From: Planctomycetota bacterium
Lineage (GTDB): Bacteria > Planctomycetota > Planctomycetia > Pirellulales > Lacipirellulaceae
Reading direction: 5' to 3'
NCBI GenBank assembly: GCA_029259945.1
Contig: JAJDEF010000028.1
Span: 1-64,000, forward strand
DNA length: 64,000 nucleotides
Position numbers and translations under genes: made by a program. Shown here one piece after another: positions 1 to 64,000 of the stretch; within the stretch, counting starts at the first letter, position 1, and every line of letters begins with the position of its first letter. Under the pieces are notes generated by a model. The model ran no database searches. It was not told where the DNA came from and was given only the letters and a program-made list of their open reading frames with translations.

Positions 1-70
1 CAACCGTGGCTAGCGCCAAAACGGCTAATCCTAGAATCAAGCGATGACTATGCACTAGAGGTATCGAACG

Positions 71-1702
71 ATGACTTTTCGACCGAAGATTCAACTTCTA
101 TTGGTAGCCACCCTAGTTTTCATCCTCCCTGCGCTAGGGGCCCAGGCTCAAGATCATGCCGGCGAAGAAAAGAGCCCTGCGGCTGAGGCTTCTGCCCCTG
201 AGGATGAAAATAACTGGCAAGAAGACGTTGATCGGTGGTTTGGAAATACTCTCGTGGCCCCTTTGGCCTCTTTTCTGTTTTACGATTTTGGCACAGGGCC
301 GCGTGCCAACGATGCGGGCGAGGAAATCAGCCCTGGTTGGCTCGGCACCTCGGTTCCCTTTGTAGTTGTCTGGCTAATGGTCGGAGCCACTTTTCTTACT
401 TTGCGGATGGGTTTTATTAATTTCCGAGCATTTGGTCATGCCTGTCGCGTTACCCGAGGTGATTACGATAATCCCGACGATATTGGCGAAGTCACCCACT
501 TCCAAGCACTCGCTTCAGCACTCTCGGCAACCGTGGGCCTCGGAAATATTGCTGGCGTAGCCATTGCTGTTGGTACCGGCGGGCCAGGCGCCGTTTTTTG
601 GATGATCCTTGCAGGCTTCTTCGGCATGACGAGCAAATTCGTCGAATGTACGTTGGCACAAGTCTACCGCCATGTCGCCCCTGACGGTCAAGTTTCGGGC
701 GGACCGATGCGTTACCTTAGCCAAGGCCTCAAAGAGATGGGCTTGGGGCCCGTCGGATCGCTCATGGCGTTGTTCTTTACCGTCCTCTGTATCGGAGGCT
801 CGTTCGGCGGTGGCTGTGCCTTTCAAGTCGTGCAATCACTTGGGGTATTGAAAGAGCAGGTGCCTATTCTGGAGGACCAAAGCTGGATTTACGGCGCGGT
901 GATGGTGTTTTTTGTCGGCATTGTCATCATCGGCGGCATCCGGCGCATTGCAGCAACCGCAGAGAAGCTGGTTCCCGCGATGTGCATTATCTATGTTGCC
1001 ACGGCAATTCTGATCTTGGCAATGAACGTCGATAAAATTGGTTGGGCCTTTGGCGAGATATTCCGCTCGGCCTTCGAAATGAAAAGCGCCTACGGCGGCC
1101 TGCTCGGCGTCATGGTCATCGGCATCAAACGGGCTGCGTTCTCGAACGAAGCGGGAATCGGGTCGGCGGCTATTGCGCACTCCGCAGCAAAAACCGCGTA
1201 CCCTGCGCGCGAAGGCGTCGTAGCAATGCTTGGGCCTTTTATCGATACCGTCGTGATCTGCACGATGACGGGCCTCGTCATCGTCATCACCGGCGCTTAC
1301 AACAACCCAGAATATGCCGAGCTTATTGCCAGCGATCAGGGGGCACAGCTCACGAGCAAGGCTTTCGGAAGCGTGGTCAGTTGGTTCCCCGTCGTACTTG
1401 CCATTGCATCGGTACTGTTCGCCTACTCGACGATGATTTCTTGGAGCTATTACGGCGAACGTTGTTTTACATACCTATTCGGCCAAAAATCGTCGATGAT
1501 TTTTCGGCTGATCTTTCTTGTCTTCGTCTTTTTAGGATCGGTGGTGACCGCCACGAATATCCTACTATTCAGCGACCTCATGATCCTCTCGATGGCCTTG
1601 CCAAACATTTTGGGCCTGTTACTCATGAGTGGAAAAGTGCGCAAAATACTCAATGAGTATTGGGCCGGATATAAACAGGGAAAATACCCCGTCTATAAAT
1701 AA
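71..1702 (+). CDS. Sodium:alanine/glycine symporter (AGCS family)
   Basis: Inner-membrane secondary transporter that imports alanine or glycine with Na+. The 543-aa product has about ten hydrophobic segments. It carries the family signature region around residues 155-185, with GLGNIAG followed by GGPGAVFWM, and FSNEAGIGSA near residue 357. An N-terminal signal-like stretch (residues 8-26, ending AQA) plus a charged extracytoplasmic segment of about 40 residues precedes the first transporter helix; this extension is unusual for short AGCS members. The ATG at 71 follows AGAGGT at 57-62. The gene stands alone, followed by a weak hairpin and then tRNA-Phe. Family assignment is firm; the exact amino acid is not readable from sequence. 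Confidence 0.93.
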   Translation: MTFRPKIQLLLVATLVFILPALGAQAQDHAGEEKSPAAEASAPEDENNWQEDVDRWFGNTLVAPLASFLFYDFGTGPRANDAGEEISPGWLGTSVPFVVVWLMVGATFLTLRMGFINFRAFGHACRVTRGDYDNPDDIGEVTHFQALASALSATVGLGNIAGVAIAVGTGGPGAVFWMILAGFFGMTSKFVECTLAQVYRHVAPDGQVSGGPMRYLSQGLKEMGLGPVGSLMALFFTVLCIGGSFGGGCAFQVVQSLGVLKEQVPILEDQSWIYGAVMVFFVGIVIIGGIRRIAATAEKLVPAMCIIYVATAILILAMNVDKIGWAFGEIFRSAFEMKSAYGGLLGVMVIGIKRAAFSNEAGIGSAAIAHSAAKTAYPAREGVVAMLGPFIDTVVICTMTGLVIVITGAYNNPEYAELIASDQGAQLTSKAFGSVVSWFPVVLAIASVLFAYSTMISWSYYGERCFTYLFGQKSSMIFRLIFLVFVFLGSVVTATNILLFSDLMILSMALPNILGLLLMSGKVRKILNEYWAGYKQGKYPVYK

Positions 1703-1792
1703 AGTTCTTGTGAAACTCTTCGCCGCTTTAAGCCGAAAGACAGTCTGTATCGAGCGCCCTTAGATTGACAGAAACAGCAGCCGTGCTTACGA

Positions 1793-1818
1793 TGGCGGCC
1801 TTCAAAGGGCCACTTTTT
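1793..1818 (+). terminator. Weak candidate terminator after the symporter
   Basis: A short bulged stem (TGGC with GCCA, CCT with AGG) is followed by five T at 1814-1818, about 90 nt after the symporter stop and just before tRNA-Phe. The bulge makes it only a weak intrinsic-terminator candidate. Confidence 0.3.
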
Positions 1819-1831
1819 AGAACAAAAAGCT

Positions 1832-1904
1832 GGTCAGGTAGCTCAGTTGGTAGAGCACGGCCCTGAAAAGGCCGGTGTCGGCGGTTCGAGCCCGCCCCTG
1901 ACCA
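1832..1904 (+). tRNA. tRNA-Phe (GAA)
   Basis: A complete 73-nt cloverleaf can be drawn. The acceptor stem pairs GGTCAGG with CCTGACC and the D stem GCTC with GAGC. The anticodon stem pairs CGGCC with GGCCG around loop CTGAAAA, giving anticodon GAA. The T stem pairs GGCGG with CCGCC around TTCGAGC, and the discriminator is A. CCA is not encoded (next bases CTG), so it must be added by CCA-transferase. A strong intrinsic terminator follows directly. Confidence 0.96.
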
Positions 1905-1905
1905 C

Positions 1906-1945
1906 TGCCGTAAGTCTTTATTAAGTAAGGCCTTACGGCATTTTT
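1906..1945 (+). terminator. Intrinsic terminator of tRNA-Phe
   Basis: TGCCGTAAG (1906-1914) pairs perfectly with CTTACGGCA (1932-1940) across a 17-nt loop, followed by TTTTT. It starts one base after the tRNA 3' end, so the tRNA is probably a single-gene transcript with 3' trimming. Confidence 0.8.
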
Positions 1946-2183
1946 CATGCGCTGCATGGGGCCGTGAAATTGCCTTCCTATGGTTACCTAGTGCCACCAT
2001 TTACATTAAGTTTGCTGACACTTTGCGCACAAAAAAACCGCCCTCAGCATGTCGCGCGAGAGCAGGAAGTCTCCTTCCCGCCAAGCAACCTACATTGGGC
2101 GGCTGTGAATCGTCTGAGCAACAAAAGTACGCGGCAATTGCGTCACTAGGCCTTCGACAACGTCGAAAGCATTACGGCGTTAC

Positions 2184-2504
2184 TTAGACCATGTCCTTAA
2201 GCTTCTTCAGGGGTCGTACCTTTACGACGTTGCGGGCAGGTTTTGCCTTGAACATCGTCGTCTCGCCAGTGAAGGGATTGACGCCTTCACGAGCTGGAGT
2301 CGCTGGCTTGTTCTGTACAACGATCTTGCACAGGCCTGGCAAAGTAAAGGTCTGAGGACCCTTCTTGCTCAAGGCCTTGGCGATTTCGTCATTCAGGGCG
2401 TCGAATACGGCTCCAACGTCCTTTTTGGCCAAGCCAGTGGCTTCGGAAATGTTATTGTAAATCTCAGTCTTCGTGGGCGGTTTTTGTCCTGCGGCCTTCG
2501 CCAT
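2184..2504 (-). CDS. HU-family DNA-binding protein
   Basis: Small basic histone-like protein that bends and compacts DNA. The 106-aa product has the HU/IHF fold: a helical N-terminal half (TKTEIYNNISEATGL) and a beta-arm region with the signature-like REGVNPFTGE, a variant of the GRNPxTG motif. It is longer than the usual 90 aa because of a lysine-rich 10-residue N-terminal extension and a basic tail. The start is supported by AAGGAGGG eight bases upstream of the ATG. It is a monocistronic leftward gene; a small inverted repeat (TTCGAC aac GTCGAA, 2153-2167) lies just past its 3' end but lacks a U-run. Confidence 0.92.
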   Translation of the reverse strand: MAKAAGQKPPTKTEIYNNISEATGLAKKDVGAVFDALNDEIAKALSKKGPQTFTLPGLCKIVVQNKPATPAREGVNPFTGETTMFKAKPARNVVKVRPLKKLKDMV

Positions 2505-2974
2505 GTTAGAAAACCCTCCTTAGTGATTACGAGTGGATATAGGGGTTCAAAACTCAATTACCTGGAAATCTAGCATCCAATCGATGCGACGTGCTGACTT
2601 TTAAGGCTGCTGGCAAGAAATTACAAGCCGTATTGGCAAAAAACAGGGGAAAAACAGGGTTTTTCCGGATAGAGAGCCGCTCAAGGCGGGTTTTGCGGGG
2701 TTTGGGAGGAGTGTTGAAGAAGCTAGCAGCCCCTTCAAGCCACCCAAAAGAGGTATGTATCCGGCAAACCTCGTCGGATTGATCTATTTTACCATCGGCT
2801 GTAAACTGAATAGGGCACGTGTGTTACGCCGCTTGTCTCACTATCTCGTACCAGCATGGAAGCCATCGGAGAATAATGTTCAGCCTGAGTCGCGGCCTGA
2901 ATGCGTAGATTACAGGGTGGACGCGGTCGAGGGTCGAGTTTGCTTTTCTAACGAGGCACTGACAGTAGGAGAAG
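2505..2974. other. 470-bp intergenic region, no gene seen
   Basis: This divergent spacer between the HU gene (leftward) and the large PQQ/TPR gene (rightward) must hold promoters for both. Short open frames exist, but none has a convincing ribosome site or recognisable protein composition. The A-rich direct repeat ACAGGGGAAAAACAGGG at about 2642-2658 is the only conspicuous sequence. Confidence 0.6.
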
Positions 2975-5900
2975 ATGAGCGTGGTCTGTCGGATGTCAGC
3001 TAACAAGTTCTTTCGTTGTTCTACTGCCCTCGTCGTCTTGGGATGTGCTGTCGTCTATGCCGTTTTTCCTAGCCTGGGACAAGCGCAGCGTGGCCAAAAC
3101 ATGCTCGGCGTTCAGGGGCTAGCTGAAGAGAACCTTGATGGCGTCATCCTTCCCTTCGAGCGCAATCTGTCGCGAGGGATGCAACGCGCTCGGCAACGCA
3201 TCGCTGACGGAGAGTATACCCAAGCCATTCGTTTTCTCGACGAAGTGCTGCGCGAAGAACAAGACTCGTTCTTAAAAATTGGCGAATCGGGTGAGCATGT
3301 CGGATTGAAAGCGATGGCCCACCGTACACTGCGCGATCTTCCCGGCGAAGGTCGACAAATTTACGAAACAACATTCGCGCCGGTTGCTAGAAGAAAACTA
3401 GAAGCCGCCGTCGGGGCTGGCGACATTGAAGAGATTCGAACAATTGCTGGGCAATACTATTTTACCCCTGCAGGTTATGAGGCCGCTTTTCTACTTGCCC
3501 AAGTCGAAGCAGATCGTGGGCAACATCTTGCCGCGGCCTTATTTTACCAACAGCTACTAGACACACCCGAGGCGGCCGCCCGTTTTGAACCTCAGCTTTC
3601 GGTGCTGGCCGCCACAAGCAGGCTTGCAGCCAATAATCCGTCGCTAGCCCAATCCATCGTTGAAGCATTACGTGGTAAATCGTTCCGCACGGTTCACATT
3701 GCTGGCGAAGAGCATCCAGTTCATGTTCCGGGGCGTGAACCATTAGAGTGGCTTACGGAGATCGTTGGCGAGCCAAATGTTTCAGGCATAGTTCACGAAG
3801 ACCAATGGCTGACGCATCGGGGCAACGCGGCACGCAATGGACAATCCGAGGGCGGTTTGCCTCACATGCGTTTGCATTGGCGATCCCGCCTGCTATCGCA
3901 CTCCAAGCTAGAGGAACTTTACAACGAGATTTCTGGCAACCTAACACGTCATGCTGGCGTGGTGCCGGTTGCCGGGATACCGCTTGCCGTGGGTGATTAT
4001 ATCATCACACGATCCCCTCACGGTCTGGTGGCCGTCGATTTTCGAACCGGTAAACTCGTTTGGCAAACTGAACCGCAACGCGTTTCAGCATTCGATCACT
4101 TGATTGAATCTTCTGATGCAGAACCCGATAAAGCCAATGCAACGCATTCCCAAACGTTTGCTCGTCGAATTTGGAGCGATTTTCTTTACAGTAGTATCAG
4201 CAGCGATGGGCAGCGTGTTTACGTCATTCGAGACCTTCCCGCACCAACGATCAGCGAACAAGAGATCCTCATGATGCCGTTTATTAACGGCAGACGGACT
4301 CAGGTCGCTCGAGCCGTTACGAATCGACTCTGTGCGTTTGAACTCACTACACAAGGCAAACTCGTCTGGGAGATTGATGGCGCAGCAAGCCAGGGTCCGT
4401 TTAAGGAGGTATTTTTCTTAGGGGCCCCACTCACGGTGGGCCAATCTTTGTATTGCCTTGCAGAAACAAAAGATGGCGAAATCTTCTTAGCGATTTTGGA
4501 TCGCCAAACAGGCGAGTTGCAGTGGCGGCAGCAGCTTGCCGAACTTGAAACAGCAATGCTCGGTGGTGTCCGACGAAAGTTACAAGCCGCAACTCCCTCT
4601 TACGATGCAGGGATTCTTGTCTGCCCGACGGGGGCAGGGGCCGTGATCGGAATCGATCTTGCCCGAAATGCGCTGGCCTGGGCTTACCGATACCCTACCA
4701 ACCTTGACCCGATGCGTGCATTTCGCAGACGACAGGCTTCCCCTCGCAAGGCTGAGGAAAAGTGGATTGATAGTGCGGTCACTATTGTTGACGGAAGAGT
4801 ACTTTTAACACCTCCCGAGTCTAATTTTTTGCATTGCCTTGACTTGGTCACGGGGAATTTATTGTGGAAAAAGCCACGCGAGCAAAGGTTGTACATTGCC
4901 GGGGTCCAGCAAAACCGTGTGATATTGGTTAGCAACGAAGGGGTCTCAGCTCTCCGTCTAGACACGGGCAATTGGGCATGGCAGACAGCAGCAATCTCTT
5001 TGCCTCAGGGAAGTGTCCCGACGGGGCGTGGGTTTATTAGCAAAGGGAAGTACTATCTACCACTTTCGTCGGCAGAGGTGATTGCCATTGATCTAGAGAT
5101 AGGCGCTATTGTCGACCGAACAACAGCGCGCGATGGACAATTATTAGGCAATCTAATTTGCCATCGCGGAGCCGTGATTTCCCAAAACGGTCAATATCTT
5201 GTTCGCTACGATCAAATAGACATTCTACGCCGCGAATCTGAAGAACGACTAGAACTCGCTGCCGACGATTTTGAAGCTTTGCGAACACTAGGCGAAATTG
5301 CTTTCAACGAAGGCCACCTATCCCGTGCGGTCGACCTGCTAGAAAGAGCGCATCATGTTTCCCCCGAGGATTTACGGACGCGCGAAGTGCTTGGTGAGGC
5401 ACTCGTTGTCGCGCTCGATGAGAATTTCGCCAGTTATCGCGATCGTTTGCCACTACTGGAATCGTTGCAAGGATCGACAGATAGCGGGTTACTTACCGTG
5501 TTGCGCCTCGAATCACGAGGACTCTTAGAACTTGACGATTCCGTTCGTGCATTCAAGGTTTGTCTCCGCATCTATGGGGCGACTGCGAATTTGAGGGACG
5601 ACCAAGTGATGCAAATAGGTCACGATTATTTCGTCGAAGTCTCACGTTGGGCGCGCTCCCAGGTTGCCGCCATTTGGAAAAAAGCAGATGACGGTCAGAG
5701 AGAAGAGATCACTACGCTTGTTGCAAAATTAGCCAATCCACTCACCCAGGATACTGACTACGTCCAGTTGCAGCGATTTTACGAATACTTTGGTAGCCTA
5801 GAACTGTTGAGCCCAGAGGGAATGCGATTGGCCAGGTCGTTCTCAAAAAGCGGGAGCATCCTAGAAGCCCAACAGCTTTTCTTGTACTTAGCCGACTCAG

Positions 5901-7609
5901 CTAGTAGCGAAAGAACTCGCGGCGAAGCGGTCGCCCGCTGCTCGCTCGATTTGCACCACCTACAGCTCGATCAGCTTGCACGTTCGTTCGACGAGCAGTT
6001 GCAAACGGTATTTACAGACGTCGTATGCCTCGACAATCAGACCGGTAGTCAGCTCTACGAAAAGTTCGATCGCGAAGGTTCGGTTAGCAAGATCACGTGG
6101 CCTTATGGCAAGGTGCAGGTGTCCGAGATTTCACCGCAGAAGACGGGAATCGCTCGCTTGACGAATGTGTCGAGTGCCAACGTGCGTCTTGAACGTTCCG
6201 ATGAAGTGTTGAGTTATTGCAATGTGCTCTATTCGACACGCACTAATCAGCTGGTGGCCCGCGATCGCTATGGGAGAGAATTCTTCCGCACGACTCTGGA
6301 TAGCAAGCATGGCCTGCGATTGCACGACCCTAGTCAGGTTTACGGCGTCACACGAGGCAATTTGCTTGTCGTCTCTCTGGGCGAAGAAATCATTGCCTTC
6401 GACACTTTGGGGGTAGAAAACGCGGGCTTATCCAAACCACTTTGGCGCCACCGTGTGGTTGGTAACTTTGACGATCAGAATTGGCAAAGGGGGAGACAAG
6501 TGACGGCCAATGGATGGCCTGGCTCCAAGCGAAGAGTTCGAGCACTACGCAATGGGAAATGGATTGGCATCCTCGGCCCATTAACGCACGATAGCTGTGT
6601 CTACCAGACGCAATCGCGGTTGGTATGTGTCGATTCGACAACAGGGGAAGAACGGTGGAGCCGAAGTAATGTGCCGGCGGGATGCGATCTTTTCGGCGAC
6701 GAGCAGTATGTCATTGCGGTGCCGCCAGAAAGTAAAAAAGCTTTGCTTTTTTGCACGATCGATGGACGCAGCTTGGGCGAGACCGTTTCGCCAGAATGGA
6801 AGGAACAACTGGCAACAAGAGGCCGACAAGTTATCCGTTGGCGTAAGCTCTCAGATGGCCGCCGAGAGCTTTCGGCGTTTGATATCGTGACTGGCGAAAC
6901 GGTGTGGAAAAATGATTTCGAAAACACCGCCCGTGTCGACATTGCAGCGGGGCGATTCATCGCGATTGCCGAGGCTTCAGGACATTGCACCATTGTCGAT
7001 GCAAATGATGGCCGTGCGATCGTAAGTCAATCAACGACCCCTGTGCCCAAAATCATTGGAGTCCATCTACTGGCGGGTATCGATCACTTTGTTCTCGCTA
7101 TCAATAAACAATCAGTACGTAATACCACACAACACGTTGCGGGACTCAATCGTACGGATTACGTCGTCATGGACGGCTTGATTTATGTTTTTGATCGAGA
7201 AACGGGAAACCCGATGTGGGCTGGGCCTGCAGAAGTGAAAAAGCAGGCACTCATGCTTTCTCAGCCCGTCGATACACCCATCATCGCCTTTGTAGGCAAC
7301 ACGATCCGGCGTGACATCCGTGGTGGACGACAGGGCATCCAGATGTTGATTTTAGAAAAAGCGTCTGGGCGTCAGCTCTATCGCAACGAGGAACTTCCCG
7401 GTTCAAACGGTAATCATTGTGTTGTTCAAGTCTCCACGGCCGATAGTCATGAAGTACGTGTTGAAATGGCTCGGCAGTCAGTCGTCCTGCAATTTTCCGA
7501 TCTTCCCCGTCCACCCGAGCCTCCTGGAATGTCCGAGACAAGCCAAGGTTCTCAAAAAGGGCGAAAAGGCCTGCTGGAAATTGGCAAAAAAATCTTCGGG
7601 GGTGGCTGA
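2975..7609 (+). CDS. Exported giant protein: two PQQ-like beta-propellers plus TPR
   Basis: A 1544-aa protein with an N-terminal signal or anchor (about residues 15-37, ending GQAQ). A helical repeat region (about 45-240) is followed by a first PQQ-like propeller (about 275-740). The latter opens with the typical WLTHRGNAARNGQ segment and contains repeated blades of the form GxLxWxxxL. A TPR block (about 765-850, GEIAFNEGHLSRAVDLLERA) comes next, and a second propeller region occupies about 1050-1540. Such proteins in planctomycetes act as extracytoplasmic scaffolds; no quinoprotein dehydrogenase active site was recognised, so enzymatic PQQ use is unlikely. The start has AGGAGA five bases upstream; an ATG at 2996 is an alternative. 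It is the first gene of the long rightward envelope array. Confidence 0.85.
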   Translation: MSVVCRMSANKFFRCSTALVVLGCAVVYAVFPSLGQAQRGQNMLGVQGLAEENLDGVILPFERNLSRGMQRARQRIADGEYTQAIRFLDEVLREEQDSFLKIGESGEHVGLKAMAHRTLRDLPGEGRQIYETTFAPVARRKLEAAVGAGDIEEIRTIAGQYYFTPAGYEAAFLLAQVEADRGQHLAAALFYQQLLDTPEAAARFEPQLSVLAATSRLAANNPSLAQSIVEALRGKSFRTVHIAGEEHPVHVPGREPLEWLTEIVGEPNVSGIVHEDQWLTHRGNAARNGQSEGGLPHMRLHWRSRLLSHSKLEELYNEISGNLTRHAGVVPVAGIPLAVGDYIITRSPHGLVAVDFRTGKLVWQTEPQRVSAFDHLIESSDAEPDKANATHSQTFARRIWSDFLYSSISSDGQRVYVIRDLPAPTISEQEILMMPFINGRRTQVARAVTNRLCAFELTTQGKLVWEIDGAASQGPFKEVFFLGAPLTVGQSLYCLAETKDGEIFLAILDRQTGELQWRQQLAELETAMLGGVRRKLQAATPSYDAGILVCPTGAGAVIGIDLARNALAWAYRYPTNLDPMRAFRRRQASPRKAEEKWIDSAVTIVDGRVLLTPPESNFLHCLDLVTGNLLWKKPREQRLYIAGVQQNRVILVSNEGVSALRLDTGNWAWQTAAISLPQGSVPTGRGFISKGKYYLPLSSAEVIAIDLEIGAIVDRTTARDGQLLGNLICHRGAVISQNGQYLVRYDQIDILRRESEERLELAADDFEALRTLGEIAFNEGHLSRAVDLLERAHHVSPEDLRTREVLGEALVVALDENFASYRDRLPLLESLQGSTDSGLLTVLRLESRGLLELDDSVRAFKVCLRIYGATANLRDDQVMQIGHDYFVEVSRWARSQVAAIWKKADDGQREEITTLVAKLANPLTQDTDYVQLQRFYEYFGSLELLSPEGMRLARSFSKSGSILEAQQLFLYLADSASSERTRGEAVARCSLDLHHLQLDQLARSFDEQLQTVFTDVVCLDNQTGSQLYEKFDREGSVSKITWPYGKVQVSEISPQKTGIARLTNVSSANVRLERSDEVLSYCNVLYSTRTNQLVARDRYGREFFRTTLDSKHGLRLHDPSQVYGVTRGNLLVVSLGEEIIAFDTLGVENAGLSKPLWRHRVVGNFDDQNWQRGRQVTANGWPGSKRRVRALRNGKWIGILGPLTHDSCVYQTQSRLVCVDSTTGEERWSRSNVPAGCDLFGDEQYVIAVPPESKKALLFCTIDGRSLGETVSPEWKEQLATRGRQVIRWRKLSDGRRELSAFDIVTGETVWKNDFENTARVDIAAGRFIAIAEASGHCTIVDANDGRAIVSQSTTPVPKIIGVHLLAGIDHFVLAINKQSVRNTTQHVAGLNRTDYVVMDGLIYVFDRETGNPMWAGPAEVKKQALMLSQPVDTPIIAFVGNTIRRDIRGGRQGIQMLILEKASGRQLYRNEELPGSNGNHCVVQVSTADSHEVRVEMARQSVVLQFSDLPRPPEPPGMSETSQGSQKGRKGLLEIGKKIFGGG

Positions 7610-7726
7610 TGAATCCTTTCGCTAAACGCCCGTGTCCTACCAGTTGAAGTTTCCTTCCCGTCAGTAACGAGATATAAATTAAGCAATCGTCGTAACTCCT
7701 GCCACATGTCTTCCTGAATTCTGCCT

Positions 7727-8806
7727 GTGCAAAAATCATCGACTCACAAAATTTGCGACCACCTCCGTTCGCTCGATCGGTTGCTGTCGATTGCCTTAGC
7801 CGTAGCTCTGGTTAGCGCTTGGGGTGGGACGGCTTTTGCAAAGATCGATGCACAGACCGAAGAAACGGTCTCGCAGGGGCTAGAATGGTTGGCTTATCAA
7901 CAGCACAAAGCGGGCCACTGGACGGCACAAGGCCGTTACCCGACGGCTATGACCTCGCTAGCCGGAATGGCGCTTCTTTGCGAGGGCTCAACAACCACCC
8001 AAGGTCGCTACGCCGAGAACATCCGTCGCGCGGTCGACTTTCTAACTCGCCGCAGCCGAAACAACGGCTTGATCGGCGATCAGGACGACGAACGCTATAC
8101 CTACGGCCATGGATTTGCGATGCTTTTTCTATCACAAGTCTTGGGGGAAGAAGAAGACTATGACCGCCGGCAGGACCTGAACCGAGTGCTCAGCAAAGCC
8201 GTTGAATTTACGGGCCGCGCACAAACTCGGGCGGGTGGCTGGGGTTATGTGAGTGCGAAGGACGGCAATGGGTTCGACGAAGGTTCGACCACCATCACCC
8301 AAGTTCAAGGGTTGCGCGGATGTCGTAATGCAGGCATCCCGGTGCCGAAAGAAATCATCGACAAGGCGGTCGACTACATCCACAAGTGCACGCATGCCGA
8401 TGGCGGGGTGCAATACAGTTCCAAAGGAGGAGGTAGTCGGCCCGCGATTACTGCTGCCGCGATTGCGTGTCTCTACAACGCGGGAGAATACGATGACGAT
8501 TACGTCCCCAAGATGTTGAAGTATTGCAAGCAACAACTAAAGCCCTCGAGTCGTGATAATTTCGGCCACTGGCATTATGCCCATTTCTATTACGCTCAGG
8601 TAAAATATCGAGAAGGCGGAACTGAATGGGAAGATTACTCGCGTCAAATTAGCCGTCGACTCATCAGCGAAGTCGAACGAATGCAAATCGGCGACACCAC
8701 CCTTGCCGTGTGGAAACAAGGCTATGTAGGGCCTGTCTACACCACCGCGTTAAATCTTGTGATCATGCAACTCGATCGGGCATATTTGCCCATCTATCAG
8801 CGTTAA
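7727..8806 (+). CDS. Exported prenyltransferase/squalene-cyclase fold repeat protein
   Basis: A 359-aa exported protein (signal segment about residues 20-38, AWGGTAFA). It is built of alpha-alpha barrel repeats of the terpenoid cyclase/prenyltransferase superfamily, recognisable from glycine- and tryptophan-bearing units such as KAGHWTAQGRYPTAMTSLAG, RAGGWGYVS and HADGGVQYSS. The cyclase DxDD acid motif and the protein-prenyltransferase zinc site are not apparent, so a binding or structural role is more likely than catalysis. The start used is GTG at 7727. Genes of this type commonly sit just before MoxR in planctomycetes, as here, 56 nt upstream. Confidence 0.82.
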   Translation: MQKSSTHKICDHLRSLDRLLSIALAVALVSAWGGTAFAKIDAQTEETVSQGLEWLAYQQHKAGHWTAQGRYPTAMTSLAGMALLCEGSTTTQGRYAENIRRAVDFLTRRSRNNGLIGDQDDERYTYGHGFAMLFLSQVLGEEEDYDRRQDLNRVLSKAVEFTGRAQTRAGGWGYVSAKDGNGFDEGSTTITQVQGLRGCRNAGIPVPKEIIDKAVDYIHKCTHADGGVQYSSKGGGSRPAITAAAIACLYNAGEYDDDYVPKMLKYCKQQLKPSSRDNFGHWHYAHFYYAQVKYREGGTEWEDYSRQISRRLISEVERMQIGDTTLAVWKQGYVGPVYTTALNLVIMQLDRAYLPIYQR

Positions 8807-8862
8807 TATCAAATACTAAAATGGCATCTTTGCCAAACCATTAACTCAAGGCACCAATAGAG

Positions 8863-9915
8863 ATGAGTCACTCTGAGGCTACCACCGACGCCGAAACCAT
8901 TGCTCGACTGGCGACCACCGTCAATGGCATTCGCGAACAATTACGCCAAGTCATTGTCGGGCAAGATGATGTCATCGATCAACTTTTGATCAGCCTGTTT
9001 AGCCGAGGGCACTGTATGCTCGAAGGGGTTCCCGGCTTAGCAAAAACGCTGTTGATTAGCACCTTGGCACAAACGTTGAATCTCTCCTTCAGTCGAATTC
9101 AGTTTACGCCCGACTTAATGCCAGCGGACATTACCGGCACCGACATCATCGAAGAGAATCGTTCCACGGGGCAACGTGAAATCCGGTTCCTCGAAGGCCC
9201 TTTGTTTTCGCATATTATTCTTGCGGACGAAATCAACCGCACCCCACCCAAGACGCAAGCCGCGCTGCTCGAAGCGATGCAAGAACGTCAAGTAACCGTA
9301 GGCCGCGTACGACATCAACTTTCTGATCCTTTTTTCGTATTGGCCACGCAAAATCCGATCGAGCAAGAAGGGACTTACCCGTTGCCCGAAGCGCAGCAAG
9401 ATCGATTCATGTTCAAAGTGCTGGTGACCTACCCAAGCTTTGGCGAAGAATTTGAAATCGCTCGCCGAACCACCTCAAGCAGCACCAACACCGTGGTGCC
9501 GACGGTTGATCCTGAAGAAATTCTTAAACTACAAGAGCTAGTCCGCGCGGTTCCCGTCAGCGACCACGTGATTCGTTACACCCTCTCACTAGTACGGCAA
9601 ACTCGAGTCGGCGAGGGCGGGGTGCCCGAATTTGTCGCAGATCAACTCGCCTGGGGAGCAGGCCCCCGCGCCGTCCAGTTTTTAATCGTAGGTGGCAAAG
9701 CAAGAGCTTTGATGCAGGGGCGCACCCACGTAACGATCGAAGACATTCAAGCCCTGGCCAAGCCTGTGCTAAGGCATCGAATTGTGGTCAACTTTGCTGC
9801 GGAGAGCGACGGCATTAATTCCGACAGCATTATCGATTCGCTCATTCAGACCACGCCAACACAGGAGGATGAGTTGGCAAATGACGCCCGATTCCAAGCG
9901 ATTTTTGCATCCTGA
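8863..9915 (+). CDS. MoxR-family AAA+ ATPase
   Basis: AAA+ chaperone-like ATPase of the MoxR family that remodels or activates partner proteins, usually with VWA-domain proteins encoded next door. The 350-aa product has Walker A GVPGLAKT (residues 55-62), Walker B ILADE (119-123), sensor-1 region FVLATQNP and the family motif [13 protein letters not shown]. The next gene (DUF58) starts inside this one, overlapping by 35 nt, which implies translational coupling. The neighbourhood (DUF58, then two MIDAS-containing VWA proteins) is the classical MoxR-Bat arrangement. Confidence 0.95.
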
Positions 9916-10786
9916 AGCAATCCGACGGATTGGTCGATTGGAGTTGCGCGCTCGGCATATCGTCGAAGGGCTGCTTAGCGGCATGCACCGCAGCCCCTAC
10001 TTCGGTCAATCGGTCGAGTTTCTTCAGCATCGTCAATACACCCCCGGCGACGACCTACGGCACGTCGACTGGAAGGCGTGGGCCAAGCAAGATCGGCTTT
10101 ACGTAAAACAGTTTGAAGAAGACACCAACATGCGATGCACGTTGCTCGTCGATGTCTCGGCAAGCATGCAGTACGGCAACGGGCCGCTCAATAAATACGA
10201 ATACGCTGCGACCGTAGCAACAAGCTTGGCTTACTTGCTTCTCAAACAGCACGACACGGTCAGTTGTTTGACTTTCGACGAAAAGATTCGAGCTCGGACA
10301 CCGCTGCGAAGTCGTCAAAATCATTTGACGTCCATTGTCAAAATACTCGATTCCTGCGAACCGCAGGACAAAACAGACGCAGGCGTTATCTTACGCGAAG
10401 TGGTCGAGACAAGTCCCCGTCGGGGAATGATGGTCTTAGTCTCCGACTTGCTCGGGGACGTAGAGTCAACGCTTCGTGGCCTTCGTTTGCTCCGCCAACG
10501 GGGGCACGACGTACTCGTCTTACATATCATGGACGACGATGAATTGGACTTTCCATTTGAGGGGCCGACGAAGTTCGAAGGGCTGGAGTTGCCAACCCAC
10601 ATGAAATGCAATCCTCGGGCTCTGCGCGAGGGGTACTTGGCTTCATTGCAGCAATTCCTTACCAACTTACGAAGAGGTTGCGCCCGCGATGCAGTCGATT
10701 ACGCTTTAATCCGCACGAGTGACCCGCTAGATGCTGCACTTGCGGCGTTCTTATGTCACCGTGTGGCCGATGCTCGCATGCATTGA
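9881..10786 (+). CDS. DUF58 protein with VWA-like fold
   Basis: A 301-aa cytoplasmic protein of the DUF58 family, the standard MoxR partner. It contains the DUF58 signature [17 protein letters not shown] (residues 53-69) and an intact MIDAS-type DVSAS (91-95) for divalent cation binding. The ATG at 9881 was chosen because AGGAGG at 9863-9868 lies 12 nt upstream; longer versions would run far into moxR. The gene overlaps the moxR 3' end and is followed after 44 nt by the BatA-like gene. Confidence 0.93.
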
Positions 10787-10830
10787 GAAGCCGACAGCTC
10801 AAAGAATAACTTTCCAAGGAGAAAAACCAC

Positions 10831-13050
10831 GTGTCGTTCACTTTTCAATCGCTACTGGCGATTGGGCTACCGCTGATCGCTTTGCCGCTGTTGATCCATC
10901 TGATCAACCTGCGCAGACATCGGCGCGTCGAGTGGGCAGCGATGGACTTTTTGGTCGAAAGCCAGCGGCGCAACAAAAAATGGATCTTGCTCAGACAACT
11001 ATTGCTCTTGATGCTACGCACCGCTGCGGTAGCACTGGTCGTATTGATGTTGGCTGGGCCTGTTTTGCAGTATCAATGGGGGCAACTGATCGGCAACGGA
11101 ATGACCCACCATTTGTTGCTCCTGGACGACAGCTATTCGATGTCAGACCGGCACGATCAAACGACGGTGTTCGACGAAGCAAAACGCGTGGTCAATCTCA
11201 TTCTTCAACAATCTGCGATCCAATCGGATAACCAGAAGATCACGCTACTACGGTTTTCAGAAGCACAACGTCTGTCGGCTGGTGCCGAGCTTGAGGTCGG
11301 CGGTCGTCAACTCGACAGAAAACTAGTGGACGAAATTCAATCGCGTCTCGAGAAAATGCGACATTCAGAAAGTGACGCCGGGCCACTCGACGTCATCGAA
11401 GCGGCGTTAGGGCTACCAGAACCCGAGAAGGGCGAGGCGCGGATTGTGTACTTAATGTCTGATTTTCGCAGCCGACAGTGGGAGGAAAGTCAGCAAATTC
11501 GTCAGTCATTGGGCGAACTACGCGACCAGTCTGCCCAGCTGCACCTTGTTCAATGTGTTCGTCAATTTCGGCCTAATATAGCCATCACGCACCTCGAACC
11601 CGAATCTGGAATTCGAGCAGCGGGCGTAGAAACTTGGTTCCAGGTAAGCGTTGCTAATTATGACAACGTACCAGCCGCAGCAGTCCATCTTGGGATTACG
11701 CAAGATGGACATAAGCTTCCCGCAGTGCAGTTCGAAAAAATTGCTCCCGGCGAAGAGATTTCTCGACGTTTTCGCGTAACCTTCCCGACAGCTGGCGCCC
11801 ATCAACTTCAAGCGTCTTTAGAGAGCGACACAGTCGAGGCCGACAACGTCCACTATTTTGCCTGCCAAGTGCCGAAAAATTTCCCGGTTCTCCTGATCGA
11901 TGGTTCTCGACAGGGGGACGACGGTTACTATCTGCGATTGGCGCTAAACCCCGGTGGCGCGACCAAGCCTGGTTGGAGCCCGCAGGTCGAGCGTCCTAGC
12001 TTCCTTCGCCAGCATGAACGACTGAATGACTTTGCAGCGATTTGTTTGCTCGATGTACCTCGTCTTGATGAGGCTGAGGTCGCTGCACTAGAAAACTACG
12101 TGCGGCAAGGCGGCGGGCTCGGCCTATTCTTAGGCCCCAGTGTGCAGCAACCTTTCTACAACGAACGACTTTTCCGCGATGGCCAAGGCCTACTGCCAGC
12201 GCCGCTTGAGAGGCCGACTCAAATGCTTAGTGACGGGGATCGTGCTACCCCTGACGTGGTGGTGACCGACCATCCCCTTTTTCATGTCTTCAAAGGACAG
12301 CGAAATAGTTTTCTTTCGGTGGCGAAAGTCAACTTCTACTATGCCCTCGATTCTAGTTGGCGGATTCCAGAGGATGGGGCCACGCAGATTCTTGCGCGGT
12401 TGCAAAATGGTGCCCCGTTTGTTGTTGAAAAGAAATTTGGGGCGGGTCGCATTATCACGCAATTCGTAAAACTTTCGCCCAAACCGACCGAACTAGGCAG
12501 TTGGAGCAACTGGAGTCTCAATCCAGTGTTTCCGGTCTATGCAAATGAACTGGTTGGCTATCTTTCTGCTTCTCGGCGAGAATTTGAATCCCATGATATT
12601 GGCGACGAGCTCAAACTCGAATTGTCGGTCGCCGATTACGAGCCGGAAATCCGTGTACAGTTGCCTCGCACTCTTGTTCATGAAGAGACGACCTTGACCC
12701 CCAATGACAACGATGGCAAGTATTTGGTTGATGCCGGACGAAGCGAGGTGAGCGGTGTTTGGCAGTTTGAACTTCTACCCCGCGAAGGCGATCCCGAACG
12801 TCGTTTGATGGCAGTGAATGTTGCCATCGGAGAAGGCGATCTACACCACCTCGACCGTGCTGACTTAGCGCAACGCCTAAAAGGTGTCGACTACGAATTC
12901 TCGCTCGCCTCGCAAATGACCACCAGCAACGATCAACTAGCCGGTTTTCGGCTCAGCGATACGATGCTGTACCTGCTGCTGGCAGCCCTAATCCTCGAGC
13001 AATGGCTGGCCTATCGAGCCAGCTACCATACGCAAGTCACCAGAAAATAG
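10831..13050 (+). CDS. BatA-like membrane protein with VWA domain
   Basis: A 739-aa inner-membrane protein. The N-terminal BatA domain has two helices (about residues 7-25 and 56-78) separated by the basic HLINLRRHRRVEW segment typical of this family. A VWA domain with MIDAS DDSYS (99-103) follows. The middle part includes a beta-rich region and a GATase1-like segment (FPVLLIDGSRQGDDG, about 350), and a C-terminal helix (about 712-730) follows. This N- and C-terminal anchoring would place the VWA and amidotransferase-like domains in the periplasm. The start is GTG with AAGGAG nine bases upstream. Only 3 nt separate it from the next VWA gene. Confidence 0.9.
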   Translation: MSFTFQSLLAIGLPLIALPLLIHLINLRRHRRVEWAAMDFLVESQRRNKKWILLRQLLLLMLRTAAVALVVLMLAGPVLQYQWGQLIGNGMTHHLLLLDDSYSMSDRHDQTTVFDEAKRVVNLILQQSAIQSDNQKITLLRFSEAQRLSAGAELEVGGRQLDRKLVDEIQSRLEKMRHSESDAGPLDVIEAALGLPEPEKGEARIVYLMSDFRSRQWEESQQIRQSLGELRDQSAQLHLVQCVRQFRPNIAITHLEPESGIRAAGVETWFQVSVANYDNVPAAAVHLGITQDGHKLPAVQFEKIAPGEEISRRFRVTFPTAGAHQLQASLESDTVEADNVHYFACQVPKNFPVLLIDGSRQGDDGYYLRLALNPGGATKPGWSPQVERPSFLRQHERLNDFAAICLLDVPRLDEAEVAALENYVRQGGGLGLFLGPSVQQPFYNERLFRDGQGLLPAPLERPTQMLSDGDRATPDVVVTDHPLFHVFKGQRNSFLSVAKVNFYYALDSSWRIPEDGATQILARLQNGAPFVVEKKFGAGRIITQFVKLSPKPTELGSWSNWSLNPVFPVYANELVGYLSASRREFESHDIGDELKLELSVADYEPEIRVQLPRTLVHEETTLTPNDNDGKYLVDAGRSEVSGVWQFELLPREGDPERRLMAVNVAIGEGDLHHLDRADLAQRLKGVDYEFSLASQMTTSNDQLAGFRLSDTMLYLLLAALILEQWLAYRASYHTQVTRK

Positions 13051-13053
13051 TCC

Positions 13054-15549
13054 ATGCTCTCATCGTGGTTAAAAATCCCATGCCTGCTCGCCACAACGGC
13101 TTCCGAAGATGGCACTGCGCGCGAGTTGGTTGCCTACGAATTGCGCCGATTAGCACAGTTTGACGACCCCCAGCTATTCTGGGGAATCCTGTCCGCCGTG
13201 CTCGTCGCAGCTATTTTTTACGTCTTGGCTTTTTATCGCCGCGAATTAGGTGCACTCCCCTTTTTCCTTCGAGGGCTTCTGCCAGGGTTGCGTCTCGTTG
13301 CCTTGGCCGGTGCGGTCTTGTTTTTTCTTGAGCTCGAAAGACGTGTCGACCAACATGTCGTCACCGAATCCGAAATCCTACTACTAATAGACACCAGCCA
13401 AAGCATGTCGGTCGAGGATGAATCGCACAGCGCCGAAAACACGAAAATTACCCGAGGTCTCGCCGTGGCAAAGGCATTGGACGAATCTTCGATGATCGCC
13501 ACGCTGCGCCAACAGCATCACGTTTCCCTCTTGACCTTCGATCAACAAGTCAAGCGAATAAAAACCTGGACGAGACAAGATGAGGTCGAACCAAAAACTG
13601 ATGATTCAGATTCTACAGATCCGTTGGAAAACCTCAAAGCACCCTCGGACGCTTGGCAACAACAATTACTACCGAGCGGTGTCGAAACACGTTTGGGCAA
13701 CGCCTTGAAAGATGTCCTCGACCCGAGCGGCGATCATCCCTTGGCAGGCATCATTCTTGTTTCTGACGGTGGCCATAATATCGGCATCGACCCACTATCG
13801 CTGACCGATGCTTTGCAGGAAAAACGTATCCCCATCTATACCGTCGGGATGGGCTCCACCGAACCCCGTCGTAATGTGCGTGTGTTAGAACTCAACGCAC
13901 CTGCCCGACTTTTCCCCGAGGACCACGCAACGGTTCAAGCACTGATTCAGGGCGAGGATTTTGTGGGGCGTACGGTTCGCGTCGAGCTATTCTTAAGGTC
14001 AGCGGAGGCCGACGGCGCCGTTGCTGTTTCCGTGGGACAGCAGCAAGTCACCTTCGAAGAATCGCGGCAGACGATCCCTCTACAGTTTGAAATCGAACCC
14101 ACTGAGATTGGTCGGCTAAATATCGAGCTTCGTATTGCCGCCCCCACCGACGACCAATACCCCGACGACAACAGCCGCCAAGTCGAAGTCGAAGTGGTCG
14201 CAACACAGACTCGCGTTTTGCTGGTTGCGAGCGGTGCGACTCGTGATTATCGATTTTTGCGAAATCAACTTCGTCGCGACCATCACTCGACCGTCGACAT
14301 CTGGCTACAAAGTGCCCTGCCTGGCATTTCGCAAGACGCCGACACCATCTTGGATGACTTCCCACGGACGAAAGAAGAACTTTATCCCTACGATTGCATC
14401 GTTGCTTTCGACCCCGATTGGGGAATGCTCGATGCGCAGCAGGCCAAATTGCTCGAATCGTGGGTCGCCGAAGAGTCGGGCGGGTTAATCGTGGTTGCGG
14501 GGCCGATTCATACCTCGGGCTGGGTGCAAAATGCGGAACTTGCAAAAATTCGCGCGCTTTACCCGGTTGAATTTCAACGCCGGCTCACACTCCTCGACGA
14601 CGGACTCTTTGGCTCTCGAGTCCCCTGGCCAATTTCCTTTTCTCGCGAAGGCGAAGAGTCCGACTTTCTCTGGTTAGCCGACACAGCTACCGAGAGTCGT
14701 TCGCTGTGGGCACATTTTGCCGGAGTCTATGGATGCTACGCAGTCAAAGGCCCCAAGCCGGGCGCAAGAGTTTTAGGCCGTTATAGCGATCCCGATGCGG
14801 GGCTCTCGGTCGACCGCCCGATTTACTTCGCCGAGCATTTTTACGGCGGGGGCCGTGTGTTCTATATGGGTAGCGGCGAACTCTGGCGGTTGCGAAGCAT
14901 GGACGCGAGTTATTTTGAAATCCTCTACACGCGACTCATTCGCCACGTCAGCCAAGACCGGCTCTTGCGCGGCTCGTCTCGCGGCAGCTTGTTGGTCGAA
15001 CGAGATCGCTACACCCTCGGAGAAGAGGTCGTGGTGCGTGCCCAATTAACCTCAGCCAGCCGCGAACCGCTGCAGGCAGAGCGTGTCATCGCTCGAATCA
15101 TTACCCCGAAAGGCGAAGGACGTAACCTGACCATGAAGGCCGATGAAAATCGCCTTGGGAACTTTATTGGCCAGTTTAACGTCCGACAACCGGGGGGCTA
15201 TCGAATCGAACTAGCAATTCCCGACGCTTTGGATGAACAGCTCGTCAGGCGTATTCAAGTTCACGTTCCTGATTTAGAATTCGAGCAAACTCGCCGAAAT
15301 GCACCACTACTAGCCGCCCTCGCCAAGCAATCCGGAGGCTTTTACTACACTTCGCTCAAGACAGCGATCGAAGGCAGTGGTTCGCTTCCGCCAGTTGCAG
15401 AGCAAATCGAAAGCCGTGCGGAAGAGAAAACGCTTCGCGGTGCCCCCGACCAAGATTTTGCAGAAAAACTAAATCGCACTTTGCTCGCCGTCATTGCCGG
15501 CGCATTATGCCTGGAATGGCTATTGCGACGCTTTATGAAATTGGCATAG
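13054..15549 (+). CDS. Membrane VWA protein with GATase1-like domain
   Basis: An 831-aa membrane protein with two N-terminal helices (about 43-62 and 76-93). A VWA domain has MIDAS DTSQS (113-117). A beta-sandwich region follows, then a class I glutamine-amidotransferase-like domain (about 390-490, starting TRVLLVASGATRDYRFLRN). No catalytic Cys-His pair was identified, so this domain is probably non-enzymatic. A C-terminal helix (about 805-825) closes it. Architecture parallels the preceding BatA-like protein, suggesting an ancient duplication or a heterodimer. The start ATG lies 3 nt after the previous stop, indicating coupling. Confidence 0.88.
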   Translation: MLSSWLKIPCLLATTASEDGTARELVAYELRRLAQFDDPQLFWGILSAVLVAAIFYVLAFYRRELGALPFFLRGLLPGLRLVALAGAVLFFLELERRVDQHVVTESEILLLIDTSQSMSVEDESHSAENTKITRGLAVAKALDESSMIATLRQQHHVSLLTFDQQVKRIKTWTRQDEVEPKTDDSDSTDPLENLKAPSDAWQQQLLPSGVETRLGNALKDVLDPSGDHPLAGIILVSDGGHNIGIDPLSLTDALQEKRIPIYTVGMGSTEPRRNVRVLELNAPARLFPEDHATVQALIQGEDFVGRTVRVELFLRSAEADGAVAVSVGQQQVTFEESRQTIPLQFEIEPTEIGRLNIELRIAAPTDDQYPDDNSRQVEVEVVATQTRVLLVASGATRDYRFLRNQLRRDHHSTVDIWLQSALPGISQDADTILDDFPRTKEELYPYDCIVAFDPDWGMLDAQQAKLLESWVAEESGGLIVVAGPIHTSGWVQNAELAKIRALYPVEFQRRLTLLDDGLFGSRVPWPISFSREGEESDFLWLADTATESRSLWAHFAGVYGCYAVKGPKPGARVLGRYSDPDAGLSVDRPIYFAEHFYGGGRVFYMGSGELWRLRSMDASYFEILYTRLIRHVSQDRLLRGSSRGSLLVERDRYTLGEEVVVRAQLTSASREPLQAERVIARIITPKGEGRNLTMKADENRLGNFIGQFNVRQPGGYRIELAIPDALDEQLVRRIQVHVPDLEFEQTRRNAPLLAALAKQSGGFYYTSLKTAIEGSGSLPPVAEQIESRAEEKTLRGAPDQDFAEKLNRTLLAVIAGALCLEWLLRRFMKLA

Positions 15550-15617
15550 CTCGTTCAGCAACCATCAACTCAACAAAGAAAAACCAAACCTTGTCCACCG
15601 CTTCACTACCACTGCCG

Positions 15618-17825
15618 ATGCCAAAACTAGTCAGCCGCAAAGTTTCGCGGTTTCGTTGGCTGGTGCGTGCTTACGTTTTGATGGAAGGGTTCGCGGCCCT
15701 GGTACTGATATTATGCCTCGCCTTTTGGATAGGTTTGGCCATCGATTGGATTTTTGAGCCCACGCCCTTTTGGCGGGTCGCCCAATGGATATTCGTCTTG
15801 GGTGCTGCCCTTTATACCACCACACACTATCTTCTTGCCCGAATTTTTCGCCCTCTCTCCAGTACCAGCCTTGCGTTGCTGCTAGAGCGAACCCACCCTG
15901 AGCTAAAAGAAAGTCTTGTCACCACGGTTGAGGCGGCAAATCAAAACCAGGTGACCGCCGATGGGCACCAGACCATGCTCCGACATACGGGCCAAGAAGC
16001 CATCGATGCAATGCCGCAGGTTCGCCTGTCCCAGGCATTTAATTTTTTCCCGCTGCTATGGAAATTAACCTCGGCAATCGTATTAGTCGCGTCCATTTTT
16101 GCCTTCTCGGTTTTTCAAACCGAAGCCTTCGGTTTTTGGATTCAGCGAATGGGCCTCCACGAAGGAGCATGGCCTCGGCGTGTGCAATTATCGGTCGTCG
16201 GCTTTCAGCAAAACAATAATCATAAAGTAGTCCATGTCGCTCGTGACGGCGATTATGAACTGCAAGTCGAGGCTTCCATTCTCGAGGGTCACATTGCACC
16301 CGCAAGCGTAGAGATACGATACCGTCTCGCCGATGGTCGCCGTGGCCGCGATACGATGACGAAAATCGGTGTGGCGCTACCCGGCCACGACAAGGCGCAA
16401 CGGTTCCGATACACGTTCAAAAACGTGGTTTCCGATTTGCAATTTGACCTCATCGGCGACGACGACCGCATTGACGACCTTCTGCTCCACGTCGTCGAGC
16501 GTCCTCAAATCGTACGAATGTCGATGGAATGCGAATTCCCGACTTACTTAGAACGTCCACCTCAAACAATCCTCGTCAGTGGTCGAGCAGAACTCCCCGA
16601 GGGAACTCGCGGTAGATTTCGATTTTTGGCCAACAAACTTTTAGAACAAGCGAGTGTCTACGACCCCTCGTGCCAAGAAAATCTGCAGGCCGCAATCTCC
16701 GCTGAGGATCCCCATGAGGTGGCATTCGATTTTGATGCCGGCGCCACCGATCAGGTATTTCTCATCACGATGCTCGATACCGATGGGGTAGAAAATCGCG
16801 AACCCTATCGCGTCGTGCTCTCTATCATCGCCGACGAGGCGCCAGAGGTCTCGGTTCAACTCCGAGGCATTGGGTCTGCGATCACCCCCAGGGCAACGAT
16901 CCCATTTTCCGGACAAGTCACGGATGAGTATGGCCTAGAGAAAGTTTGGTTCGAATATCAGATCGACAAGAATTCGCCAGAGCAACAGGCACATCCGGCC
17001 CAGTTGCGCGGAAGACGCGAACTGTCGGAGTTAGGGAAATTCGATTTAGCAGAAACCGATCAAGAAACACGGCGTCGGCACCTTAATTTGCAGCCAGGGC
17101 AACAACTATCACTCACCGTCAAGGCGAGTGATGCCTATGATTTGCAGGAGCAACCCCATGTCGGGACAAGTCAACGGTTCTTGCTCGACATCGTGACGAA
17201 TTCCGAATTACGCGCCCTGCTCGAAAAACGAGAACTTGCCCTACGGCAACGATTCGAGGCCATCTACGAAAAGATGATCAGTACCCGTGATTTGCTCGAT
17301 CGAATCGAGATCGCACCTCAAATATCCGATGACATACCAATCGACGAAGTCGAAATCAACCGTCGCCGTAATCGCGATCAGCTGCGCATCGCTGGGGCGA
17401 TGCAGAATGTGACACAACTGGCCTACGAAACCGCAGGTGTGGCGGACGGCTTTGATGCCATTGTCGCCGAGTTAGTCAATAATCGGGTGGATACCGTAGA
17501 ACTAAAACAGCGACTGGAGCAGGGGATCTCTGAACCATTGAGAGAGATCAGCACTCGCCTCATGCCGACACTGGGAGAACGACTTCGAAAGCTCCAAAAA
17601 GTTTTTCAAGCAACCGAAGATCCACAGGCGAAGCTAGTTGCCTCGATCGCCCAAGCTGAGGTGGTCTCTGAGGCGATGAAAGAAGTGCTAGATCGCATGT
17701 TAGAGTTAGAAAGCTATAATGAACTTGTCGAGTTGTTGCGTGGAATTGTCGACGAGCAGAAGCAGTTGCAGGGGAAAACAAAGCAGCAAAGACGCGAAAA
17801 GATTCGTAGCTTGTTAGACGAATAA
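15618..17825 (+). CDS. Membrane protein with Ig-like middle and coiled-coil tail (DUF4175-like)
   Basis: The product is 735 aa from the ATG at 15618. It has two N-terminal helices (within about residues 15-75), a third helix near 145-165 (SAIVLVASIFAFSVF), a long beta-rich extracytoplasmic region and a helical charged C-terminal third with coiled-coil character. It resembles DUF4175-type proteins found after MoxR/VWA genes; that similarity is judged by architecture only. Start choice is uncertain: the frame is open upstream to ATG 15507 (inside the previous gene) and TTG 15591, but the hydrophobic anchor begins soon after 15618. Confidence 0.72.
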   Translation: MPKLVSRKVSRFRWLVRAYVLMEGFAALVLILCLAFWIGLAIDWIFEPTPFWRVAQWIFVLGAALYTTTHYLLARIFRPLSSTSLALLLERTHPELKESLVTTVEAANQNQVTADGHQTMLRHTGQEAIDAMPQVRLSQAFNFFPLLWKLTSAIVLVASIFAFSVFQTEAFGFWIQRMGLHEGAWPRRVQLSVVGFQQNNNHKVVHVARDGDYELQVEASILEGHIAPASVEIRYRLADGRRGRDTMTKIGVALPGHDKAQRFRYTFKNVVSDLQFDLIGDDDRIDDLLLHVVERPQIVRMSMECEFPTYLERPPQTILVSGRAELPEGTRGRFRFLANKLLEQASVYDPSCQENLQAAISAEDPHEVAFDFDAGATDQVFLITMLDTDGVENREPYRVVLSIIADEAPEVSVQLRGIGSAITPRATIPFSGQVTDEYGLEKVWFEYQIDKNSPEQQAHPAQLRGRRELSELGKFDLAETDQETRRRHLNLQPGQQLSLTVKASDAYDLQEQPHVGTSQRFLLDIVTNSELRALLEKRELALRQRFEAIYEKMISTRDLLDRIEIAPQISDDIPIDEVEINRRRNRDQLRIAGAMQNVTQLAYETAGVADGFDAIVAELVNNRVDTVELKQRLEQGISEPLREISTRLMPTLGERLRKLQKVFQATEDPQAKLVASIAQAEVVSEAMKEVLDRMLELESYNELVELLRGIVDEQKQLQGKTKQQRREKIRSLLDE

Positions 17826-17862
17826 AGCAGCCACATTCAGACCGACCTCGCAGAGAGTTGGC

Positions 17863-19461
17863 ATGATCAACAGTAATAAATATTGCGTCGCCTTCATAGG
17901 CGTTTTTGCCATCCTGAGTATGGTGGCCATCGCTCGGCATGCGCTGTCCGATGAATTTGAAAATCCTCTTCGTCAGCCCTCCGTAGAAGAAACTAATTTG
18001 GCCAATCAGGAATCTCGCCTAGCCGATCGTTTTAATCGGCTGGAATTGCTCGCCGGGAGGCTATCGGAGCTATCACGATCTACCCAGCCCCGTCGGGCGC
18101 GTCTCCTGCGCGAACTTATCACCAAAAGCCGTGAAAAAAACATAGCCGGTCGCTTTGAGGTCATTGTCGAAGCCCTGCAGCAAGATCGTCTTGCAAAAGC
18201 ATCTGAAAGGCAAGGGACACTCCAAGCCGACCTTCAAAAACTTCTTGACTTGTTATTGCAAGAAGGCCGTGACCGAGAAATCGAATCAGAGCGCAAACGC
18301 ATTACCAAATATCTGGCGGAACTTAAGAAGCTGATCCGCCAACAACGAGGCGTGAAAGCGCGTACCGAAGGTGGAGACGATGCCCAGGCGATTACTCAGG
18401 ACCAACAACGAATAGCAAACGCCACGAAGCAACTAGGCGGGCAAATCGAAGAAACCGATGGTTCAAAGAATCAAAATGCAGACCAACCTTCTGAAGGCGA
18501 GAGTTCTAAAAACAAAGGCCAACCACCCTCCGAAGCTCCGCCGAGCGAAGGTTCTCAGGGAAAACCCAAGCAGGGGCAACCTTCACAATCACCGGAAAAA
18601 GGCCAACCAAATTCTGGAGAGCCCTCTGAAGAAGATCGGCAGAGCCCCGCTGATCGTGCGACGCAACGACTACAAAAAGCCCAGCAGCGAATGCAACAAG
18701 CGAAGGAACGGCTCGAAGAGGCAAATCGTAAGCAAGCGATCGAAGAGCAAGAACAAGCACTGCGCGAGCTCGAACAAGCCAAAGCTGAACTGGAACGCAT
18801 CCTCCGCCAACTGCGAGAAGAAGAGCTAGAACGGACGCTCGTGTTACTCGAAGCTCGCTTCCGAAGAATGCTCGACGCACAAATCGAAGTCTACGAGCGA
18901 ACCTTAAAATTAGATTCTTCGCAAGCAAATGTTCCACTACACGAACTCGAAATTGCCAGTAGCCGGCTAAGCCGGAAGGAACGACAGATTATTCGAGACG
19001 CCGACCGAGCAATGGTGTTATTGCGAGAAGACGGCACGTCGGTGGCCTTTCCCGAAGCTTTGGAACAAGTGATCGACGATATGCAATCTGTGGTCAAACG
19101 TTTGGCCAATGGTAAGATTGGCATGATGACTCAAGGCTTAGAAGAAGATGTCATTGCTACACTAGAAGAAATTCTAGCTGCACTGCAACAGGCAATTAAA
19201 GAGTTGCGCGAACAGAAGGCAAAAGGGCAACAAGGCGAAAAACCACCCGGCGAACAATCGCTGGTCGATCAATTGGCAGAGCTACGTATGATCCGAGCCC
19301 TTCAGATGCGCGTGAATCGACGCACTACCAGATATGGAAAGATGATCGAGGGCGAACAAACACTCGAAACCGATCTTCTCGAAGCACTGGCGAAGCTAGC
19401 GATTCGTCAGGAACGGATATTCGAGGCAACCCGCGACCTCGACACCAACCGAAACCAATAG
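17863..19461 (+). CDS. Exported coiled-coil protein with Gln/Pro/Ser-rich linker
   Basis: A 532-aa protein of unknown function with an N-terminal signal-anchor (about residues 8-25). An alpha-helical region (about 40-180) leads to a low-complexity linker (about 200-265) rich in Pro, Ser, Glu, Gln and Lys. A strong heptad-like coiled coil rich in Glu, Gln and Arg follows (about 266-335), then a helical C-terminal region. The composition suggests a rod linking the membrane to a periplasmic partner. It is 37 nt after the DUF4175-like gene and 2 nt before the next gene, in the same operon. No enzyme motif was seen. Confidence 0.75.
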   Translation: MINSNKYCVAFIGVFAILSMVAIARHALSDEFENPLRQPSVEETNLANQESRLADRFNRLELLAGRLSELSRSTQPRRARLLRELITKSREKNIAGRFEVIVEALQQDRLAKASERQGTLQADLQKLLDLLLQEGRDREIESERKRITKYLAELKKLIRQQRGVKARTEGGDDAQAITQDQQRIANATKQLGGQIEETDGSKNQNADQPSEGESSKNKGQPPSEAPPSEGSQGKPKQGQPSQSPEKGQPNSGEPSEEDRQSPADRATQRLQKAQQRMQQAKERLEEANRKQAIEEQEQALRELEQAKAELERILRQLREEELERTLVLLEARFRRMLDAQIEVYERTLKLDSSQANVPLHELEIASSRLSRKERQIIRDADRAMVLLREDGTSVAFPEALEQVIDDMQSVVKRLANGKIGMMTQGLEEDVIATLEEILAALQQAIKELREQKAKGQQGEKPPGEQSLVDQLAELRMIRALQMRVNRRTTRYGKMIEGEQTLETDLLEALAKLAIRQERIFEATRDLDTNRNQ

Positions 19462-19463
19462 TC

Positions 19464-20525
19464 ATGAATATACTACGTTCTATTTTGATACAAATCACGA
19501 TGAGCATGGCATGCTTCGTCGCGGTTGCCGTCATGAGCCACGCTGCGATAGGCCAGTTGACCTTTGAGCCCAGTTGGCAAATGCCCGCGTACCCCACGGT
19601 TCGCAATTCGATTCTAGAGTGGATAAACCAATCGAGCGCCGAAGATCAATCGCAGGCCCAAGCAAGAGCCTTATGGCCAACGACCGAACTACGACCCTTA
19701 GGTGGCACCGCGTTGCTAAGCCGTGTTGCCGAAACATTTTCGCTAGCGAATTCGCAAGCCAGGGCACTATTTGAAGCGTGCAATCTCGAACACCTAGGAT
19801 CCATCCCGCCCGATGCAAGCTGGCTCGACGATCACGCACTGTCAAACACCTTGCGTCACAACTTGCGTTTGTATTATGCCCGGTGGCTTGCGCAACAGGG
19901 CTTTTACGACGAAGTGATTCTAGCCCTCGAAGGCCTAAAACCGTCTGATGTCGTCGACCCAGCCGGGTTGTTGTTCTATCGGTTAGTCGCGTACCACCAA
20001 CTCGTACAACCTGAAAAAAGCCGCGTCGCGTTGGTACAACTGCTAGAGCAAGAGGCCGCCTTGCCGCGCCGTTACCAGCAAGTAGCAAAACTAATCCAAC
20101 GAGATATCGCAGGTCTGGAGGATGAATCACTCGATCACATCGCTCGTCGGATGAACGACGTCCACCGTCGGCTTGAATTTGGTCGTGCTGGCAAGCAAGT
20201 TCAAATGGTCGAAAATGGTGTGGTAGAGTCGCTCGACAAAATCATCAAAAAGTTGGAAGAACAACAGCAACAGTCTTCTGGCACGGGTGGTTCTGCACAA
20301 AGTTCAAGACCGATGGAGGATAGCCGTCTTCCTTCGTTGAAAGCTCCGATGAAGGTTCACCAACGTGATATTGGCAGCCAATCGGGCTGGGGAGCGCTGC
20401 CAGACAAAGAGCGTAAACAGGCGATGCAACAAATTGGACGAGAATTCCCCGCCCATTATCGCGAACTAATCCAAGAGTATTTTCGAGACTTGGCCGAAAG
20501 TGCCGACTCCTCACCCTCCAATTAA
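19464..20525 (+). CDS. Small exported protein of the MoxR/VWA operon, unknown function
   Basis: A 353-aa protein with a signal peptide (about residues 3-32, ending SHAAIGQ). An alpha-helical, TPR-like region follows (about 100-240, including the YYARWLAQQGFYDEVILALEG-type helices). A Ser/Gln-rich segment near 265-290 leads to a conserved-looking tail (WGALPDKERKQAMQQIGREFPAHYRELIQEYFRDLAE). This tail resembles one seen at the end of exported planctomycete proteins that accompany VWA genes; I do not recognise a named family. The start ATG is 2 nt after the preceding stop, so it is almost certainly co-translated. Confidence 0.72.
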   Translation: MNILRSILIQITMSMACFVAVAVMSHAAIGQLTFEPSWQMPAYPTVRNSILEWINQSSAEDQSQAQARALWPTTELRPLGGTALLSRVAETFSLANSQARALFEACNLEHLGSIPPDASWLDDHALSNTLRHNLRLYYARWLAQQGFYDEVILALEGLKPSDVVDPAGLLFYRLVAYHQLVQPEKSRVALVQLLEQEAALPRRYQQVAKLIQRDIAGLEDESLDHIARRMNDVHRRLEFGRAGKQVQMVENGVVESLDKIIKKLEEQQQQSSGTGGSAQSSRPMEDSRLPSLKAPMKVHQRDIGSQSGWGALPDKERKQAMQQIGREFPAHYRELIQEYFRDLAESADSSPSN

Positions 20526-20547
20526 CGGTTTTTCGAGAAAGAAATAA

Positions 20548-21954
20548 GTGACCAGGAACAAGAAGAAACCACAGATGAACAGGCAGAAAGCTAAGAGCCT
20601 AGAGCAGAGAGCCGGAAAAAAAATCAGCTCTTGGCTTTCCGCTCTTAGCTCTCCGCTTACAAGCCGTGTTTATCTGTGTTCATCCCTGGCTAATTTCCTG
20701 TCCCAAATCAATTTTCGTTTTTTTGCCCTAGCCTTGCTGCTTGCTCTTTTTCAGGCAGATGCAATTGCTCGCGTGACCGTCACCACGGTCGATGGCGACC
20801 CGATATCCGGCGAGTTACTGACCTGGAACACCAAAAGCATTGCGATTTCGCATGAGGGCACGTCAAAAACGTTCAACCTGGATCAGTTGCTCGACATCCG
20901 CTGGTTGCGTGCTGGAAATGTTGCTAAGACACCTGCGGCATTGATCGAACTAAACGATGGCACCCGACTGCCAATCAGCAAGTATGAGGTCACCGATTTT
21001 CAGGCAACGGTCAGTACGTCGCTTTCAAAAAACCCATTGCAGATAGCAACCAATAACATTCGCCGCGTTCAGTTCACCCCGTCCACCGATCAGTTGGCGC
21101 TGCTGTGGAAGGAACTCGAAGATAAACAATTGGCCGGCGATGTACTCATCGTTCATAAAAAGCAGGGGACAATTCTCGACTATCTGCCGGGGCTCTTAGG
21201 AGATATCACTGCCGAGCAAGTTCTCTTTGAATGGGAAGGGGATGAAATCCCCGTAAAACGCTCGAAGATTGCGGCCCTCGCTTATTTCCATGCCACGGAA
21301 TCAAAAAACGAGCCGGCCACTTGCTGGCTGAAAACTAATAACGGCGCGCGGCTTCCTATTGTTTCGACAGTCGTGGAAGGGGCGAATTTAAGGGTCGTTA
21401 CCGTAGACGGTTTGGAATTCATCTTGTCTCAGGATTCTTTGAGCGAAGCTGACTTTTCGCAAGGGAAACTTCGCTACTTAAGTGACCTTGAACCCATTAA
21501 GCAAACCTGGACCCCACGTATTGCCCTGCCACTGGCAGCAAAATTAATCCAAAACCATGGCCTGCCAAGGCGGGATCAATCGTTTACCGGCTCGGCTCTG
21601 ACGCTTGACTGGGGCTCCGAGAAATCGCGCAACCTAAACAACACCCAAACCTACGAAAAAGGATTAGCGATACGCAGTCGCACGGAAATCCTTTATCGTT
21701 TGCCGAAACAAATGCAACGATTTGTCGCGGTTGCTGGTATCGACCCTGCCACAGCGAATCATGGTAGCGTGCTTCTCGAAATTTCAGCCGACGGTCGCGT
21801 CGTCTGGCAAGGAGAGATCGCAGGCCGTAGCCAACCCACCGAAATATCCGTCCCGCTGGATGGGGCACGCCAACTACGAATCTTCGTTGACTATGGTGCC
21901 AACCTTGATTACGGCGACCGTCTTCACCTGATTGATGCTCGTGTGACCAAATGA
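20548..21954 (+). CDS. Exported NPCBM/NEW2-domain protein with repeat-derived N-terminus
   Basis: A 468-aa protein. The recognisable part has a signal-like helix (about residues 60-75, FFALALLLALFQADAIA), SH3-like beta repeats (GEL/ARLPI segments, about 80-300) and a C-terminal NPCBM/NEW2 carbohydrate-binding-like domain (about 320-466, with VLLEISADGRVVWQGEI). The first 47 codons come from a palindromic intergenic repeat (20551-20690) read in frame from a GTG at 20548, leaving a signal peptide with an abnormally long basic n-region. No later ATG exists before the hydrophobic stretch. The next gene overlaps by 4 nt (ATGA). Confidence 0.75.
   Translation: MTRNKKKPQMNRQKAKSLEQRAGKKISSWLSALSSPLTSRVYLCSSLANFLSQINFRFFALALLLALFQADAIARVTVTTVDGDPISGELLTWNTKSIAISHEGTSKTFNLDQLLDIRWLRAGNVAKTPAALIELNDGTRLPISKYEVTDFQATVSTSLSKNPLQIATNNIRRVQFTPSTDQLALLWKELEDKQLAGDVLIVHKKQGTILDYLPGLLGDITAEQVLFEWEGDEIPVKRSKIAALAYFHATESKNEPATCWLKTNNGARLPIVSTVVEGANLRVVTVDGLEFILSQDSLSEADFSQGKLRYLSDLEPIKQTWTPRIALPLAAKLIQNHGLPRRDQSFTGSALTLDWGSEKSRNLNNTQTYEKGLAIRSRTEILYRLPKQMQRFVAVAGIDPATANHGSVLLEISADGRVVWQGEIAGRSQPTEISVPLDGARQLRIFVDYGANLDYGDRLHLIDARVTK
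20551..20690. repeat. Palindromic dispersed repeat inside a 5' coding end
   Basis: An imperfect long inverted repeat. Outer arms are CACAGATGAAC (20570-20580) against GTTTATCTGTG (20668-20678), and inner arms are AGCTAAGAGC (20589-20598) against GCTCTTAGCT (20641-20650), perfect over 10 bp. The composition matches the ACCACAGA... type palindromes that also occur at 24.7 kb in this window. It supplies the first codons of the NPCBM-domain gene. Confidence 0.7.
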
Positions 21955-24725
21955 CCCAAACACCAATGAAACTATCCCTCTTGCTAACGCTTCTGCTTAC
22001 CACGGCCGTAGGTGCAGGAATTGTACCCGACGCCGCGGTAAGAGAAGCCCAGCAGCATCGCATCGAAGTTGTCCAACGCGCATCGGCAACCGCTGTCGCT
22101 GTTTTCGACAGCAAGGGCGAAGGGGGCGGTGCAGGCGTGGTAATATCGCCAGATGGATTTGCACTGACCAATTTTCATGTGGCAGCTCCCAGCGGTACAG
22201 CCATGAAGTGTGGCATGGCAGATGGCCGAGTTTACGATGCGGTGATTGTTGGTCTCGACCCGGTGGGCGATGTCGCACTAATCCAGCTACTTGGCAGAGA
22301 GAATTTCCCTTACGCAGAGCTAGGCAATAGCGACCAAGTCCAGACAGGCGATTGGGTGTATGCCGTCGGCAACCCCTTTCTATTGGCCGACGATTTTACC
22401 CCGTCGGTAAGTTACGGCATCGTTTCCGGCGTCCACCGGTATCAGTACCCAGCAGGTACCCTACTCGAATATACCGACTGCATTCAAACCGATGCTTCCA
22501 TCAATCCAGGCAATTCCGGAGGCCCGCTATTCAATGCCGTTGGTAAAGTCATCGGCATCAATGGCCGTGGATCGTTTGAAAAGCGTGGCCGTGTGAATGT
22601 TGGCGTTGGTTACGCAATCTCCATCAATCAAATTAAGCGCTTTCTTGGCCACCTCAAGAGTGGCCGAATCGTCGATCATGCAACACTAGGGGCCACGGTC
22701 GCAACCGAAGAAGACGGCCGAGTTGTCATCGACGACATACTAGAAACATGTGATGCCTATCGGCGCGGCCTGCGCTATGGCGATGAGATAACTCGCTTTG
22801 CCGGACGAGAAATCACCTCGGCCAATGCACTGCAAAATGTACTAGGCATTTTTCCTCGTGGTTGGACCGTTCCGCTATCCTTTCGCCGCGACGGGTCTAC
22901 TTTTGATATCCAAGTCCGTCTGCTGAGCTTGCACGATCAAGCACAACTCTACGACCTTGTGCAAACTGAAGCACAAAAGCCAGCGAAGCCTCATCAAGAT
23001 GACCAAGAGAAGGACAAACCGAAGTTACCGCCGGCATTCAAAAAGAATGCAAAGCTACCCGAGGTGGTGGCGCAGCGATTCGAAGCACGGCGTGGCTATG
23101 CCAACTATTGGTACAACCTTCAAAAGCAACAGGAGCTATGGAGTCGTTATCAGAGCGATCGTGACGGTGCCGTTGCGAGCTACGTCTGGAAACTCAACGG
23201 GCATCTACCTTCGGGTGAGCCTTTTCAAATCGAAACCGAAGCAAAAAAGGCTTCGATGCAGTTGCCTGTGGGTAATACGAGTGTCCAGTTCACCGAGAAT
23301 CTTGAACGGCAACTCAGTCCACCCGGCTCCGGAGGTTTGCTGCTGACCCTTCATCTTTGGCAGCGGATGCTAGACAAAGGGCTCCGCCAATTTGGCGAAG
23401 TCTATTATCTGGGACAATTACCAATCGGCCCCCATGCGACGCGTGTCGACTGTTTGGTCGGAATCTATGCCGGGATTGAAATTCGATTTCTATTTTCACG
23501 CAATCACGGCGAGCTCGTCGGCATCGACATGTTTCCTGAGGACGAGCGAGACCCCTGCAAACTGCGATTCTTCGACTTTGGCGGACTCGACGACGGCCAA
23601 CGAATCGCAAAACGCTGGCAAGTCACCCATGGCGGCACCCTCTACGCCGAATTGCAAATGGACAAATGTGAAGGAACCGACGGGCTCTTTCGTGCTAAAC
23701 CATTAACGAGCAAGACCGAGCCTAAGGAGATCGCCGAGCCGCCTGTTCTTTCACGCCCGCCGGCCAATATTCGCAACGCCTGGAATAAAGTCGTCAAACT
23801 TTACGGGGCAGGGGGGCTACGGCAGATGGAATCCTATCAGTCGGGCATTCTCATCTCGACGGACGGCCATGTGCTCACCGCGCTGAGTTATGTGCTAGAT
23901 ACCGAAGACTTGGTTGCGATTCTTGATGATGGACGCAAGTTTCAAGCTGAATTTCTCGGCAGCGACCCAGTACGTGAAATTGCCGTACTTAAACTGCAGG
24001 CTGCCGACGAACCGTTCCCCTATTTCGATCTCCACGCGGCTCCGATGCCAACCGAAGGGGATCGTATTATGGCGTTGAGCAATCTTTTTGGCATTGCCAC
24101 GGGGGACGAACCGGTGAGCGTATTGAAAGGCGTGGTCACTGCAATCGCTCCCCTATCGGCCCGCCGCGGAGCGTTTCAATCAAACTATCGTGGTCAAGTT
24201 TTTGTGCTCGATGCTTATGCAAACAACCCTGGGTCTGCAGGGGGCGCGTTGGTGGATTGGCAAGGCCGGTTGCTCGGCATCTTGGGAAAAGAACTGCGCA
24301 GCGAAGTCACCGGCACCTGGCTGAATTATGCTCTACCGGCCAATGCAGTCGTTGAGGCCGTCGACGCTATTATTGCCGGCCGCGAAATTCAATCAGCAGA
24401 TTCCAAAGGCCAACTGCCTGAGCAACCTCTCACACCCGAAATCCTAGGTTTGCGTCTGGTCCCCAACGTGCTAGCGCGTACTCCTCCCTACATTGATACC
24501 GTGCGTCTAAGTTCGGCGGCCGATGTTGCCGGGCTCAGGTCAGATGATCTCATCGTCTTTGTCGAAGGCGAGCCGGTCTCTTCGCGACAAGCATTTTTAG
24601 ATCGTTTGCGCTATCACGACCGCGAACAAAACTTGCGATTATCGGTGCTTCGTGATGGTGCCCTACTAGAATTCGAACTCCAGGCAAACTCCCTCTTAGA
24701 AAACCCTAACACGCCAGAGCCTTGA
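21951..24725 (+). CDS. HtrA-like protein: active S1C domain, inactive second protease domain, PDZ domains
   Basis: A 924-aa exported protein with a signal peptide (about 6-22). The first trypsin-like domain has a complete triad: TNFHV (His76), GDVAL (Asp107) and GNSGGP (Ser189). A PDZ domain lies at about 245-325. A second trypsin-like domain (about 610-775) keeps the fold but has TALSYV where TNxHV is expected (Ser646 for His) and GSAGGA for GNSGGP (Ala763 for Ser), so it should be proteolytically dead. A last PDZ domain is at about 830-910. It overlaps the NPCBM gene by 4 nt. Likely role: periplasmic quality control tied to the VWA/MoxR operon; the pairing is inferred from linkage. Confidence 0.88.
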   Translation: MTQTPMKLSLLLTLLLTTAVGAGIVPDAAVREAQQHRIEVVQRASATAVAVFDSKGEGGGAGVVISPDGFALTNFHVAAPSGTAMKCGMADGRVYDAVIVGLDPVGDVALIQLLGRENFPYAELGNSDQVQTGDWVYAVGNPFLLADDFTPSVSYGIVSGVHRYQYPAGTLLEYTDCIQTDASINPGNSGGPLFNAVGKVIGINGRGSFEKRGRVNVGVGYAISINQIKRFLGHLKSGRIVDHATLGATVATEEDGRVVIDDILETCDAYRRGLRYGDEITRFAGREITSANALQNVLGIFPRGWTVPLSFRRDGSTFDIQVRLLSLHDQAQLYDLVQTEAQKPAKPHQDDQEKDKPKLPPAFKKNAKLPEVVAQRFEARRGYANYWYNLQKQQELWSRYQSDRDGAVASYVWKLNGHLPSGEPFQIETEAKKASMQLPVGNTSVQFTENLERQLSPPGSGGLLLTLHLWQRMLDKGLRQFGEVYYLGQLPIGPHATRVDCLVGIYAGIEIRFLFSRNHGELVGIDMFPEDERDPCKLRFFDFGGLDDGQRIAKRWQVTHGGTLYAELQMDKCEGTDGLFRAKPLTSKTEPKEIAEPPVLSRPPANIRNAWNKVVKLYGAGGLRQMESYQSGILISTDGHVLTALSYVLDTEDLVAILDDGRKFQAEFLGSDPVREIAVLKLQAADEPFPYFDLHAAPMPTEGDRIMALSNLFGIATGDEPVSVLKGVVTAIAPLSARRGAFQSNYRGQVFVLDAYANNPGSAGGALVDWQGRLLGILGKELRSEVTGTWLNYALPANAVVEAVDAIIAGREIQSADSKGQLPEQPLTPEILGLRLVPNVLARTPPYIDTVRLSSAADVAGLRSDDLIVFVEGEPVSSRQAFLDRLRYHDREQNLRLSVLRDGALLEFELQANSLLENPNTPEP

Positions 24726-24738
24726 ATCAAGACAACTA

Positions 24739-24890
24739 CAAAGTCGGTACGATCAATTGAAAAGATTTACCACAGAGGGCGCAGAGCAGCACAGAGTGTC
24801 TAAAAAATAAGCTTTTCTCCGTGTTCTCTGTGCCCTCTGTGGTTCAGTTAATTTTGTTTTATCTTATGCCATTGCGACTTTGCAGTTCAC
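24739..24890. repeat. Dispersed palindromic repeat, copy 1
   Basis: Begins CAAAGTCGGTACGATCAAT. It contains an imperfect hairpin made of an ACCACAGAGGGCGCAGAG arm (about 24769-24786) and a CTCTGTGCCCTCTGTGGT arm (about 24826-24843), and ends TTGCAGTTC. The flanks reappear at 30071-30199. It fills the gap between the two HtrA-like genes and carries no coding signal. Confidence 0.8.
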
Positions 24891-24912
24891 TCAAGCCTTG
24901 AACCGAAACAAA

Positions 24913-26877
24913 ATGAAATATCTTGCAGCCCTATTGTTGACATTGCTATTTGCAAATCCTGCGCTGACGCGCGCAGAAGTCAGTCTAGACCTACGGGAGC
25001 AACAAGCCTGGCATGCAGCAGCCGAAACGGTTGCGGATTCAGTGGTACAAATCCACACCGTCGGTGGCCTCGATCGGGTGGGTAAAGCGCTCCTCTCGCA
25101 GGGGCCTACCACCGGCTTAATCGTCTCGGCAGATGGCTACATTGTGTCGAGCGCTTTTAATTTTGCCGGGCAACCCAATTCCATCCTCGTCCGCCTAGCC
25201 AACGGCAAACAGTTGCCAGCAGAGCTTGTCGCCCGTGACAAAAACCGATTGCTAGTCCTGCTTAAAGTCGAATCAGAAACACCTCTGCCCGTGACTGAAG
25301 CAGTCGCCGAAGACCAAATTCATGTGGGCCAATGGTCGGTCGCAGTCGGTCGTACGTTTAACAACGATCAAGTAAATGTCTCGGTAGGGATCATCAGCGG
25401 ATTACGCCGACGCTCTGGCCGAGTGATTCAAACCGACGCCAGCATCTCGGTAGCCAACTATGGCGGACCGTTAGTCGATATCGATGGCCGTACACTGGGC
25501 ATACTCGTCCCGATGGCACCACAAGGTGATGAAGGTCAGCTCGCTGGTGCTAAATACTATGATTCGGGAATCGGATTTGCGGTTCCGCTGACCCATGTTC
25601 TTTCGGTGCTCGAACGGTGGAAACTGGGCGAAGATCTTCTGCCAGGGAAATTAGGAGTAGGGCTTGCCGCAGGACCTGCCGCGATCACTCCCCCAAAAAT
25701 CGTCTCCGTTTGGCCTGGGTCGCCAGCAGCGGCTGCCGGTTGGAAAACCGACGATTTGATCTTATCGATCAACGCTCAGTCGGTCACCACTCAAGCTCAG
25801 TTGCGATTTCTAATCGTCCCCCGCTATGCCGGGGATACCCTGGACGTAATAATCCGGCGAGGCGAGAAGGAGTTGGAATCAAAAATCACCCTTGCCGGCG
25901 AGATGGCCGTTTATCGCCATGCGTTTTTAGGCGTGTTGCCTGATCGAAGTGGCAAGTCGGAAGAAACGGATGGCATCCTCATACAAAAGGTCTGGCCGAA
26001 TAGCCCAGCCGCAGTGGCGGGGCTTAAGGCGGGTGATTTGCTAAAGGCCATCAATCAAAAAAAACTCAAGTCGTTTGAAAAAGCACTGGAAGTCTTGGCA
26101 GCGTTGCAACCCAAAGAGTTAGTCCAACTGACGGTCATTCGTAATAAAACCGAGCTTGCACTCACTGTCGAATTAAGCGAGCTGCCCACTGCAATTCTCG
26201 AACGCGATGAATTAACCGTCCCCAAAAGTGCTCCAGAAGACCATAACAACCAAGAACTCCAATCGATCAAACTTCCTGAATTCAAGCAAGAGGCCCTGTT
26301 TTTTGCGGCCGAGACAGACACCGACCATCAAAAAGGCCTGCTACTTTGGTTAGGTGATGGCAGCGACGAGGGCGATCAACAGCTCCTCAATGCTTGGCGA
26401 GAAATATGCCGTCGTGACCACCTAGTTTTGCTGATTGCCCACCCAGCGAATACGACAGGATGGACCTCAGACGACTTGGCCTATCTCGAACGGCTCGCGC
26501 GATCAGCGCAGAATCGTTGGCGTCTCAATCCTCAAAGAATCGTCGCGGGTGGTATCGAAAAAGCAGGCCAACTGGCTTTCGCATTGGCATTCGCAAAGCG
26601 TAAAAATTTCAGCGGCGCGATTGGCATCGATGCCCCCTTACCCCGGTCGCTGCAAATTCCTACAAATCATCCAGGCACCCGCTTAGCGATTCTCGCCATC
26701 GAGTCACAGAACTCCACCTTCGCACCACTCATCCGAAACGACCTAGAGCGACTCCACCAAGCAGGCTACCCCGCCAGTTGGCTTCAAGTTCCTGCCCGCA
26801 ATGACAACCCATCGGCACTCGATTCGAAAGTCACCGAGAGCCTCTCGCGCTGGATCAACGGACTCGACCGGCTTTAG
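24913..26877 (+). CDS. Pseudoprotease-PDZ-PDZ-pseudohydrolase fusion
   Basis: The product is 654 aa from the ATG at 24913; an upstream TTG lies inside the repeat and is less likely. It has a signal peptide (about 3-21), then a trypsin/HtrA-like domain (about 30-220) in which all three triad positions are changed: SSAFN for TNxHV, RLLVLL for the Asp motif, and VANYGGPL for GNSGGPL (Tyr for Ser). Two PDZ domains follow (about 240-330 and 345-430). The C-terminal 190 residues look like an alpha/beta-hydrolase fold, but the nucleophile elbow reads VAGGIEKAG instead of GxSxG. It is probably a binding or regulatory protein rather than an enzyme, and shares ancestry with the neighbouring HtrA-like gene. 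Confidence 0.82.
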   Translation: MKYLAALLLTLLFANPALTRAEVSLDLREQQAWHAAAETVADSVVQIHTVGGLDRVGKALLSQGPTTGLIVSADGYIVSSAFNFAGQPNSILVRLANGKQLPAELVARDKNRLLVLLKVESETPLPVTEAVAEDQIHVGQWSVAVGRTFNNDQVNVSVGIISGLRRRSGRVIQTDASISVANYGGPLVDIDGRTLGILVPMAPQGDEGQLAGAKYYDSGIGFAVPLTHVLSVLERWKLGEDLLPGKLGVGLAAGPAAITPPKIVSVWPGSPAAAAGWKTDDLILSINAQSVTTQAQLRFLIVPRYAGDTLDVIIRRGEKELESKITLAGEMAVYRHAFLGVLPDRSGKSEETDGILIQKVWPNSPAAVAGLKAGDLLKAINQKKLKSFEKALEVLAALQPKELVQLTVIRNKTELALTVELSELPTAILERDELTVPKSAPEDHNNQELQSIKLPEFKQEALFFAAETDTDHQKGLLLWLGDGSDEGDQQLLNAWREICRRDHLVLLIAHPANTTGWTSDDLAYLERLARSAQNRWRLNPQRIVAGGIEKAGQLAFALAFAKRKNFSGAIGIDAPLPRSLQIPTNHPGTRLAILAIESQNSTFAPLIRNDLERLHQAGYPASWLQVPARNDNPSALDSKVTESLSRWINGLDRL

Positions 26878-26921
26878 AGAGAGTTTAGATTTACCGTAGG
26901 GGCACGGTGTATACAGCAGGC

Positions 26922-27062
26922 AGGGTGTGCCAAAGCGAAGGGGCGGCACACCGATTTGTTTGACATCACATTCTCAAAAAGGTGGGCCTAACGGCACCAC
27001 CCTACGGGTACACCCCATGCTCTACTGCCCCCTTCTCTGTGTTCCCCGTGCCTCCGTGGTTA
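26922..27062. repeat. Cluster of REP-like hairpins and a half palindrome
   Basis: Three short elements lie between convergent genes. GGTGTGCC (26924-26931) pairs with GGCACACC (26945-26952). GGTGG (26981-26985) pairs with CCACC (26997-27001). At 27031-27062 there is a half copy of the TTCTCTGTG...CCGTGGTT arm of the palindrome found at 24.8 kb. They may act as transcription-end or mRNA-stabilising hairpins. Confidence 0.6.
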
Positions 27063-27089
27063 CTACCCCCGCTTGCTACGGTACCCGGC

Positions 27090-28862
27090 TTAGCCCAGTT
27101 CACTTATCGGCCGAGGCTTGATGCCTTCAGGAGTTTCATCGCTCGCGACATCAAACCACTCGGGCTTGAATTGAATACGGCGATTTTCTTTCATCGCGAT
27201 ATTCGAAGTCAGTGCAACAATCGCGTCGGCCATGGCCACCTTGGGAGGACACTTAGGAAGATTCTCAGGGGCAGGGTTCTTGATGCAGTAGGCCCAATGT
27301 TCGATTTCTTCGCGATAGCCACGGCTTGGCTCTTTGGGCATGGCTGCTGCGGCTACCGCCGCTTGTCCGCCGCCCGTTTCGTAGGTGTTCATCACCGCGC
27401 CATCTTTCCCCGCAGAGACAGAAATCTTGGTGTCGACTTCCGACCGCTTGAAAAGCATTACGTCCGTTTCGCGTTCTAAAATCAAGGTGCCCTTGGTTCC
27501 CAAGACGATTTCGCCATAGCCGCCAAATCCATTGCCGTTAATCGAAGAATAGCTGACAACAATCTTCTTATTCGAATCGGCTACATTGCCTTCGTCGTCG
27601 AAGTAACCCTCGGCGGGGAATTCGAACATCGTGTAGACATGATCGTCCACATCGCGATCTGCGGGGAAGAGGTGCCGTCCGCCCACGCCGGTCACGCTCA
27701 ACGGCATCACCTTTTTATGGTCTTTGCGCTGGGCACTAATAAAAATGCTCGCTGCGTCGAGTTGGTGGCTACCTAACTCCGCCATCAGGCCTCCCCCGGT
27801 GCGATCCCAGAGGCGCCAACGAATCAGCTCTTCAAGCGCCGTCCGCTTTCGACCGGCGCCGTCCTCCAGAGTTTTTTCTACATAGCCATAGTCTGCAGCG
27901 GTCTCGCTGAGTGCAATATCCTCAAGCTGTTTTTGCTTTTGAGCGACGCGCTTCGCCCAAAGGTCGGCTTCTGAACCGGTCGAACGGTCACGTTTTTTGC
28001 TCCAAGCATGCAGCTCTTCAAGCAACTTATATTCCGCCCTCAGCGTCTTTTCGGCTCCGGTGCCACCCTCTTTCCGCGTTTTACGGCGTAGGGCGATATA
28101 CTCTTTTTCGCTCATCACCTCGACAGGCAATGGCGGTTGCCAGCTATCGGAACCAGGCAAATTGCCGCGGTGCCATTGGGCCCGAATATGATGGATGTCG
28201 CCTAGCAAGCCGCTTCGGATTTGAGAAACGGCATTGTCATACAAAATGCTGTAATGACGCTGATGCCCTGTGGCGAGGATCATCCCGGTTTCTTCGGACA
28301 CGCGCGCCATTTCTTTGCACTGCGCGATGCTGTGCGCCATCAGTTTTTCGGTCAGCACATGCTTGCCGGCTTTCATCGCCTTGATCGCAGCGATGTCGTG
28401 TAGCCACAGCGGCAGAACCACTAGCACCGCCTCGACATTTTCGTCGGCAATCAACTCCTCATAGTCGTTGTAGACGGCAACGTGTTCTTTGGCTTCTTTT
28501 TCTGTCTTCCAGTCGTAAACATTCATCAGGCCAGGACGAGCCTTGATGGTGCCAGCGCTGTAGTTATCGCCGTGAAAAGCGCGGTGGAGGCTATAGGGGC
28601 GGATATCAGCAATGGCCACGACCTCGATATAGTCGGGATTCAGCGCCCCGATCAGTACACCGCCCTCATCTCCGGTGCCAATAATCCCCACGCGGAGGCG
28701 ATCTTTGCCGACTTTCCCGTAGTTAAAGTAAGTGGCGCCGAGCGTTGCACCAGCAGCCGTCCCTCCAAGTATCGAACCCTTGAGAAAGTCGCGTCGTGTC
28801 GACCCGACCGCTTCGAGGAAATTCTGTTTGCCGACGTCTTTTTGTTCGGGTGTAAGATTCAT
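27090..28862 (-). CDS. Tat-exported Gfo/Idh/MocA-family oxidoreductase
   Basis: An NAD(P)-dependent oxidoreductase of the glucose-fructose oxidoreductase/inositol dehydrogenase family, 590 aa from the chosen start. The N-terminus carries a Tat signal (TRRDFLKGSILGG, about residues 22-40). The Rossmann motif GIIGTGDEGG follows, and the family EKP position reads TEKLM. The protein is longer than typical members, with an inserted charged helical region (about 250-330). The ATG at 28862 overlaps the stop of the DoxX gene as ATGA, so the two are translationally coupled. The substrate is unknown; export with cofactor implies a periplasmic sugar or polyol role. Confidence 0.9.
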   Translation of the reverse strand: MNLTPEQKDVGKQNFLEAVGSTRRDFLKGSILGGTAAGATLGATYFNYGKVGKDRLRVGIIGTGDEGGVLIGALNPDYIEVVAIADIRPYSLHRAFHGDNYSAGTIKARPGLMNVYDWKTEKEAKEHVAVYNDYEELIADENVEAVLVVLPLWLHDIAAIKAMKAGKHVLTEKLMAHSIAQCKEMARVSEETGMILATGHQRHYSILYDNAVSQIRSGLLGDIHHIRAQWHRGNLPGSDSWQPPLPVEVMSEKEYIALRRKTRKEGGTGAEKTLRAEYKLLEELHAWSKKRDRSTGSEADLWAKRVAQKQKQLEDIALSETAADYGYVEKTLEDGAGRKRTALEELIRWRLWDRTGGGLMAELGSHQLDAASIFISAQRKDHKKVMPLSVTGVGGRHLFPADRDVDDHVYTMFEFPAEGYFDDEGNVADSNKKIVVSYSSINGNGFGGYGEIVLGTKGTLILERETDVMLFKRSEVDTKISVSAGKDGAVMNTYETGGGQAAVAAAAMPKEPSRGYREEIEHWAYCIKNPAPENLPKCPPKVAMADAIVALTSNIAMKENRRIQFKPEWFDVASDETPEGIKPRPISELG

Positions 28863-29950
28863 GATTTGCTCGCCTTCGTTCCGCAGCACTTCGACCAGAG
28901 ACAATAGAAAATAGAGTCGACACCTGCCCAGTGTCCCGCGCCGACCGCAGCTAGCAGCAACAACGCTGCAAATTCAACGAATTGGTAATAGAAAACCGTC
29001 GTCATCGCGTCGGGCACCCAAGGTGGTTGGGTCGCCATCACCGACAGCAAGAACGCTGCCCCAGCAAGTGCAGCCAACCGAGTGCAAAACCCGATCAACA
29101 GACAGACGCCCACCCCAACGATGAGACAGGTGACTACCAAATTCATCTGATCAAGTCGCTTCTGCTTGGGAGTGGTGAGTGCTTGCTCAACGCGCTCCGC
29201 CAAGCTTGTCACGGCCTGCTCTTCCGTCAATAAATCTCGCAAGTCGTTGACGTATTCCTGATCAAACGTAGTGACCGTGCCCACCCACTTACGCGGCGAC
29301 GCTTTCAACTCCAACGATTTTTGCGAGATGCGCTCTTGCTGAAACGGAAGCTGTGTCGCCTCAGGCAGCGCACGCATGTTTTCTAGCCGCCAAAGTTCAT
29401 GGCGCCAGGCTTGGATGTCCAAGGCCTCTTGGGCCAGATAGTCTGCAAGTTGGCGTTGCCGTCGTTCAAATCGCGAAGTTGCTTGTGTCCGTTGGTCGTC
29501 GTCGAGTCCGTGAACATCGGTAAACCGTTTGAGCAAATCGCGCCAATCATCAATAATCTGCGTTTGCCAATTGGCATGAGGGGCCTCTTCCAGCACTTCG
29601 ACCGGCGTGTGCTTGCCGTTCTGAAGTTCGCCCTTACGGCGTTTTACGTACTTGCCAACCCAAGAACTCAACTGGGCGTTGCTCTCTGGCGTTAATTCTT
29701 CGGGAACCACCAGCAAAGATTGCCAACGGTGTCCGCTGGGCAGTTGGCTTTGAAACAGCCCTGCCAGCGGCCCCTTGGCCTGACTCAAGAAGCCCGCTGC
29801 CGAAAATTCTATCTTCCAAGCTTCTTGGCCTTTGTAGTAGACAACCTTCTTCGATCCTTCGCTAAAGAAGTGCCATCCAATGCAAAGTCGCAACAAGACC
29901 AACGCAAAAACGACTTTCCACGTAGTGCGTATAGGAGATGCATTGCTCAC
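28859..29950 (-). CDS. DoxX-family membrane protein with large insert
   Basis: A 363-aa protein with one N-terminal helix (about 12-28). A hydrophilic, helical region of about 200 residues rich in Gln, Arg and Glu follows, then three to four C-terminal helices (about 245-350) resembling DoxX/quinone-linked membrane subunits. Ordinary DoxX proteins are about 130-150 aa; the insert between helix 1 and helix 2 is the distinctive feature. The start is GTG. The ATGA overlap with the Tat oxidoreductase gene suggests they form an electron-transfer pair, with DoxX passing electrons to the quinone pool; that is inference. Confidence 0.8.
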   Translation of the reverse strand: MSNASPIRTTWKVVFALVLLRLCIGWHFFSEGSKKVVYYKGQEAWKIEFSAAGFLSQAKGPLAGLFQSQLPSGHRWQSLLVVPEELTPESNAQLSSWVGKYVKRRKGELQNGKHTPVEVLEEAPHANWQTQIIDDWRDLLKRFTDVHGLDDDQRTQATSRFERRQRQLADYLAQEALDIQAWRHELWRLENMRALPEATQLPFQQERISQKSLELKASPRKWVGTVTTFDQEYVNDLRDLLTEEQAVTSLAERVEQALTTPKQKRLDQMNLVVTCLIVGVGVCLLIGFCTRLAALAGAAFLLSVMATQPPWVPDAMTTVFYYQFVEFAALLLLAAVGAGHWAGVDSIFYCLWSKCCGTKASKS

Positions 29951-30070
29951 TGTTCAAAACCTCAGGGTCACCTTTTACAGCTCATTCTAGGATTAGCTGT
30001 TTTGGCAGGCTATTCTATAATAGATACTTTGTATTCTCTAGTGGCAGTACGCGCCCTGCCAGGAGAACGG

Positions 30071-30199
30071 CAAAGTCGGTACGATCAATCAAAAGAACAG
30101 AAAGAAAAATTTGCCACTGAGTGCCCGGAAATAAGCTTTTCTCTGTGGTTCAGTTAATTTTGTTTTGTTTTATTTCATGCAATTGCGACATTGCAGTTC
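30071..30199. repeat. Dispersed palindromic repeat, copy 2 (arms partly lost)
   Basis: Shares CAAAGTCGGTACGATCAAT at its left end with the copy at 24739. Further shared blocks are AATAAGCTTTTCTC, TCTGTGGTTCAGTTAATTTT and TTGCAGTTC at the right end. The internal hairpin is truncated relative to copy 1. It lies in the divergent gap upstream of the D-2-hydroxyacid dehydrogenase. Confidence 0.78.
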
Positions 30200-30241
30200 G
30201 CCTGCCCACCCTGCATAGCCCCATCACTCGCCCTATTCTCC

Positions 30242-31216
30242 ATGCGTATTGTTCTTTGCTATCCGGTCGAATCTTCTCACCTCGCGCAAATCCAAGCCGC
30301 GTGGCCTGAAGCGGAGATCGTTGATGCCGGACAAGAACACATCGCCAATGAAATCTCCAGAGCCGACATCTATTGCGGCCACGCAAAGGTTCCGGTGCCC
30401 TGGAAAAAAGTGGTCGATGCGGGTCGTCTGCGGTGGATTCAATCTTCGGCCGCAGGGCTCGATCATTGTCTGGTACCAAGCGTGATCGCCTCAGACATCC
30501 TGGTCAGCAGTGCATCAGGAGTACTCGCGAAGCAAGTGGCCGATCACACGATGGCCCTGCTGGCCGGCATGCTGCGCAATCTCCCCACTTTTTTTCGCGC
30601 CCAGCAGAAACGCGAATTCATCCGCCAACCAACCCGCGACCTACACGGCATAACCATCGGCATTGTCGGACTGGGCGGCAACGGACGCCGAATCGCCAAG
30701 GTACTTAAACCGTTCGAGACTACAATCATTGCCACCGATTGGTACTCAGAAAACAAGCCCGACTACGTGGACGAACTGCTACCACCCGATGCCTTGGACG
30801 AACTTTTACCTCGCGTCGAAGTGCTCATTCTCACCGCACCGCTCAACAAACAGACTCGTGGAATGATCGACGCCCGTCGTTTACGAATGCTTCCCAAAGA
30901 TGCCGTGCTCATTAACGTTGCTCGTGGCCCCCTGGTGGTAGAAGACGATTTGATCGAGGTACTTGAGTCTGGGCATCTTTGGGGAGCGGCCCTCGATGTC
31001 ACGGAGTCAGAGCCGCTCGCCCAGGATAGTCGATTATGGGAGATCCCCAATCTTATCATCACACCCCACGTAGGCGGACAGCGCGCCAGCCGTATCGACG
31101 ACATGACCAATCTGTTTTGCAAAAACTTGCAGCTCTACCAAGCAGGCAAGCCACTCATCAATCGAGTCAACAAGCAACTAGGCTTCCCTGAACCCGGTGC
31201 GATGTTAGAAAATTAG
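30242..31216 (+). CDS. D-2-hydroxyacid dehydrogenase family protein
   Basis: A 324-aa NAD-dependent dehydrogenase acting on D-2-hydroxy acids (reduction of 2-oxo acids or the reverse). The cofactor fold shows GLGGNGRRIA (GxGxxG). The catalytic set is present: NVARGPLV (Arg), DVTESEPL (Glu) and ITPHVGG (His). The start chosen is the ATG at 30242, because sequence further upstream belongs to the dispersed repeat. The gene stands alone between a repeat and a kinase gene, and the specific substrate cannot be read. Confidence 0.9.
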   Translation: MRIVLCYPVESSHLAQIQAAWPEAEIVDAGQEHIANEISRADIYCGHAKVPVPWKKVVDAGRLRWIQSSAAGLDHCLVPSVIASDILVSSASGVLAKQVADHTMALLAGMLRNLPTFFRAQQKREFIRQPTRDLHGITIGIVGLGGNGRRIAKVLKPFETTIIATDWYSENKPDYVDELLPPDALDELLPRVEVLILTAPLNKQTRGMIDARRLRMLPKDAVLINVARGPLVVEDDLIEVLESGHLWGAALDVTESEPLAQDSRLWEIPNLIITPHVGGQRASRIDDMTNLFCKNLQLYQAGKPLINRVNKQLGFPEPGAMLEN

Positions 31217-31443
31217 TAGCCCCTCACGGCTTGCCGCTAGGCGGATTCTTGTACGAGTCTCACGCCTTTGCGGGAGTCCAATTCGCCGTGGGTTGCTATA
31301 TCTAAAGGCTAGAAAGCACTTTTGGCCCCAAATTGCGATCTGGACGTCATCATTTAGTCCAAGTTAAAATAGCGGCAGTAACTTTCCTGCATTTGAAGCC
31401 CGCCCCGTCGTTACTAGCTGTCTTTCCGAGGTACGAAAACCGG

Positions 31444-32550
31444 ATGAATCCTTCGACCACAATTTTGCAAGGAACGCGGACCATCACTTACGATGGCCAA
31501 GTGGACGACCGCTGCCCGAACGATCTGCTAGAGCGTTACGAAAACTTGCTCGACACCCAGTATATGGGCTGGACCGAGCATCTACGTTTTCGTCGTTTGC
31601 TAGGAACCGGGGGACAAGGCGTTGTCTATTTGAGTGAACGTCGTGGCTCAGATGGTTTTGTGTTACCGGTGGCTTTAAAAGTTTTCTCGCCCGAACGGTT
31701 CGCAAGCCACCAAAGCTATAATTCGGCGATGGAACGGATCGCCCAGGTCGCAAGCTCGGTGGCGAAAATCCAGCATGACAATTTGTTGGACGTACAAAAC
31801 TTTACCGAACGCCATCGCATTCGCATCATGGAAATGGAGTGGGTGGACGGTTACGACCTCGACCGACTGCTCACCCCCGCGATGCTAGCGAGAGTTGAAC
31901 AACGGGTCAGCGAGCGACGCTGGAAAAAAATTAACGAAGTGATTGTCACCGCAGGGCCGGTGCGGCCACGGTTGCAGCCAGGCATTGCAGTCTCTATTGT
32001 CCGTGAGTGTTTGGCTGCTCTCGCAGCACTACACCGCGAAGAAATCGTGCATGGCGATATCAAACCTTCCAATATCATGGTCAAGCGCACCGGCAACCCG
32101 AAGATCGTTGATATTGGTTCGGCGCTCGACCTCAACAACATGCCCGAAATGCGAACTTGCACACCTCAGTACGCAGCCCCCGAGATGCTCGAACGTAACG
32201 AGTTCACCCCACGATCCGATTTGGCCAGCCTGGGTTATGTGCTGATCGAAATCCTATCGGGTCGCCCACTGTTTTCAGGATTGAAAAGCTTAGGCGAGTT
32301 GCTTGAAGCAAAGTGGACCTTGCCGCAACGACTCAACCAGATTCTTCCCGACGATGTTGCTGATAGCGATCTTCTCATGAGCATTTGTAAACGGTTGATT
32401 GCGCCCGACCCAGAAGTTCGCTACGGTAGCGCAGAAGATGCGAATACCAGCTCCGGCGGATTAGCCGAGTTCCAACGCACCCTGGTCTTCGGCGACTTGG
32501 CAAGCGAATACGAAAACGACCTGCGCGTCTGGCTCGAAGAGCTCGATTGA
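31444..32550 (+). CDS. Serine/threonine protein kinase (cytoplasmic, HGD-type)
   Basis: A 368-aa Hanks-type kinase. The glycine loop is LLGTGGQGVVY, the Lys of VALKVF is present, and the catalytic loop reads HGDIKPSN, with Gly for the Arg of HRD. The metal-binding motif is DIG rather than DFG, and APE is intact (YAAPEML). Catalytic Asp and Lys are kept, so activity is likely, but it is a non-RD kinase not regulated by the usual loop phosphorylation. No transmembrane helix or sensor domain is seen, in contrast with the kinase at 36.4 kb. The ATG at 31444 (MNPSTT) was chosen; an open frame continues upstream. It is followed by an exported coiled-coil gene. Confidence 0.87.
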   Translation: MNPSTTILQGTRTITYDGQVDDRCPNDLLERYENLLDTQYMGWTEHLRFRRLLGTGGQGVVYLSERRGSDGFVLPVALKVFSPERFASHQSYNSAMERIAQVASSVAKIQHDNLLDVQNFTERHRIRIMEMEWVDGYDLDRLLTPAMLARVEQRVSERRWKKINEVIVTAGPVRPRLQPGIAVSIVRECLAALAALHREEIVHGDIKPSNIMVKRTGNPKIVDIGSALDLNNMPEMRTCTPQYAAPEMLERNEFTPRSDLASLGYVLIEILSGRPLFSGLKSLGELLEAKWTLPQRLNQILPDDVADSDLLMSICKRLIAPDPEVRYGSAEDANTSSGGLAEFQRTLVFGDLASEYENDLRVWLEELD

Positions 32551-32698
32551 GCGTTAGTGCCTAAAAGCAGCCTTGTTTGGGCATTTCCCTGCCGTCTCCC
32601 ACTGCCCGTATTGACGTGAGCAGTCCATTCATGCCACCCTATCTGGACAAATTCGGCTCCCGAGCGCCAAACTCTAGAACTCAAGGAAGGGGACCACG

Positions 32699-33889
32699 AT
32701 GCACGTCTCTCTGCTCTTTACGGCAATCGCATTAGCTGGCCAATTAAACGGAAACGGCGACGATCACCGCTATCGAAATCTGGGCCCCCCTCCGGTGACT
32801 CCATCGGCACCAGTCGATATCGTGCCTGGAACTCAACGTGGGGCCAGTAACATTCCGCCGTTGGTTACGCCGCAAACACCATTTACTCAGCCCTCTAGTT
32901 CTGCGTTGCCAAGCGGGAATCTAGGCTTTGACAACGGGGCTACCACTCCGTTAAGCAATACTCTGCCATCGAATGTAGCTTCCTCATCTCCATTAAAACC
33001 TTCAGAAATTCTGCATTCAATGCTTGAGAAGCCACGGCGTGAAAAGCTGGCCGGCACGCCCTGGACGTTAGCCGGCGCCGTGCAGGGTGCTCAGACACGA
33101 GGAGAGCAGACGCGCCGCGTAGAAGCCTACTGGGAATTGGTCGCATCGGTGGCCCGATACAACAACGCACTGCAAGATGTCGTTCACCTACAGACTCTCC
33201 AGGCAAGCATTCGTCAACCAGGTTCCCAGTGGCAGCAAGAGCGCCAAACCTTAGAGGCACGCGTGCAAGTCGCGAGACATTCGGCCAAGGTTGCCCAACA
33301 TCGATTGCAACAAATGCTAGGCCGTTCGACGAACGACGCCTTGCCCTTGCCTAGCGACTTGCCACACTGTGGTGAGTACGATACTCGATTTAACGAAATT
33401 TTCGCCCGGCAAACCTCGAATCGGGCAGGTCACTTGAACGAGCTACTCGCACTCAACTATCAGGCTCTGCTAAGCGAGGCCGAGAGCGTGACCCTGGCGA
33501 ACCAGTGGTTACAAACAGTTAGCCAAACGAGAAACCCAAATACCGATGGGCGCGGCTTGCTCAAGGCTCTTGAATTACTGACACTCCGACGCGATGCCTT
33601 TGTCGAGGGTGTACGAGATTATAATATAAACATTGTCCGTTACGCCGAAATTTCGACCCCAGGCGAAGTCAGCACGGGGCGGCTTGTGGCCATGTTAATT
33701 TCCTCGGGCTCTAAGCAACAACAAAAATGGAGTCCGCCAGGGATTCAGCGCACTAGTGCAGAAGTAGCCATTGAAAGCCAACCACGTACTTTTTCTCAGG
33801 GCAACCAGGGCCTCACACAGCGGGCCACAGCACCTCAACGCGGCGTGGAACATTCGATTCTCACCCCGCCGGGTTCGGCAAGCCGCTGA
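32699..33889 (+). CDS. Exported helical protein with TolC-like coiled-coil character
   Basis: A 396-aa protein of no firmly recognised family. It has a short hydrophobic start (about 3-15), a Pro/Ser/Thr-rich linker (about 25-105) and a helical region (about 120-345). In the helical part, patterns such as YWELVASVARYNNAL and LEARVQVARHSAKVAQHRL resemble the hairpin helices of outer-membrane efflux proteins. The C-terminus is disordered, Gln/Ser-rich. RBS AAGGAAGGGG precedes the ATG. It follows the cytoplasmic kinase after 148 nt, perhaps in the same transcript. The efflux-protein likeness is tentative. Confidence 0.62.
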   Translation: MHVSLLFTAIALAGQLNGNGDDHRYRNLGPPPVTPSAPVDIVPGTQRGASNIPPLVTPQTPFTQPSSSALPSGNLGFDNGATTPLSNTLPSNVASSSPLKPSEILHSMLEKPRREKLAGTPWTLAGAVQGAQTRGEQTRRVEAYWELVASVARYNNALQDVVHLQTLQASIRQPGSQWQQERQTLEARVQVARHSAKVAQHRLQQMLGRSTNDALPLPSDLPHCGEYDTRFNEIFARQTSNRAGHLNELLALNYQALLSEAESVTLANQWLQTVSQTRNPNTDGRGLLKALELLTLRRDAFVEGVRDYNINIVRYAEISTPGEVSTGRLVAMLISSGSKQQQKWSPPGIQRTSAEVAIESQPRTFSQGNQGLTQRATAPQRGVEHSILTPPGSASR

Positions 33890-33910
33890 TTTACTGCCTC
33901 TAGGGTAGGT

Positions 33911-33939
33911 TTCAGTCTGGATGTATTAGAAGCTATAAT
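33911..33939 (+). promoter_or_regulatory. Candidate sigma-70 promoter for the dusB-like gene
   Basis: A perfect TATAAT (33934-33939) lies 17 nt after TTCAGT (33911-33916), 28 nt before the start codon. The -10 is strong and the -35 weak. Confidence 0.4.
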
Positions 33940-33967
33940 GATTGGGTTTCTTATGCATAGGCTGTAG

Positions 33968-35005
33968 ATGATGTCGACGATTGCCACCAACGCGATAGCC
34001 GAACCATTTTTCATTGGTTCCTTAAAGGTCGATCCGCCCATCCTCCAAGCCCCGATGGCTGGGTTCACCAACTATGCCTTCCGGCAAATTGTCCGCGAGT
34101 TTGGCGGGGCAGGTTTGTTGGCAACCGAGATGGTCAACGCCCGTGGGTTTGTCTGGCTTGATGAGCAAGAGGCCGAACATCCCGACCGGTTGTGGGGCGT
34201 TCGCGAAGAGCCACGACCGCTGGCCGTGCAGATTTGGGATAACGATCCGTCAACGCTCGCCAAGGTAGGCGCCCGACTGGCCAGCGAGTACCGAGTAAGC
34301 GTCGTCGATATCAATTTTGGTTGCCCAGTTCGGCAAGTCACCGAAAAAGCGCACAGCGGTTCCTATCTATTACGGCAACCAGAGCGCGTCGGAAAAATTG
34401 TCGAGCAGGTCGTGGCCGCCTGTGCCCCCACGCCAGTGACCGCCAAGATTCGGCTCGGCTGTACCCGCGATCAGATCAACGCGATCGACGTCGCCCAAGT
34501 CGTCGAAGACGCAGGCGCAGCCGCGCTAACCGTACATGGCCGAACGGCAGCAGACATGTTTCGTGGCACGGCCGATTGGGATCGAATTTCTGAAATCAAA
34601 CCCCATTTGCGTCAAATCCCGTTGATAGGCAACGGCGATCTCAACTCGGCCGAAAAAGTGGTCGAGGCATTTCGGCGCTACGATGTCGATGGCATCATGA
34701 TCGCCCGCGCATCGCTGAACAAGCCTTGGCTATTCGCCCAAGCGGCAGCCGCAGTCCGCGGTTTGCCGGTGCCGCCCGACCCAACGCCGGCCGAAGAGCA
34801 ACAATTGCTGCTTCACCATTTCGATTTAGTCTGCCAACGTTTCGGCGAAGTGAAGGCAGCCGTCTTAATGCGAAAATACGCCTGCTGCTACGCCCAAGGC
34901 CGACGCGGAGCACGAGAATTTCGCAAGCAAGTGGCAACCATTCAATCCCCCCAGGAGTTTTACGCGGTGGTCGAAAAATATTTCCCAGGCGAGCCACGGC
35001 AGTAA
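33968..35005 (+). CDS. tRNA-dihydrouridine synthase (DusB-like)
   Basis: A 345-aa FMN-dependent enzyme that reduces uridine to dihydrouridine in the tRNA D loop. The N-terminus has the TIM-barrel motif LQAPMAGFTNYAFRQIV. The Dus signature follows (INFGCPVRQVTEKAHSGSYL, with the catalytic Cys in GCP), and HGRTAADMFRGTADW and IGNGDLNSAEKV are FMN-contact segments. Length fits DusB. The gene starts ATGATG; either Met could be used. Two-domain layout with a C-terminal helical tRNA-binding domain is intact. Confidence 0.94.
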   Translation: MMSTIATNAIAEPFFIGSLKVDPPILQAPMAGFTNYAFRQIVREFGGAGLLATEMVNARGFVWLDEQEAEHPDRLWGVREEPRPLAVQIWDNDPSTLAKVGARLASEYRVSVVDINFGCPVRQVTEKAHSGSYLLRQPERVGKIVEQVVAACAPTPVTAKIRLGCTRDQINAIDVAQVVEDAGAAALTVHGRTAADMFRGTADWDRISEIKPHLRQIPLIGNGDLNSAEKVVEAFRRYDVDGIMIARASLNKPWLFAQAAAAVRGLPVPPDPTPAEEQQLLLHHFDLVCQRFGEVKAAVLMRKYACCYAQGRRGAREFRKQVATIQSPQEFYAVVEKYFPGEPRQ

Positions 35006-35013
35006 AATTCCGT

Positions 35014-35042
35014 AGGGTGGGTGCAGCGAAGCGAAACCCACC
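35014..35042. repeat. REP-like hairpin (GGTGGGT/ACCCACC)
   Basis: A perfect 7-bp inverted repeat with inner text AGCGAAGCGAAA, immediately after the dusB-like stop. The same pattern with changes occurs at 43336-43366 and in part at 26924-26952, so it belongs to a dispersed family in this genome. Confidence 0.7.
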
Positions 35043-35151
35043 GACAGTCTTTTCACGAGGAAAAAGGTCAAGGTGCCATGCTCCACGCTCGTCGTGGGCA
35101 TTCTTAGGCAAAGGTCGAGGCGTGCCCATCAAGACAACAAAATCACGCCGT

Positions 35152-35649
35152 TCAATCATCTAATTGTTCTGCCCCCTTTCTTATACCTAACGCTTGCAAC
35201 TTCTCTTCGATAAATGCAATGTGGTGTGGGATATGCCCTGTGATGCGTTCGAGGAGAGTTCTCAGGGTCATGGGGCCGTCGGTCGAGTGGACGCCGGTTC
35301 GCTGAAAGTCTTCGATGACACAGGACTGAAGAATGGACAGCATGTGTGTACGGACCGCATCAACAACATTTAACTCAGCCTCCCACGGCCGTTGCGAACA
35401 ATAGAGTGCAGGGACAAGCAAGTCTGGATCAGCTTCAAACAGAGTGGGATTTTCTTCGGCAATAACGCGTTTCATACGGTCTGCATAGACAATTTCTCCA
35501 TCGGCCAAATGACAAACGACTTGGCGAATGGACCATTTTCCGTCGATGGGTGCTACGTCCCAGCTAAATTCAGGCGTTGAGAGAACGGCCTCGCGGAGCA
35601 GTTCGGCGCCGCAGGAGTAGGCTTCGATGAGCGTGGATATATCGGCCAT
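35152..35649 (-). CDS. DinB-family four-helix protein
   Basis: A 165-aa protein of the DinB/YfiT superfamily, helical bundles that bind a divalent metal through three histidines. Visible ligand-type motifs are the CHLAD near residue 48 and the GHIPHHI near residue 145. Some relatives are thiol (bacillithiol or mycothiol) transferases, but the function here is not determined. The ATG at 35649 was chosen because codons upstream lack a ribosome site and read poorly. It is leftward and isolated, preceded by a 742-bp region rich in repeats. Confidence 0.85.
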   Translation of the reverse strand: MADISTLIEAYSCGAELLREAVLSTPEFSWDVAPIDGKWSIRQVVCHLADGEIVYADRMKRVIAEENPTLFEADPDLLVPALYCSQRPWEAELNVVDAVRTHMLSILQSCVIEDFQRTGVHSTDGPMTLRTLLERITGHIPHHIAFIEEKLQALGIRKGAEQLDD

Positions 35650-35935
35650 GCTGACGGATTCAATTCTATATTCTGCTGATGGATACAGTCTGCGCGTGGA
35701 GTATTCTAGCGATAGGCCTGATTGTGAACAACCACATTTCGCAAAGCGGCAAGAAGCATCTTCTGTGGGGAAATCTACCCAGGATGTGATGTACATGCCT
35801 TTACAGATCAATAACTATAAATCACACATCAAACATCTCACCACCGGCCAAAAATATCGATGGAACCTTCCTGCTCAATGCACGATAATAACGTCTAAAC
35901 CCTGTTCTTTGAAAATATAAAAACACGAATCTCAT

Positions 35936-36015
<80 letters not shown>

Positions 36016-36084
36016 ACCTACACAAAATTCAGAGAGTATTAGCGCAAATCAGCGGTTTCCTTTTTGACAATAAAGTCACCCAAG

Positions 36085-36332
36085 TTGGACAAAACAGGAC
36101 AAAACCCCACCGACTTTTGTCCAAGCAAATTTCACCAAAGCCCGGGCATTGCAGTGTCCAGGGCATGCCAAAGTGGACAAAACCAAGGAGTTTTGTCCGC
36201 CAAAACCCAAAACAGGCGATATCGTGCCAAAACTCACGCCCTTAAAAACATGGAACCCCTGAAAAAGAAGCACCAAACGCCAGCAGCACCCCAGAGTTTT
36301 GTCCATTTTGTCACCAAACACCATGACAAAAC
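36085..36332. repeat. Cluster of GACAAAAC boxes in both orientations
   Basis: Exact GACAAAAC or its complement occurs six times, starting near 36087, 36098, 36176, 36190 (reverse), 36296 (reverse) and 36325. Two further close matches lie at about 36115 and 36305. Many copies extend to GGACAAAACC. Density and mixed orientation set this stretch apart from its surroundings. Confidence 0.7.
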
Positions 36333-36391
36333 TCCCACCCCTCCACGACAACAGTTTATGGTGATTACTGCAAATTAAATGACAAACTGTG

Positions 36392-37747
36392 CTACCAGAG
36401 TGCAAGGGCAATTGCGGCCATCGTAGCGACTAGGGCAAGGGTGATAATAGTTATCGTTTGTCCGATAGAATCTTCGACAACTTGCTCGGTGGCAACGTTA
36501 TTTTCTACCGGTGCATTAGAAATTGTGGGTTCGCTAGTCGTCATCGGAACACGCTCGGTACTGCTACCCCGAAATGGATGAGGGAGGACTGGCTCAATGA
36601 CAGGCTTGGTATCGGCTAGCGGAGCATGCTCGTAGTGCCTCGCGTCTTGCTGCCCGGCCAACCTGCCGATTATTTGCCAGACACCGGCGTCTGACGATTC
36701 GACCCAGGGCTTCAGTAGCAACACGACTTCGGCGGCAGTCGCGACCCGTTGTTCGGGATTTTTTTGCATCATTGCTTCAATGACCTGCACTATCGCCAAA
36801 TCGACATTAGGGTTAAGACGCCCAGTAGGAATTGGCTCCTCCTCAAGATGACGACGAAGCTTGTCGGCCGTCGCGCCGCTAGGGTAGGGCACCTTACCGG
36901 TCACTGCGTAGTACAGCGTGCAACCGAGCGAATAGATGTCGCTGATCGCTCGAACTTCGCCGGGCGTGGCAATAATCTCGGGAGCCAGATAGTCGGCCGT
37001 CCCCACGACATGCTTAGGCTTCGAGCGAGAGTAATCTTCTTGCTCCGAAGAAAAGAAAACGAGCCCTAGGTCGGTCAGCTTGGTGCAACCTTCGGGGGTA
37101 ATCAGCAGATTACCCGGCTTAACGTCACGATGCACCAGCCCTTGCTCGTGGGCATGGGCAAGTCCCTCGGCAGCTTGCGAAATGATGATTGCCGCTTGCT
37201 CTGTTGGCAAAGGGCCATGATCGTGGACTAAACGACGGAGGTCGGAACCGGGAATGTATTCAGTCACCAAAAAGTAGGTATCGCCATCGGTGTCGGCATA
37301 AGAGAGCCGAACCAGATTAGGATGATCGAGCGATGCCTGGGCACGAATCTCTCGCCGAAAACTGGCGATCGACGTAGTATTCGTCTGACTCCGTGGCAAG
37401 ACTTTGATCGCCTCGACGCGGCCGAGAAGTTCATGTTCACCCTTGAACACCCAGCCCATACCACCGTGGCCGATCGCATCGACAATGCGATACGAGCCAA
37501 GCGTAAACTTAGTGCGTCCTTGGCAAAGTTGTTCTGCTTGCCACTGGTTTAGATGCCCGAGCCGAATGAGCTGGGTGGCCAATTGCTGATCGGTGATTTC
37601 TTCGAGCGAGAGGCCTGCCTCGGGCGAGGTTGCTACCAACACATGCCAAGCCTCGTCAATTTGCGCATCGGTCAACAGGCCACTGGCCAAACCGGCTCGC
37701 TCGAAGATCGATTGCTCAACTCGTACCAAAACAGGTTCCTCAATCAA
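36392..37747 (-). CDS. Membrane-anchored serine/threonine protein kinase
   Basis: A 451-aa Hanks-type kinase with a helical N-terminal domain of about 90 residues. The N-terminal part contains ITDQQLATQLIRLGHLNQWQ and is typical of planctomycete kinases. Kinase motifs: glycine loop IGHGGMGWVFKG, Lys of AIKVLP, HRDVKPGN, DLG and APE. A Pro/Thr-rich linker and one C-terminal helix (about 430-450) anchor it with only a tiny outside tail. The start is TTG at 37747, as no ATG or GTG occurs before the conserved domain. Repeat-rich DNA follows the stop. Confidence 0.9.
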   Translation of the reverse strand: MIEEPVLVRVEQSIFERAGLASGLLTDAQIDEAWHVLVATSPEAGLSLEEITDQQLATQLIRLGHLNQWQAEQLCQGRTKFTLGSYRIVDAIGHGGMGWVFKGEHELLGRVEAIKVLPRSQTNTTSIASFRREIRAQASLDHPNLVRLSYADTDGDTYFLVTEYIPGSDLRRLVHDHGPLPTEQAAIIISQAAEGLAHAHEQGLVHRDVKPGNLLITPEGCTKLTDLGLVFFSSEQEDYSRSKPKHVVGTADYLAPEIIATPGEVRAISDIYSLGCTLYYAVTGKVPYPSGATADKLRRHLEEEPIPTGRLNPNVDLAIVQVIEAMMQKNPEQRVATAAEVVLLLKPWVESSDAGVWQIIGRLAGQQDARHYEHAPLADTKPVIEPVLPHPFRGSSTERVPMTTSEPTISNAPVENNVATEQVVEDSIGQTITIITLALVATMAAIALALW

Positions 37748-37830
37748 CGTTTACTTTGCAAAAGGTCGTAATCTTTGCTAGTGCCTACGCCAAATTTTAC
37801 CGCTTGTGAGAGCAAGGGCCAATCACTTGT

Positions 37831-38343
37831 TTAGGCGTTCTTAGAAGCCAGATCGAAGATATTTTTCGCCACCAGCGCAACCTCGGTACGATTCCAGATC
37901 GGTAGCTCGAGCCCTTCAATCGAGTCGTGCGACACAATGGCGGCCACCGAACGATCTTTTTCAGCAATCGGTCGCGTGCCCTGCGATTCTCTCCAAACCT
38001 CGACCTTTGGCCGATCGGTTTGCAGGTCGCCTTCAACAATCACAAGGTCGCAGTCAGCAAAGATCGAATCAAACTCTGCGTAGCGATCTTCTCGCAACTC
38101 TTCGCAGGTCGCCGTGGGTGGCCAAAAGACGGCATTCATCGATCGCGACAAAATACCCACCACTGCCGCCCCCGCTTCCCGATGACGGTGCGAGTCTTTG
38201 CCCGGCGTGTCTAACTCATGTTGATGGTGGGTATGTTTTATTGTGCCGACACGATGGCCTTGCCGCGAAAGTTCCTGAATCAACTCGGTAACCAGCGTGG
38301 TCTTGCCGTGATTTTTCCCGCCGATAATATGGACACGTTTCAT
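37831..38343 (-). CDS. mobB: MobB-like GTP-binding protein (molybdopterin guanine dinucleotide synthesis)
   Basis: A 170-aa protein with a P-loop at the start (IIGGKNHGKTTL, residues 6-17) and the MobB-typical VGTIKHTHHQHELDTPGKDSH region. It is thought to aid MobA in attaching GMP to molybdopterin. No other molybdenum-cofactor gene lies in the window. It is 17 nt downstream of the sigma-54 activator gene on the same strand, so the two are probably co-transcribed. Confidence 0.9.
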   Translation of the reverse strand: MKRVHIIGGKNHGKTTLVTELIQELSRQGHRVGTIKHTHHQHELDTPGKDSHRHREAGAAVVGILSRSMNAVFWPPTATCEELREDRYAEFDSIFADCDLVIVEGDLQTDRPKVEVWRESQGTRPIAEKDRSVAAIVSHDSIEGLELPIWNRTEVALVAKNIFDLASKNA

Positions 38344-38360
38344 TGGTATTCACAACTCCA

Positions 38361-40256
38361 TTAGTCTTCGATGTTTTCGTCCAAGTCAGTGTCGCCCGTC
38401 TCGAGCTGACGTATTTTTCGGTAAAGGTTCGAGCGATGCAGCCCCAAACGTTTCGCGGCCTGACTCATATTGCCGCTTGTACTTTCAATCATCTGGCGAA
38501 TGTATTGTTGCTGAAATTCACGCGTCGCATCGGTCAGTGTTGAATTCATGTCAAGCTGCTTCGAAGCCAAGTCGGAACCGGCATTGATAAACGACAGATC
38601 CTCGGTTTCGATGCAATCGCCCGACGAGAGATAAGCTAATCGTTCGGTCAAGTTCCGTAGTTCGCGGACATTGCCGGGCCAAGCGTGGTTGAGGAGTTGC
38701 TTCTTTGCCGCAGCCGAGAGCCTTGGAGTTTGGCGGCCCATGTTTTGGCAGAATTGCTTGAAGAAATATTCAGCCAACAGAATAATGTCGTTTCCGCGTT
38801 CGCGCAAAGGGGGCAGTTCGAGGCTAACGACGTTCAGACGGAAGAACAAATCTTCACGGAATCGTTTTTCTCGTACCATCGATGCCAAATCTTGATTGGT
38901 GGCTGCAAGAATCCTAACCTCGGTGTGAATCGGCGTCGATCCGCCCACACGAACCACCGTTTTATCTTCCAACACTCGAAGTAGCTTGGCCTGTCCACTG
39001 AGGCTCATGTCGCCTATCTCATCGAGAAAGAGCGTGCCTCCCGAAGCCAGCTCGAATTTGCCGGCTCGCGATTGGTGGGCGTCGGTAAAAGCGCCCTTTT
39101 CGTGGCCAAACAACTCGCTTTCGAGGAGCGTTTCGCTGAGCGCAGCGCAATTGACGGCAATGATTGGTTGATCGCGACGACTGCTCAGGTAATGGATGGA
39201 TTGGGCAACCACCTCTTTGCCTGTCCCATTCTCACCTAGAATAAGAATTGCCAAGTCGGTATCAGCAATGCGGCGAGTTGTCGACCGGACAGCTTCGATC
39301 GCCGGGCTCTCGCCAATGAGATGGATTCCTTTGGCGGCTTTTTCAATGAGTTGCTGATGTTTTTGCAGCAGATCTTCGAGTTGCTTAGTATTTTCTAATG
39401 CCACTGCAGCATGGGTGGCTAGTTCGAGGAGCCCTTGTTCGTCCTCGTCAGAAAATCTCCCGTCACGTTGATTGAGTACTTCAAAAGCGCCTAGACATTT
39501 TCCCTTGGGAGAAATAAGTGGCACACAGAGTAAACTGTCGGTGTGGTAGCCGGTTTCTTTGTCGACGGCTCGCGAAATTTGGTCTTCGTCGAGACCTCGC
39601 CCGACGCGCCTAGGCTCTCTCGACTGTACTACTTGTCCAACAATACCGGCATCGTCAGGAATTCGAAGATCGGTATCTTCAACGCCCAGTGCAGGTCTTC
39701 CGACCAATGTTTTGTTGGCCTTATCCCACAGGAAGATGCTGGCTCGATCTGCAGCGAGTAGTTCGGTGGCTGCCTCGGCCATTTTCTGAAGCAGGGCCTC
39801 CATGCAATCTGCTTGTCCCCAGGTGTGGGTAATGCTCAGAATCTTTTCCAGACGGCGGATACGACGCGTGCGGCGCTGCTGGTCGTCAACCACTTTGAAC
39901 GATTCCGAAATTGCCGCCTGAATTCGCTTGAGGGTGCCTTCGCTGTGATTCGATCGTATAAGCAGAACGTAGCGTTTTGACAACAACAAGGCAGACCATT
40001 GATCGAGACGGGCTAGCGATTCACGATCAAGTGCATCGGCAGCTAGAGAGATTGGCACCTGGCTCGAAGAAACTCCAGCGGTGGCGGTAATAAGCCAATC
40101 GGGTGGCGATGCTTGAACTACCGCCATCGCTTCGCAAGCAAGCACGGCTCGAGCTTCTGGGAGCAGTCGATCGAAAAACGTTTGCAGTTGATCGCTTTCG
40201 CCTGCATACTCGAGCACGAGCTGCATGAACTCTTGCCACTTCACGGATTCAGGCAT
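38361..40256 (-). CDS. Sigma-54-dependent regulator: GAF, AAA+, Fis helix
   Basis: An enhancer-binding transcription activator of 631 aa. The N-terminal region (about 1-135) has no assigned domain. A GAF sensor covers about 140-300, with WDKANKTLVG and GCLGAFEVLNQ-like segments. The AAA+ domain (about 325-550) has Walker A GENGTGKE, Walker B GGTLFLDEIGD and the sigma-54 contact loop GAFTDA (for GAFTGA). The C-terminal Fis-type helix-turn-helix (about 585-625) is MSQAAKRLGLHRSNLYRKI. The ATG at 40256 was chosen by sequence start quality; an ATG at 40274 is possible. It is read divergently from fabI. Confidence 0.92.
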   Translation of the reverse strand: MPESVKWQEFMQLVLEYAGESDQLQTFFDRLLPEARAVLACEAMAVVQASPPDWLITATAGVSSSQVPISLAADALDRESLARLDQWSALLLSKRYVLLIRSNHSEGTLKRIQAAISESFKVVDDQQRRTRRIRRLEKILSITHTWGQADCMEALLQKMAEAATELLAADRASIFLWDKANKTLVGRPALGVEDTDLRIPDDAGIVGQVVQSREPRRVGRGLDEDQISRAVDKETGYHTDSLLCVPLISPKGKCLGAFEVLNQRDGRFSDEDEQGLLELATHAAVALENTKQLEDLLQKHQQLIEKAAKGIHLIGESPAIEAVRSTTRRIADTDLAILILGENGTGKEVVAQSIHYLSSRRDQPIIAVNCAALSETLLESELFGHEKGAFTDAHQSRAGKFELASGGTLFLDEIGDMSLSGQAKLLRVLEDKTVVRVGGSTPIHTEVRILAATNQDLASMVREKRFREDLFFRLNVVSLELPPLRERGNDIILLAEYFFKQFCQNMGRQTPRLSAAAKKQLLNHAWPGNVRELRNLTERLAYLSSGDCIETEDLSFINAGSDLASKQLDMNSTLTDATREFQQQYIRQMIESTSGNMSQAAKRLGLHRSNLYRKIRQLETGDTDLDENIED

Positions 40257-40572
40257 GGCTGATCTCTGATGCATGGGAGGACATACTTGGCGCACGATGT
40301 CTGCTCAGAGGAGCGGCCGGATGTCACATTAGTCATTATGACGATACCTAAACTTATCGTATTGACCTCAAAACAACAACTCCATGCGCCGCGTATCTGA
40401 CACCAAAGGCTTAAATTTCCGCGTATTTACGCAGTTTGTCGATCCTTGCTGAAAACCTTGCCTGACTGGCTACTTATGGCGCTGCAGCCCCTTTCGGTCT
40501 CTAGGGGGGCAGTGTTATCCTGCGGGGCTACTGGTAAAGACTTCAAAAGCACGAGGCGTTTAGGAGCTCGCA
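40257..40572. other. 316-bp divergent regulatory region
   Basis: Between the leftward sigma-54 regulator and the rightward fabI. It contains a small palindrome GCGTA-TT-TACGC near 40421-40432; no gene is seen. A convincing sigma-54 promoter (GG-N10-GC) was looked for and not found. Confidence 0.5.
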
Positions 40573-41406
40573 ATGGGTATGTTCGACGGAAAAAAAGGGT
40601 TAATCACAGGCGTATTCAACAAGCAATCGATCGCTTGGGCCATCGCCGACCGCATTATGCAAGAAGGGGGGGAATGCGGATTCTCCCATATGCCTGACAA
40701 ACCAGACGATACTCGAAAAAAGAACTTGCGACGACTCGAAAAACTCACCGATGGCAACCCAAAAGTCAAATTCGTCCAACCCATGGACGTCACCAACGAC
40801 GAGCATCTCACGGCATTGATGGACCGTTGCAAATCGGAGCTTGGTCAGGTTGATTTCCTGCTGCACTCAATTGCTTTTGCCTTGCCAAGCGACTTAAAAG
40901 ACGACACGATTGCCACAAGTCGAGACGGCTTTAAGCTCGCCATGGAAATTAGCGCGTACAGCTTAATCGCACTAGCAAATGCTGCCCAGGACGTACTCAG
41001 CGACAATGCCAGCGTTTTGACACTCACCTACTTTGGTGGCGAAAAGACCGTACCTGGCTACAACGTAATGGGCGTTTGCAAAGCGGCACTCGATTCGATA
41101 GTGAAATATCTGGCCCACGACCTGGGGCCGCGTGGCATTCGGGTGAACGCGTTAAGTGCTGGCCCGATGCAGACCATTTCTGGCCGCGGGGCAGGCGTCG
41201 AAGAAATGCTTGGTCTCTACGAGGGCATGGCTCCGCTAGGGCGCAATATCACCCACGAAGAGGCTGGCAATAGTGGAGCTTTCTTGCTCTCCGAAATGTC
41301 GTCTGGCATTACCGGCGAAATCATGCACCTCGACGGTGGCTACAACTCGATGGGGGCACCAGGGCGTTTGATAGATCGATTCAAAGAAGCCCAGGCTGCC
41401 TGCTAA
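40573..41406 (+). CDS. fabI: Enoyl-[acyl-carrier-protein] reductase (NADH)
   Basis: Last reductive step of each fatty-acid elongation cycle, trans-2-enoyl-ACP to acyl-ACP, in the cytoplasm. The 277-aa short-chain-dehydrogenase protein has the FabI-style N-terminus GLITGVFNKQSIAWAIA. Its catalytic residues are Tyr153, Tyr163 and Lys170 (YFGGEKTVPGYNVMGVCK), matching the FabI Tyr-x6-Lys pattern. The C-terminus GEIMHLDGGYNSMG is typical. ATG start at 40573, one gene. Confidence 0.95.
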   Translation: MGMFDGKKGLITGVFNKQSIAWAIADRIMQEGGECGFSHMPDKPDDTRKKNLRRLEKLTDGNPKVKFVQPMDVTNDEHLTALMDRCKSELGQVDFLLHSIAFALPSDLKDDTIATSRDGFKLAMEISAYSLIALANAAQDVLSDNASVLTLTYFGGEKTVPGYNVMGVCKAALDSIVKYLAHDLGPRGIRVNALSAGPMQTISGRGAGVEEMLGLYEGMAPLGRNITHEEAGNSGAFLLSEMSSGITGEIMHLDGGYNSMGAPGRLIDRFKEAQAAC

Positions 41407-41453
41407 GGCCTTTGGGCCAGAGCAAACGACAGCGCAGTTCCGAAATTATGCTC

Positions 41454-42890
41454 TTAATACCGGTGCTGAATCTGCAGATTGTATTCGAAGTCAAACGGCT
41501 TGTTGGCGCCGGTCGAGACAGGTGCGGTAAAGCCGTGCGTGACTAAGATCGCGTCTAAGTCGAAGGTGAGCCCGGTGGTGAGATTGACAATGTCGATGTT
41601 GTCGGTCTGATTGCCGATCGCGAGGTTGACCGGGAAACTGAGGAAGCCACCATCCGTGATGGTGGCAATCTGTGTGGTAAACGGATTCGCATCGTCCAAA
41701 GTCGACGTGTAATGGACTTCAAATATCCCAGCGATCCCCTTCAGAAGATCACAATGCGTCCCTTGGTAGAACCAGTACCCCCAGCCAAGATTCAATCGTA
41801 GCAACGTTTGTTGATCGACAGGGCCTGTCGCGGTGGTAGCCAACGGCGCGGGAAGGAAGGGGCCCGGGGGCGTAATCGAGCCCGTGACATCAAAAGTTGC
41901 GCTTGATCGGTTCAGAGGAATATCGACTTGTAGGAATCCCTGGTGAAACCAGCGTCCGTCGTGGTTATGTAGCCATGCGAGGAATGGCGATAGATTGACC
42001 GTGTCGTTGGTGGTGAGGCTAGTGAAGGTGAAATCAACGGCTGCGCTCACTGGCGGTGTAACAAACACGGGTATGACATCATCGACCACCGCGTTGATAC
42101 TGACGTCATCTGCAGTCGGGATATTGACGGCGACGCCTGCCGACACGATCCAGTCGCGACGCTGAATGAGCATTTTTTTGAGCAGCACAGAGATATTACC
42201 AAATTCCCCGTTGCGATCGGACACTGGTAGATTCTTCGTTGCGGGTGTCGAAACAATGTCCAACGACGAGTTCAGGTCGTACGCGATCGGTACCCGCAGT
42301 TCAATCGAGAGATCGTCTCGAAATAGCAGCCGTTCCATTCCCAAGGTAAACTGTTCTGAGTTGATGGAATTCGCGCTGCCAAAGACGTTGGTATCCGAGA
42401 GATTGTGGTAGTGGCGATAGCTGATGAACTCGCGATCTTGCGTCAGGGCGGAGTTGTTCTCAGCAATATTTAGGCGACTACAACCAAAAGTTGGATGCTC
42501 GACCGAAGCGAGCGAGGTACCGGCAAATGTGAGCGCTCCGCACGAACCGCTGCCCGTGTCACCAATCATAAACGGCACGCTGGAAAGACCAGAAGTCGAG
42601 GTCGAATTATTACGACGGCGCTGTCGCTGAGCCATACGCGTCGAGGGCTGACGTTGTGCAAGCAATTGGACCTGAGTGACTTTTCCCTCATCATTCGTGG
42701 CGACCACAACCGGCAATTGATCGTCGAATTCGGTGGTCAACGGCGGCGACCAATAGTCGGCTACGTTGCGAATCGCACGATCAACCGACTCGATGTCGGA
42801 TGACTGACCGGCGCAAATAACCGTAAACGACGCCCATTGGCAGAGGCATAGGCTTAAGGTTAGCCACTGTCCACGATTTTTAAACATCAC
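41454..42890 (-). CDS. Putative outer-membrane beta-barrel protein
   Basis: A 478-aa exported protein (signal about 8-27, ending ICAG). A Gln/Arg/Ser-rich linker (about 80-100) leads to a long stretch of alternating hydrophobic residues and frequent aromatic-bounded strands (FTLGMERLLFRDDLSIELRVPIAYDL, GWGYWFYQGTHCDLL). It ends with aromatic Tyr, as many barrel proteins do. I do not recognise a named family; it may be a transporter-like barrel. It is convergent with fabI with a 47-nt gap. A cell-surface location is inferred. Confidence 0.6.
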   Translation of the reverse strand: MMFKNRGQWLTLSLCLCQWASFTVICAGQSSDIESVDRAIRNVADYWSPPLTTEFDDQLPVVVATNDEGKVTQVQLLAQRQPSTRMAQRQRRRNNSTSTSGLSSVPFMIGDTGSGSCGALTFAGTSLASVEHPTFGCSRLNIAENNSALTQDREFISYRHYHNLSDTNVFGSANSINSEQFTLGMERLLFRDDLSIELRVPIAYDLNSSLDIVSTPATKNLPVSDRNGEFGNISVLLKKMLIQRRDWIVSAGVAVNIPTADDVSINAVVDDVIPVFVTPPVSAAVDFTFTSLTTNDTVNLSPFLAWLHNHDGRWFHQGFLQVDIPLNRSSATFDVTGSITPPGPFLPAPLATTATGPVDQQTLLRLNLGWGYWFYQGTHCDLLKGIAGIFEVHYTSTLDDANPFTTQIATITDGGFLSFPVNLAIGNQTDNIDIVNLTTGLTFDLDAILVTHGFTAPVSTGANKPFDFEYNLQIQHRY

Positions 42891-43516
42891 TGGATCCCTC
42901 TGAAGAATACTTTGGTCATAGGGCCTACCGTATGGCTTCCCACCTTATTGATCGTTACGGTTCTCCCATCTGAAATAGCCGTATATAGCGACAACAACGA
43001 AAAAATGACGTCACCTGGACCGACTGTATCGGTTATCCGGTTTGCGTTAAATCTTTGCCGGGTAGCTGGCGCCAGCAATCACTTCTAGTACACGGGATCA
43101 CCTGGCTGCATGCACTACGGCTGCTAGCAGCCCACGGGGTTTCTTTTCAAATCGGGCTAGGTGGTTTTGCGAGGGTAGTGGTAAATTTTGCAATTCGTGA
43201 AGTCGATGTAGCCGGCCTATCCGCAAAGAGTTCATTGCGGATTTTACTGAACTCACAGGGCTTGGTTGTGGTTGGCTAGGCGTAATTCGTCGAGCCGAAC
43301 GATTTGGTCTGTGATTTGCTACTTGCACGAACGTGTAGGGTGTGTGAAGCGATAGCGAAACGCACCATTCACACTCCGGTGGGGTTCGTGGTCGCTGCAA
43401 GTTTCCGGCCAAGATGGCTGGGCTATAGATGTGTTCCATCGTTTTCGTTGGGGCGAAACACTCGAATATTAAATGCCTAAGGACATGGATTCGTCCTTCA
43501 ACAAAGGAAAAAGAGC
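42891..43516. other. 626-bp divergent region, no gene seen
   Basis: Lies between the barrel-like gene (leftward) and the exported peptidase (rightward). It holds an 8-bp inverted repeat ATCCGCAA/TTGCGGAT (about 43220-43243) followed by a short T-run, which could be a weak terminator-like hairpin, and one REP-like repeat (43336-43366). Confidence 0.55.
43336..43366. repeat. REP-like hairpin, second family member
   Basis: GGTGTGT...ACGCACC with inner AGCGATAGCGAA, one mismatch in the arms. It is the same family as 35014-35042. Confidence 0.65.
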
Positions 43517-44599
43517 ATGGAAGCTCGTGTTTGCCGGGCGGCGACGCCCGTAGTCTTGGCTGTGGTTTTTGCCGTCTTCCACTGCCCTGCGTCTTTTGGT
43601 GCGGGCTACCGTACAACAAATTTTACGGTCGATGCGCCGACGCCGCAGCTTGCGAAAGAAATTGGCGATGCGGCCGAACGTTGGCGGGCTGAGCTGGCAC
43701 AGGAATGGTTGGGCAAGCAGCTTCCGAATTGGTCGAAGCCGTGCCCGATTAAAGCGAAGGTTGCTTCGCGTCTTGGAGCTGGAGGAGCTACGAGTTTTGT
43801 CTTCGACCAGGGCCAGGTCTTTGGCTGGCGGATGACGATCCAGGGTTCTCGCGAGCGGATTCTTGACTCGGTATTGCCACATGAAGTGACGCACACAATC
43901 TTCGCCAGCCACTTCCGACGTCCTCTGCCGCGATGGGCCGACGAAGGGGCCTGTACGACCGTCGAGCATCGGAGCGAAATATCAAAGCAGGAAAATATGC
44001 TCATCGAATTCCTGAAAACCCAACGAGGAATTCCGTTTAGCCACATGTTTGCGATGAAAGAATATCCGCGCGATGTGCTGCCCTTGTATTCCCAGGGGCA
44101 TTCGTTATCGCAATACTTGATTTACCAGCGTGGCAAGCGAGAGTTCATGGAATTTTTGGCCGAAGGCATGCAAGATGAAAATTGGCCGAAGGCAATTCAG
44201 CAACGGTACGGCTATCCCAATTTGCTGGCCTTGCAAAATTCCTGGATGGATTGGATTCGACAGGGTCGACCACCGTTGCAGTTGGCTGCTGACGTCGCTC
44301 AGGTAGCGGCTGTCGATGCATCCGCCTCACCATCCTCTGAATGGCAAAGCCGCGAGACAGTGATTCGCGGGCAAGACCCGGCAGCGACAAGTGTGCCGAT
44401 GAAACTTGCCAGTGCTTCGGTCTATGCAAGCCCGGGAAGCACCGCTCGTCCAAGTGTGAACGCCGTCAGCACTGCACCGGTGCCCACAACAGGGCCAACT
44501 GCAGCGCAACTTTGGCCGGCAGAAAAAAATGCGGCCAATGCCATCCCTGTGGCAAGTGTTTACGACACGTCACGTAATCGCGGTTTGGTACGGCGTTAG
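43517..44599 (+). CDS. Exported HExxH zinc-peptidase-like protein
   Basis: A 360-aa exported protein (signal about 10-29, ending SFGAG). The zinc-peptidase motif HEVTH is at residues 122-126, and a candidate third ligand Glu143 sits in RWADEGA. This spacing is typical of gluzincin-like (MA clan) peptidases with a helical E-motif. The C-terminal about 110 residues are low-complexity, Ser/Ala/Thr/Pro-rich, without recognised domain. The substrate is unknown. ATG at 43517 follows GGAAAAAG. Confidence 0.78.
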   Translation: MEARVCRAATPVVLAVVFAVFHCPASFGAGYRTTNFTVDAPTPQLAKEIGDAAERWRAELAQEWLGKQLPNWSKPCPIKAKVASRLGAGGATSFVFDQGQVFGWRMTIQGSRERILDSVLPHEVTHTIFASHFRRPLPRWADEGACTTVEHRSEISKQENMLIEFLKTQRGIPFSHMFAMKEYPRDVLPLYSQGHSLSQYLIYQRGKREFMEFLAEGMQDENWPKAIQQRYGYPNLLALQNSWMDWIRQGRPPLQLAADVAQVAAVDASASPSSEWQSRETVIRGQDPAATSVPMKLASASVYASPGSTARPSVNAVSTAPVPTTGPTAAQLWPAEKNAANAIPVASVYDTSRNRGLVRR

Positions 44600-44618
44600 A
44601 AATTTTTTCGCTGTTGCT

Positions 44619-45608
44619 TTAACAGGGCACACGTTTGCCCTGGTGGCAGCTTACGATGGCCTGGTTGGCGATTAAGATGGCGCGATGGGCATCTTCGAGA
44701 CTCGAGGACTTGAGAACCAGACTTTCGACCGCCCGGTGAAAGTGCATCAACATCAATTCGCCGACGGGACGCTCGTGATCGAGGGTTTCCTGGTGTTGAC
44801 CCGCTTCGTCGAACCAAACGATGGTATTCGGTAAATCTACAAACGCAATGCCTCGCTCGCAAACGACTTTTAAGTCTGCGGGTCGACGATACGAGAGCGA
44901 CTCTTTTAAGCTCTCGGGCAAATAATCGCCGCAGTTGATCAGCGCTAAGGGGCCTGTGCCCACCTCGTCTTTAGGCGAAAAGTCGAGACTCAGCGAGGAA
45001 AAATCGCTTTGCTGTATATCTGCGGCACAATGAGCGGAAGCGACTAGCGAAGTTGGCTCGGACTCAATGATATAACGACACCAATCAATCAATTCGACGA
45101 TGTCTCGCTTGTGATCATTATAGTTGTCGTGTTTTTCGACAGAAACCCTGCGGCGATTGCTAAACAACAGTCGAGGTGCTCCCAGCTTGATCGCAAGTAG
45201 CTCCTTAAGACGAAGCGTGGCAGGGGAGAGACGGCAGGGGAATTCTGCCATGAATGCAACTCCCGACTGTTTAACCCGCTGTTGGAGTGCAGAGGCCTCT
45301 TCGTCTTGCAAGTCGATAGCTGCTGCGCAATAAATGGCCTTGCCCGCATCGCATGCTGCATGAATGGGGGTGTCGCCGTAGAAATTGGCCGACAACAACA
45401 GGACGGCATCGATGTCACTGCGATTGGTCAGAACACGAAAACCATCATGCACATCTGCGCTGAATTGACGGGCGACGGTTTCGGCCCGCTGATAAACAGG
45501 GTCACAGACTGCGCGAACCTCAAAACGGTCGGAAAGCGCACGCAAAGCGGGTAAATGGCGCGAATCCCAGGCGGTGCCCACGCCGACGACTCCAAGTCGA
45601 AGTTTCAT
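44619..45608 (-). CDS. Gfo/Idh/MocA-family oxidoreductase (cytoplasmic)
   Basis: About 329 aa, with the NAD(P)-binding motif GVVGVGTAWDSRHLPAL at the N-terminus and a C-terminal alpha/beta dimerisation domain. It lacks a signal peptide, unlike the paralogue at 27.1 kb. The usual EKP motif is not obvious; the corresponding segment reads AAAIDLQDEE, so catalysis may differ from the norm. The start at 45608 (MKLRLG) was preferred over a TTG 12 nt upstream. It converges with the peptidase gene across a 19-nt gap. Confidence 0.85.
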   Translation of the reverse strand: MKLRLGVVGVGTAWDSRHLPALRALSDRFEVRAVCDPVYQRAETVARQFSADVHDGFRVLTNRSDIDAVLLLSANFYGDTPIHAACDAGKAIYCAAAIDLQDEEASALQQRVKQSGVAFMAEFPCRLSPATLRLKELLAIKLGAPRLLFSNRRRVSVEKHDNYNDHKRDIVELIDWCRYIIESEPTSLVASAHCAADIQQSDFSSLSLDFSPKDEVGTGPLALINCGDYLPESLKESLSYRRPADLKVVCERGIAFVDLPNTIVWFDEAGQHQETLDHERPVGELMLMHFHRAVESLVLKSSSLEDAHRAILIANQAIVSCHQGKRVPC

Positions 45609-45809
45609 GTGCAGTATCAATCGGGGAAGAAGAGGTTACCAACGTCGATCCATCATGCGATAGTAGCGAGGAGAAGCCGGGTTCCCCTCAAATCGCACTC
45701 GGGCATTATAGCTTGAATCTGCCCCAAAACTCAATCGAAAATAAATTTCGACTTGATTGCTTGTAGTCAGCGAATGAGGATTCCGTTCGTTTTAGTTCGG
45801 TTAAGTAGT

Positions 45810-46505
45810 ATGTCTTTAAGTATCTCTGTCGTGATTCCCGCCCTGAATGAGGCAGCGTGTATCGAGCGGGCCGTTGCGAGCGCGTGGGCGGCAAAAGTCG
45901 ACGAGGTGATTGTCGTGGATGGCGGAAGCCACGATGCGACCGTCGCTTTGGCTGAAGCGACGGGAAGTCGGGTTCTATCCGGTGACCGCGGTCGGGCGTT
46001 GCAACAGAATTTGGGAGCGGCAGAGTCGCAGGGCGATGTTTTGCTGTTTTTGCATGCCGACAATTGGTTGGCACCGAACGTAGGCCAACAAATTCTTGAT
46101 TGCCTAAGAGATGGCAAAGTTCTTGGTGGCGCATTTCGCCAACAAATCGAAGCTTCCGGCCTGCTGTATCGTTGGCTAGAGCGTGGAAACGCGGCAAGAG
46201 TGCGTTGGTGCGGTTTGCCGTATGGCGATCAGGCTATCTTTATGCGAAAAAATGTATTCGAGCAGTTGGGCCGTTTTCCCTCGGTAAAGCTCATGGAAGA
46301 TTTACTGCTGATGCGATCTTTCCGAAAAAAATCATGTCCTGTATTGTTGCCAGGGCCTGTTCACGTCGATCCGCGTCGTTGGCAGCAGCGAGGCGTGTTG
46401 CGTCAGACCTTCGGTAATTGGACTTTGGTTGCCGCACAGGCACTGGGGGTATCGCCAGACCGATTGGCCCGATTCTATCCGCCACATGTTGAGTCAGGAG
46501 AGTAA
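45810..46505 (+). CDS. TIGR04283-like family 2 glycosyltransferase
   Basis: A 231-aa GT2 fold enzyme that transfers sugar from a nucleotide donor. The N-terminus has SVVIPALNEAACIERAV, then IVVDGGSHDAT. The donor-metal region LFLHADN stands in for DxD. The PYGDQAIFMRKNVFEQLGRFP segment and LMEDLLLMRSF are typical of the small TIGR04283 subgroup, some members of which are found beside arsenosugar genes. No arsenic gene is nearby, so no such role is claimed. The 3' end overlaps the convergent maf gene by 31 nt. Confidence 0.83.
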   Translation: MSLSISVVIPALNEAACIERAVASAWAAKVDEVIVVDGGSHDATVALAEATGSRVLSGDRGRALQQNLGAAESQGDVLLFLHADNWLAPNVGQQILDCLRDGKVLGGAFRQQIEASGLLYRWLERGNAARVRWCGLPYGDQAIFMRKNVFEQLGRFPSVKLMEDLLLMRSFRKKSCPVLLPGPVHVDPRRWQQRGVLRQTFGNWTLVAAQALGVSPDRLARFYPPHVESGE

Positions 46506-47125
46506 CCTCGTTCGCTTAACATTTCGCCGAGCAGCTCCATCGGCAAGCCAATGACATTCGATTCACTGCCCTGGCTGATATGCAACCAACCGACTCGGTC
46601 TTGGTAGCCAAACGCCCCGGCTTTGCCTCGCCAAAGTTCGCTCGCTAGATATTCGTCGAGTTGGTCGTCGGTGATGTCGTCCATCTGTAATTCGGTAACG
46701 GTGATGCGAGTTTCAGGTGGCCTGCTGCTCTTGTCCTCGTCGCTCTTTTCCTTGTCGTAGTGCCAAAGACAAAGCCCGCTGTAAACGCGATGCATGGCAC
46801 CACGCAACTGCTCTAGCATACGGCGTGCGTGATCCTCATCTTCGGGTTTTCCTAGGATGGCCCCGGCGCATTCGGCGACCGTATCGCAGGCAATTAGTAG
46901 TCGCGAAGAAGGTTCGGACGGATCTCGGCTTGCAAGTTGATCGGCTACGTCCGCCGCCTTTCGCTGAGCCAGATCAGCCACCAGCGAAGCGGGGCCGCCG
47001 GTGCTACAGACGCCGCACTCGGCAGAATCTCGTGGCGCAACCACGTCAAACCGGTAACCGGCATTCGTCAGCAGTCGCCGACGTTGAGGCGAGGTGCTGG
47101 CTAAGATCAGGCGAGGTAAGGGCAT
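46475..47125 (-). CDS. maf: Maf/YhdE-like nucleotide pyrophosphatase
   Basis: Hydrolyses non-canonical or excess nucleoside triphosphates (dTTP/UTP or m7GTP for known members). The 216-aa product has the N-terminal LASTSPQRRRLL, the acidic DTVAE region (about 81-85) and the LGKPEDEDHARRMLEQLRG helix typical of Maf. It contains a charged insertion near 125-140. Its 3' end overlaps the convergent glycosyltransferase gene. Confidence 0.88.
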   Translation of the reverse strand: MPLPRLILASTSPQRRRLLTNAGYRFDVVAPRDSAECGVCSTGGPASLVADLAQRKAADVADQLASRDPSEPSSRLLIACDTVAECAGAILGKPEDEDHARRMLEQLRGAMHRVYSGLCLWHYDKEKSDEDKSSRPPETRITVTELQMDDITDDQLDEYLASELWRGKAGAFGYQDRVGWLHISQGSESNVIGLPMELLGEMLSERGYSPDSTCGG

Positions 47126-47216
47126 TTGTGTTGGTTAGCGGGCTAGGCTGTGCGGGCATCGAAAGTGTATGCTGAGCGTAGCATGATTTATACCGCTTTG
47201 ACAACGGATCTCCTTG

Positions 47217-47912
47217 ATGTCTCACTCAGCCCCTCGGCTCAAAGTTCTCTATGAAGACAATCATCTCCTGGTGGTCGATAAACCAGCGATGTTGCCCACG
47301 ATGGGCGTTGATAGCTCTCGCCCTAGCTTGTTGAGCATTGCCAAAGAATATATTCGCGAAAAATATAGCAAGCCTGGAAATGTCTATTTAGGAGTGGTGA
47401 GTCGACTCGATGCGCCGGTGACCGGCGTCGTGTTGATCGCGCGCACCTCGAAAGCTGCCCGTCGACTCTCAGAAGCCTTCCGTGAGCGGCAAGTAGAGAA
47501 AAAGTATTGGGCCGTCGTGGATGGAATTCCCGACGAAAGCGAGACGACTTTGGAGCACTTTGTGCGTAAAGACGAGCGGCATCGTCGGGTTCATGTGACT
47601 CATGCCAATTGCGCAGATGCGCAGTTGGCTCGCCTTCGTTACCAATTATTGAGCCAGGGCAACGACAAATCACTACTCGAGGTTCAACTAGAGACGGGGC
47701 GAAAACATCAAATTCGAGTACAGTTGTCAAAAATCGGATTGCCCATTCTCGGCGACTTGAAATATGGCAGCAAGGCAACGTTCCCTAAGGGGATTGCACT
47801 GCATGCGATTTCAACCTGCGTGAAGCATCCCGTACGGGACGAAACCATGACATTTACCGCAGCCTTGCCACCAAGTTGGCAAAAGCTGCCCTCGGTAGCA
47901 AAACTTCTTTAA
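47217..47912 (+). CDS. RluA-family RNA pseudouridine synthase
   Basis: A 231-aa enzyme that isomerises uridine in rRNA or tRNA. The catalytic Asp is Asp65 in SRLDAPVTGVVL. Further family segments are LLVVDKPAML at the N-terminus and LLEVQLETGRKHQIRVQL in the C-terminal part. The motif reads RLDAPVTG rather than the RluA HRLDxxTSG, which points to a TruC/RluC-like branch, but the RNA target cannot be named. The ATG at 47217 follows a TTG in frame three bases before. Confidence 0.9.
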   Translation: MSHSAPRLKVLYEDNHLLVVDKPAMLPTMGVDSSRPSLLSIAKEYIREKYSKPGNVYLGVVSRLDAPVTGVVLIARTSKAARRLSEAFRERQVEKKYWAVVDGIPDESETTLEHFVRKDERHRRVHVTHANCADAQLARLRYQLLSQGNDKSLLEVQLETGRKHQIRVQLSKIGLPILGDLKYGSKATFPKGIALHAISTCVKHPVRDETMTFTAALPPSWQKLPSVAKLL

Positions 47913-48242
47913 TTTCATTAACAAACGCATTTGGCTATTTAATTCACTCGAGGCGAATTTGCCTGAGATATCTGAAAGGCTTTGTTTCTGCAATAAATCG
48001 GCTATGGGGAGCGTACACGGGCAAAAAAGTGGTGCGTAAATACCCCAGATTCCCTTCTGCTGCTTGGCGTCAGGAGTCGGCAGGCCCCCGAAAAAAATTG
48101 GCTTTTCTACGAAAATTGTAGGTTCACATACAACTTGATGATTGCTGAATGGGTGCTATCCGATACAATGAGCCGTTAATGAAGGTCTAGCCATCTGTTT
48201 TTGGGCAAGACTGAAGCGTCACTTTTTTAGGGATTCAATTCG
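47913..48242. other. 330-bp region upstream of the cold-shock gene
   Basis: No gene is seen. A promoter candidate lies at 48142-48169, leaving a 5' untranslated region of roughly 65-70 nt before the cold-shock ATG. Confidence 0.55.
48142..48169 (+). promoter_or_regulatory. Candidate sigma-70 promoter of the cold-shock gene
   Basis: TTGCTG (48142-48147) and TACAAT (48164-48169) are separated by 16 nt, placing transcription start near 48176. This leaves a leader long enough for the temperature-sensitive structures seen in csp mRNAs; such a structure was not modelled. Confidence 0.4.
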
Positions 48243-48440
48243 ATGGCTGAAGGTACGATTAAGCGGTTGACGGACAAAGGTTTTGGTTTTATTGACACGG
48301 GAACGAGCCAGGATATTTTCTTCCACTCGTCCAACGTCGAAGGTGTTGGTTACGACGAGCTGCGCGAAGGCCAGCAAGTTACCTACACCGAAGGTAGTGG
48401 CCCCAAAGGCCCACGAGCAGAAAACGTAACGCCTGCCTGA
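48243..48440 (+). CDS. Cold-shock-domain RNA/DNA-binding protein
   Basis: A 65-aa OB-fold protein that binds single-stranded nucleic acid. RNP1 KGFGFI (residues 12-17) and RNP2-like DIFFHSS (24-30) are present. It is slightly shorter than E. coli CspA (70 aa) but complete. It has an apparent promoter and a downstream terminator, so it is a monocistronic gene. Confidence 0.95.
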   Translation: MAEGTIKRLTDKGFGFIDTGTSQDIFFHSSNVEGVGYDELREGQQVTYTEGSGPKGPRAENVTPA

Positions 48441-48479
48441 GGTTGTAAAAAGCTTCAGCGGAACAAATCAGAAGACCTG

Positions 48480-48512
48480 GAAAGCCGGCGAATTTTCGTC
48501 GGCTTTCTGTGT
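48480..48512 (+). terminator. Intrinsic terminator of the cold-shock gene
   Basis: AAAGCCGGCGA (48481-48491) pairs with TCGTCGGCTTT (48496-48506) around a 4-nt loop, one G-T pair, followed by CTGTGTTT. Confidence 0.7.
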
Positions 48513-48592
48513 TTCAGGCGAGCGGCAGTTTGGAATATACAAATTACCCGCCGCTTACCTTAGTGGCCATCCTAGAACTCTGTCGGGATCGC

Positions 48593-49543
48593 TCAGCTAG
48601 CTACAACACCAAAGAAGTATTGAGTGACATGGTAGAAAACGGGTGCCGCAAAACAAATCGCGTCAATTCGACTTAAAACACCACCGTGCCCTTCGATGAG
48701 TGTTCCGGTGGTGACCTCGCCTCGATCGCGTTTGATGGCAGCAAGTGTCAAAGCCCCGGCCGAAGCCATCGCGGCAATTATGGCAGACATTGCTCCCGCT
48801 TGCCACCAGTGGGGAAACGGGGTGGCCCAGTAGAGGGAGAGGCCAACCAATGCGGTCGAGACGACTCCGCCGAGGACCCCTTCCCAAGTACGCGAAGTGT
48901 CGATGGATTCGGCAATGACGTGCTTGCCAAAGAGTCTGCCACAGATGAATTGCAGCAGCTCGGCAAAGAGCACCATCGTCACAAAGAAGAAGAGCAGCCG
49001 GGCGTTGGCGTCATCACCATCCATATTCTTGCATTTTAAGAAGAGCAAGGCAGGGGCGAAACTAAGGCAGTAAACGCAAACGAGCAAGCCAAATTGAATT
49101 TTTGCCACACGCTCGAGAAAGTGTTGATAGTCTCCAGAGATGGCAACTCTCGCGGCAATAAAAAGAAAAGCATAGACGGGGATTAGAATGCTATAGAAGG
49201 CATAATAGTCGAACGCTACCAAAACAAACTGCATCGGGGTGAAAAAAAAGAATACCCAAAAGAGTGCACGGTGGTCACCCATGCTAGTAGGGGTCAGAGT
49301 GATAAATTCTCGGAGCGCCCAAAACGATAATAGACCAAAAAATAAGACAGTTAGGTTGGGTTGAAAAAACGCGATGCCGAGTACCACACTAGAAAACCAC
49401 CATGCATGCACCCGGCTATTGAAGGAATTGACCGACCGCTCGTCGAGTCCGAGAGACGTTTGACGTTTGAGCCAACGTCCCACAAAAGTTGCAATCGAGA
49501 GGAGGATAAGGGCAACACCCAACAAGGCCCAGTTTTTAATCAT
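48593..49543 (-). CDS. cdsA: Phosphatidate cytidylyltransferase (CDP-diglyceride synthase)
   Basis: A 316-aa integral membrane enzyme that makes CDP-diacylglycerol from phosphatidate and CTP, the branch point of phospholipid synthesis. It has about eight hydrophobic helices. The C-terminal CdsA signature is recognisable as AAIKRDRGEVTTGTLIEGHGG followed by VLSRIDAI. The ATG at 49543 lies 2 nt after the stop of the acyltransferase gene, so plsC and cdsA are coupled and together run lysophosphatidate to CDP-diacylglycerol. Confidence 0.92.
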   Translation of the reverse strand: MIKNWALLGVALILLSIATFVGRWLKRQTSLGLDERSVNSFNSRVHAWWFSSVVLGIAFFQPNLTVLFFGLLSFWALREFITLTPTSMGDHRALFWVFFFFTPMQFVLVAFDYYAFYSILIPVYAFLFIAARVAISGDYQHFLERVAKIQFGLLVCVYCLSFAPALLFLKCKNMDGDDANARLLFFFVTMVLFAELLQFICGRLFGKHVIAESIDTSRTWEGVLGGVVSTALVGLSLYWATPFPHWWQAGAMSAIIAAMASAGALTLAAIKRDRGEVTTGTLIEGHGGVLSRIDAICFAAPVFYHVTQYFFGVVAS

Positions 49544-49545
49544 GG

Positions 49546-50148
49546 CTAGCGGTCCTTGAGGCTTACAACGGCTTCTCTTGCTCTCGCAAGGAATTCGGTT
49601 TTCGGCTCGCCCGCCTCGAGCCACATGGGTGGCCCGAAAGTAAGCGACGAAAGTAAAGGGACAGGCAAGAATTCACCGCGAGGGAGAATCCGATTCATAT
49701 TGTTAATATGTACAGGAATTAACTCAAGCTCAGGGCGTTTTTTACTTAGATAATAGAGCCCACTTTTGAACTCGCCGATCCCCCCTCCTTCGGTGCGGCC
49801 ACCTTCTGGGAATAGAATGAGCGAATGGGTATCGCCTATTTCTCGAAGCATGAGGTCGATCGGGCTCTGATGGACTTTAATTTTGGTCCGATCGATGAGC
49901 ATCGCGTTGAAGACCTTGGCCAAATGCCGCCGAATGGCCCCACCCTCCCAATAGTCTTTCGCAGCAATCGGTCGCGTGAGGCGGCGTACTTCCGTGGGCA
50001 GCGCAGACCAAACCAACACCACATCCAGATGGCTGGTGTGATTCGCAAAGTAGACGCGCTGACAGGTGTCGGGGTGAGAATCAACCCAGCGCACGCTCGC
50101 GCCACTAATAAATCTCGCGATCCAGGTTAATAATGTCTCGGTGATCAT
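49546..50148 (-). CDS. plsC: 1-acyl-sn-glycerol-3-phosphate acyltransferase-like (PlsC)
   Basis: A 200-aa membrane-associated acyltransferase with the H-x4-D motif HTSHLD (residues 37-42) and the substrate-binding FPEGGRTEGG (about 113-122). It should acylate lysophosphatidate to give phosphatidate, the CdsA substrate; the next gene, cdsA, starts 2 nt after its stop. It is shorter than E. coli PlsC (245 aa) but the core is complete. Confidence 0.9.
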   Translation of the reverse strand: MITETLLTWIARFISGASVRWVDSHPDTCQRVYFANHTSHLDVVLVWSALPTEVRRLTRPIAAKDYWEGGAIRRHLAKVFNAMLIDRTKIKVHQSPIDLMLREIGDTHSLILFPEGGRTEGGGIGEFKSGLYYLSKKRPELELIPVHINNMNRILPRGEFLPVPLLSSLTFGPPMWLEAGEPKTEFLARAREAVVSLKDR

Positions 50149-50275
50149 ACAAGCTGCGGGGTCGCGGTGGGCGACGACCAGGGAGTCTACTCCAAAGATC
50201 GTCGGAATATCGAAGGTTTATCGTATCCACGCGCAAGGCGATAGGAAAGATAGGGGGAACTTGGTTCGTCTCATT

Positions 50276-51496
50276 CTACTGTAACTTCGTTTCCAACGAG
50301 GGTGCCAATCTGAGCGTTGCGTTAGGTCTTCCTGTAGGCAAATTGCCGGGAATTGCTGCCCAGACTGGGTGCGACTTTTCACCATGCAGGCGTTCGATTA
50401 GTGATTGATATCCGCCGACCATCGCCTGCAGTGACCACTGCTCGAGGACCCGTTGTCGCCCTTTGGTGCCAAACTGTGTTCGCAACGGCCCATCTTGCAA
50501 CAGCTGAATCGCTGCCGTGGTGAACCCTGCGGTATCTCCGGCTTGGAACAGCAGGCCGGTCTCACCGGGAATTACGGTCTCAGGAACAGAACCGACTTCA
50601 GAAGCCACCACGGGGACACCGCTGCTGAGAGCTTCGAGGATCGAGACAGGGCTGGCCTCGTTGTGCGAGGTCAGTGCCAGGAGATCGAGCGAGCGGAGGA
50701 TGGCGGGCACATCCGCACGGGAACCGAGAAAGTGAACCCTGTCACTGAGGCCAAGTTCTTGGGCTTTTTGTTCTAAGTCAGCGCGACACGGACCATCCCC
50801 AATAATCACAAAATGGGCGGCGGGGATTTCAGCGGCAATCTCTGCGGCTCCCTCCAAGAATAGTTCGTGATTCTTTTCCGGTCGCAAGGCGGCCAAGATG
50901 CCAACGAGCATTGCGTCGACAGGCAAGCCGAGTTCTTGCCGGATGGGTTGATCATCCCCCGGCTTGAATTGATCGGTATCGACCCCGTTGTAGATTGCAT
51001 GAACCTTGCCACGGGGAAATCGCTCCTGCTCGATTAGGTGTTCGGCATGGGCGTCGGCAACACCGATGAAAGCATCGGTCAACGGCGTCAATAGTCGATT
51101 GAGTCGTCCGACCGAATCTGGCCAACCAGTGCTATGCAGTGCGGAAATAATCACCGGGGCTTTTGCCAACTTGGCAGCGAGACGTCCCCAGAACATTTTG
51201 TCTCCGGCACCGACGGTGACGACCGCATCAACTTGACGACTACGCATTAGCTTCCAGAGACGAAACAACACGCGAACATCGAATTTACTAGTCAGCAAAT
51301 GGGAGTGGACGGGAAACTCGGCGGCGAGTAATTCTCCCAAAGGGCCGGGCTCTTTGAGACACACAATTTCTGGAGAAAATCGTGTGTGATCCATTCCGCG
51401 AACCAAATTGACAAGCAACGTTTCTGCGCCGCCCACGGGCATGCTGGTGGTGAGAAACATCACGGTAAGTCGTCGGTCAGGGCTTGAAGATTTCAT
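50276..51496 (-). CDS. GT4-family glycosyltransferase
   Basis: A 406-aa GT-B fold retaining glycosyltransferase. The N-terminal domain has the acceptor-side MPVGGAETLLVNLV. The C-terminal donor domain has IYNGVDTDQF and the EX7E motif (EASPVSILE). It is the last gene of the leftward arm of the polysaccharide locus, after the flippase gene. It probably adds a sugar to the repeat unit; specificity is unknown. The ATG at 51496 was preferred to a TTG six bases upstream. Confidence 0.9.
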   Translation of the reverse strand: MKSSSPDRRLTVMFLTTSMPVGGAETLLVNLVRGMDHTRFSPEIVCLKEPGPLGELLAAEFPVHSHLLTSKFDVRVLFRLWKLMRSRQVDAVVTVGAGDKMFWGRLAAKLAKAPVIISALHSTGWPDSVGRLNRLLTPLTDAFIGVADAHAEHLIEQERFPRGKVHAIYNGVDTDQFKPGDDQPIRQELGLPVDAMLVGILAALRPEKNHELFLEGAAEIAAEIPAAHFVIIGDGPCRADLEQKAQELGLSDRVHFLGSRADVPAILRSLDLLALTSHNEASPVSILEALSSGVPVVASEVGSVPETVIPGETGLLFQAGDTAGFTTAAIQLLQDGPLRTQFGTKGRQRVLEQWSLQAMVGGYQSLIERLHGEKSHPVWAAIPGNLPTGRPNATLRLAPSLETKLQ

Positions 51497-51512
51497 AATC
51501 AACTCAATTTCA

Positions 51513-53018
51513 TTAGGACGAGGCCCGACTGGTTGTCGAGGGGATCCAACGCAGGAACGGACCTGTTTTTTCGAGCGTGTCTCGGAGCATTTTGCGTAGT
51601 TTGATTTGTTCGTGATTGGTAAGTATTAAATTCGTTTTCAAAGTGATAACTAAAATGACTAGCCAAGCAACTGCCGCAACACTGGCGCCAGCGGGCAACA
51701 CCGCCGGTAATAGCACGAGCAGCCACGACCCTTGATCAAGTTTCAGTCCGTGCTGTTTGCTTAACCAGAGAATGGTTAATAAACAAATCAATGTGGAGAT
51801 ACCCGTTGCGACGACTGCCCCATAAAGCCCCCACATTGGAAGCAAAAGAAGATTGAGACCGATATTTACCACCAATCCGATTGCTAATGGTAAGGCGGCG
51901 AGGCGAGCATGCTCGGCACACCAAAGATAGTTTTGAGAGACCAAAAATATGCCATACCAAATGCAACCGGCAAGAGTCCAAGGCAGCACCGCAAGACCCG
52001 CCGTATACTTGCCCGCTAGAACGACCTCGAATAGCAAAGGTGAAAACAGCAGGACGCAAACACCAAACCCTACCATTCCCAGACAGGTGAGCTTGATCGA
52101 AAGATTCAATTGACGGCTGACTTGTTTACGACGTCCAGCTTCCCAATCGCGACTCAGATGGGGCATGATCATGCCACTAAACATGTCGGCAAATGAAACT
52201 AAAAGCAGCGGAATAATACGGCTACTATGGTAGTAACCCACTTGTTCTAGCGCCTCGGCGGAAGGCATTCCCGACACATGCACAATCATGTAGCGGTCGA
52301 CAATGGCAAACAGATGCGAGAGCACATTGGTTAGCCAGACGAAAAATGCGAACCGCAACATCCGCGGCCAGAATTCAGATTGGGGCAGGGCGTCTGTTGG
52401 TTGTTCTACATTTCGAAGCTCCGGACCAATCCAAGCAATGGTTCCTAAAGAAGCAACCAGACAGGCTACGCCGTACCCGATGATGATGCTTGATGCGCTG
52501 GCATTCAGCATTAAGAGCCCCAAAGCCAGGCCCGCAAAAAGCATGCTATGAACAAAATTCATTGCCGAGACGATTCGAAACAATCGCAAAGCAATGAGCA
52601 GCGAAGTCAGCGTATGATGCAAAATAATGGCAGCTAAACAGAGTGCGATGCCCTGGATGAGTCGGACTTGCTGCCCATTGCCGAACAGAAGCTGAGAAAA
52701 CTGTGGGGCAAACCACACAACCAAGGCAACAGCGGCAACGCCACAGACGATGGTCCAGCCAGCTGTTCGTTTGAGAAACGTATGCAGATGCCCACGTTGA
52801 CGGAAATGTTCGAGATAGCGACCAAAAGAACCTGGAACCCCTAGCACTGCCAAAGGGGCTGCTAGTAGCAAAAAGCTGTAAGCCATTTCCCATTGTCCGA
52901 GCGTCTCTGGCGTAAGCCATCGACAGAAAAGCACCCCTCGTCCAAAACCAATAGAACGCTGAACCACCATCACCACCAGCAGGATAACGACACTGGAAGT
53001 CAGTGTATCGGTACGCAA
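51513..53018 (-). CDS. Lipopolysaccharide/oligosaccharide flippase (Wzx/MATE-like)
   Basis: A 501-aa polytopic membrane protein with about 12-14 hydrophobic segments and the MVVQRSIGFGRGVLFCRWL start typical of the polysaccharide transport/MVF superfamily. It should flip lipid-linked repeat units across the inner membrane for the Wzy-type ligase or polymerase encoded on the other side of the control region. The basic C-terminal tail is longer than usual. Confidence 0.86.
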   Translation of the reverse strand: MRTDTLTSSVVILLVVMVVQRSIGFGRGVLFCRWLTPETLGQWEMAYSFLLLAAPLAVLGVPGSFGRYLEHFRQRGHLHTFLKRTAGWTIVCGVAAVALVVWFAPQFSQLLFGNGQQVRLIQGIALCLAAIILHHTLTSLLIALRLFRIVSAMNFVHSMLFAGLALGLLMLNASASSIIIGYGVACLVASLGTIAWIGPELRNVEQPTDALPQSEFWPRMLRFAFFVWLTNVLSHLFAIVDRYMIVHVSGMPSAEALEQVGYYHSSRIIPLLLVSFADMFSGMIMPHLSRDWEAGRRKQVSRQLNLSIKLTCLGMVGFGVCVLLFSPLLFEVVLAGKYTAGLAVLPWTLAGCIWYGIFLVSQNYLWCAEHARLAALPLAIGLVVNIGLNLLLLPMWGLYGAVVATGISTLICLLTILWLSKQHGLKLDQGSWLLVLLPAVLPAGASVAAVAWLVILVITLKTNLILTNHEQIKLRKMLRDTLEKTGPFLRWIPSTTSRASS

Positions 53019-53124
53019 CCGAGAGGTTTTGCTTTCTGAAATCGGTTTGGAAGATGAAGGATCGATGGCAGGAGGCCCCGGTGTATGGTGCTGTTATGCT
53101 TCGGTGTGAGTTCAAAAAGTTTGC

Positions 53125-53979
53125 TTAAAATCGGTCTCGGTAGTCTCCTGGTTTGAATTGATTTTTTCGCCGCAGCTTACGAGGATCGATGGTTAGCCAA
53201 TTTCGGAAGCGGGCCCATTCGGGATCGGCATGAATACGTTGCAGATGAAACGAATCGTCGCCGGGCAAGTTGTAGCCGCCGTAAGCAGAGCAGACGCCCC
53301 AAAATCCGGCCTGAAAGGCAACACGGAACGCATCGGTCGACATGTTTTCTGGCAAGCCAAACGGAAACGCAAAGTAATGGACGGGCCGATCGAGAAAAGC
53401 TTCGATATCGCGTTTCGATCCGACGATTTCGTCGTACAACGCTTCTTCGGAGGTGAGCTTCGCCAGATCGGCATGGGTGCGTGAGTGGGCACCGATTTCA
53501 ACGCCGGCGGCGGCCATCTCGCGAAGTTGCTCGACCGAATTTGGAGCCAGGGGGCAGCCCTCTGCAATGTCGTGCTCAAAAGGTTCGCCCGACTGAACAT
53601 GGTCGCTGGCAACAAAGTAGGTAAAAGGAATGTCGTTTTCTAGTAACCAGGGAATCGCTTCGTCGTAATTGTCGGCATAGCCATCGTCGAAGGTGATACA
53701 AACGGTAGGGCGATCGTTTTCTTCAGCCGCGATGCGACGTTGGCCTTCTTCCAACGAAACGATGTCAAAGCGCTGGCGTAACCATTTTATTTGGGAACGG
53801 AAATTTGCGTTGGAAATCGTCCAGCCATTGGGCTTCTGATCGGCGACACGATGGTAGAAGAGCATCATGATCGGCACTTGCCGTTTTTTCTCTCGCTCAG
53901 TTGCTGCCTTTTGGCGTTGCGGCAACGTAGCCAGATAGTAAATCCCCAGTGCGGGCGTTTTCAGGCTATCTGTTAACAT
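53125..53979 (-). CDS. NodB-type polysaccharide deacetylase
   Basis: A 284-aa carbohydrate esterase family 4 enzyme. Motif 1 is TFDDGY (metal and base Asp pair), motif 2 is HSRTH (metal His pair) and motif 3 is FAFPFGLPE. It removes N-acetyl groups from cell-surface sugar. The start at 53979 (MLTDSLK) has the ribosome site AGAAGGA eight bases upstream; longer frames upstream read poorly. Members of this subgroup also occur in exosortase loci, but no exosortase is seen here. Confidence 0.9.
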   Translation of the reverse strand: MLTDSLKTPALGIYYLATLPQRQKAATEREKKRQVPIMMLFYHRVADQKPNGWTISNANFRSQIKWLRQRFDIVSLEEGQRRIAAEENDRPTVCITFDDGYADNYDEAIPWLLENDIPFTYFVASDHVQSGEPFEHDIAEGCPLAPNSVEQLREMAAAGVEIGAHSRTHADLAKLTSEEALYDEIVGSKRDIEAFLDRPVHYFAFPFGLPENMSTDAFRVAFQAGFWGVCSAYGGYNLPGDDSFHLQRIHADPEWARFRNWLTIDPRKLRRKNQFKPGDYRDRF

Positions 53980-54008
53980 CGTAGTTGTCCTTCTTCGCAA
54001 AAAATTGG

Positions 54009-55166
54009 TCAAGCAAATAGATTGGTTACTTTTCGGGCGACTTGGCCAGCATGACGCAGATAGCTCCAAACTTGGTGGCGCAGGCGAGCTGTCCTGCGAG
54101 CAGGCACAATCTGGACGTCGTAAGTTGTTTGAGGTGTAGCGCGCCAATGGGCCTTGTAGGGTTCGTCACCGCGGAGGAGATCAAACGTTGTGTGTCCTTC
54201 TGCCATGGCGTGCTGGAAAGTACGTATCATCGACAAACGACCCGGCTCCTCGTCGAGGCGATCTGGGTCTAACCCGCCTTGATAGGCGAGGGTGGCTGAA
54301 CTGGTCGCAAAGTGGTACTCCGCAGCAATTGGTTTGCCATCCAATTCAAGCCACGAGAGCCGCAATTGACCCGCTTCAAGTAATTGCCTTGCCACATCAC
54401 GATGGAAGGCAGCCCAGCGTTCCGAGGCGAAGCAGCCGGGCTCGTTCAAACTATTTCGACGGCGCTGATGGAGATCGATAAGAAGCTCCCAGGCGGCGTC
54501 AAATTGTTCTGCCGTTTTCACCAAATGCCAAACGGCCCGATCGCTATTAAGGACGCGATTGTCGAGACGACGAAGTTGTTTGCGGTGTGATTTTGATTGA
54601 AGAGCAAGAAACTCATCCCAGGTAGCAGGTAGCTCTACTGACCAGCTACTTTGGCCTCCCCTACGAGTCACATGGCAACCATGCGACTGCAAATCTGTAA
54701 ACAGTTGATTAAGCCCAGTGCTATTTTCCTCGACAGCGCCAAAATCGGCTAAATCCCAATCCTCAGAATGGTGGGTGAGGTATCGGGCAATCGCTTTGGC
54801 AGCACCTTCGATTTGTTTTTCAGCAACAAGTAAATCAAGATGATCGCTGCAGACCTCACCATCGCCTAACAATCGCAATACCTTGCCACGGGCAAACGTT
54901 TGTTGGTAATAGCACGGCAAGATGGCGACCAGCCGGTTGGCGTCAAGGGAGCAAGGTGCATCTTGCCGACCGTGGCAGGAGGAGGGTTCCGATTGGTCGA
55001 AGACTAAAAAGACAGCCAGGTCGCAGTCGGGTTGCGTTTGGCCATAGTGGGCCCACCAAGTGCTGACCCAAGTCCACGTCTGAAAGACTCGATCGCCGGC
55101 CAATTCATCCCAACGCTGGCAGTAGAGCGAGAGTTCTTTCAAGTTGTTGATTCGTTGAACGTACAT
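54009..55166 (-). CDS. FemAB/GNAT-like N-acyltransferase
   Basis: A 385-aa protein of the FemAB-like BioF2 acetyltransferase group, two GNAT-like domains. The C-terminal part shows GKPIAAEYHFATSSATLAYQGGLDPDRL, typical of this fold. It probably transfers an amino acid or acetyl group onto a surface polymer or lipid-linked sugar. The ATG at 55166 was preferred over an upstream frame extension. It is the first gene of the leftward arm. Confidence 0.8.
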   Translation of the reverse strand: MYVQRINNLKELSLYCQRWDELAGDRVFQTWTWVSTWWAHYGQTQPDCDLAVFLVFDQSEPSSCHGRQDAPCSLDANRLVAILPCYYQQTFARGKVLRLLGDGEVCSDHLDLLVAEKQIEGAAKAIARYLTHHSEDWDLADFGAVEENSTGLNQLFTDLQSHGCHVTRRGGQSSWSVELPATWDEFLALQSKSHRKQLRRLDNRVLNSDRAVWHLVKTAEQFDAAWELLIDLHQRRRNSLNEPGCFASERWAAFHRDVARQLLEAGQLRLSWLELDGKPIAAEYHFATSSATLAYQGGLDPDRLDEEPGRLSMIRTFQHAMAEGHTTFDLLRGDEPYKAHWRATPQTTYDVQIVPARRTARLRHQVWSYLRHAGQVARKVTNLFA

Positions 55167-55518
55167 GGCTTGATTGGTTCGAGTAGATCGTGATTCGAAT
55201 GATGCTGCATCGCCCGGCAATCTTACAATCAGCAGGGCGCGCAACGGGGGCTTCACTCAGACGGAAGTTGTTACTCAACAATAGGTTAATGTGGGGCGAA
55301 ATGCGTCATCGCCCTAGAAAAACACGTTGCGAGGAGACAACATGTGGTGTTTTTGCAACATCCGGATCAGTCCCTTCGGGCTTGCAGCAGAATAGGCATA
55401 CAATCCTCCACGAATCGTGACGCCTTGATGTCTGAAGGAACCTACACTTGTCCGTTGGCGCAACGTTTGCTCCTTGCCGATAAGTGAGCGCGCTGACTAG
55501 CGCTTCCACCTCAAAAAC
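55167..55518. other. 352-bp divergent control region of the polysaccharide locus
   Basis: Separates the leftward acyltransferase gene from the rightward Wzz-like gene. It contains a possible 17-codon leader frame (55342-55395) with GAGGAGA ahead of its ATG. The short repeat AAAAACAC (55318-55325)/GTGTTTTT (55347-55354) would enclose that ribosome site. A second arm pair, GTTGC (55326-55330) and GCAAC (55355-55359), would compete with the first. Confidence 0.5.
55342..55395 (+). CDS. Possible 17-residue leader peptide
   Basis: ATG with a strong ribosome site (GAGGAGA) six bases upstream encodes MWCFCNIRISPFGLAAE and stops. Its ribosome site sits in the loop of an 8-bp hairpin. It may be a real upstream open frame or chance; no conserved family is known to me. 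Confidence 0.25.
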   Translation: MWCFCNIRISPFGLAAE

Positions 55519-57117
55519 ATGAGTGCACAGGACCTGGCCATGACAACGACTTCCGCTGGATTGACTCCTCAAGAATGCTTGCAATTGTTGATCAAGTATC
55601 GACTTCGTTGGATCGTGCCCACGATTGCCTGTGCCGTCTTAGCGACCGGATATGCGCTCGTCATGAGCCGCTACTGGCAAGCGTCGCAGGCGTTGGTGGT
55701 CCGAAATGAGGTTTCAGCTCCCTCGAGCAGACAGCCAGGAAAATTTTCGGATCTCTATGAGATGCGTACCTTTCAGGAAACGATTTTTGAGCTGGCCAAA
55801 AGCCGTCAGGTACTTGCTGCCACGATGAAGTTAGTCGAAGAATCTGAAACTGGGGAAATTGCAAAAGAGCCGACCACGAAAAAGATCAATGTACTTCGAA
55901 ATCGCCTGAAATTATCGCCACCCGACGGTGCGGAGTTCGGCAAGACCGAAGTATTCTATCTCAGCGTCAAAGACAAGAATCGCGATCACGCAGTTCGCCT
56001 AGTAGATGAGTTATGCCAGCAGCTAGACCAACGATTGCGACAGTTGCGAAACAACCAAGCAGAAAGCATCATTACTGAATTGGAAATGCAGGTCGAACTT
56101 TCCAGCGCTGCCCTCAAAATAGAAACTGCAAAGTTAGAAGCCTTCGAGACCGAAGTCGGCTCTGACTTGGGCGAACTACGCATGCTGCACTCAGCAAGCA
56201 GTGGGCAAAGCGATTTGCGCCAACAGACCGTGACGATAGAAACCGAGTATCGACGCTCTACGCAAGAAGTTCGCCAAATAGAGCAACTATTGACTGTACT
56301 ACGATCAACCCAGGATTCGCCAGAACAATTGATTGCGATGCCGAGCACCCTGTTGATTTCGCAACCAACCTTGCGAAGCCTCAAAGACGGCATGGTGGCC
56401 GCACAACTGCGAGTTGCCCGACTTGCCGGAACCCGTACACCTGAGCACCCTCAATGGAAAGCGGCAACCAAAGCGGTTGAACAAATCCGTGAGGATCTAC
56501 ACAACGAGCTTCAAGTGGCGATCCAAGGTCTAGAAATCGAGTTGGGCTTAAATCGCGAACGCACCAAATCGCTCAGCGTACGGCTAGCCGATGTCCAACG
56601 ACGCCTAATCGGGTTGGCTCAGCATCGGGCGGAGTACACAAATCGGCTCGCTGCCGTGGAAAATAGCAGAGCGGTGCTCACTCAAACTCGCAAGCAATTG
56701 AGCGAAATACGTGCCGTCCAGGTCGCGGCTCAGAATACACGACTAGTAACGCCCTTAGACCGCCCCGAAGTCGGGGATTATCCAGTGGGTATCGGGCGAG
56801 CATCCGTCGTGCTGGTCGGAACGTTTGGCGGATTTGCCTTCGGGTTGGGGTTCCTATTCTTTACGGTGGCACCTACCCCAATAGCTCCTGAATACACGAC
56901 TGCCAAACCCACTAGCCCTAAGCAAGCAGAGCAAAGCTTTCGATCTGGTTTTCCAGAAAAGAAAAGTTCCACCTATCCAACGACCCTTCCTAAAGTGGCA
57001 GTCTCATCAACACCAACAACAAGTGCAGCAATCGTTGATGCTTTTGGAACCCGACCCATCGCTAACGAAGTGACGGGCGAACCGTCGGTGACTGCAAGCG
57101 ACTCGTCGTGGGCTTGA
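55519..57117 (+). CDS. Wzz/GumC-like chain-length determinant protein
   Basis: A 532-aa inner-membrane protein. One helix near the N-terminus (about 35-53, IVPTIACAVLATGYAL) is followed by a long helical, coiled-coil periplasmic region (about 55-420) with many Glu/Gln/Arg heptads, then a second helix (about 430-452, VVLVGTFGGFAFGLGFLFF). The C-terminal tail of about 80 residues is disordered. There is no Walker A, so it is not a tyrosine autokinase. It sets chain length with the adjacent ligase or polymerase. ATG at 55519; a second ATG at 55540 is possible. Confidence 0.85.
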   Translation: MSAQDLAMTTTSAGLTPQECLQLLIKYRLRWIVPTIACAVLATGYALVMSRYWQASQALVVRNEVSAPSSRQPGKFSDLYEMRTFQETIFELAKSRQVLAATMKLVEESETGEIAKEPTTKKINVLRNRLKLSPPDGAEFGKTEVFYLSVKDKNRDHAVRLVDELCQQLDQRLRQLRNNQAESIITELEMQVELSSAALKIETAKLEAFETEVGSDLGELRMLHSASSGQSDLRQQTVTIETEYRRSTQEVRQIEQLLTVLRSTQDSPEQLIAMPSTLLISQPTLRSLKDGMVAAQLRVARLAGTRTPEHPQWKAATKAVEQIREDLHNELQVAIQGLEIELGLNRERTKSLSVRLADVQRRLIGLAQHRAEYTNRLAAVENSRAVLTQTRKQLSEIRAVQVAAQNTRLVTPLDRPEVGDYPVGIGRASVVLVGTFGGFAFGLGFLFFTVAPTPIAPEYTTAKPTSPKQAEQSFRSGFPEKKSSTYPTTLPKVAVSSTPTTSAAIVDAFGTRPIANEVTGEPSVTASDSSWA

Positions 57118-57145
57118 GAAGATAGGATTCGGAAACCTCTCAAAT

Positions 57146-58564
57146 ATGGCCATTCTTGTCCTCATCTTTGCAGCAGCGACGATTGTTTGGTCGCTGGTTT
57201 ATGCCAAGCATGCTTCTTTGCTGGTTGGGGGCACGATTTTTGTGTCCCTAGGGTATTTATTCAACCATCATTTTTGGAATATAGGCATCGGACCGATTTC
57301 GCTGACGATGGGGCGACTGTTGCTGGTGGGTCTGGTGTTGCTGCTTGCTTGGCGGTGGTATCGAGGTCAAATTAAATTGCGTCCCCTCACCGGCAGCGAC
57401 TGGCTCGCTGTGATGTTGGTTAGCTATTTGACGCTACGCTTTGCATTGACCCCCGAAGCAGGCGCAGCCGGCACCAGTGTTTCGCCGTTCTGGAGATTGA
57501 TTGCCAGCTTCTGGATGCCTGCGGCTTTGTACGGAGTCGTTCGAAACGCAGAGCTCAGCGAGCGAACTTGGAATAGGATGCTGGCAGGGCTCACCCTGCT
57601 GGGCGTCTATTTGGCGGTGACCGGAATCGCCGAAGTCACCGAACAATGGTGGGCCGTCTATCCACGTTTTATTGCCAACCCAGAACTAGGAATGCATTTT
57701 GGCCGCGCACGTGGCCCTGCTTTGATGTCGGCTAGTTTGGGCGTATTCCTTGCCGTAGCATTTTGGGCGGCTTGGTTTCTTTGGTCACACGCAACCCGTC
57801 GTGGGCAGTTGATATTGATGGGTGCCCTAGGACTTATGTGTGCAACACTGTACTTCACCTATACCCGGTCCACTTGGATAGGACTCGCTGGTGGATTGGC
57901 CATTATCCCGCTGCTGCAAAGCTCCCGCCGTTGGCGCCCCGTGCTTCTGGGTGGTTTAGCAATCACCGCGATTATTGGTGGGGTATTGGTCGGCGATAAG
58001 CTGCTTAATGTGGGCCGAAAAGATGATGGGTCGTCGAGCCATTCGGTGTATCAACGTGCGTCGTTCGCGATTGTCTCAGTGCGAATGTTTGCGGACGCCC
58101 CGTTACTTGGATGTGGTTTTGGCCGGTTCTACGATCAAAAGATTCCCTATCTGGCCGATCGGAGTCAACAAATCGAATTGGACTCGCTTCGTGGACTTGA
58201 CCATCACAACACACTCCTGAGCATTTTAACAGAGACAGGACTGGTTGGATTCACTTTGTTTGTAGGCCTATTGATCGCCTGGACACGGGCCGCATGGCAA
58301 CTTGCTCGCAACGCGACTGCAGAACGCTGGATACAGGCGCAGGGGCTGTTCACGCTTGCCACGCTTATTGTTTATATCGCGAATGCCTTGTTTCATGATC
58401 TTACCCTATCGCCCAGCGCGCAATGGCTGCTCTGCTTAACGACCGGCGTCACGATTGGACTACAAAGCCAGATGCGTAGTACCGCCGATTGCTGGAGACG
58501 AACTAAGCAACCTCAAACCGACCGCCCAATTGCGCCTGGACATTGGGAAGCGAGCGTCACGTGA
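57146..58564 (+). CDS. O-antigen ligase/Wzy-like polymerase
   Basis: A 472-aa polytopic membrane protein with about 11-12 helices. The Wzy-C region holds GLDHHNTLLSILTETGLVGF, the His/Gly-rich loop typical of O-antigen ligase/polymerase members. It polymerises or attaches repeat units flipped by the flippase encoded at 51.5 kb. The final 4 nt overlap the next gene (GTGA). Confidence 0.88.
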   Translation: MAILVLIFAAATIVWSLVYAKHASLLVGGTIFVSLGYLFNHHFWNIGIGPISLTMGRLLLVGLVLLLAWRWYRGQIKLRPLTGSDWLAVMLVSYLTLRFALTPEAGAAGTSVSPFWRLIASFWMPAALYGVVRNAELSERTWNRMLAGLTLLGVYLAVTGIAEVTEQWWAVYPRFIANPELGMHFGRARGPALMSASLGVFLAVAFWAAWFLWSHATRRGQLILMGALGLMCATLYFTYTRSTWIGLAGGLAIIPLLQSSRRWRPVLLGGLAITAIIGGVLVGDKLLNVGRKDDGSSSHSVYQRASFAIVSVRMFADAPLLGCGFGRFYDQKIPYLADRSQQIELDSLRGLDHHNTLLSILTETGLVGFTLFVGLLIAWTRAAWQLARNATAERWIQAQGLFTLATLIVYIANALFHDLTLSPSAQWLLCLTTGVTIGLQSQMRSTADCWRRTKQPQTDRPIAPGHWEASVT

Positions 58565-59340
58565 CCACAAGCAAAAAAATCATGCCTGACACCATCGATC
58601 TATTCGGAATGAAAATCCACGCCGTCGATATGCCAGCGGCGGTGAGTACAGTACTCGAGTGGTGCCAAGAACCACGTCAGGGTGCGTGCCGTTATGTCGT
58701 GACTCCGAACGTGGATCATACGGTCATGTATCAATCGAACGTTGCGCTCCAGCAGGCGTACGACAAAGCCTCGCTCGTATTGGCAGATGGTGCCCCGGTG
58801 GTGATGGCTTCGCGGCTCTTGCGAAAAAGTTTGCCTGAACGAGTCGCTGGCAGCGATTTGGTGCCGGCGATTTTTGAGGCCTCCGCAGAGCAGCCGCTTC
58901 GCGCGTTTTTGTTGGGAGCCGCACCAGGGGTCGCCGACCGAGCTGCTGCGGTAATCGAGCAGCGGTGGCCCGGAGTAGAAATTGTTGGCACGCTTTCGCC
59001 TCCTCTGGGGTTTGAGCACGACGAGCGCGAAAACGAGCGAATCCTACAGTCAGTTGCCGATTGCCAGCCAGATCTCGTGCTGGTAGGACTCGGCGCACCA
59101 AAGCAAGAACTTTGGATTTCTCGTCATGCAGAGAAACTTGAGGCCAAGGCGGCCTTGTGCATCGGTGCAACGATCGATTTTCTAGCTGGCGAAAAAAATC
59201 GATCTCCACGCTGGATGCAGCGACTGGGGCTCGAATGGGTGCATCGCATGGCGAGCGAGCCTTCGCGACTGGCCAAACGCTATCTACGCGATGCGTGGGT
59301 CTTCCCTCAATTGGTTTGGCGAGAATGGCGTGGCTGTTAG
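58561..59340 (+). CDS. WecG/TagA/CpsF-family glycosyltransferase
   Basis: A 259-aa soluble GT26-family enzyme that transfers, for known members, N-acetylmannosamine or its acid to a lipid-linked sugar. Motifs: VTPNVDHTVMYQS, GLGAPKQELWI, CIGATIDFLAGEKNRSPRWMQRLGLEW and the C-terminal LAKRYLRDAWVF. The start is GTG at 58561, overlapping the polymerase stop as GTGA; ATG at 58582 is an alternative. Confidence 0.9.
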   Translation: MTTSKKIMPDTIDLFGMKIHAVDMPAAVSTVLEWCQEPRQGACRYVVTPNVDHTVMYQSNVALQQAYDKASLVLADGAPVVMASRLLRKSLPERVAGSDLVPAIFEASAEQPLRAFLLGAAPGVADRAAAVIEQRWPGVEIVGTLSPPLGFEHDERENERILQSVADCQPDLVLVGLGAPKQELWISRHAEKLEAKAALCIGATIDFLAGEKNRSPRWMQRLGLEWVHRMASEPSRLAKRYLRDAWVFPQLVWREWRGC

Positions 59341-59369
59341 CTTCGCAAGCGGTTCGCTATAGTAGCTCT

Positions 59370-60632
59370 ATGAAAGGGCGTCACGCAATCTGTATCGTCG
59401 TCGATGGGCTTCGTGCTTCGGCATTGGGAACCTATGGAAACACGATTTTTTCGACGCCCCATCTCGATGCCCTGGCTAGCCGTTCGTTGGTTGCAGATTG
59501 GTTGTGGGCAGATTCGCCTACGCTGCCCGGGTTCTATCATGGAGTTTGGCAGGGCGAGCATGCGCTACGGCCAGAAAACTCCTCTTCACAGGCAGCGGTG
59601 CTTAAAGCCTTGAGGCAACAGGGCGTGAGACAATGTCTAATCTCTGACGATCGGCAGCTCATGGAACAAGCGATGCCGTTGCCGTTCGACCAAACATGGT
59701 TGATTGAAAACGATCCCAGACAGGCAGCAGATGAAATCGAAAACACGGCCATGGCTCAACTGTTCTCAGAAACGGTTGAACGTTTGGTTACGTGGCAAGA
59801 AGAGGTTTCCGAAAACAATGCTGGAAGCCTGCTCTGGCTGCATTCGCGCGGGATGATAGGGCCGTGGGATGCTCCGCAAGCGATGCGAGCTGAGCTTCTC
59901 GATGAGGAAGATCCCGAAGTTGCTGAGTTTATATCCCCACCAGATGCGATTTGCGATATCGAAGACCCAGACACGATTCTTGCCCACCGGGTTGCTTATG
60001 CCGCTCAGGTAGCCGTGCTTGATGCTTGTCTGGGTGCCTTTTGCAATGCCGTTGAAGAATTATTTGCCGGCACCGAAACCCTGGTAATGCTGTTAGGATC
60101 GCGTGGTTTTTCATTGGGAGAGCATGGCGCAATTGGCACCGACTGCAGTGCGTTGTTTAGTGAACAATTGCATTTACCTTGGCTTGTGAATGTATGTGGC
60201 AATTCGGTTCCCGTCCTTAGGCATTCAGGACTCGTCCAACCGGCGGATGTGGGAGCAACTTTGCTAGAGTGGTTAGGTGTCGAAACAGCAACTCCGCATG
60301 GAGATGGCATCGCTCTTTCGTCTGCGTGGAATGAAAAATTAAAATCGTCTCGTAGTCTGGCAGTGACAAGCGGTTCTGATGGCGAACTGGCGATTCGCAC
60401 GGCCGCTTGGATGCTACGAACAACGCGTCAAAGCCAATCGCAATCGCCGGAGGATGCGGCCGAACTTTACGTCAAGCCGGATGATCGCTGGGAATTCAAC
60501 AACGTGGCCACTCGTTGTCCTGAAGTTGTCGAACAACTCCGCGAGGAACTCCGGCGATTCAAAAAATGCGGCGGGGCAGGGGAGCCCCTATCGCATGCCC
60601 CCTTGAATGCCGACCTCACGATCCCCATCTAA
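59370..60632 (+). CDS. Sulfatase-fold protein with degenerate active site
   Basis: A 420-aa protein of the alkaline phosphatase/sulfatase superfamily. N-terminal VVDGLRASALGTYGN and TPHLDALASRS, and C-terminal ELYVKPDDRWEFNNVA, match sulfatases. The catalytic CxPSR is replaced by TLPGF (Thr51 for the formylglycine Cys, Phe55 for the Arg). The metal-binding SDHG near LGEHG reads GSRG. Hydrolytic activity is therefore unlikely. It is the last gene of the rightward polysaccharide operon, 29 nt after the glycosyltransferase. The start at 59370 was chosen because upstream codons lie inside the previous gene. Confidence 0.83.
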   Translation: MKGRHAICIVVDGLRASALGTYGNTIFSTPHLDALASRSLVADWLWADSPTLPGFYHGVWQGEHALRPENSSSQAAVLKALRQQGVRQCLISDDRQLMEQAMPLPFDQTWLIENDPRQAADEIENTAMAQLFSETVERLVTWQEEVSENNAGSLLWLHSRGMIGPWDAPQAMRAELLDEEDPEVAEFISPPDAICDIEDPDTILAHRVAYAAQVAVLDACLGAFCNAVEELFAGTETLVMLLGSRGFSLGEHGAIGTDCSALFSEQLHLPWLVNVCGNSVPVLRHSGLVQPADVGATLLEWLGVETATPHGDGIALSSAWNEKLKSSRSLAVTSGSDGELAIRTAAWMLRTTRQSQSQSPEDAAELYVKPDDRWEFNNVATRCPEVVEQLREELRRFKKCGGAGEPLSHAPLNADLTIPI

Positions 60633-60831
60633 GCAGCATTTCCGCAATAGCCACCTCGCCAGCACTGCTGTCGTCCGTAGGTGTTTGGGCTTGTTTCGGC
60701 ATCAAGTGCTATGGCAGCAAGTTTGCAAGATTTCTAGAATTCGCCGCCCAAATAATTTGAGGCTCGTGAGTTATCCGTCACTCCTTTGCGCAAGGGATTT
60801 GCGATTAGGGTGAGCGGTGTTATTGGCTAGC

Positions 60832-60876
60832 CGAGTGCTTTGTCATAACTAAAAATGAAATTTGACAAAGCACTCG
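60832..60876. promoter_or_regulatory. Perfect 14-bp inverted repeat before the exported protein gene
   Basis: CGAGTGCTTTGTCA (60832-60845) and TGACAAAGCACTCG (60863-60876) match perfectly around 17 nt. A TTGACA (60862-60867) sits in the right arm and could serve as a -35 element (possible -10 TTCACT, weak). It could be an operator, or a terminator of the upstream operon without a U-run. Confidence 0.55.
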
Positions 60877-60902
60877 AATCAATTTTCACTTATCGGTGAG
60901 TT

Positions 60903-63900
60903 ATGGTCGGACAAGGACGTCCGATATCTTGTATAGCTTTTCGAAACCACTCCGTGGCGCACCATCAGCGCGCTCGTTTTGGTCGTCTTATAAGCTGCGC
61001 AGTTGCCGTGGTCTTATTTTCTCTTGCCTTACTACGTCCCGCAGGGGCCGAAGAGACGACTGCTCGTCTACGACTAGCTTGGGGCGGGGGGGAGACGAAA
61101 CAACTTTGGACAGGCCGAATTACCATCGAGGGGGCTCAGCTTTCTGATCTGCAACCACTCGGAGTCGAACTGGACGCACCGGTGGGCTTACGGATTGAGG
61201 GTGAGCAAATTGTGGTCGCACCCTACGTTCGGCGTGGCTTCGATGGTTGCGATGTGACCGTGCATGCTGATGATGCGGCAACAGTGCGAGTGGAGTTACG
61301 CGCCGGCCAATCGCCTCACCCCACCATCGTTGAGGCACCGTTACGACAGCTTATTCGCGAGCAACTGCGCCACCCTTTTGATGACTCGGGGAGCTTTTTT
61401 CTGGCCCATCGATCGCCGGGAGACAAACTCAAGGTTATTTTAGACCGAGATCACCTGGTATTTGATCCTGAAGAAACCTGGACACTACGCATAGAGCCCG
61501 ATTTGAAGGAAGAACTCAGCCGAGAACCGGTGCAACTGGATATCCAACTACGCGCAGCCGGTGAGAAAAAGGTGCTTTGGCAGGCTGGTCTTCAAGTCAC
61601 TTCCGAAGAAGACGGCCGCCTCGAATTTGAACTGGAGTGTCCCGCGCAAGAGGGTGCGTATCGGCTAACTATTTTTGCTCGCACTCAAGAAGGATTTACA
61701 ACCCGGTTCGTTCCGGGACGACATGCGAAAGAACTTGCCAGCAGGGAATTGGAATTTGTCGTTGTCGATCCTTCGGCGAAGCTACCCGTGCTGACGGACG
61801 CCTGGAAGAGGGTACTAGCCATCGACCCTGCCAATCCGAGTTGGTGGCGGCGATTGCCGACTTGGGCGCAGGCAGCTCGCTTCAGCAGCAAAGCAGCCGG
61901 GGCAGTGGGAAACATTCGTCCCATGGTTCGAGCGATAGAAGACGGGGACATTGTTGAGCTACCTCCCTCTCCTACCGTCGTAGACCCCTACTGGCAATCC
62001 TACACATTGCCCGTGCGCACGACAGGCATCCCTCACATCGTAGAACTGCAATACCCGTTGGATCTGGAACAGCACTTAGAAATCAGCGTAATAGAGCCCA
62101 ATGCGGCTGGTCTTGTGATGAAGATTGGCGGCGGCTCGGCGCTTTCTAACGGTGGAAAGCTCGCTTCTAGCAACGAAAAAATGGGGACTCATCGGTTGAT
62201 GTTTTGGCCTCGCACGCGCTCGCCTCAGTTGTTGATTGTGAATCGACATTCAAAATTGCCTGCGCAATTTGGCAAGATCGTCTTGTCACGGCACGATCCG
62301 AATGCGGAAGCTTTACCAGACACCCAGCCTATCCTCACCAATGGTCGAGTGGTTGCTGGCTATATTTCTCAACCCTCATTCACCGAAATCTTTGGTGCCG
62401 AGGAAATGCTTGACCCAAAGAGTGGCCTAAGCGTCCAAAGTTGGTCTGCCTTTCTGGAAGGGGCAACTCGGCTGGCACAGTACCTGCGATACAGCGGGCA
62501 AAACACCGTGTTACTCTCGGTTGCTGCCGATGGAAGTGCCTTGTATCCGAGCAAAGTGATCAATCCGTCACCACGATATGACACCGGGTTACTTGCCTCC
62601 AGCGGACAAGACCCGCTACGCAAAGACGTACTCGAAATGCTGCTTCGCATATTCGATCGAGAAGGAATCCACATCGTACCGACGGTACGGCTAACCGCAC
62701 CGTTGCCGGCCATCGAACGATTGCGACAAAACCACGATGAACAACTAGCAGGTGCCGTCTGTATTGGTCCAGAAGGCGCCACTTGGCAAAGAACCCATCC
62801 CGATGCCGAAGATCTCACTCCCCGCTACAACCTATTGAACCAACGAGTACAAACAGAACTTAAGGAATTGGTAGCCGAACTTCCTCACCGCTATGGCAAG
62901 CATTCTGCGTTTGCAGGGGTGGCCGTGCAAGTGTCGGGCAACGGCTATGGGATGCTCCCCGGCTTGGCTTGGGGGCTCGACGACTCAACAATCTCCCTAT
63001 TTACTCAAGAGACCGGCGTCTCGTTGACTGGCCAAGGGCCTTTGCGATTTCAAGATCGGGCTCAGCAATTGCAGGGTGTCCAGCGAGAGCCATGGACAAG
63101 CTGGCGAACCGAGCGACTCACCCAATTTTATTCGCAACTTTCTAAGCACCTTCAAGCGGAGCGAAGTGATCTTCAACTATACCTGACGACTGAAGACTTG
63201 TTTGCAGGAGCAACACTCCAGCAACAAGTGCGTCAATCATTGGCAACTCCAATACGATTGAGTCAGGTGCTGTTAGATCACGGAATTGACCTGGCTCGCT
63301 TGAATGAAGTGCCTGGGATTACCGCCTTGCCTCCTCATCGATTGGCAACAACTGATAGTCTGCAAGACCGAGCCCACGATTTGCGGATCAACTCGGCCAG
63401 CGATCAAGGTGAATTGATATCGATCGACGCGCGAACGGCCTCACTATTCCACCACACCACAAGCCGCAATTCGTTGCCCTCATTCGATCAGCAAAGTCCC
63501 TTCGGGGCAGATCGCACATTGATTACGTTGTCGAGTCAAGCCGAACTAGCAGGAACTGCGAAGCGTCGACATCTGATTAAAGCGCTGGCTCAAGGGGACG
63601 TTTATGCGATTGTCGAGGGAGGGGAATTCTTACCCCTGACGCATCAGGCAGCAACAAGCGAGTTGCTACGAACCCTGCAGCGACTGCCCGGCCCCGAAAC
63701 ACCAATGCGTACTCGAAGCAAGCAGCCAGTGGTTCTGCGAATTTATCGTTCTGAGAATACGACGACCCTTGCCATGATGAATGAGTCCCCTTGGCCAATC
63801 ACAGTGAAATTGCCGTTAAAAACGTCTGAACTATGTGGTTGGAAAAAACTGAGCAAAACAAAAAACGAAGTCGCAAAGTCGGGCAGACTCACCGAAGAGT

Positions 63901-64000
63901 CGCATGAGTGGCCGATTGAACTCGATCCTTATGACCTTCAGGCTTGGCAATTTGAATCAGCAACAGTACGGGCGGGGGAGATCGGATTTACGCTACCCGA
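60903..64000 (+). CDS. Large exported protein with possible glycosidase-like barrel (partial, runs off the end)
   Basis: An open frame of at least 1032 codons from ATG at 60903, continuing past the window end. The N-terminus has a signal-like helix (about 30-50, AVVLFSLALLRPAGAEE). Beta-rich regions follow (about 50-500). The middle (about 515-600) contains LAQYLRYSGQNTVLLSVAADGSALYPSKV and LRIFDREGIHIVPTVRL, which look like a TIM-barrel family-10-type glycosylhydrolase core of planctomycete exported proteins. No catalytic residues were pinned. It lies just after the polysaccharide locus but behind a separate inverted repeat. Confidence 0.7.
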   Translation, partial: MVGQGRPISCIAFRNHSVAHHQRARFGRLISCAVAVVLFSLALLRPAGAEETTARLRLAWGGGETKQLWTGRITIEGAQLSDLQPLGVELDAPVGLRIEGEQIVVAPYVRRGFDGCDVTVHADDAATVRVELRAGQSPHPTIVEAPLRQLIREQLRHPFDDSGSFFLAHRSPGDKLKVILDRDHLVFDPEETWTLRIEPDLKEELSREPVQLDIQLRAAGEKKVLWQAGLQVTSEEDGRLEFELECPAQEGAYRLTIFARTQEGFTTRFVPGRHAKELASRELEFVVVDPSAKLPVLTDAWKRVLAIDPANPSWWRRLPTWAQAARFSSKAAGAVGNIRPMVRAIEDGDIVELPPSPTVVDPYWQSYTLPVRTTGIPHIVELQYPLDLEQHLEISVIEPNAAGLVMKIGGGSALSNGGKLASSNEKMGTHRLMFWPRTRSPQLLIVNRHSKLPAQFGKIVLSRHDPNAEALPDTQPILTNGRVVAGYISQPSFTEIFGAEEMLDPKSGLSVQSWSAFLEGATRLAQYLRYSGQNTVLLSVAADGSALYPSKVINPSPRYDTGLLASSGQDPLRKDVLEMLLRIFDREGIHIVPTVRLTAPLPAIERLRQNHDEQLAGAVCIGPEGATWQRTHPDAEDLTPRYNLLNQRVQTELKELVAELPHRYGKHSAFAGVAVQVSGNGYGMLPGLAWGLDDSTISLFTQETGVSLTGQGPLRFQDRAQQLQGVQREPWTSWRTERLTQFYSQLSKHLQAERSDLQLYLTTEDLFAGATLQQQVRQSLATPIRLSQVLLDHGIDLARLNEVPGITALPPHRLATTDSLQDRAHDLRINSASDQGELISIDARTASLFHHTTSRNSLPSFDQQSPFGADRTLITLSSQAELAGTAKRRHLIKALAQGDVYAIVEGGEFLPLTHQAATSELLRTLQRLPGPETPMRTRSKQPVVLRIYRSENTTTLAMMNESPWPITVKLPLKTSELCGWKKLSKTKNEVAKSGRLTEESHEWPIELDPYDLQAWQFESATVRAGEIGFTLP

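Follow-up and report, generated by a model that had tools for sequence, protein, structure and literature searches.

Gene C of the window analysed here, the whole stretch of 64,000 nucleotides from a Planctomycetota bacterium (contig JAJDEF010000028.1), encodes what is, on its sequence, an HtrA pseudoprotease and not a member of the active proteases of that family. Relatives of C occur in the phylum together with two further HtrA paralogues: A, which retains the catalytic triad, and B, which has lost it. We give roughly even chances to the proposal that C is a component of a three-part extracytoplasmic HtrA system, in which A, B and C would form a mixed oligomer, one of every three sites being active. 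The initial annotation had placed the interest of C elsewhere, in the fusion of two dead enzymes within one protein. As the main point, this fusion was not borne out, and the core retained here is the dead HtrA domain with its first PDZ domain, in the company of A and B.

Architecture of protein C

The reading frame of gene C opens with an ATG at position 24913 and its stop codon ends at 26877; a further in-frame TTG is present at 24880. The domains of the protein are laid out as follows.

24913..26877, + strand: gene C, 654 aa; dead HtrA domain, PDZ1, PDZ2 and dead alpha/beta-hydrolase, predicted to be exported
25111..25503, + strand: dead trypsin-like domain (Trypsin_2)
25651..25899, + strand: PDZ1, residues about 247-329 (approximate limits)
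25960..26175, + strand: PDZ2, residues 350-421
26230..26874, + strand: dead alpha/beta-hydrolase (esterase-like) domain, residues 440-654

The N-terminus reads as a signal-peptide-like stretch. Scanning the protein against Pfam gave Trypsin_2 at residues 67-197 (E 1e-18) and two PDZ_2 stretches (E 5.4e-24), so that C has the order that defines the HtrA/Deg fold, a trypsin-like domain and then PDZ domains. An AlphaFold2 single-chain model, computed with 78 alignment rows, reached a pLDDT of 91.4 and a pTM of 0.85; its best Foldseek matches were DegP and DegQ (E about 1e-31), and VIA-align placed it on HtrA chains with Z of about 25-27. Because VIA-align with the whole model was silent on the C-terminus, the last 215 residues were also folded separately (see below). 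Both folds assigned by the initial annotation, HtrA and alpha/beta-hydrolase, were recovered in these predictions.

An old and conserved loss of the protease triad

The triad positions of C were located by alignment with the active HtrA domain of the neighbouring gene.

25156..25158, + strand: F82, catalytic His position
25249..25251, + strand: L113, catalytic Asp position
25459..25461, + strand: Y183, catalytic Ser position

The His-Asp-Ser triad of an active HtrA/Deg protease is therefore missing from C. Among 118 distinct homologues of C that were aligned, 117 have letters at these positions. The His position is occupied by F in 99, Y in 9, I in 4, A in 2, and L, S and V in 1 each, the Asp position by M in 89, K in 8, N in 8, L in 6, Q in 3, R in 2 and G in 1, and the Ser position by Y in 117/117, in a set that is biased towards Tyr since part of it was found with the patterns NYGGPL[VI]D and YDSGIGFA. 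As a control, 60 C loci were taken on HMM score alone, the active-site residue being ignored. In these loci, chosen by hand among the higher-scoring places and thus not a random sample, Tyr stands at the Ser position in 60/60, the His position is never His and the Asp position is never Asp. The substitutions that the initial annotation had read in the protease domain are thus real, and every homologue examined carries replacements at these positions, contrary to what recent decay would give. Around the old nucleophile, N182 is kept in 140 of 141 sequences, and S179, Y183, G184 and G185 are each kept in 141 of 141.

Estimates of dN/dS from 18 close homologue pairs, wherever defined, lay at 0.017-0.30 in the dead HtrA part and at 0.018-0.29 in the dead hydrolase (one pair was undefined throughout and 3 more in one segment), the highest values coming from a single pair with a dS of only 0.04-0.19. 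Taken together, the sequences indicate that the loss of catalysis in C is old and that the protein is under purifying selection. A single-protein search of genome contigs with C returned no relatives; these were found by the later profile search.

The C-terminal hydrolase fold

Folded alone, the 215 C-terminal residues gave a pLDDT of 93.5 and a pTM of 0.91. Foldseek matched this lone domain to esterases (best E 5e-10), and VIA-align did so with Z of 17.8-19.4 among the 50 matches listed, the best of them (Z 19.4) covering 192 residues with an rmsd of 2.8. The domain profile likewise matched solved esterases, 8jh8 (a feruloyl esterase, E 1e-9) and 3wyd (E 1.7e-9), and Pfam assigned no family to this C-terminus, either in the whole-protein scan or with the domain of the window alone. 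Chains of TAL-effector repeats were also matched by the profile within the E cut-off; these matches were dropped as repeat artefacts because no single stretch passed the cut-off alone and the lone domain folds as a hydrolase. The fold is thus of the esterase type, shared with feruloyl/PHB-depolymerase-type esterases. By alignment, the position of the GxSxG nucleophile is taken by a glutamate.

26557..26559, + strand: E549, GxSxG nucleophile position of the hydrolase domain

In contrast to those esterases, the hydrolase domains of C lack the nucleophilic serine in 110/113 sequences (Ser in 2 of 78 alignment rows and in 1 of 35 further rows), and in their C-terminal loop no column has His in more than 15 of 113 rows. 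The two features of an active esterase, a GxSxG serine and a conserved histidine, are accordingly absent. The initial annotation was right that this protein has no such nucleophile, though in the family the loss is near-universal and not absolute. The 3/113 domains with a serine at this position have odd motifs, for example SYSDG and TFSDGG.

A search for the hydrolase domain at the 60 control loci placed the PDZ2-hydrolase extension of C at 35 and not at the other 25, on which ground the fusion with a hydrolase was rejected as the central feature. The 35 hydrolase-bearing loci are all the picked members of the window's order/class outside its own family, with the addition of genome G172. Short forms of C come from 11 loci of the window's own family and from 14 other members of the phylum. 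On a tree of 72 loci, the own-family short forms (11 fetched) cluster together amid long forms. Hence, the hydrolase domain is a lineage-specific add-on to C; it was probably lost within the window's own family, and outside the window's class the short form may be the ancestral one.

The neighbouring gene and the A-B-C set

Upstream of C lies a gene in which an active and a dead HtrA are joined.

21951..24725, + strand: fused A + B gene, 924 aa; active HtrA, PDZ, middle part, dead HtrA, PDZ
22128..22559, + strand: protease domain of component A, H-D-S triad intact
23841..24281, + strand: protease domain of component B, triad lost (S/E/A)

The initial annotation had remarked that C lies next to this hybrid. 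The adjacency is no local peculiarity: the hybrid is a fusion of the A and B of a widespread A, B, C set, two components that most relatives, Blastopirellula marina among them, encode separately. The H-D-S triad of A is present at 65/65 loci found by patterns and at 54/55 control loci, the one exception being a fragment without the His stretch. In B, the Ser position is never Ser (0/74 pattern-found and 0/55 control loci); His is retained at 2/55 control loci, and Asp at some. Between the two halves of the window's A-B protein stands a middle part of about 265 aa (about residues 345-610, window 22986-23780), for which Pfam has no family and which persists as the C-terminus of separate A proteins. 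When the fused protein was aligned jointly with unfused A and B proteins, the B rows fell onto A (about 26% identity), and this alignment was left unused.

On a tree of 73 rows, A, B and C form one clade each, with SH-aLRT values of 100, 96 and 99; the split between the three paralogues is thus older than the sampled members of the phylum. On the 72-locus tree, computed from the three components joined end to end, at least 4 changes are needed to explain the A-B fusion: A and B were fused several times, the gene of the window being one such case. Recurrent gene fusion is a classic sign of cooperating proteins.

Gene order is strongly kept. At 55 of the 60 control loci the three components follow each other as A>B>C on one strand, A and B sharing one open frame in 5. 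At the 5 remaining loci C stands apart, yet the genome holds A and B elsewhere: together in three genomes (G407, G349 and G386), whereas A, B and C are all separated in two (G147 and G129). Among 80 pattern-found loci, 64 have A, B and C each of more than 250 aa, with the order A>B>C on one strand in 64/64 and A fused to B in 4; the other 16 were left out of this count, a component being incomplete or missing.

Co-occurrence was followed with profiles of A, B and C, built from loci holding all three, over 157 Planctomycetota genomes (own genome included, completeness 93% or more). With cut-offs set after the scores had been seen, A, B and C are present in the identical 52 of the 157 genomes, and the full set is in none of the other 105. 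For B, the positives score at or under 1.5e-73, against 2.5e-47 and weaker for the rest; for C, the limits are 1.2e-87 against 4.7e-64. The gap is not clean for A, where the positives lie at or under 5.4e-102 together with a partial match in G436 (1.2e-83), against 3.4e-85 (genome G047) and weaker. G436 was counted as positive, since the open frame that contains its A match equals its B in length; G047, although borderline for both A and C, was counted as negative because it has no B. At G047:C181:11601-13384, two adjacent HtrA genes are found, one A-like (3.4e-85) and one C-like (4.7e-64), without B; this pair is possibly an older or a reduced form of the set.

The positives comprise 36 of the 38 genomes searched in the window's class, own included, and 16 elsewhere in the phylum. 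The two exceptions within the class, G209 and G419, are without A, B and C alike. Three families (f3, f61 and f68) each mix genomes with and without the set, so that its joint loss or acquisition has probably happened on more than one occasion. A, B and C stay together even in the genomes where their linkage is broken. Since the three are carried all or none, the dead members are probably working parts of a protease machine and not decaying genes.

Genomic context

The A-B-C set usually closes a cluster of BatA/VWA, VWA, membrane, coiled-coil, unknown and NPCBM genes. In the window this cluster is arranged as follows.

8863..19461, + strand: rest of the cluster; AAA+ MoxR-like, DUF58-like, BatA/VWA, VWA, membrane protein and coiled-coil genes
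19464..21954, + strand: two genes just upstream of A, usually kept there; 353 aa without an assigned function and 468 aa with an NPCBM domain

The MoxR and DUF58 names are those that we presume for the genes concerned. In many Planctomycetota, part of this one-strand cluster (8863-21954) is retained ahead of the HtrA genes.

Between the A-B gene and C, a palindromic element occupies window positions 24769-24843, with arms of 18 nt lying 39 nt apart. The arm occurs in 70 copies in the 3.48 Mb genome when up to 1 mismatch is allowed, against 0 for the reversed control, and many copies are inverted pairs about 30-50 nt apart. This element is a REP-like dispersed repeat that fills part of the 187-nt gap between the two genes.

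A possible mixed HtrA oligomer

The step from three proteins needed together to one mixed oligomer is one that we infer. In such a model, A would be the sole catalytic subunit, and B and C would be old, specialised pseudoproteases with PDZ domains of their own. The three would be joined through the HtrA trimerisation surface, B and C recruiting substrates or sensing signals via their PDZ domains; in the lineage of the window, the dead hydrolase of C might offer a ligand- or substrate-docking surface. The binding or signalling role foreseen for C by the initial annotation keeps its sense here, both folds being inactive by their residues and the losses being conserved, but the role is better described as that of a non-catalytic subunit of a three-part HtrA system.

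In addition, C may act on the active site of A from the neighbouring subunit, by means of an arginine in loop L3.

25408..25410, + strand: R166, loop-L3 Arg position (DegS Arg178), positions matched by motif reading

In plant Deg8, an arginine that we assign to this position makes a bond to an LD-stretch Asp of the neighbouring subunit (PMC3640471). In DegS, the L3 Arg178 of one subunit clusters with loop LD of the next, and ligands of the PDZ domain are believed to act as activators both in cis and in trans (PMC11642142). In the L3/LD stretch, which alone was looked at among the interface residues, after the fact and with our own motif matching, the L3 Arg of the HtrA/Deg activation cluster is present in 141/141 C and 120/120 A sequences and is not conserved in B. 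The Gln of the QTD motif is likewise invariant in A (120/120) and C (141/141), whereas B does not conserve it. Only A retains the NPF motif of loop LD, which B and C lack. In the stretch from NPF to the beta-strand (LD), an acidic residue is found in A (Asp, 113/120) and in B (Glu, 128/129), with none conserved in C.

As its L3 Arg is invariant, C, though dead, would keep the arm with which to act on a neighbour. The L3 Arg being present in A and C and the facing acid in A and B, only the interface of B with C is without both; this acid/Arg pattern fits, weakly, a ring in which C would act on A and A on B. The full version of the model, an obligate hetero-oligomer with one active site per three folds, dead subunits carrying sensor domains, C switching A through the L3 Arg and a ring order C>A>B, is held more tentatively, at a little under even chances. 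Against a mixed oligomer in general, it should be considered that A homotrimers alone are possible, that B is without the L3 Arg and C without the NPF motif, and that the linkage of the three genes may in part be a consequence of the larger cluster to which they belong.

Alternative roles of B and C

The most serious alternative, which we nevertheless regard as unlikely, would leave B and C beside A and outside its oligomer, as PDZ scaffolds or chaperone-like holders that deliver substrates, or that work on another member of the MoxR/VWA cluster. HtrA proteins do also act as chaperones, the VWA, membrane, coiled-coil and NPCBM genes are largely kept upstream, and in some lineages C has two additional domains of a binding type, all of which would suit such a role. 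The recurrence of the A-B fusion is less easily accommodated, as is the retention by B and C of a whole HtrA core with its own conserved residues, beyond the PDZ domains. It may also be imagined that B and C restrain A, as inhibitors or as substrate competitors occupying target sites to limit cleavage; a Tyr in place of the Ser would occupy the pocket, and competitor pseudoproteases occur in other families. We consider this improbable, one-to-one gene order and three-way co-occurrence being better suited to a subunit than to a titrating inhibitor.

That C has gained a new enzymatic activity through the invariant Tyr, Asn and Ser at its old active site would draw on the near-invariance of N182, S179, Y183, G184 and G185. 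Structural conservation of the oxyanion loop explains these residues equally well, and the former triad positions contain neither a conserved His nor a conserved acid, so that we see very little chance of it. Finally, beyond the loss of the triad itself, nothing speaks for C being in decay or for its replacements being recent, a reading that is rejected, as barely credible, on the Tyr conserved in 60/60 loci, the low dN/dS and the deep clade extending across the sampled phylum.

Comparison with known HtrA systems

DegP, DegQ and DegS, of peptidase family S1C, resemble C in being exported and in combining a trypsin-like domain with PDZ domains, and DegP and DegQ are its best structural matches. 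In contrast, they are active homo-oligomers of single-gene origin, whereas B and C, devoid of a triad, are retained together with A as one set. The plant proteins Deg5 and Deg8 form a joint complex. As in the A-B-C case, they are two HtrA paralogues in one compartment; however, in the part of the structural account cited here, the crystallised forms are homo-oligomers and both have a triad (PMC3640471).

The closest precedent, an active HtrA accompanied by a trypsin-like pseudoprotease, is provided by MamE and MamO of magnetotactic Alphaproteobacteria, where the pseudoprotease MamO is described as promoting proteolysis by the HtrA protease MamE (PMC4794232). Protein C is likewise a dead trypsin-like domain encoded beside an active HtrA, but the MamE/MamO system has two components and the present one three, with two different dead partners bearing PDZ domains. 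Moreover, MamO has a C-terminal transporter domain, through which it partly acts, binds metal at a surface di-histidine site and serves magnetosome formation, whereas C ends in a hydrolase fold, and the F/L/Y replacements and the hydrolase of C have no counterpart in MamE/MamO as presented in the portion of the source considered (PMC4794232). MamO is set beside C by role and not by demonstrated close kinship. A survey of PDZ proteins reports that planctomycetes are rich in them, and the part of it considered here makes no mention of the A-B-C set (PMC6411480). No description of the trio was found in the searches made of open PMC papers. A live HtrA with a pseudoprotease partner was already known; here the dead partners are two, and the set extends across much of a phylum, on an all-or-none basis in the genomes searched.

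Concluding remarks

HtrA proteins are textbook oligomers of identical subunits, each of which is sensor and protease at once. A live paralogue inherited together with two dead ones through much of a phylum offers a natural experiment that separates sensing from cutting, and the passage of signals between HtrA subunits becomes directly testable with three pure proteins. The A-B-C set also offers a way into a large and conserved cluster of envelope genes in the Planctomycetota. If the proposal is true, a mixed HtrA would bring a proteasome-like division of labour to a family of identical-subunit oligomers.
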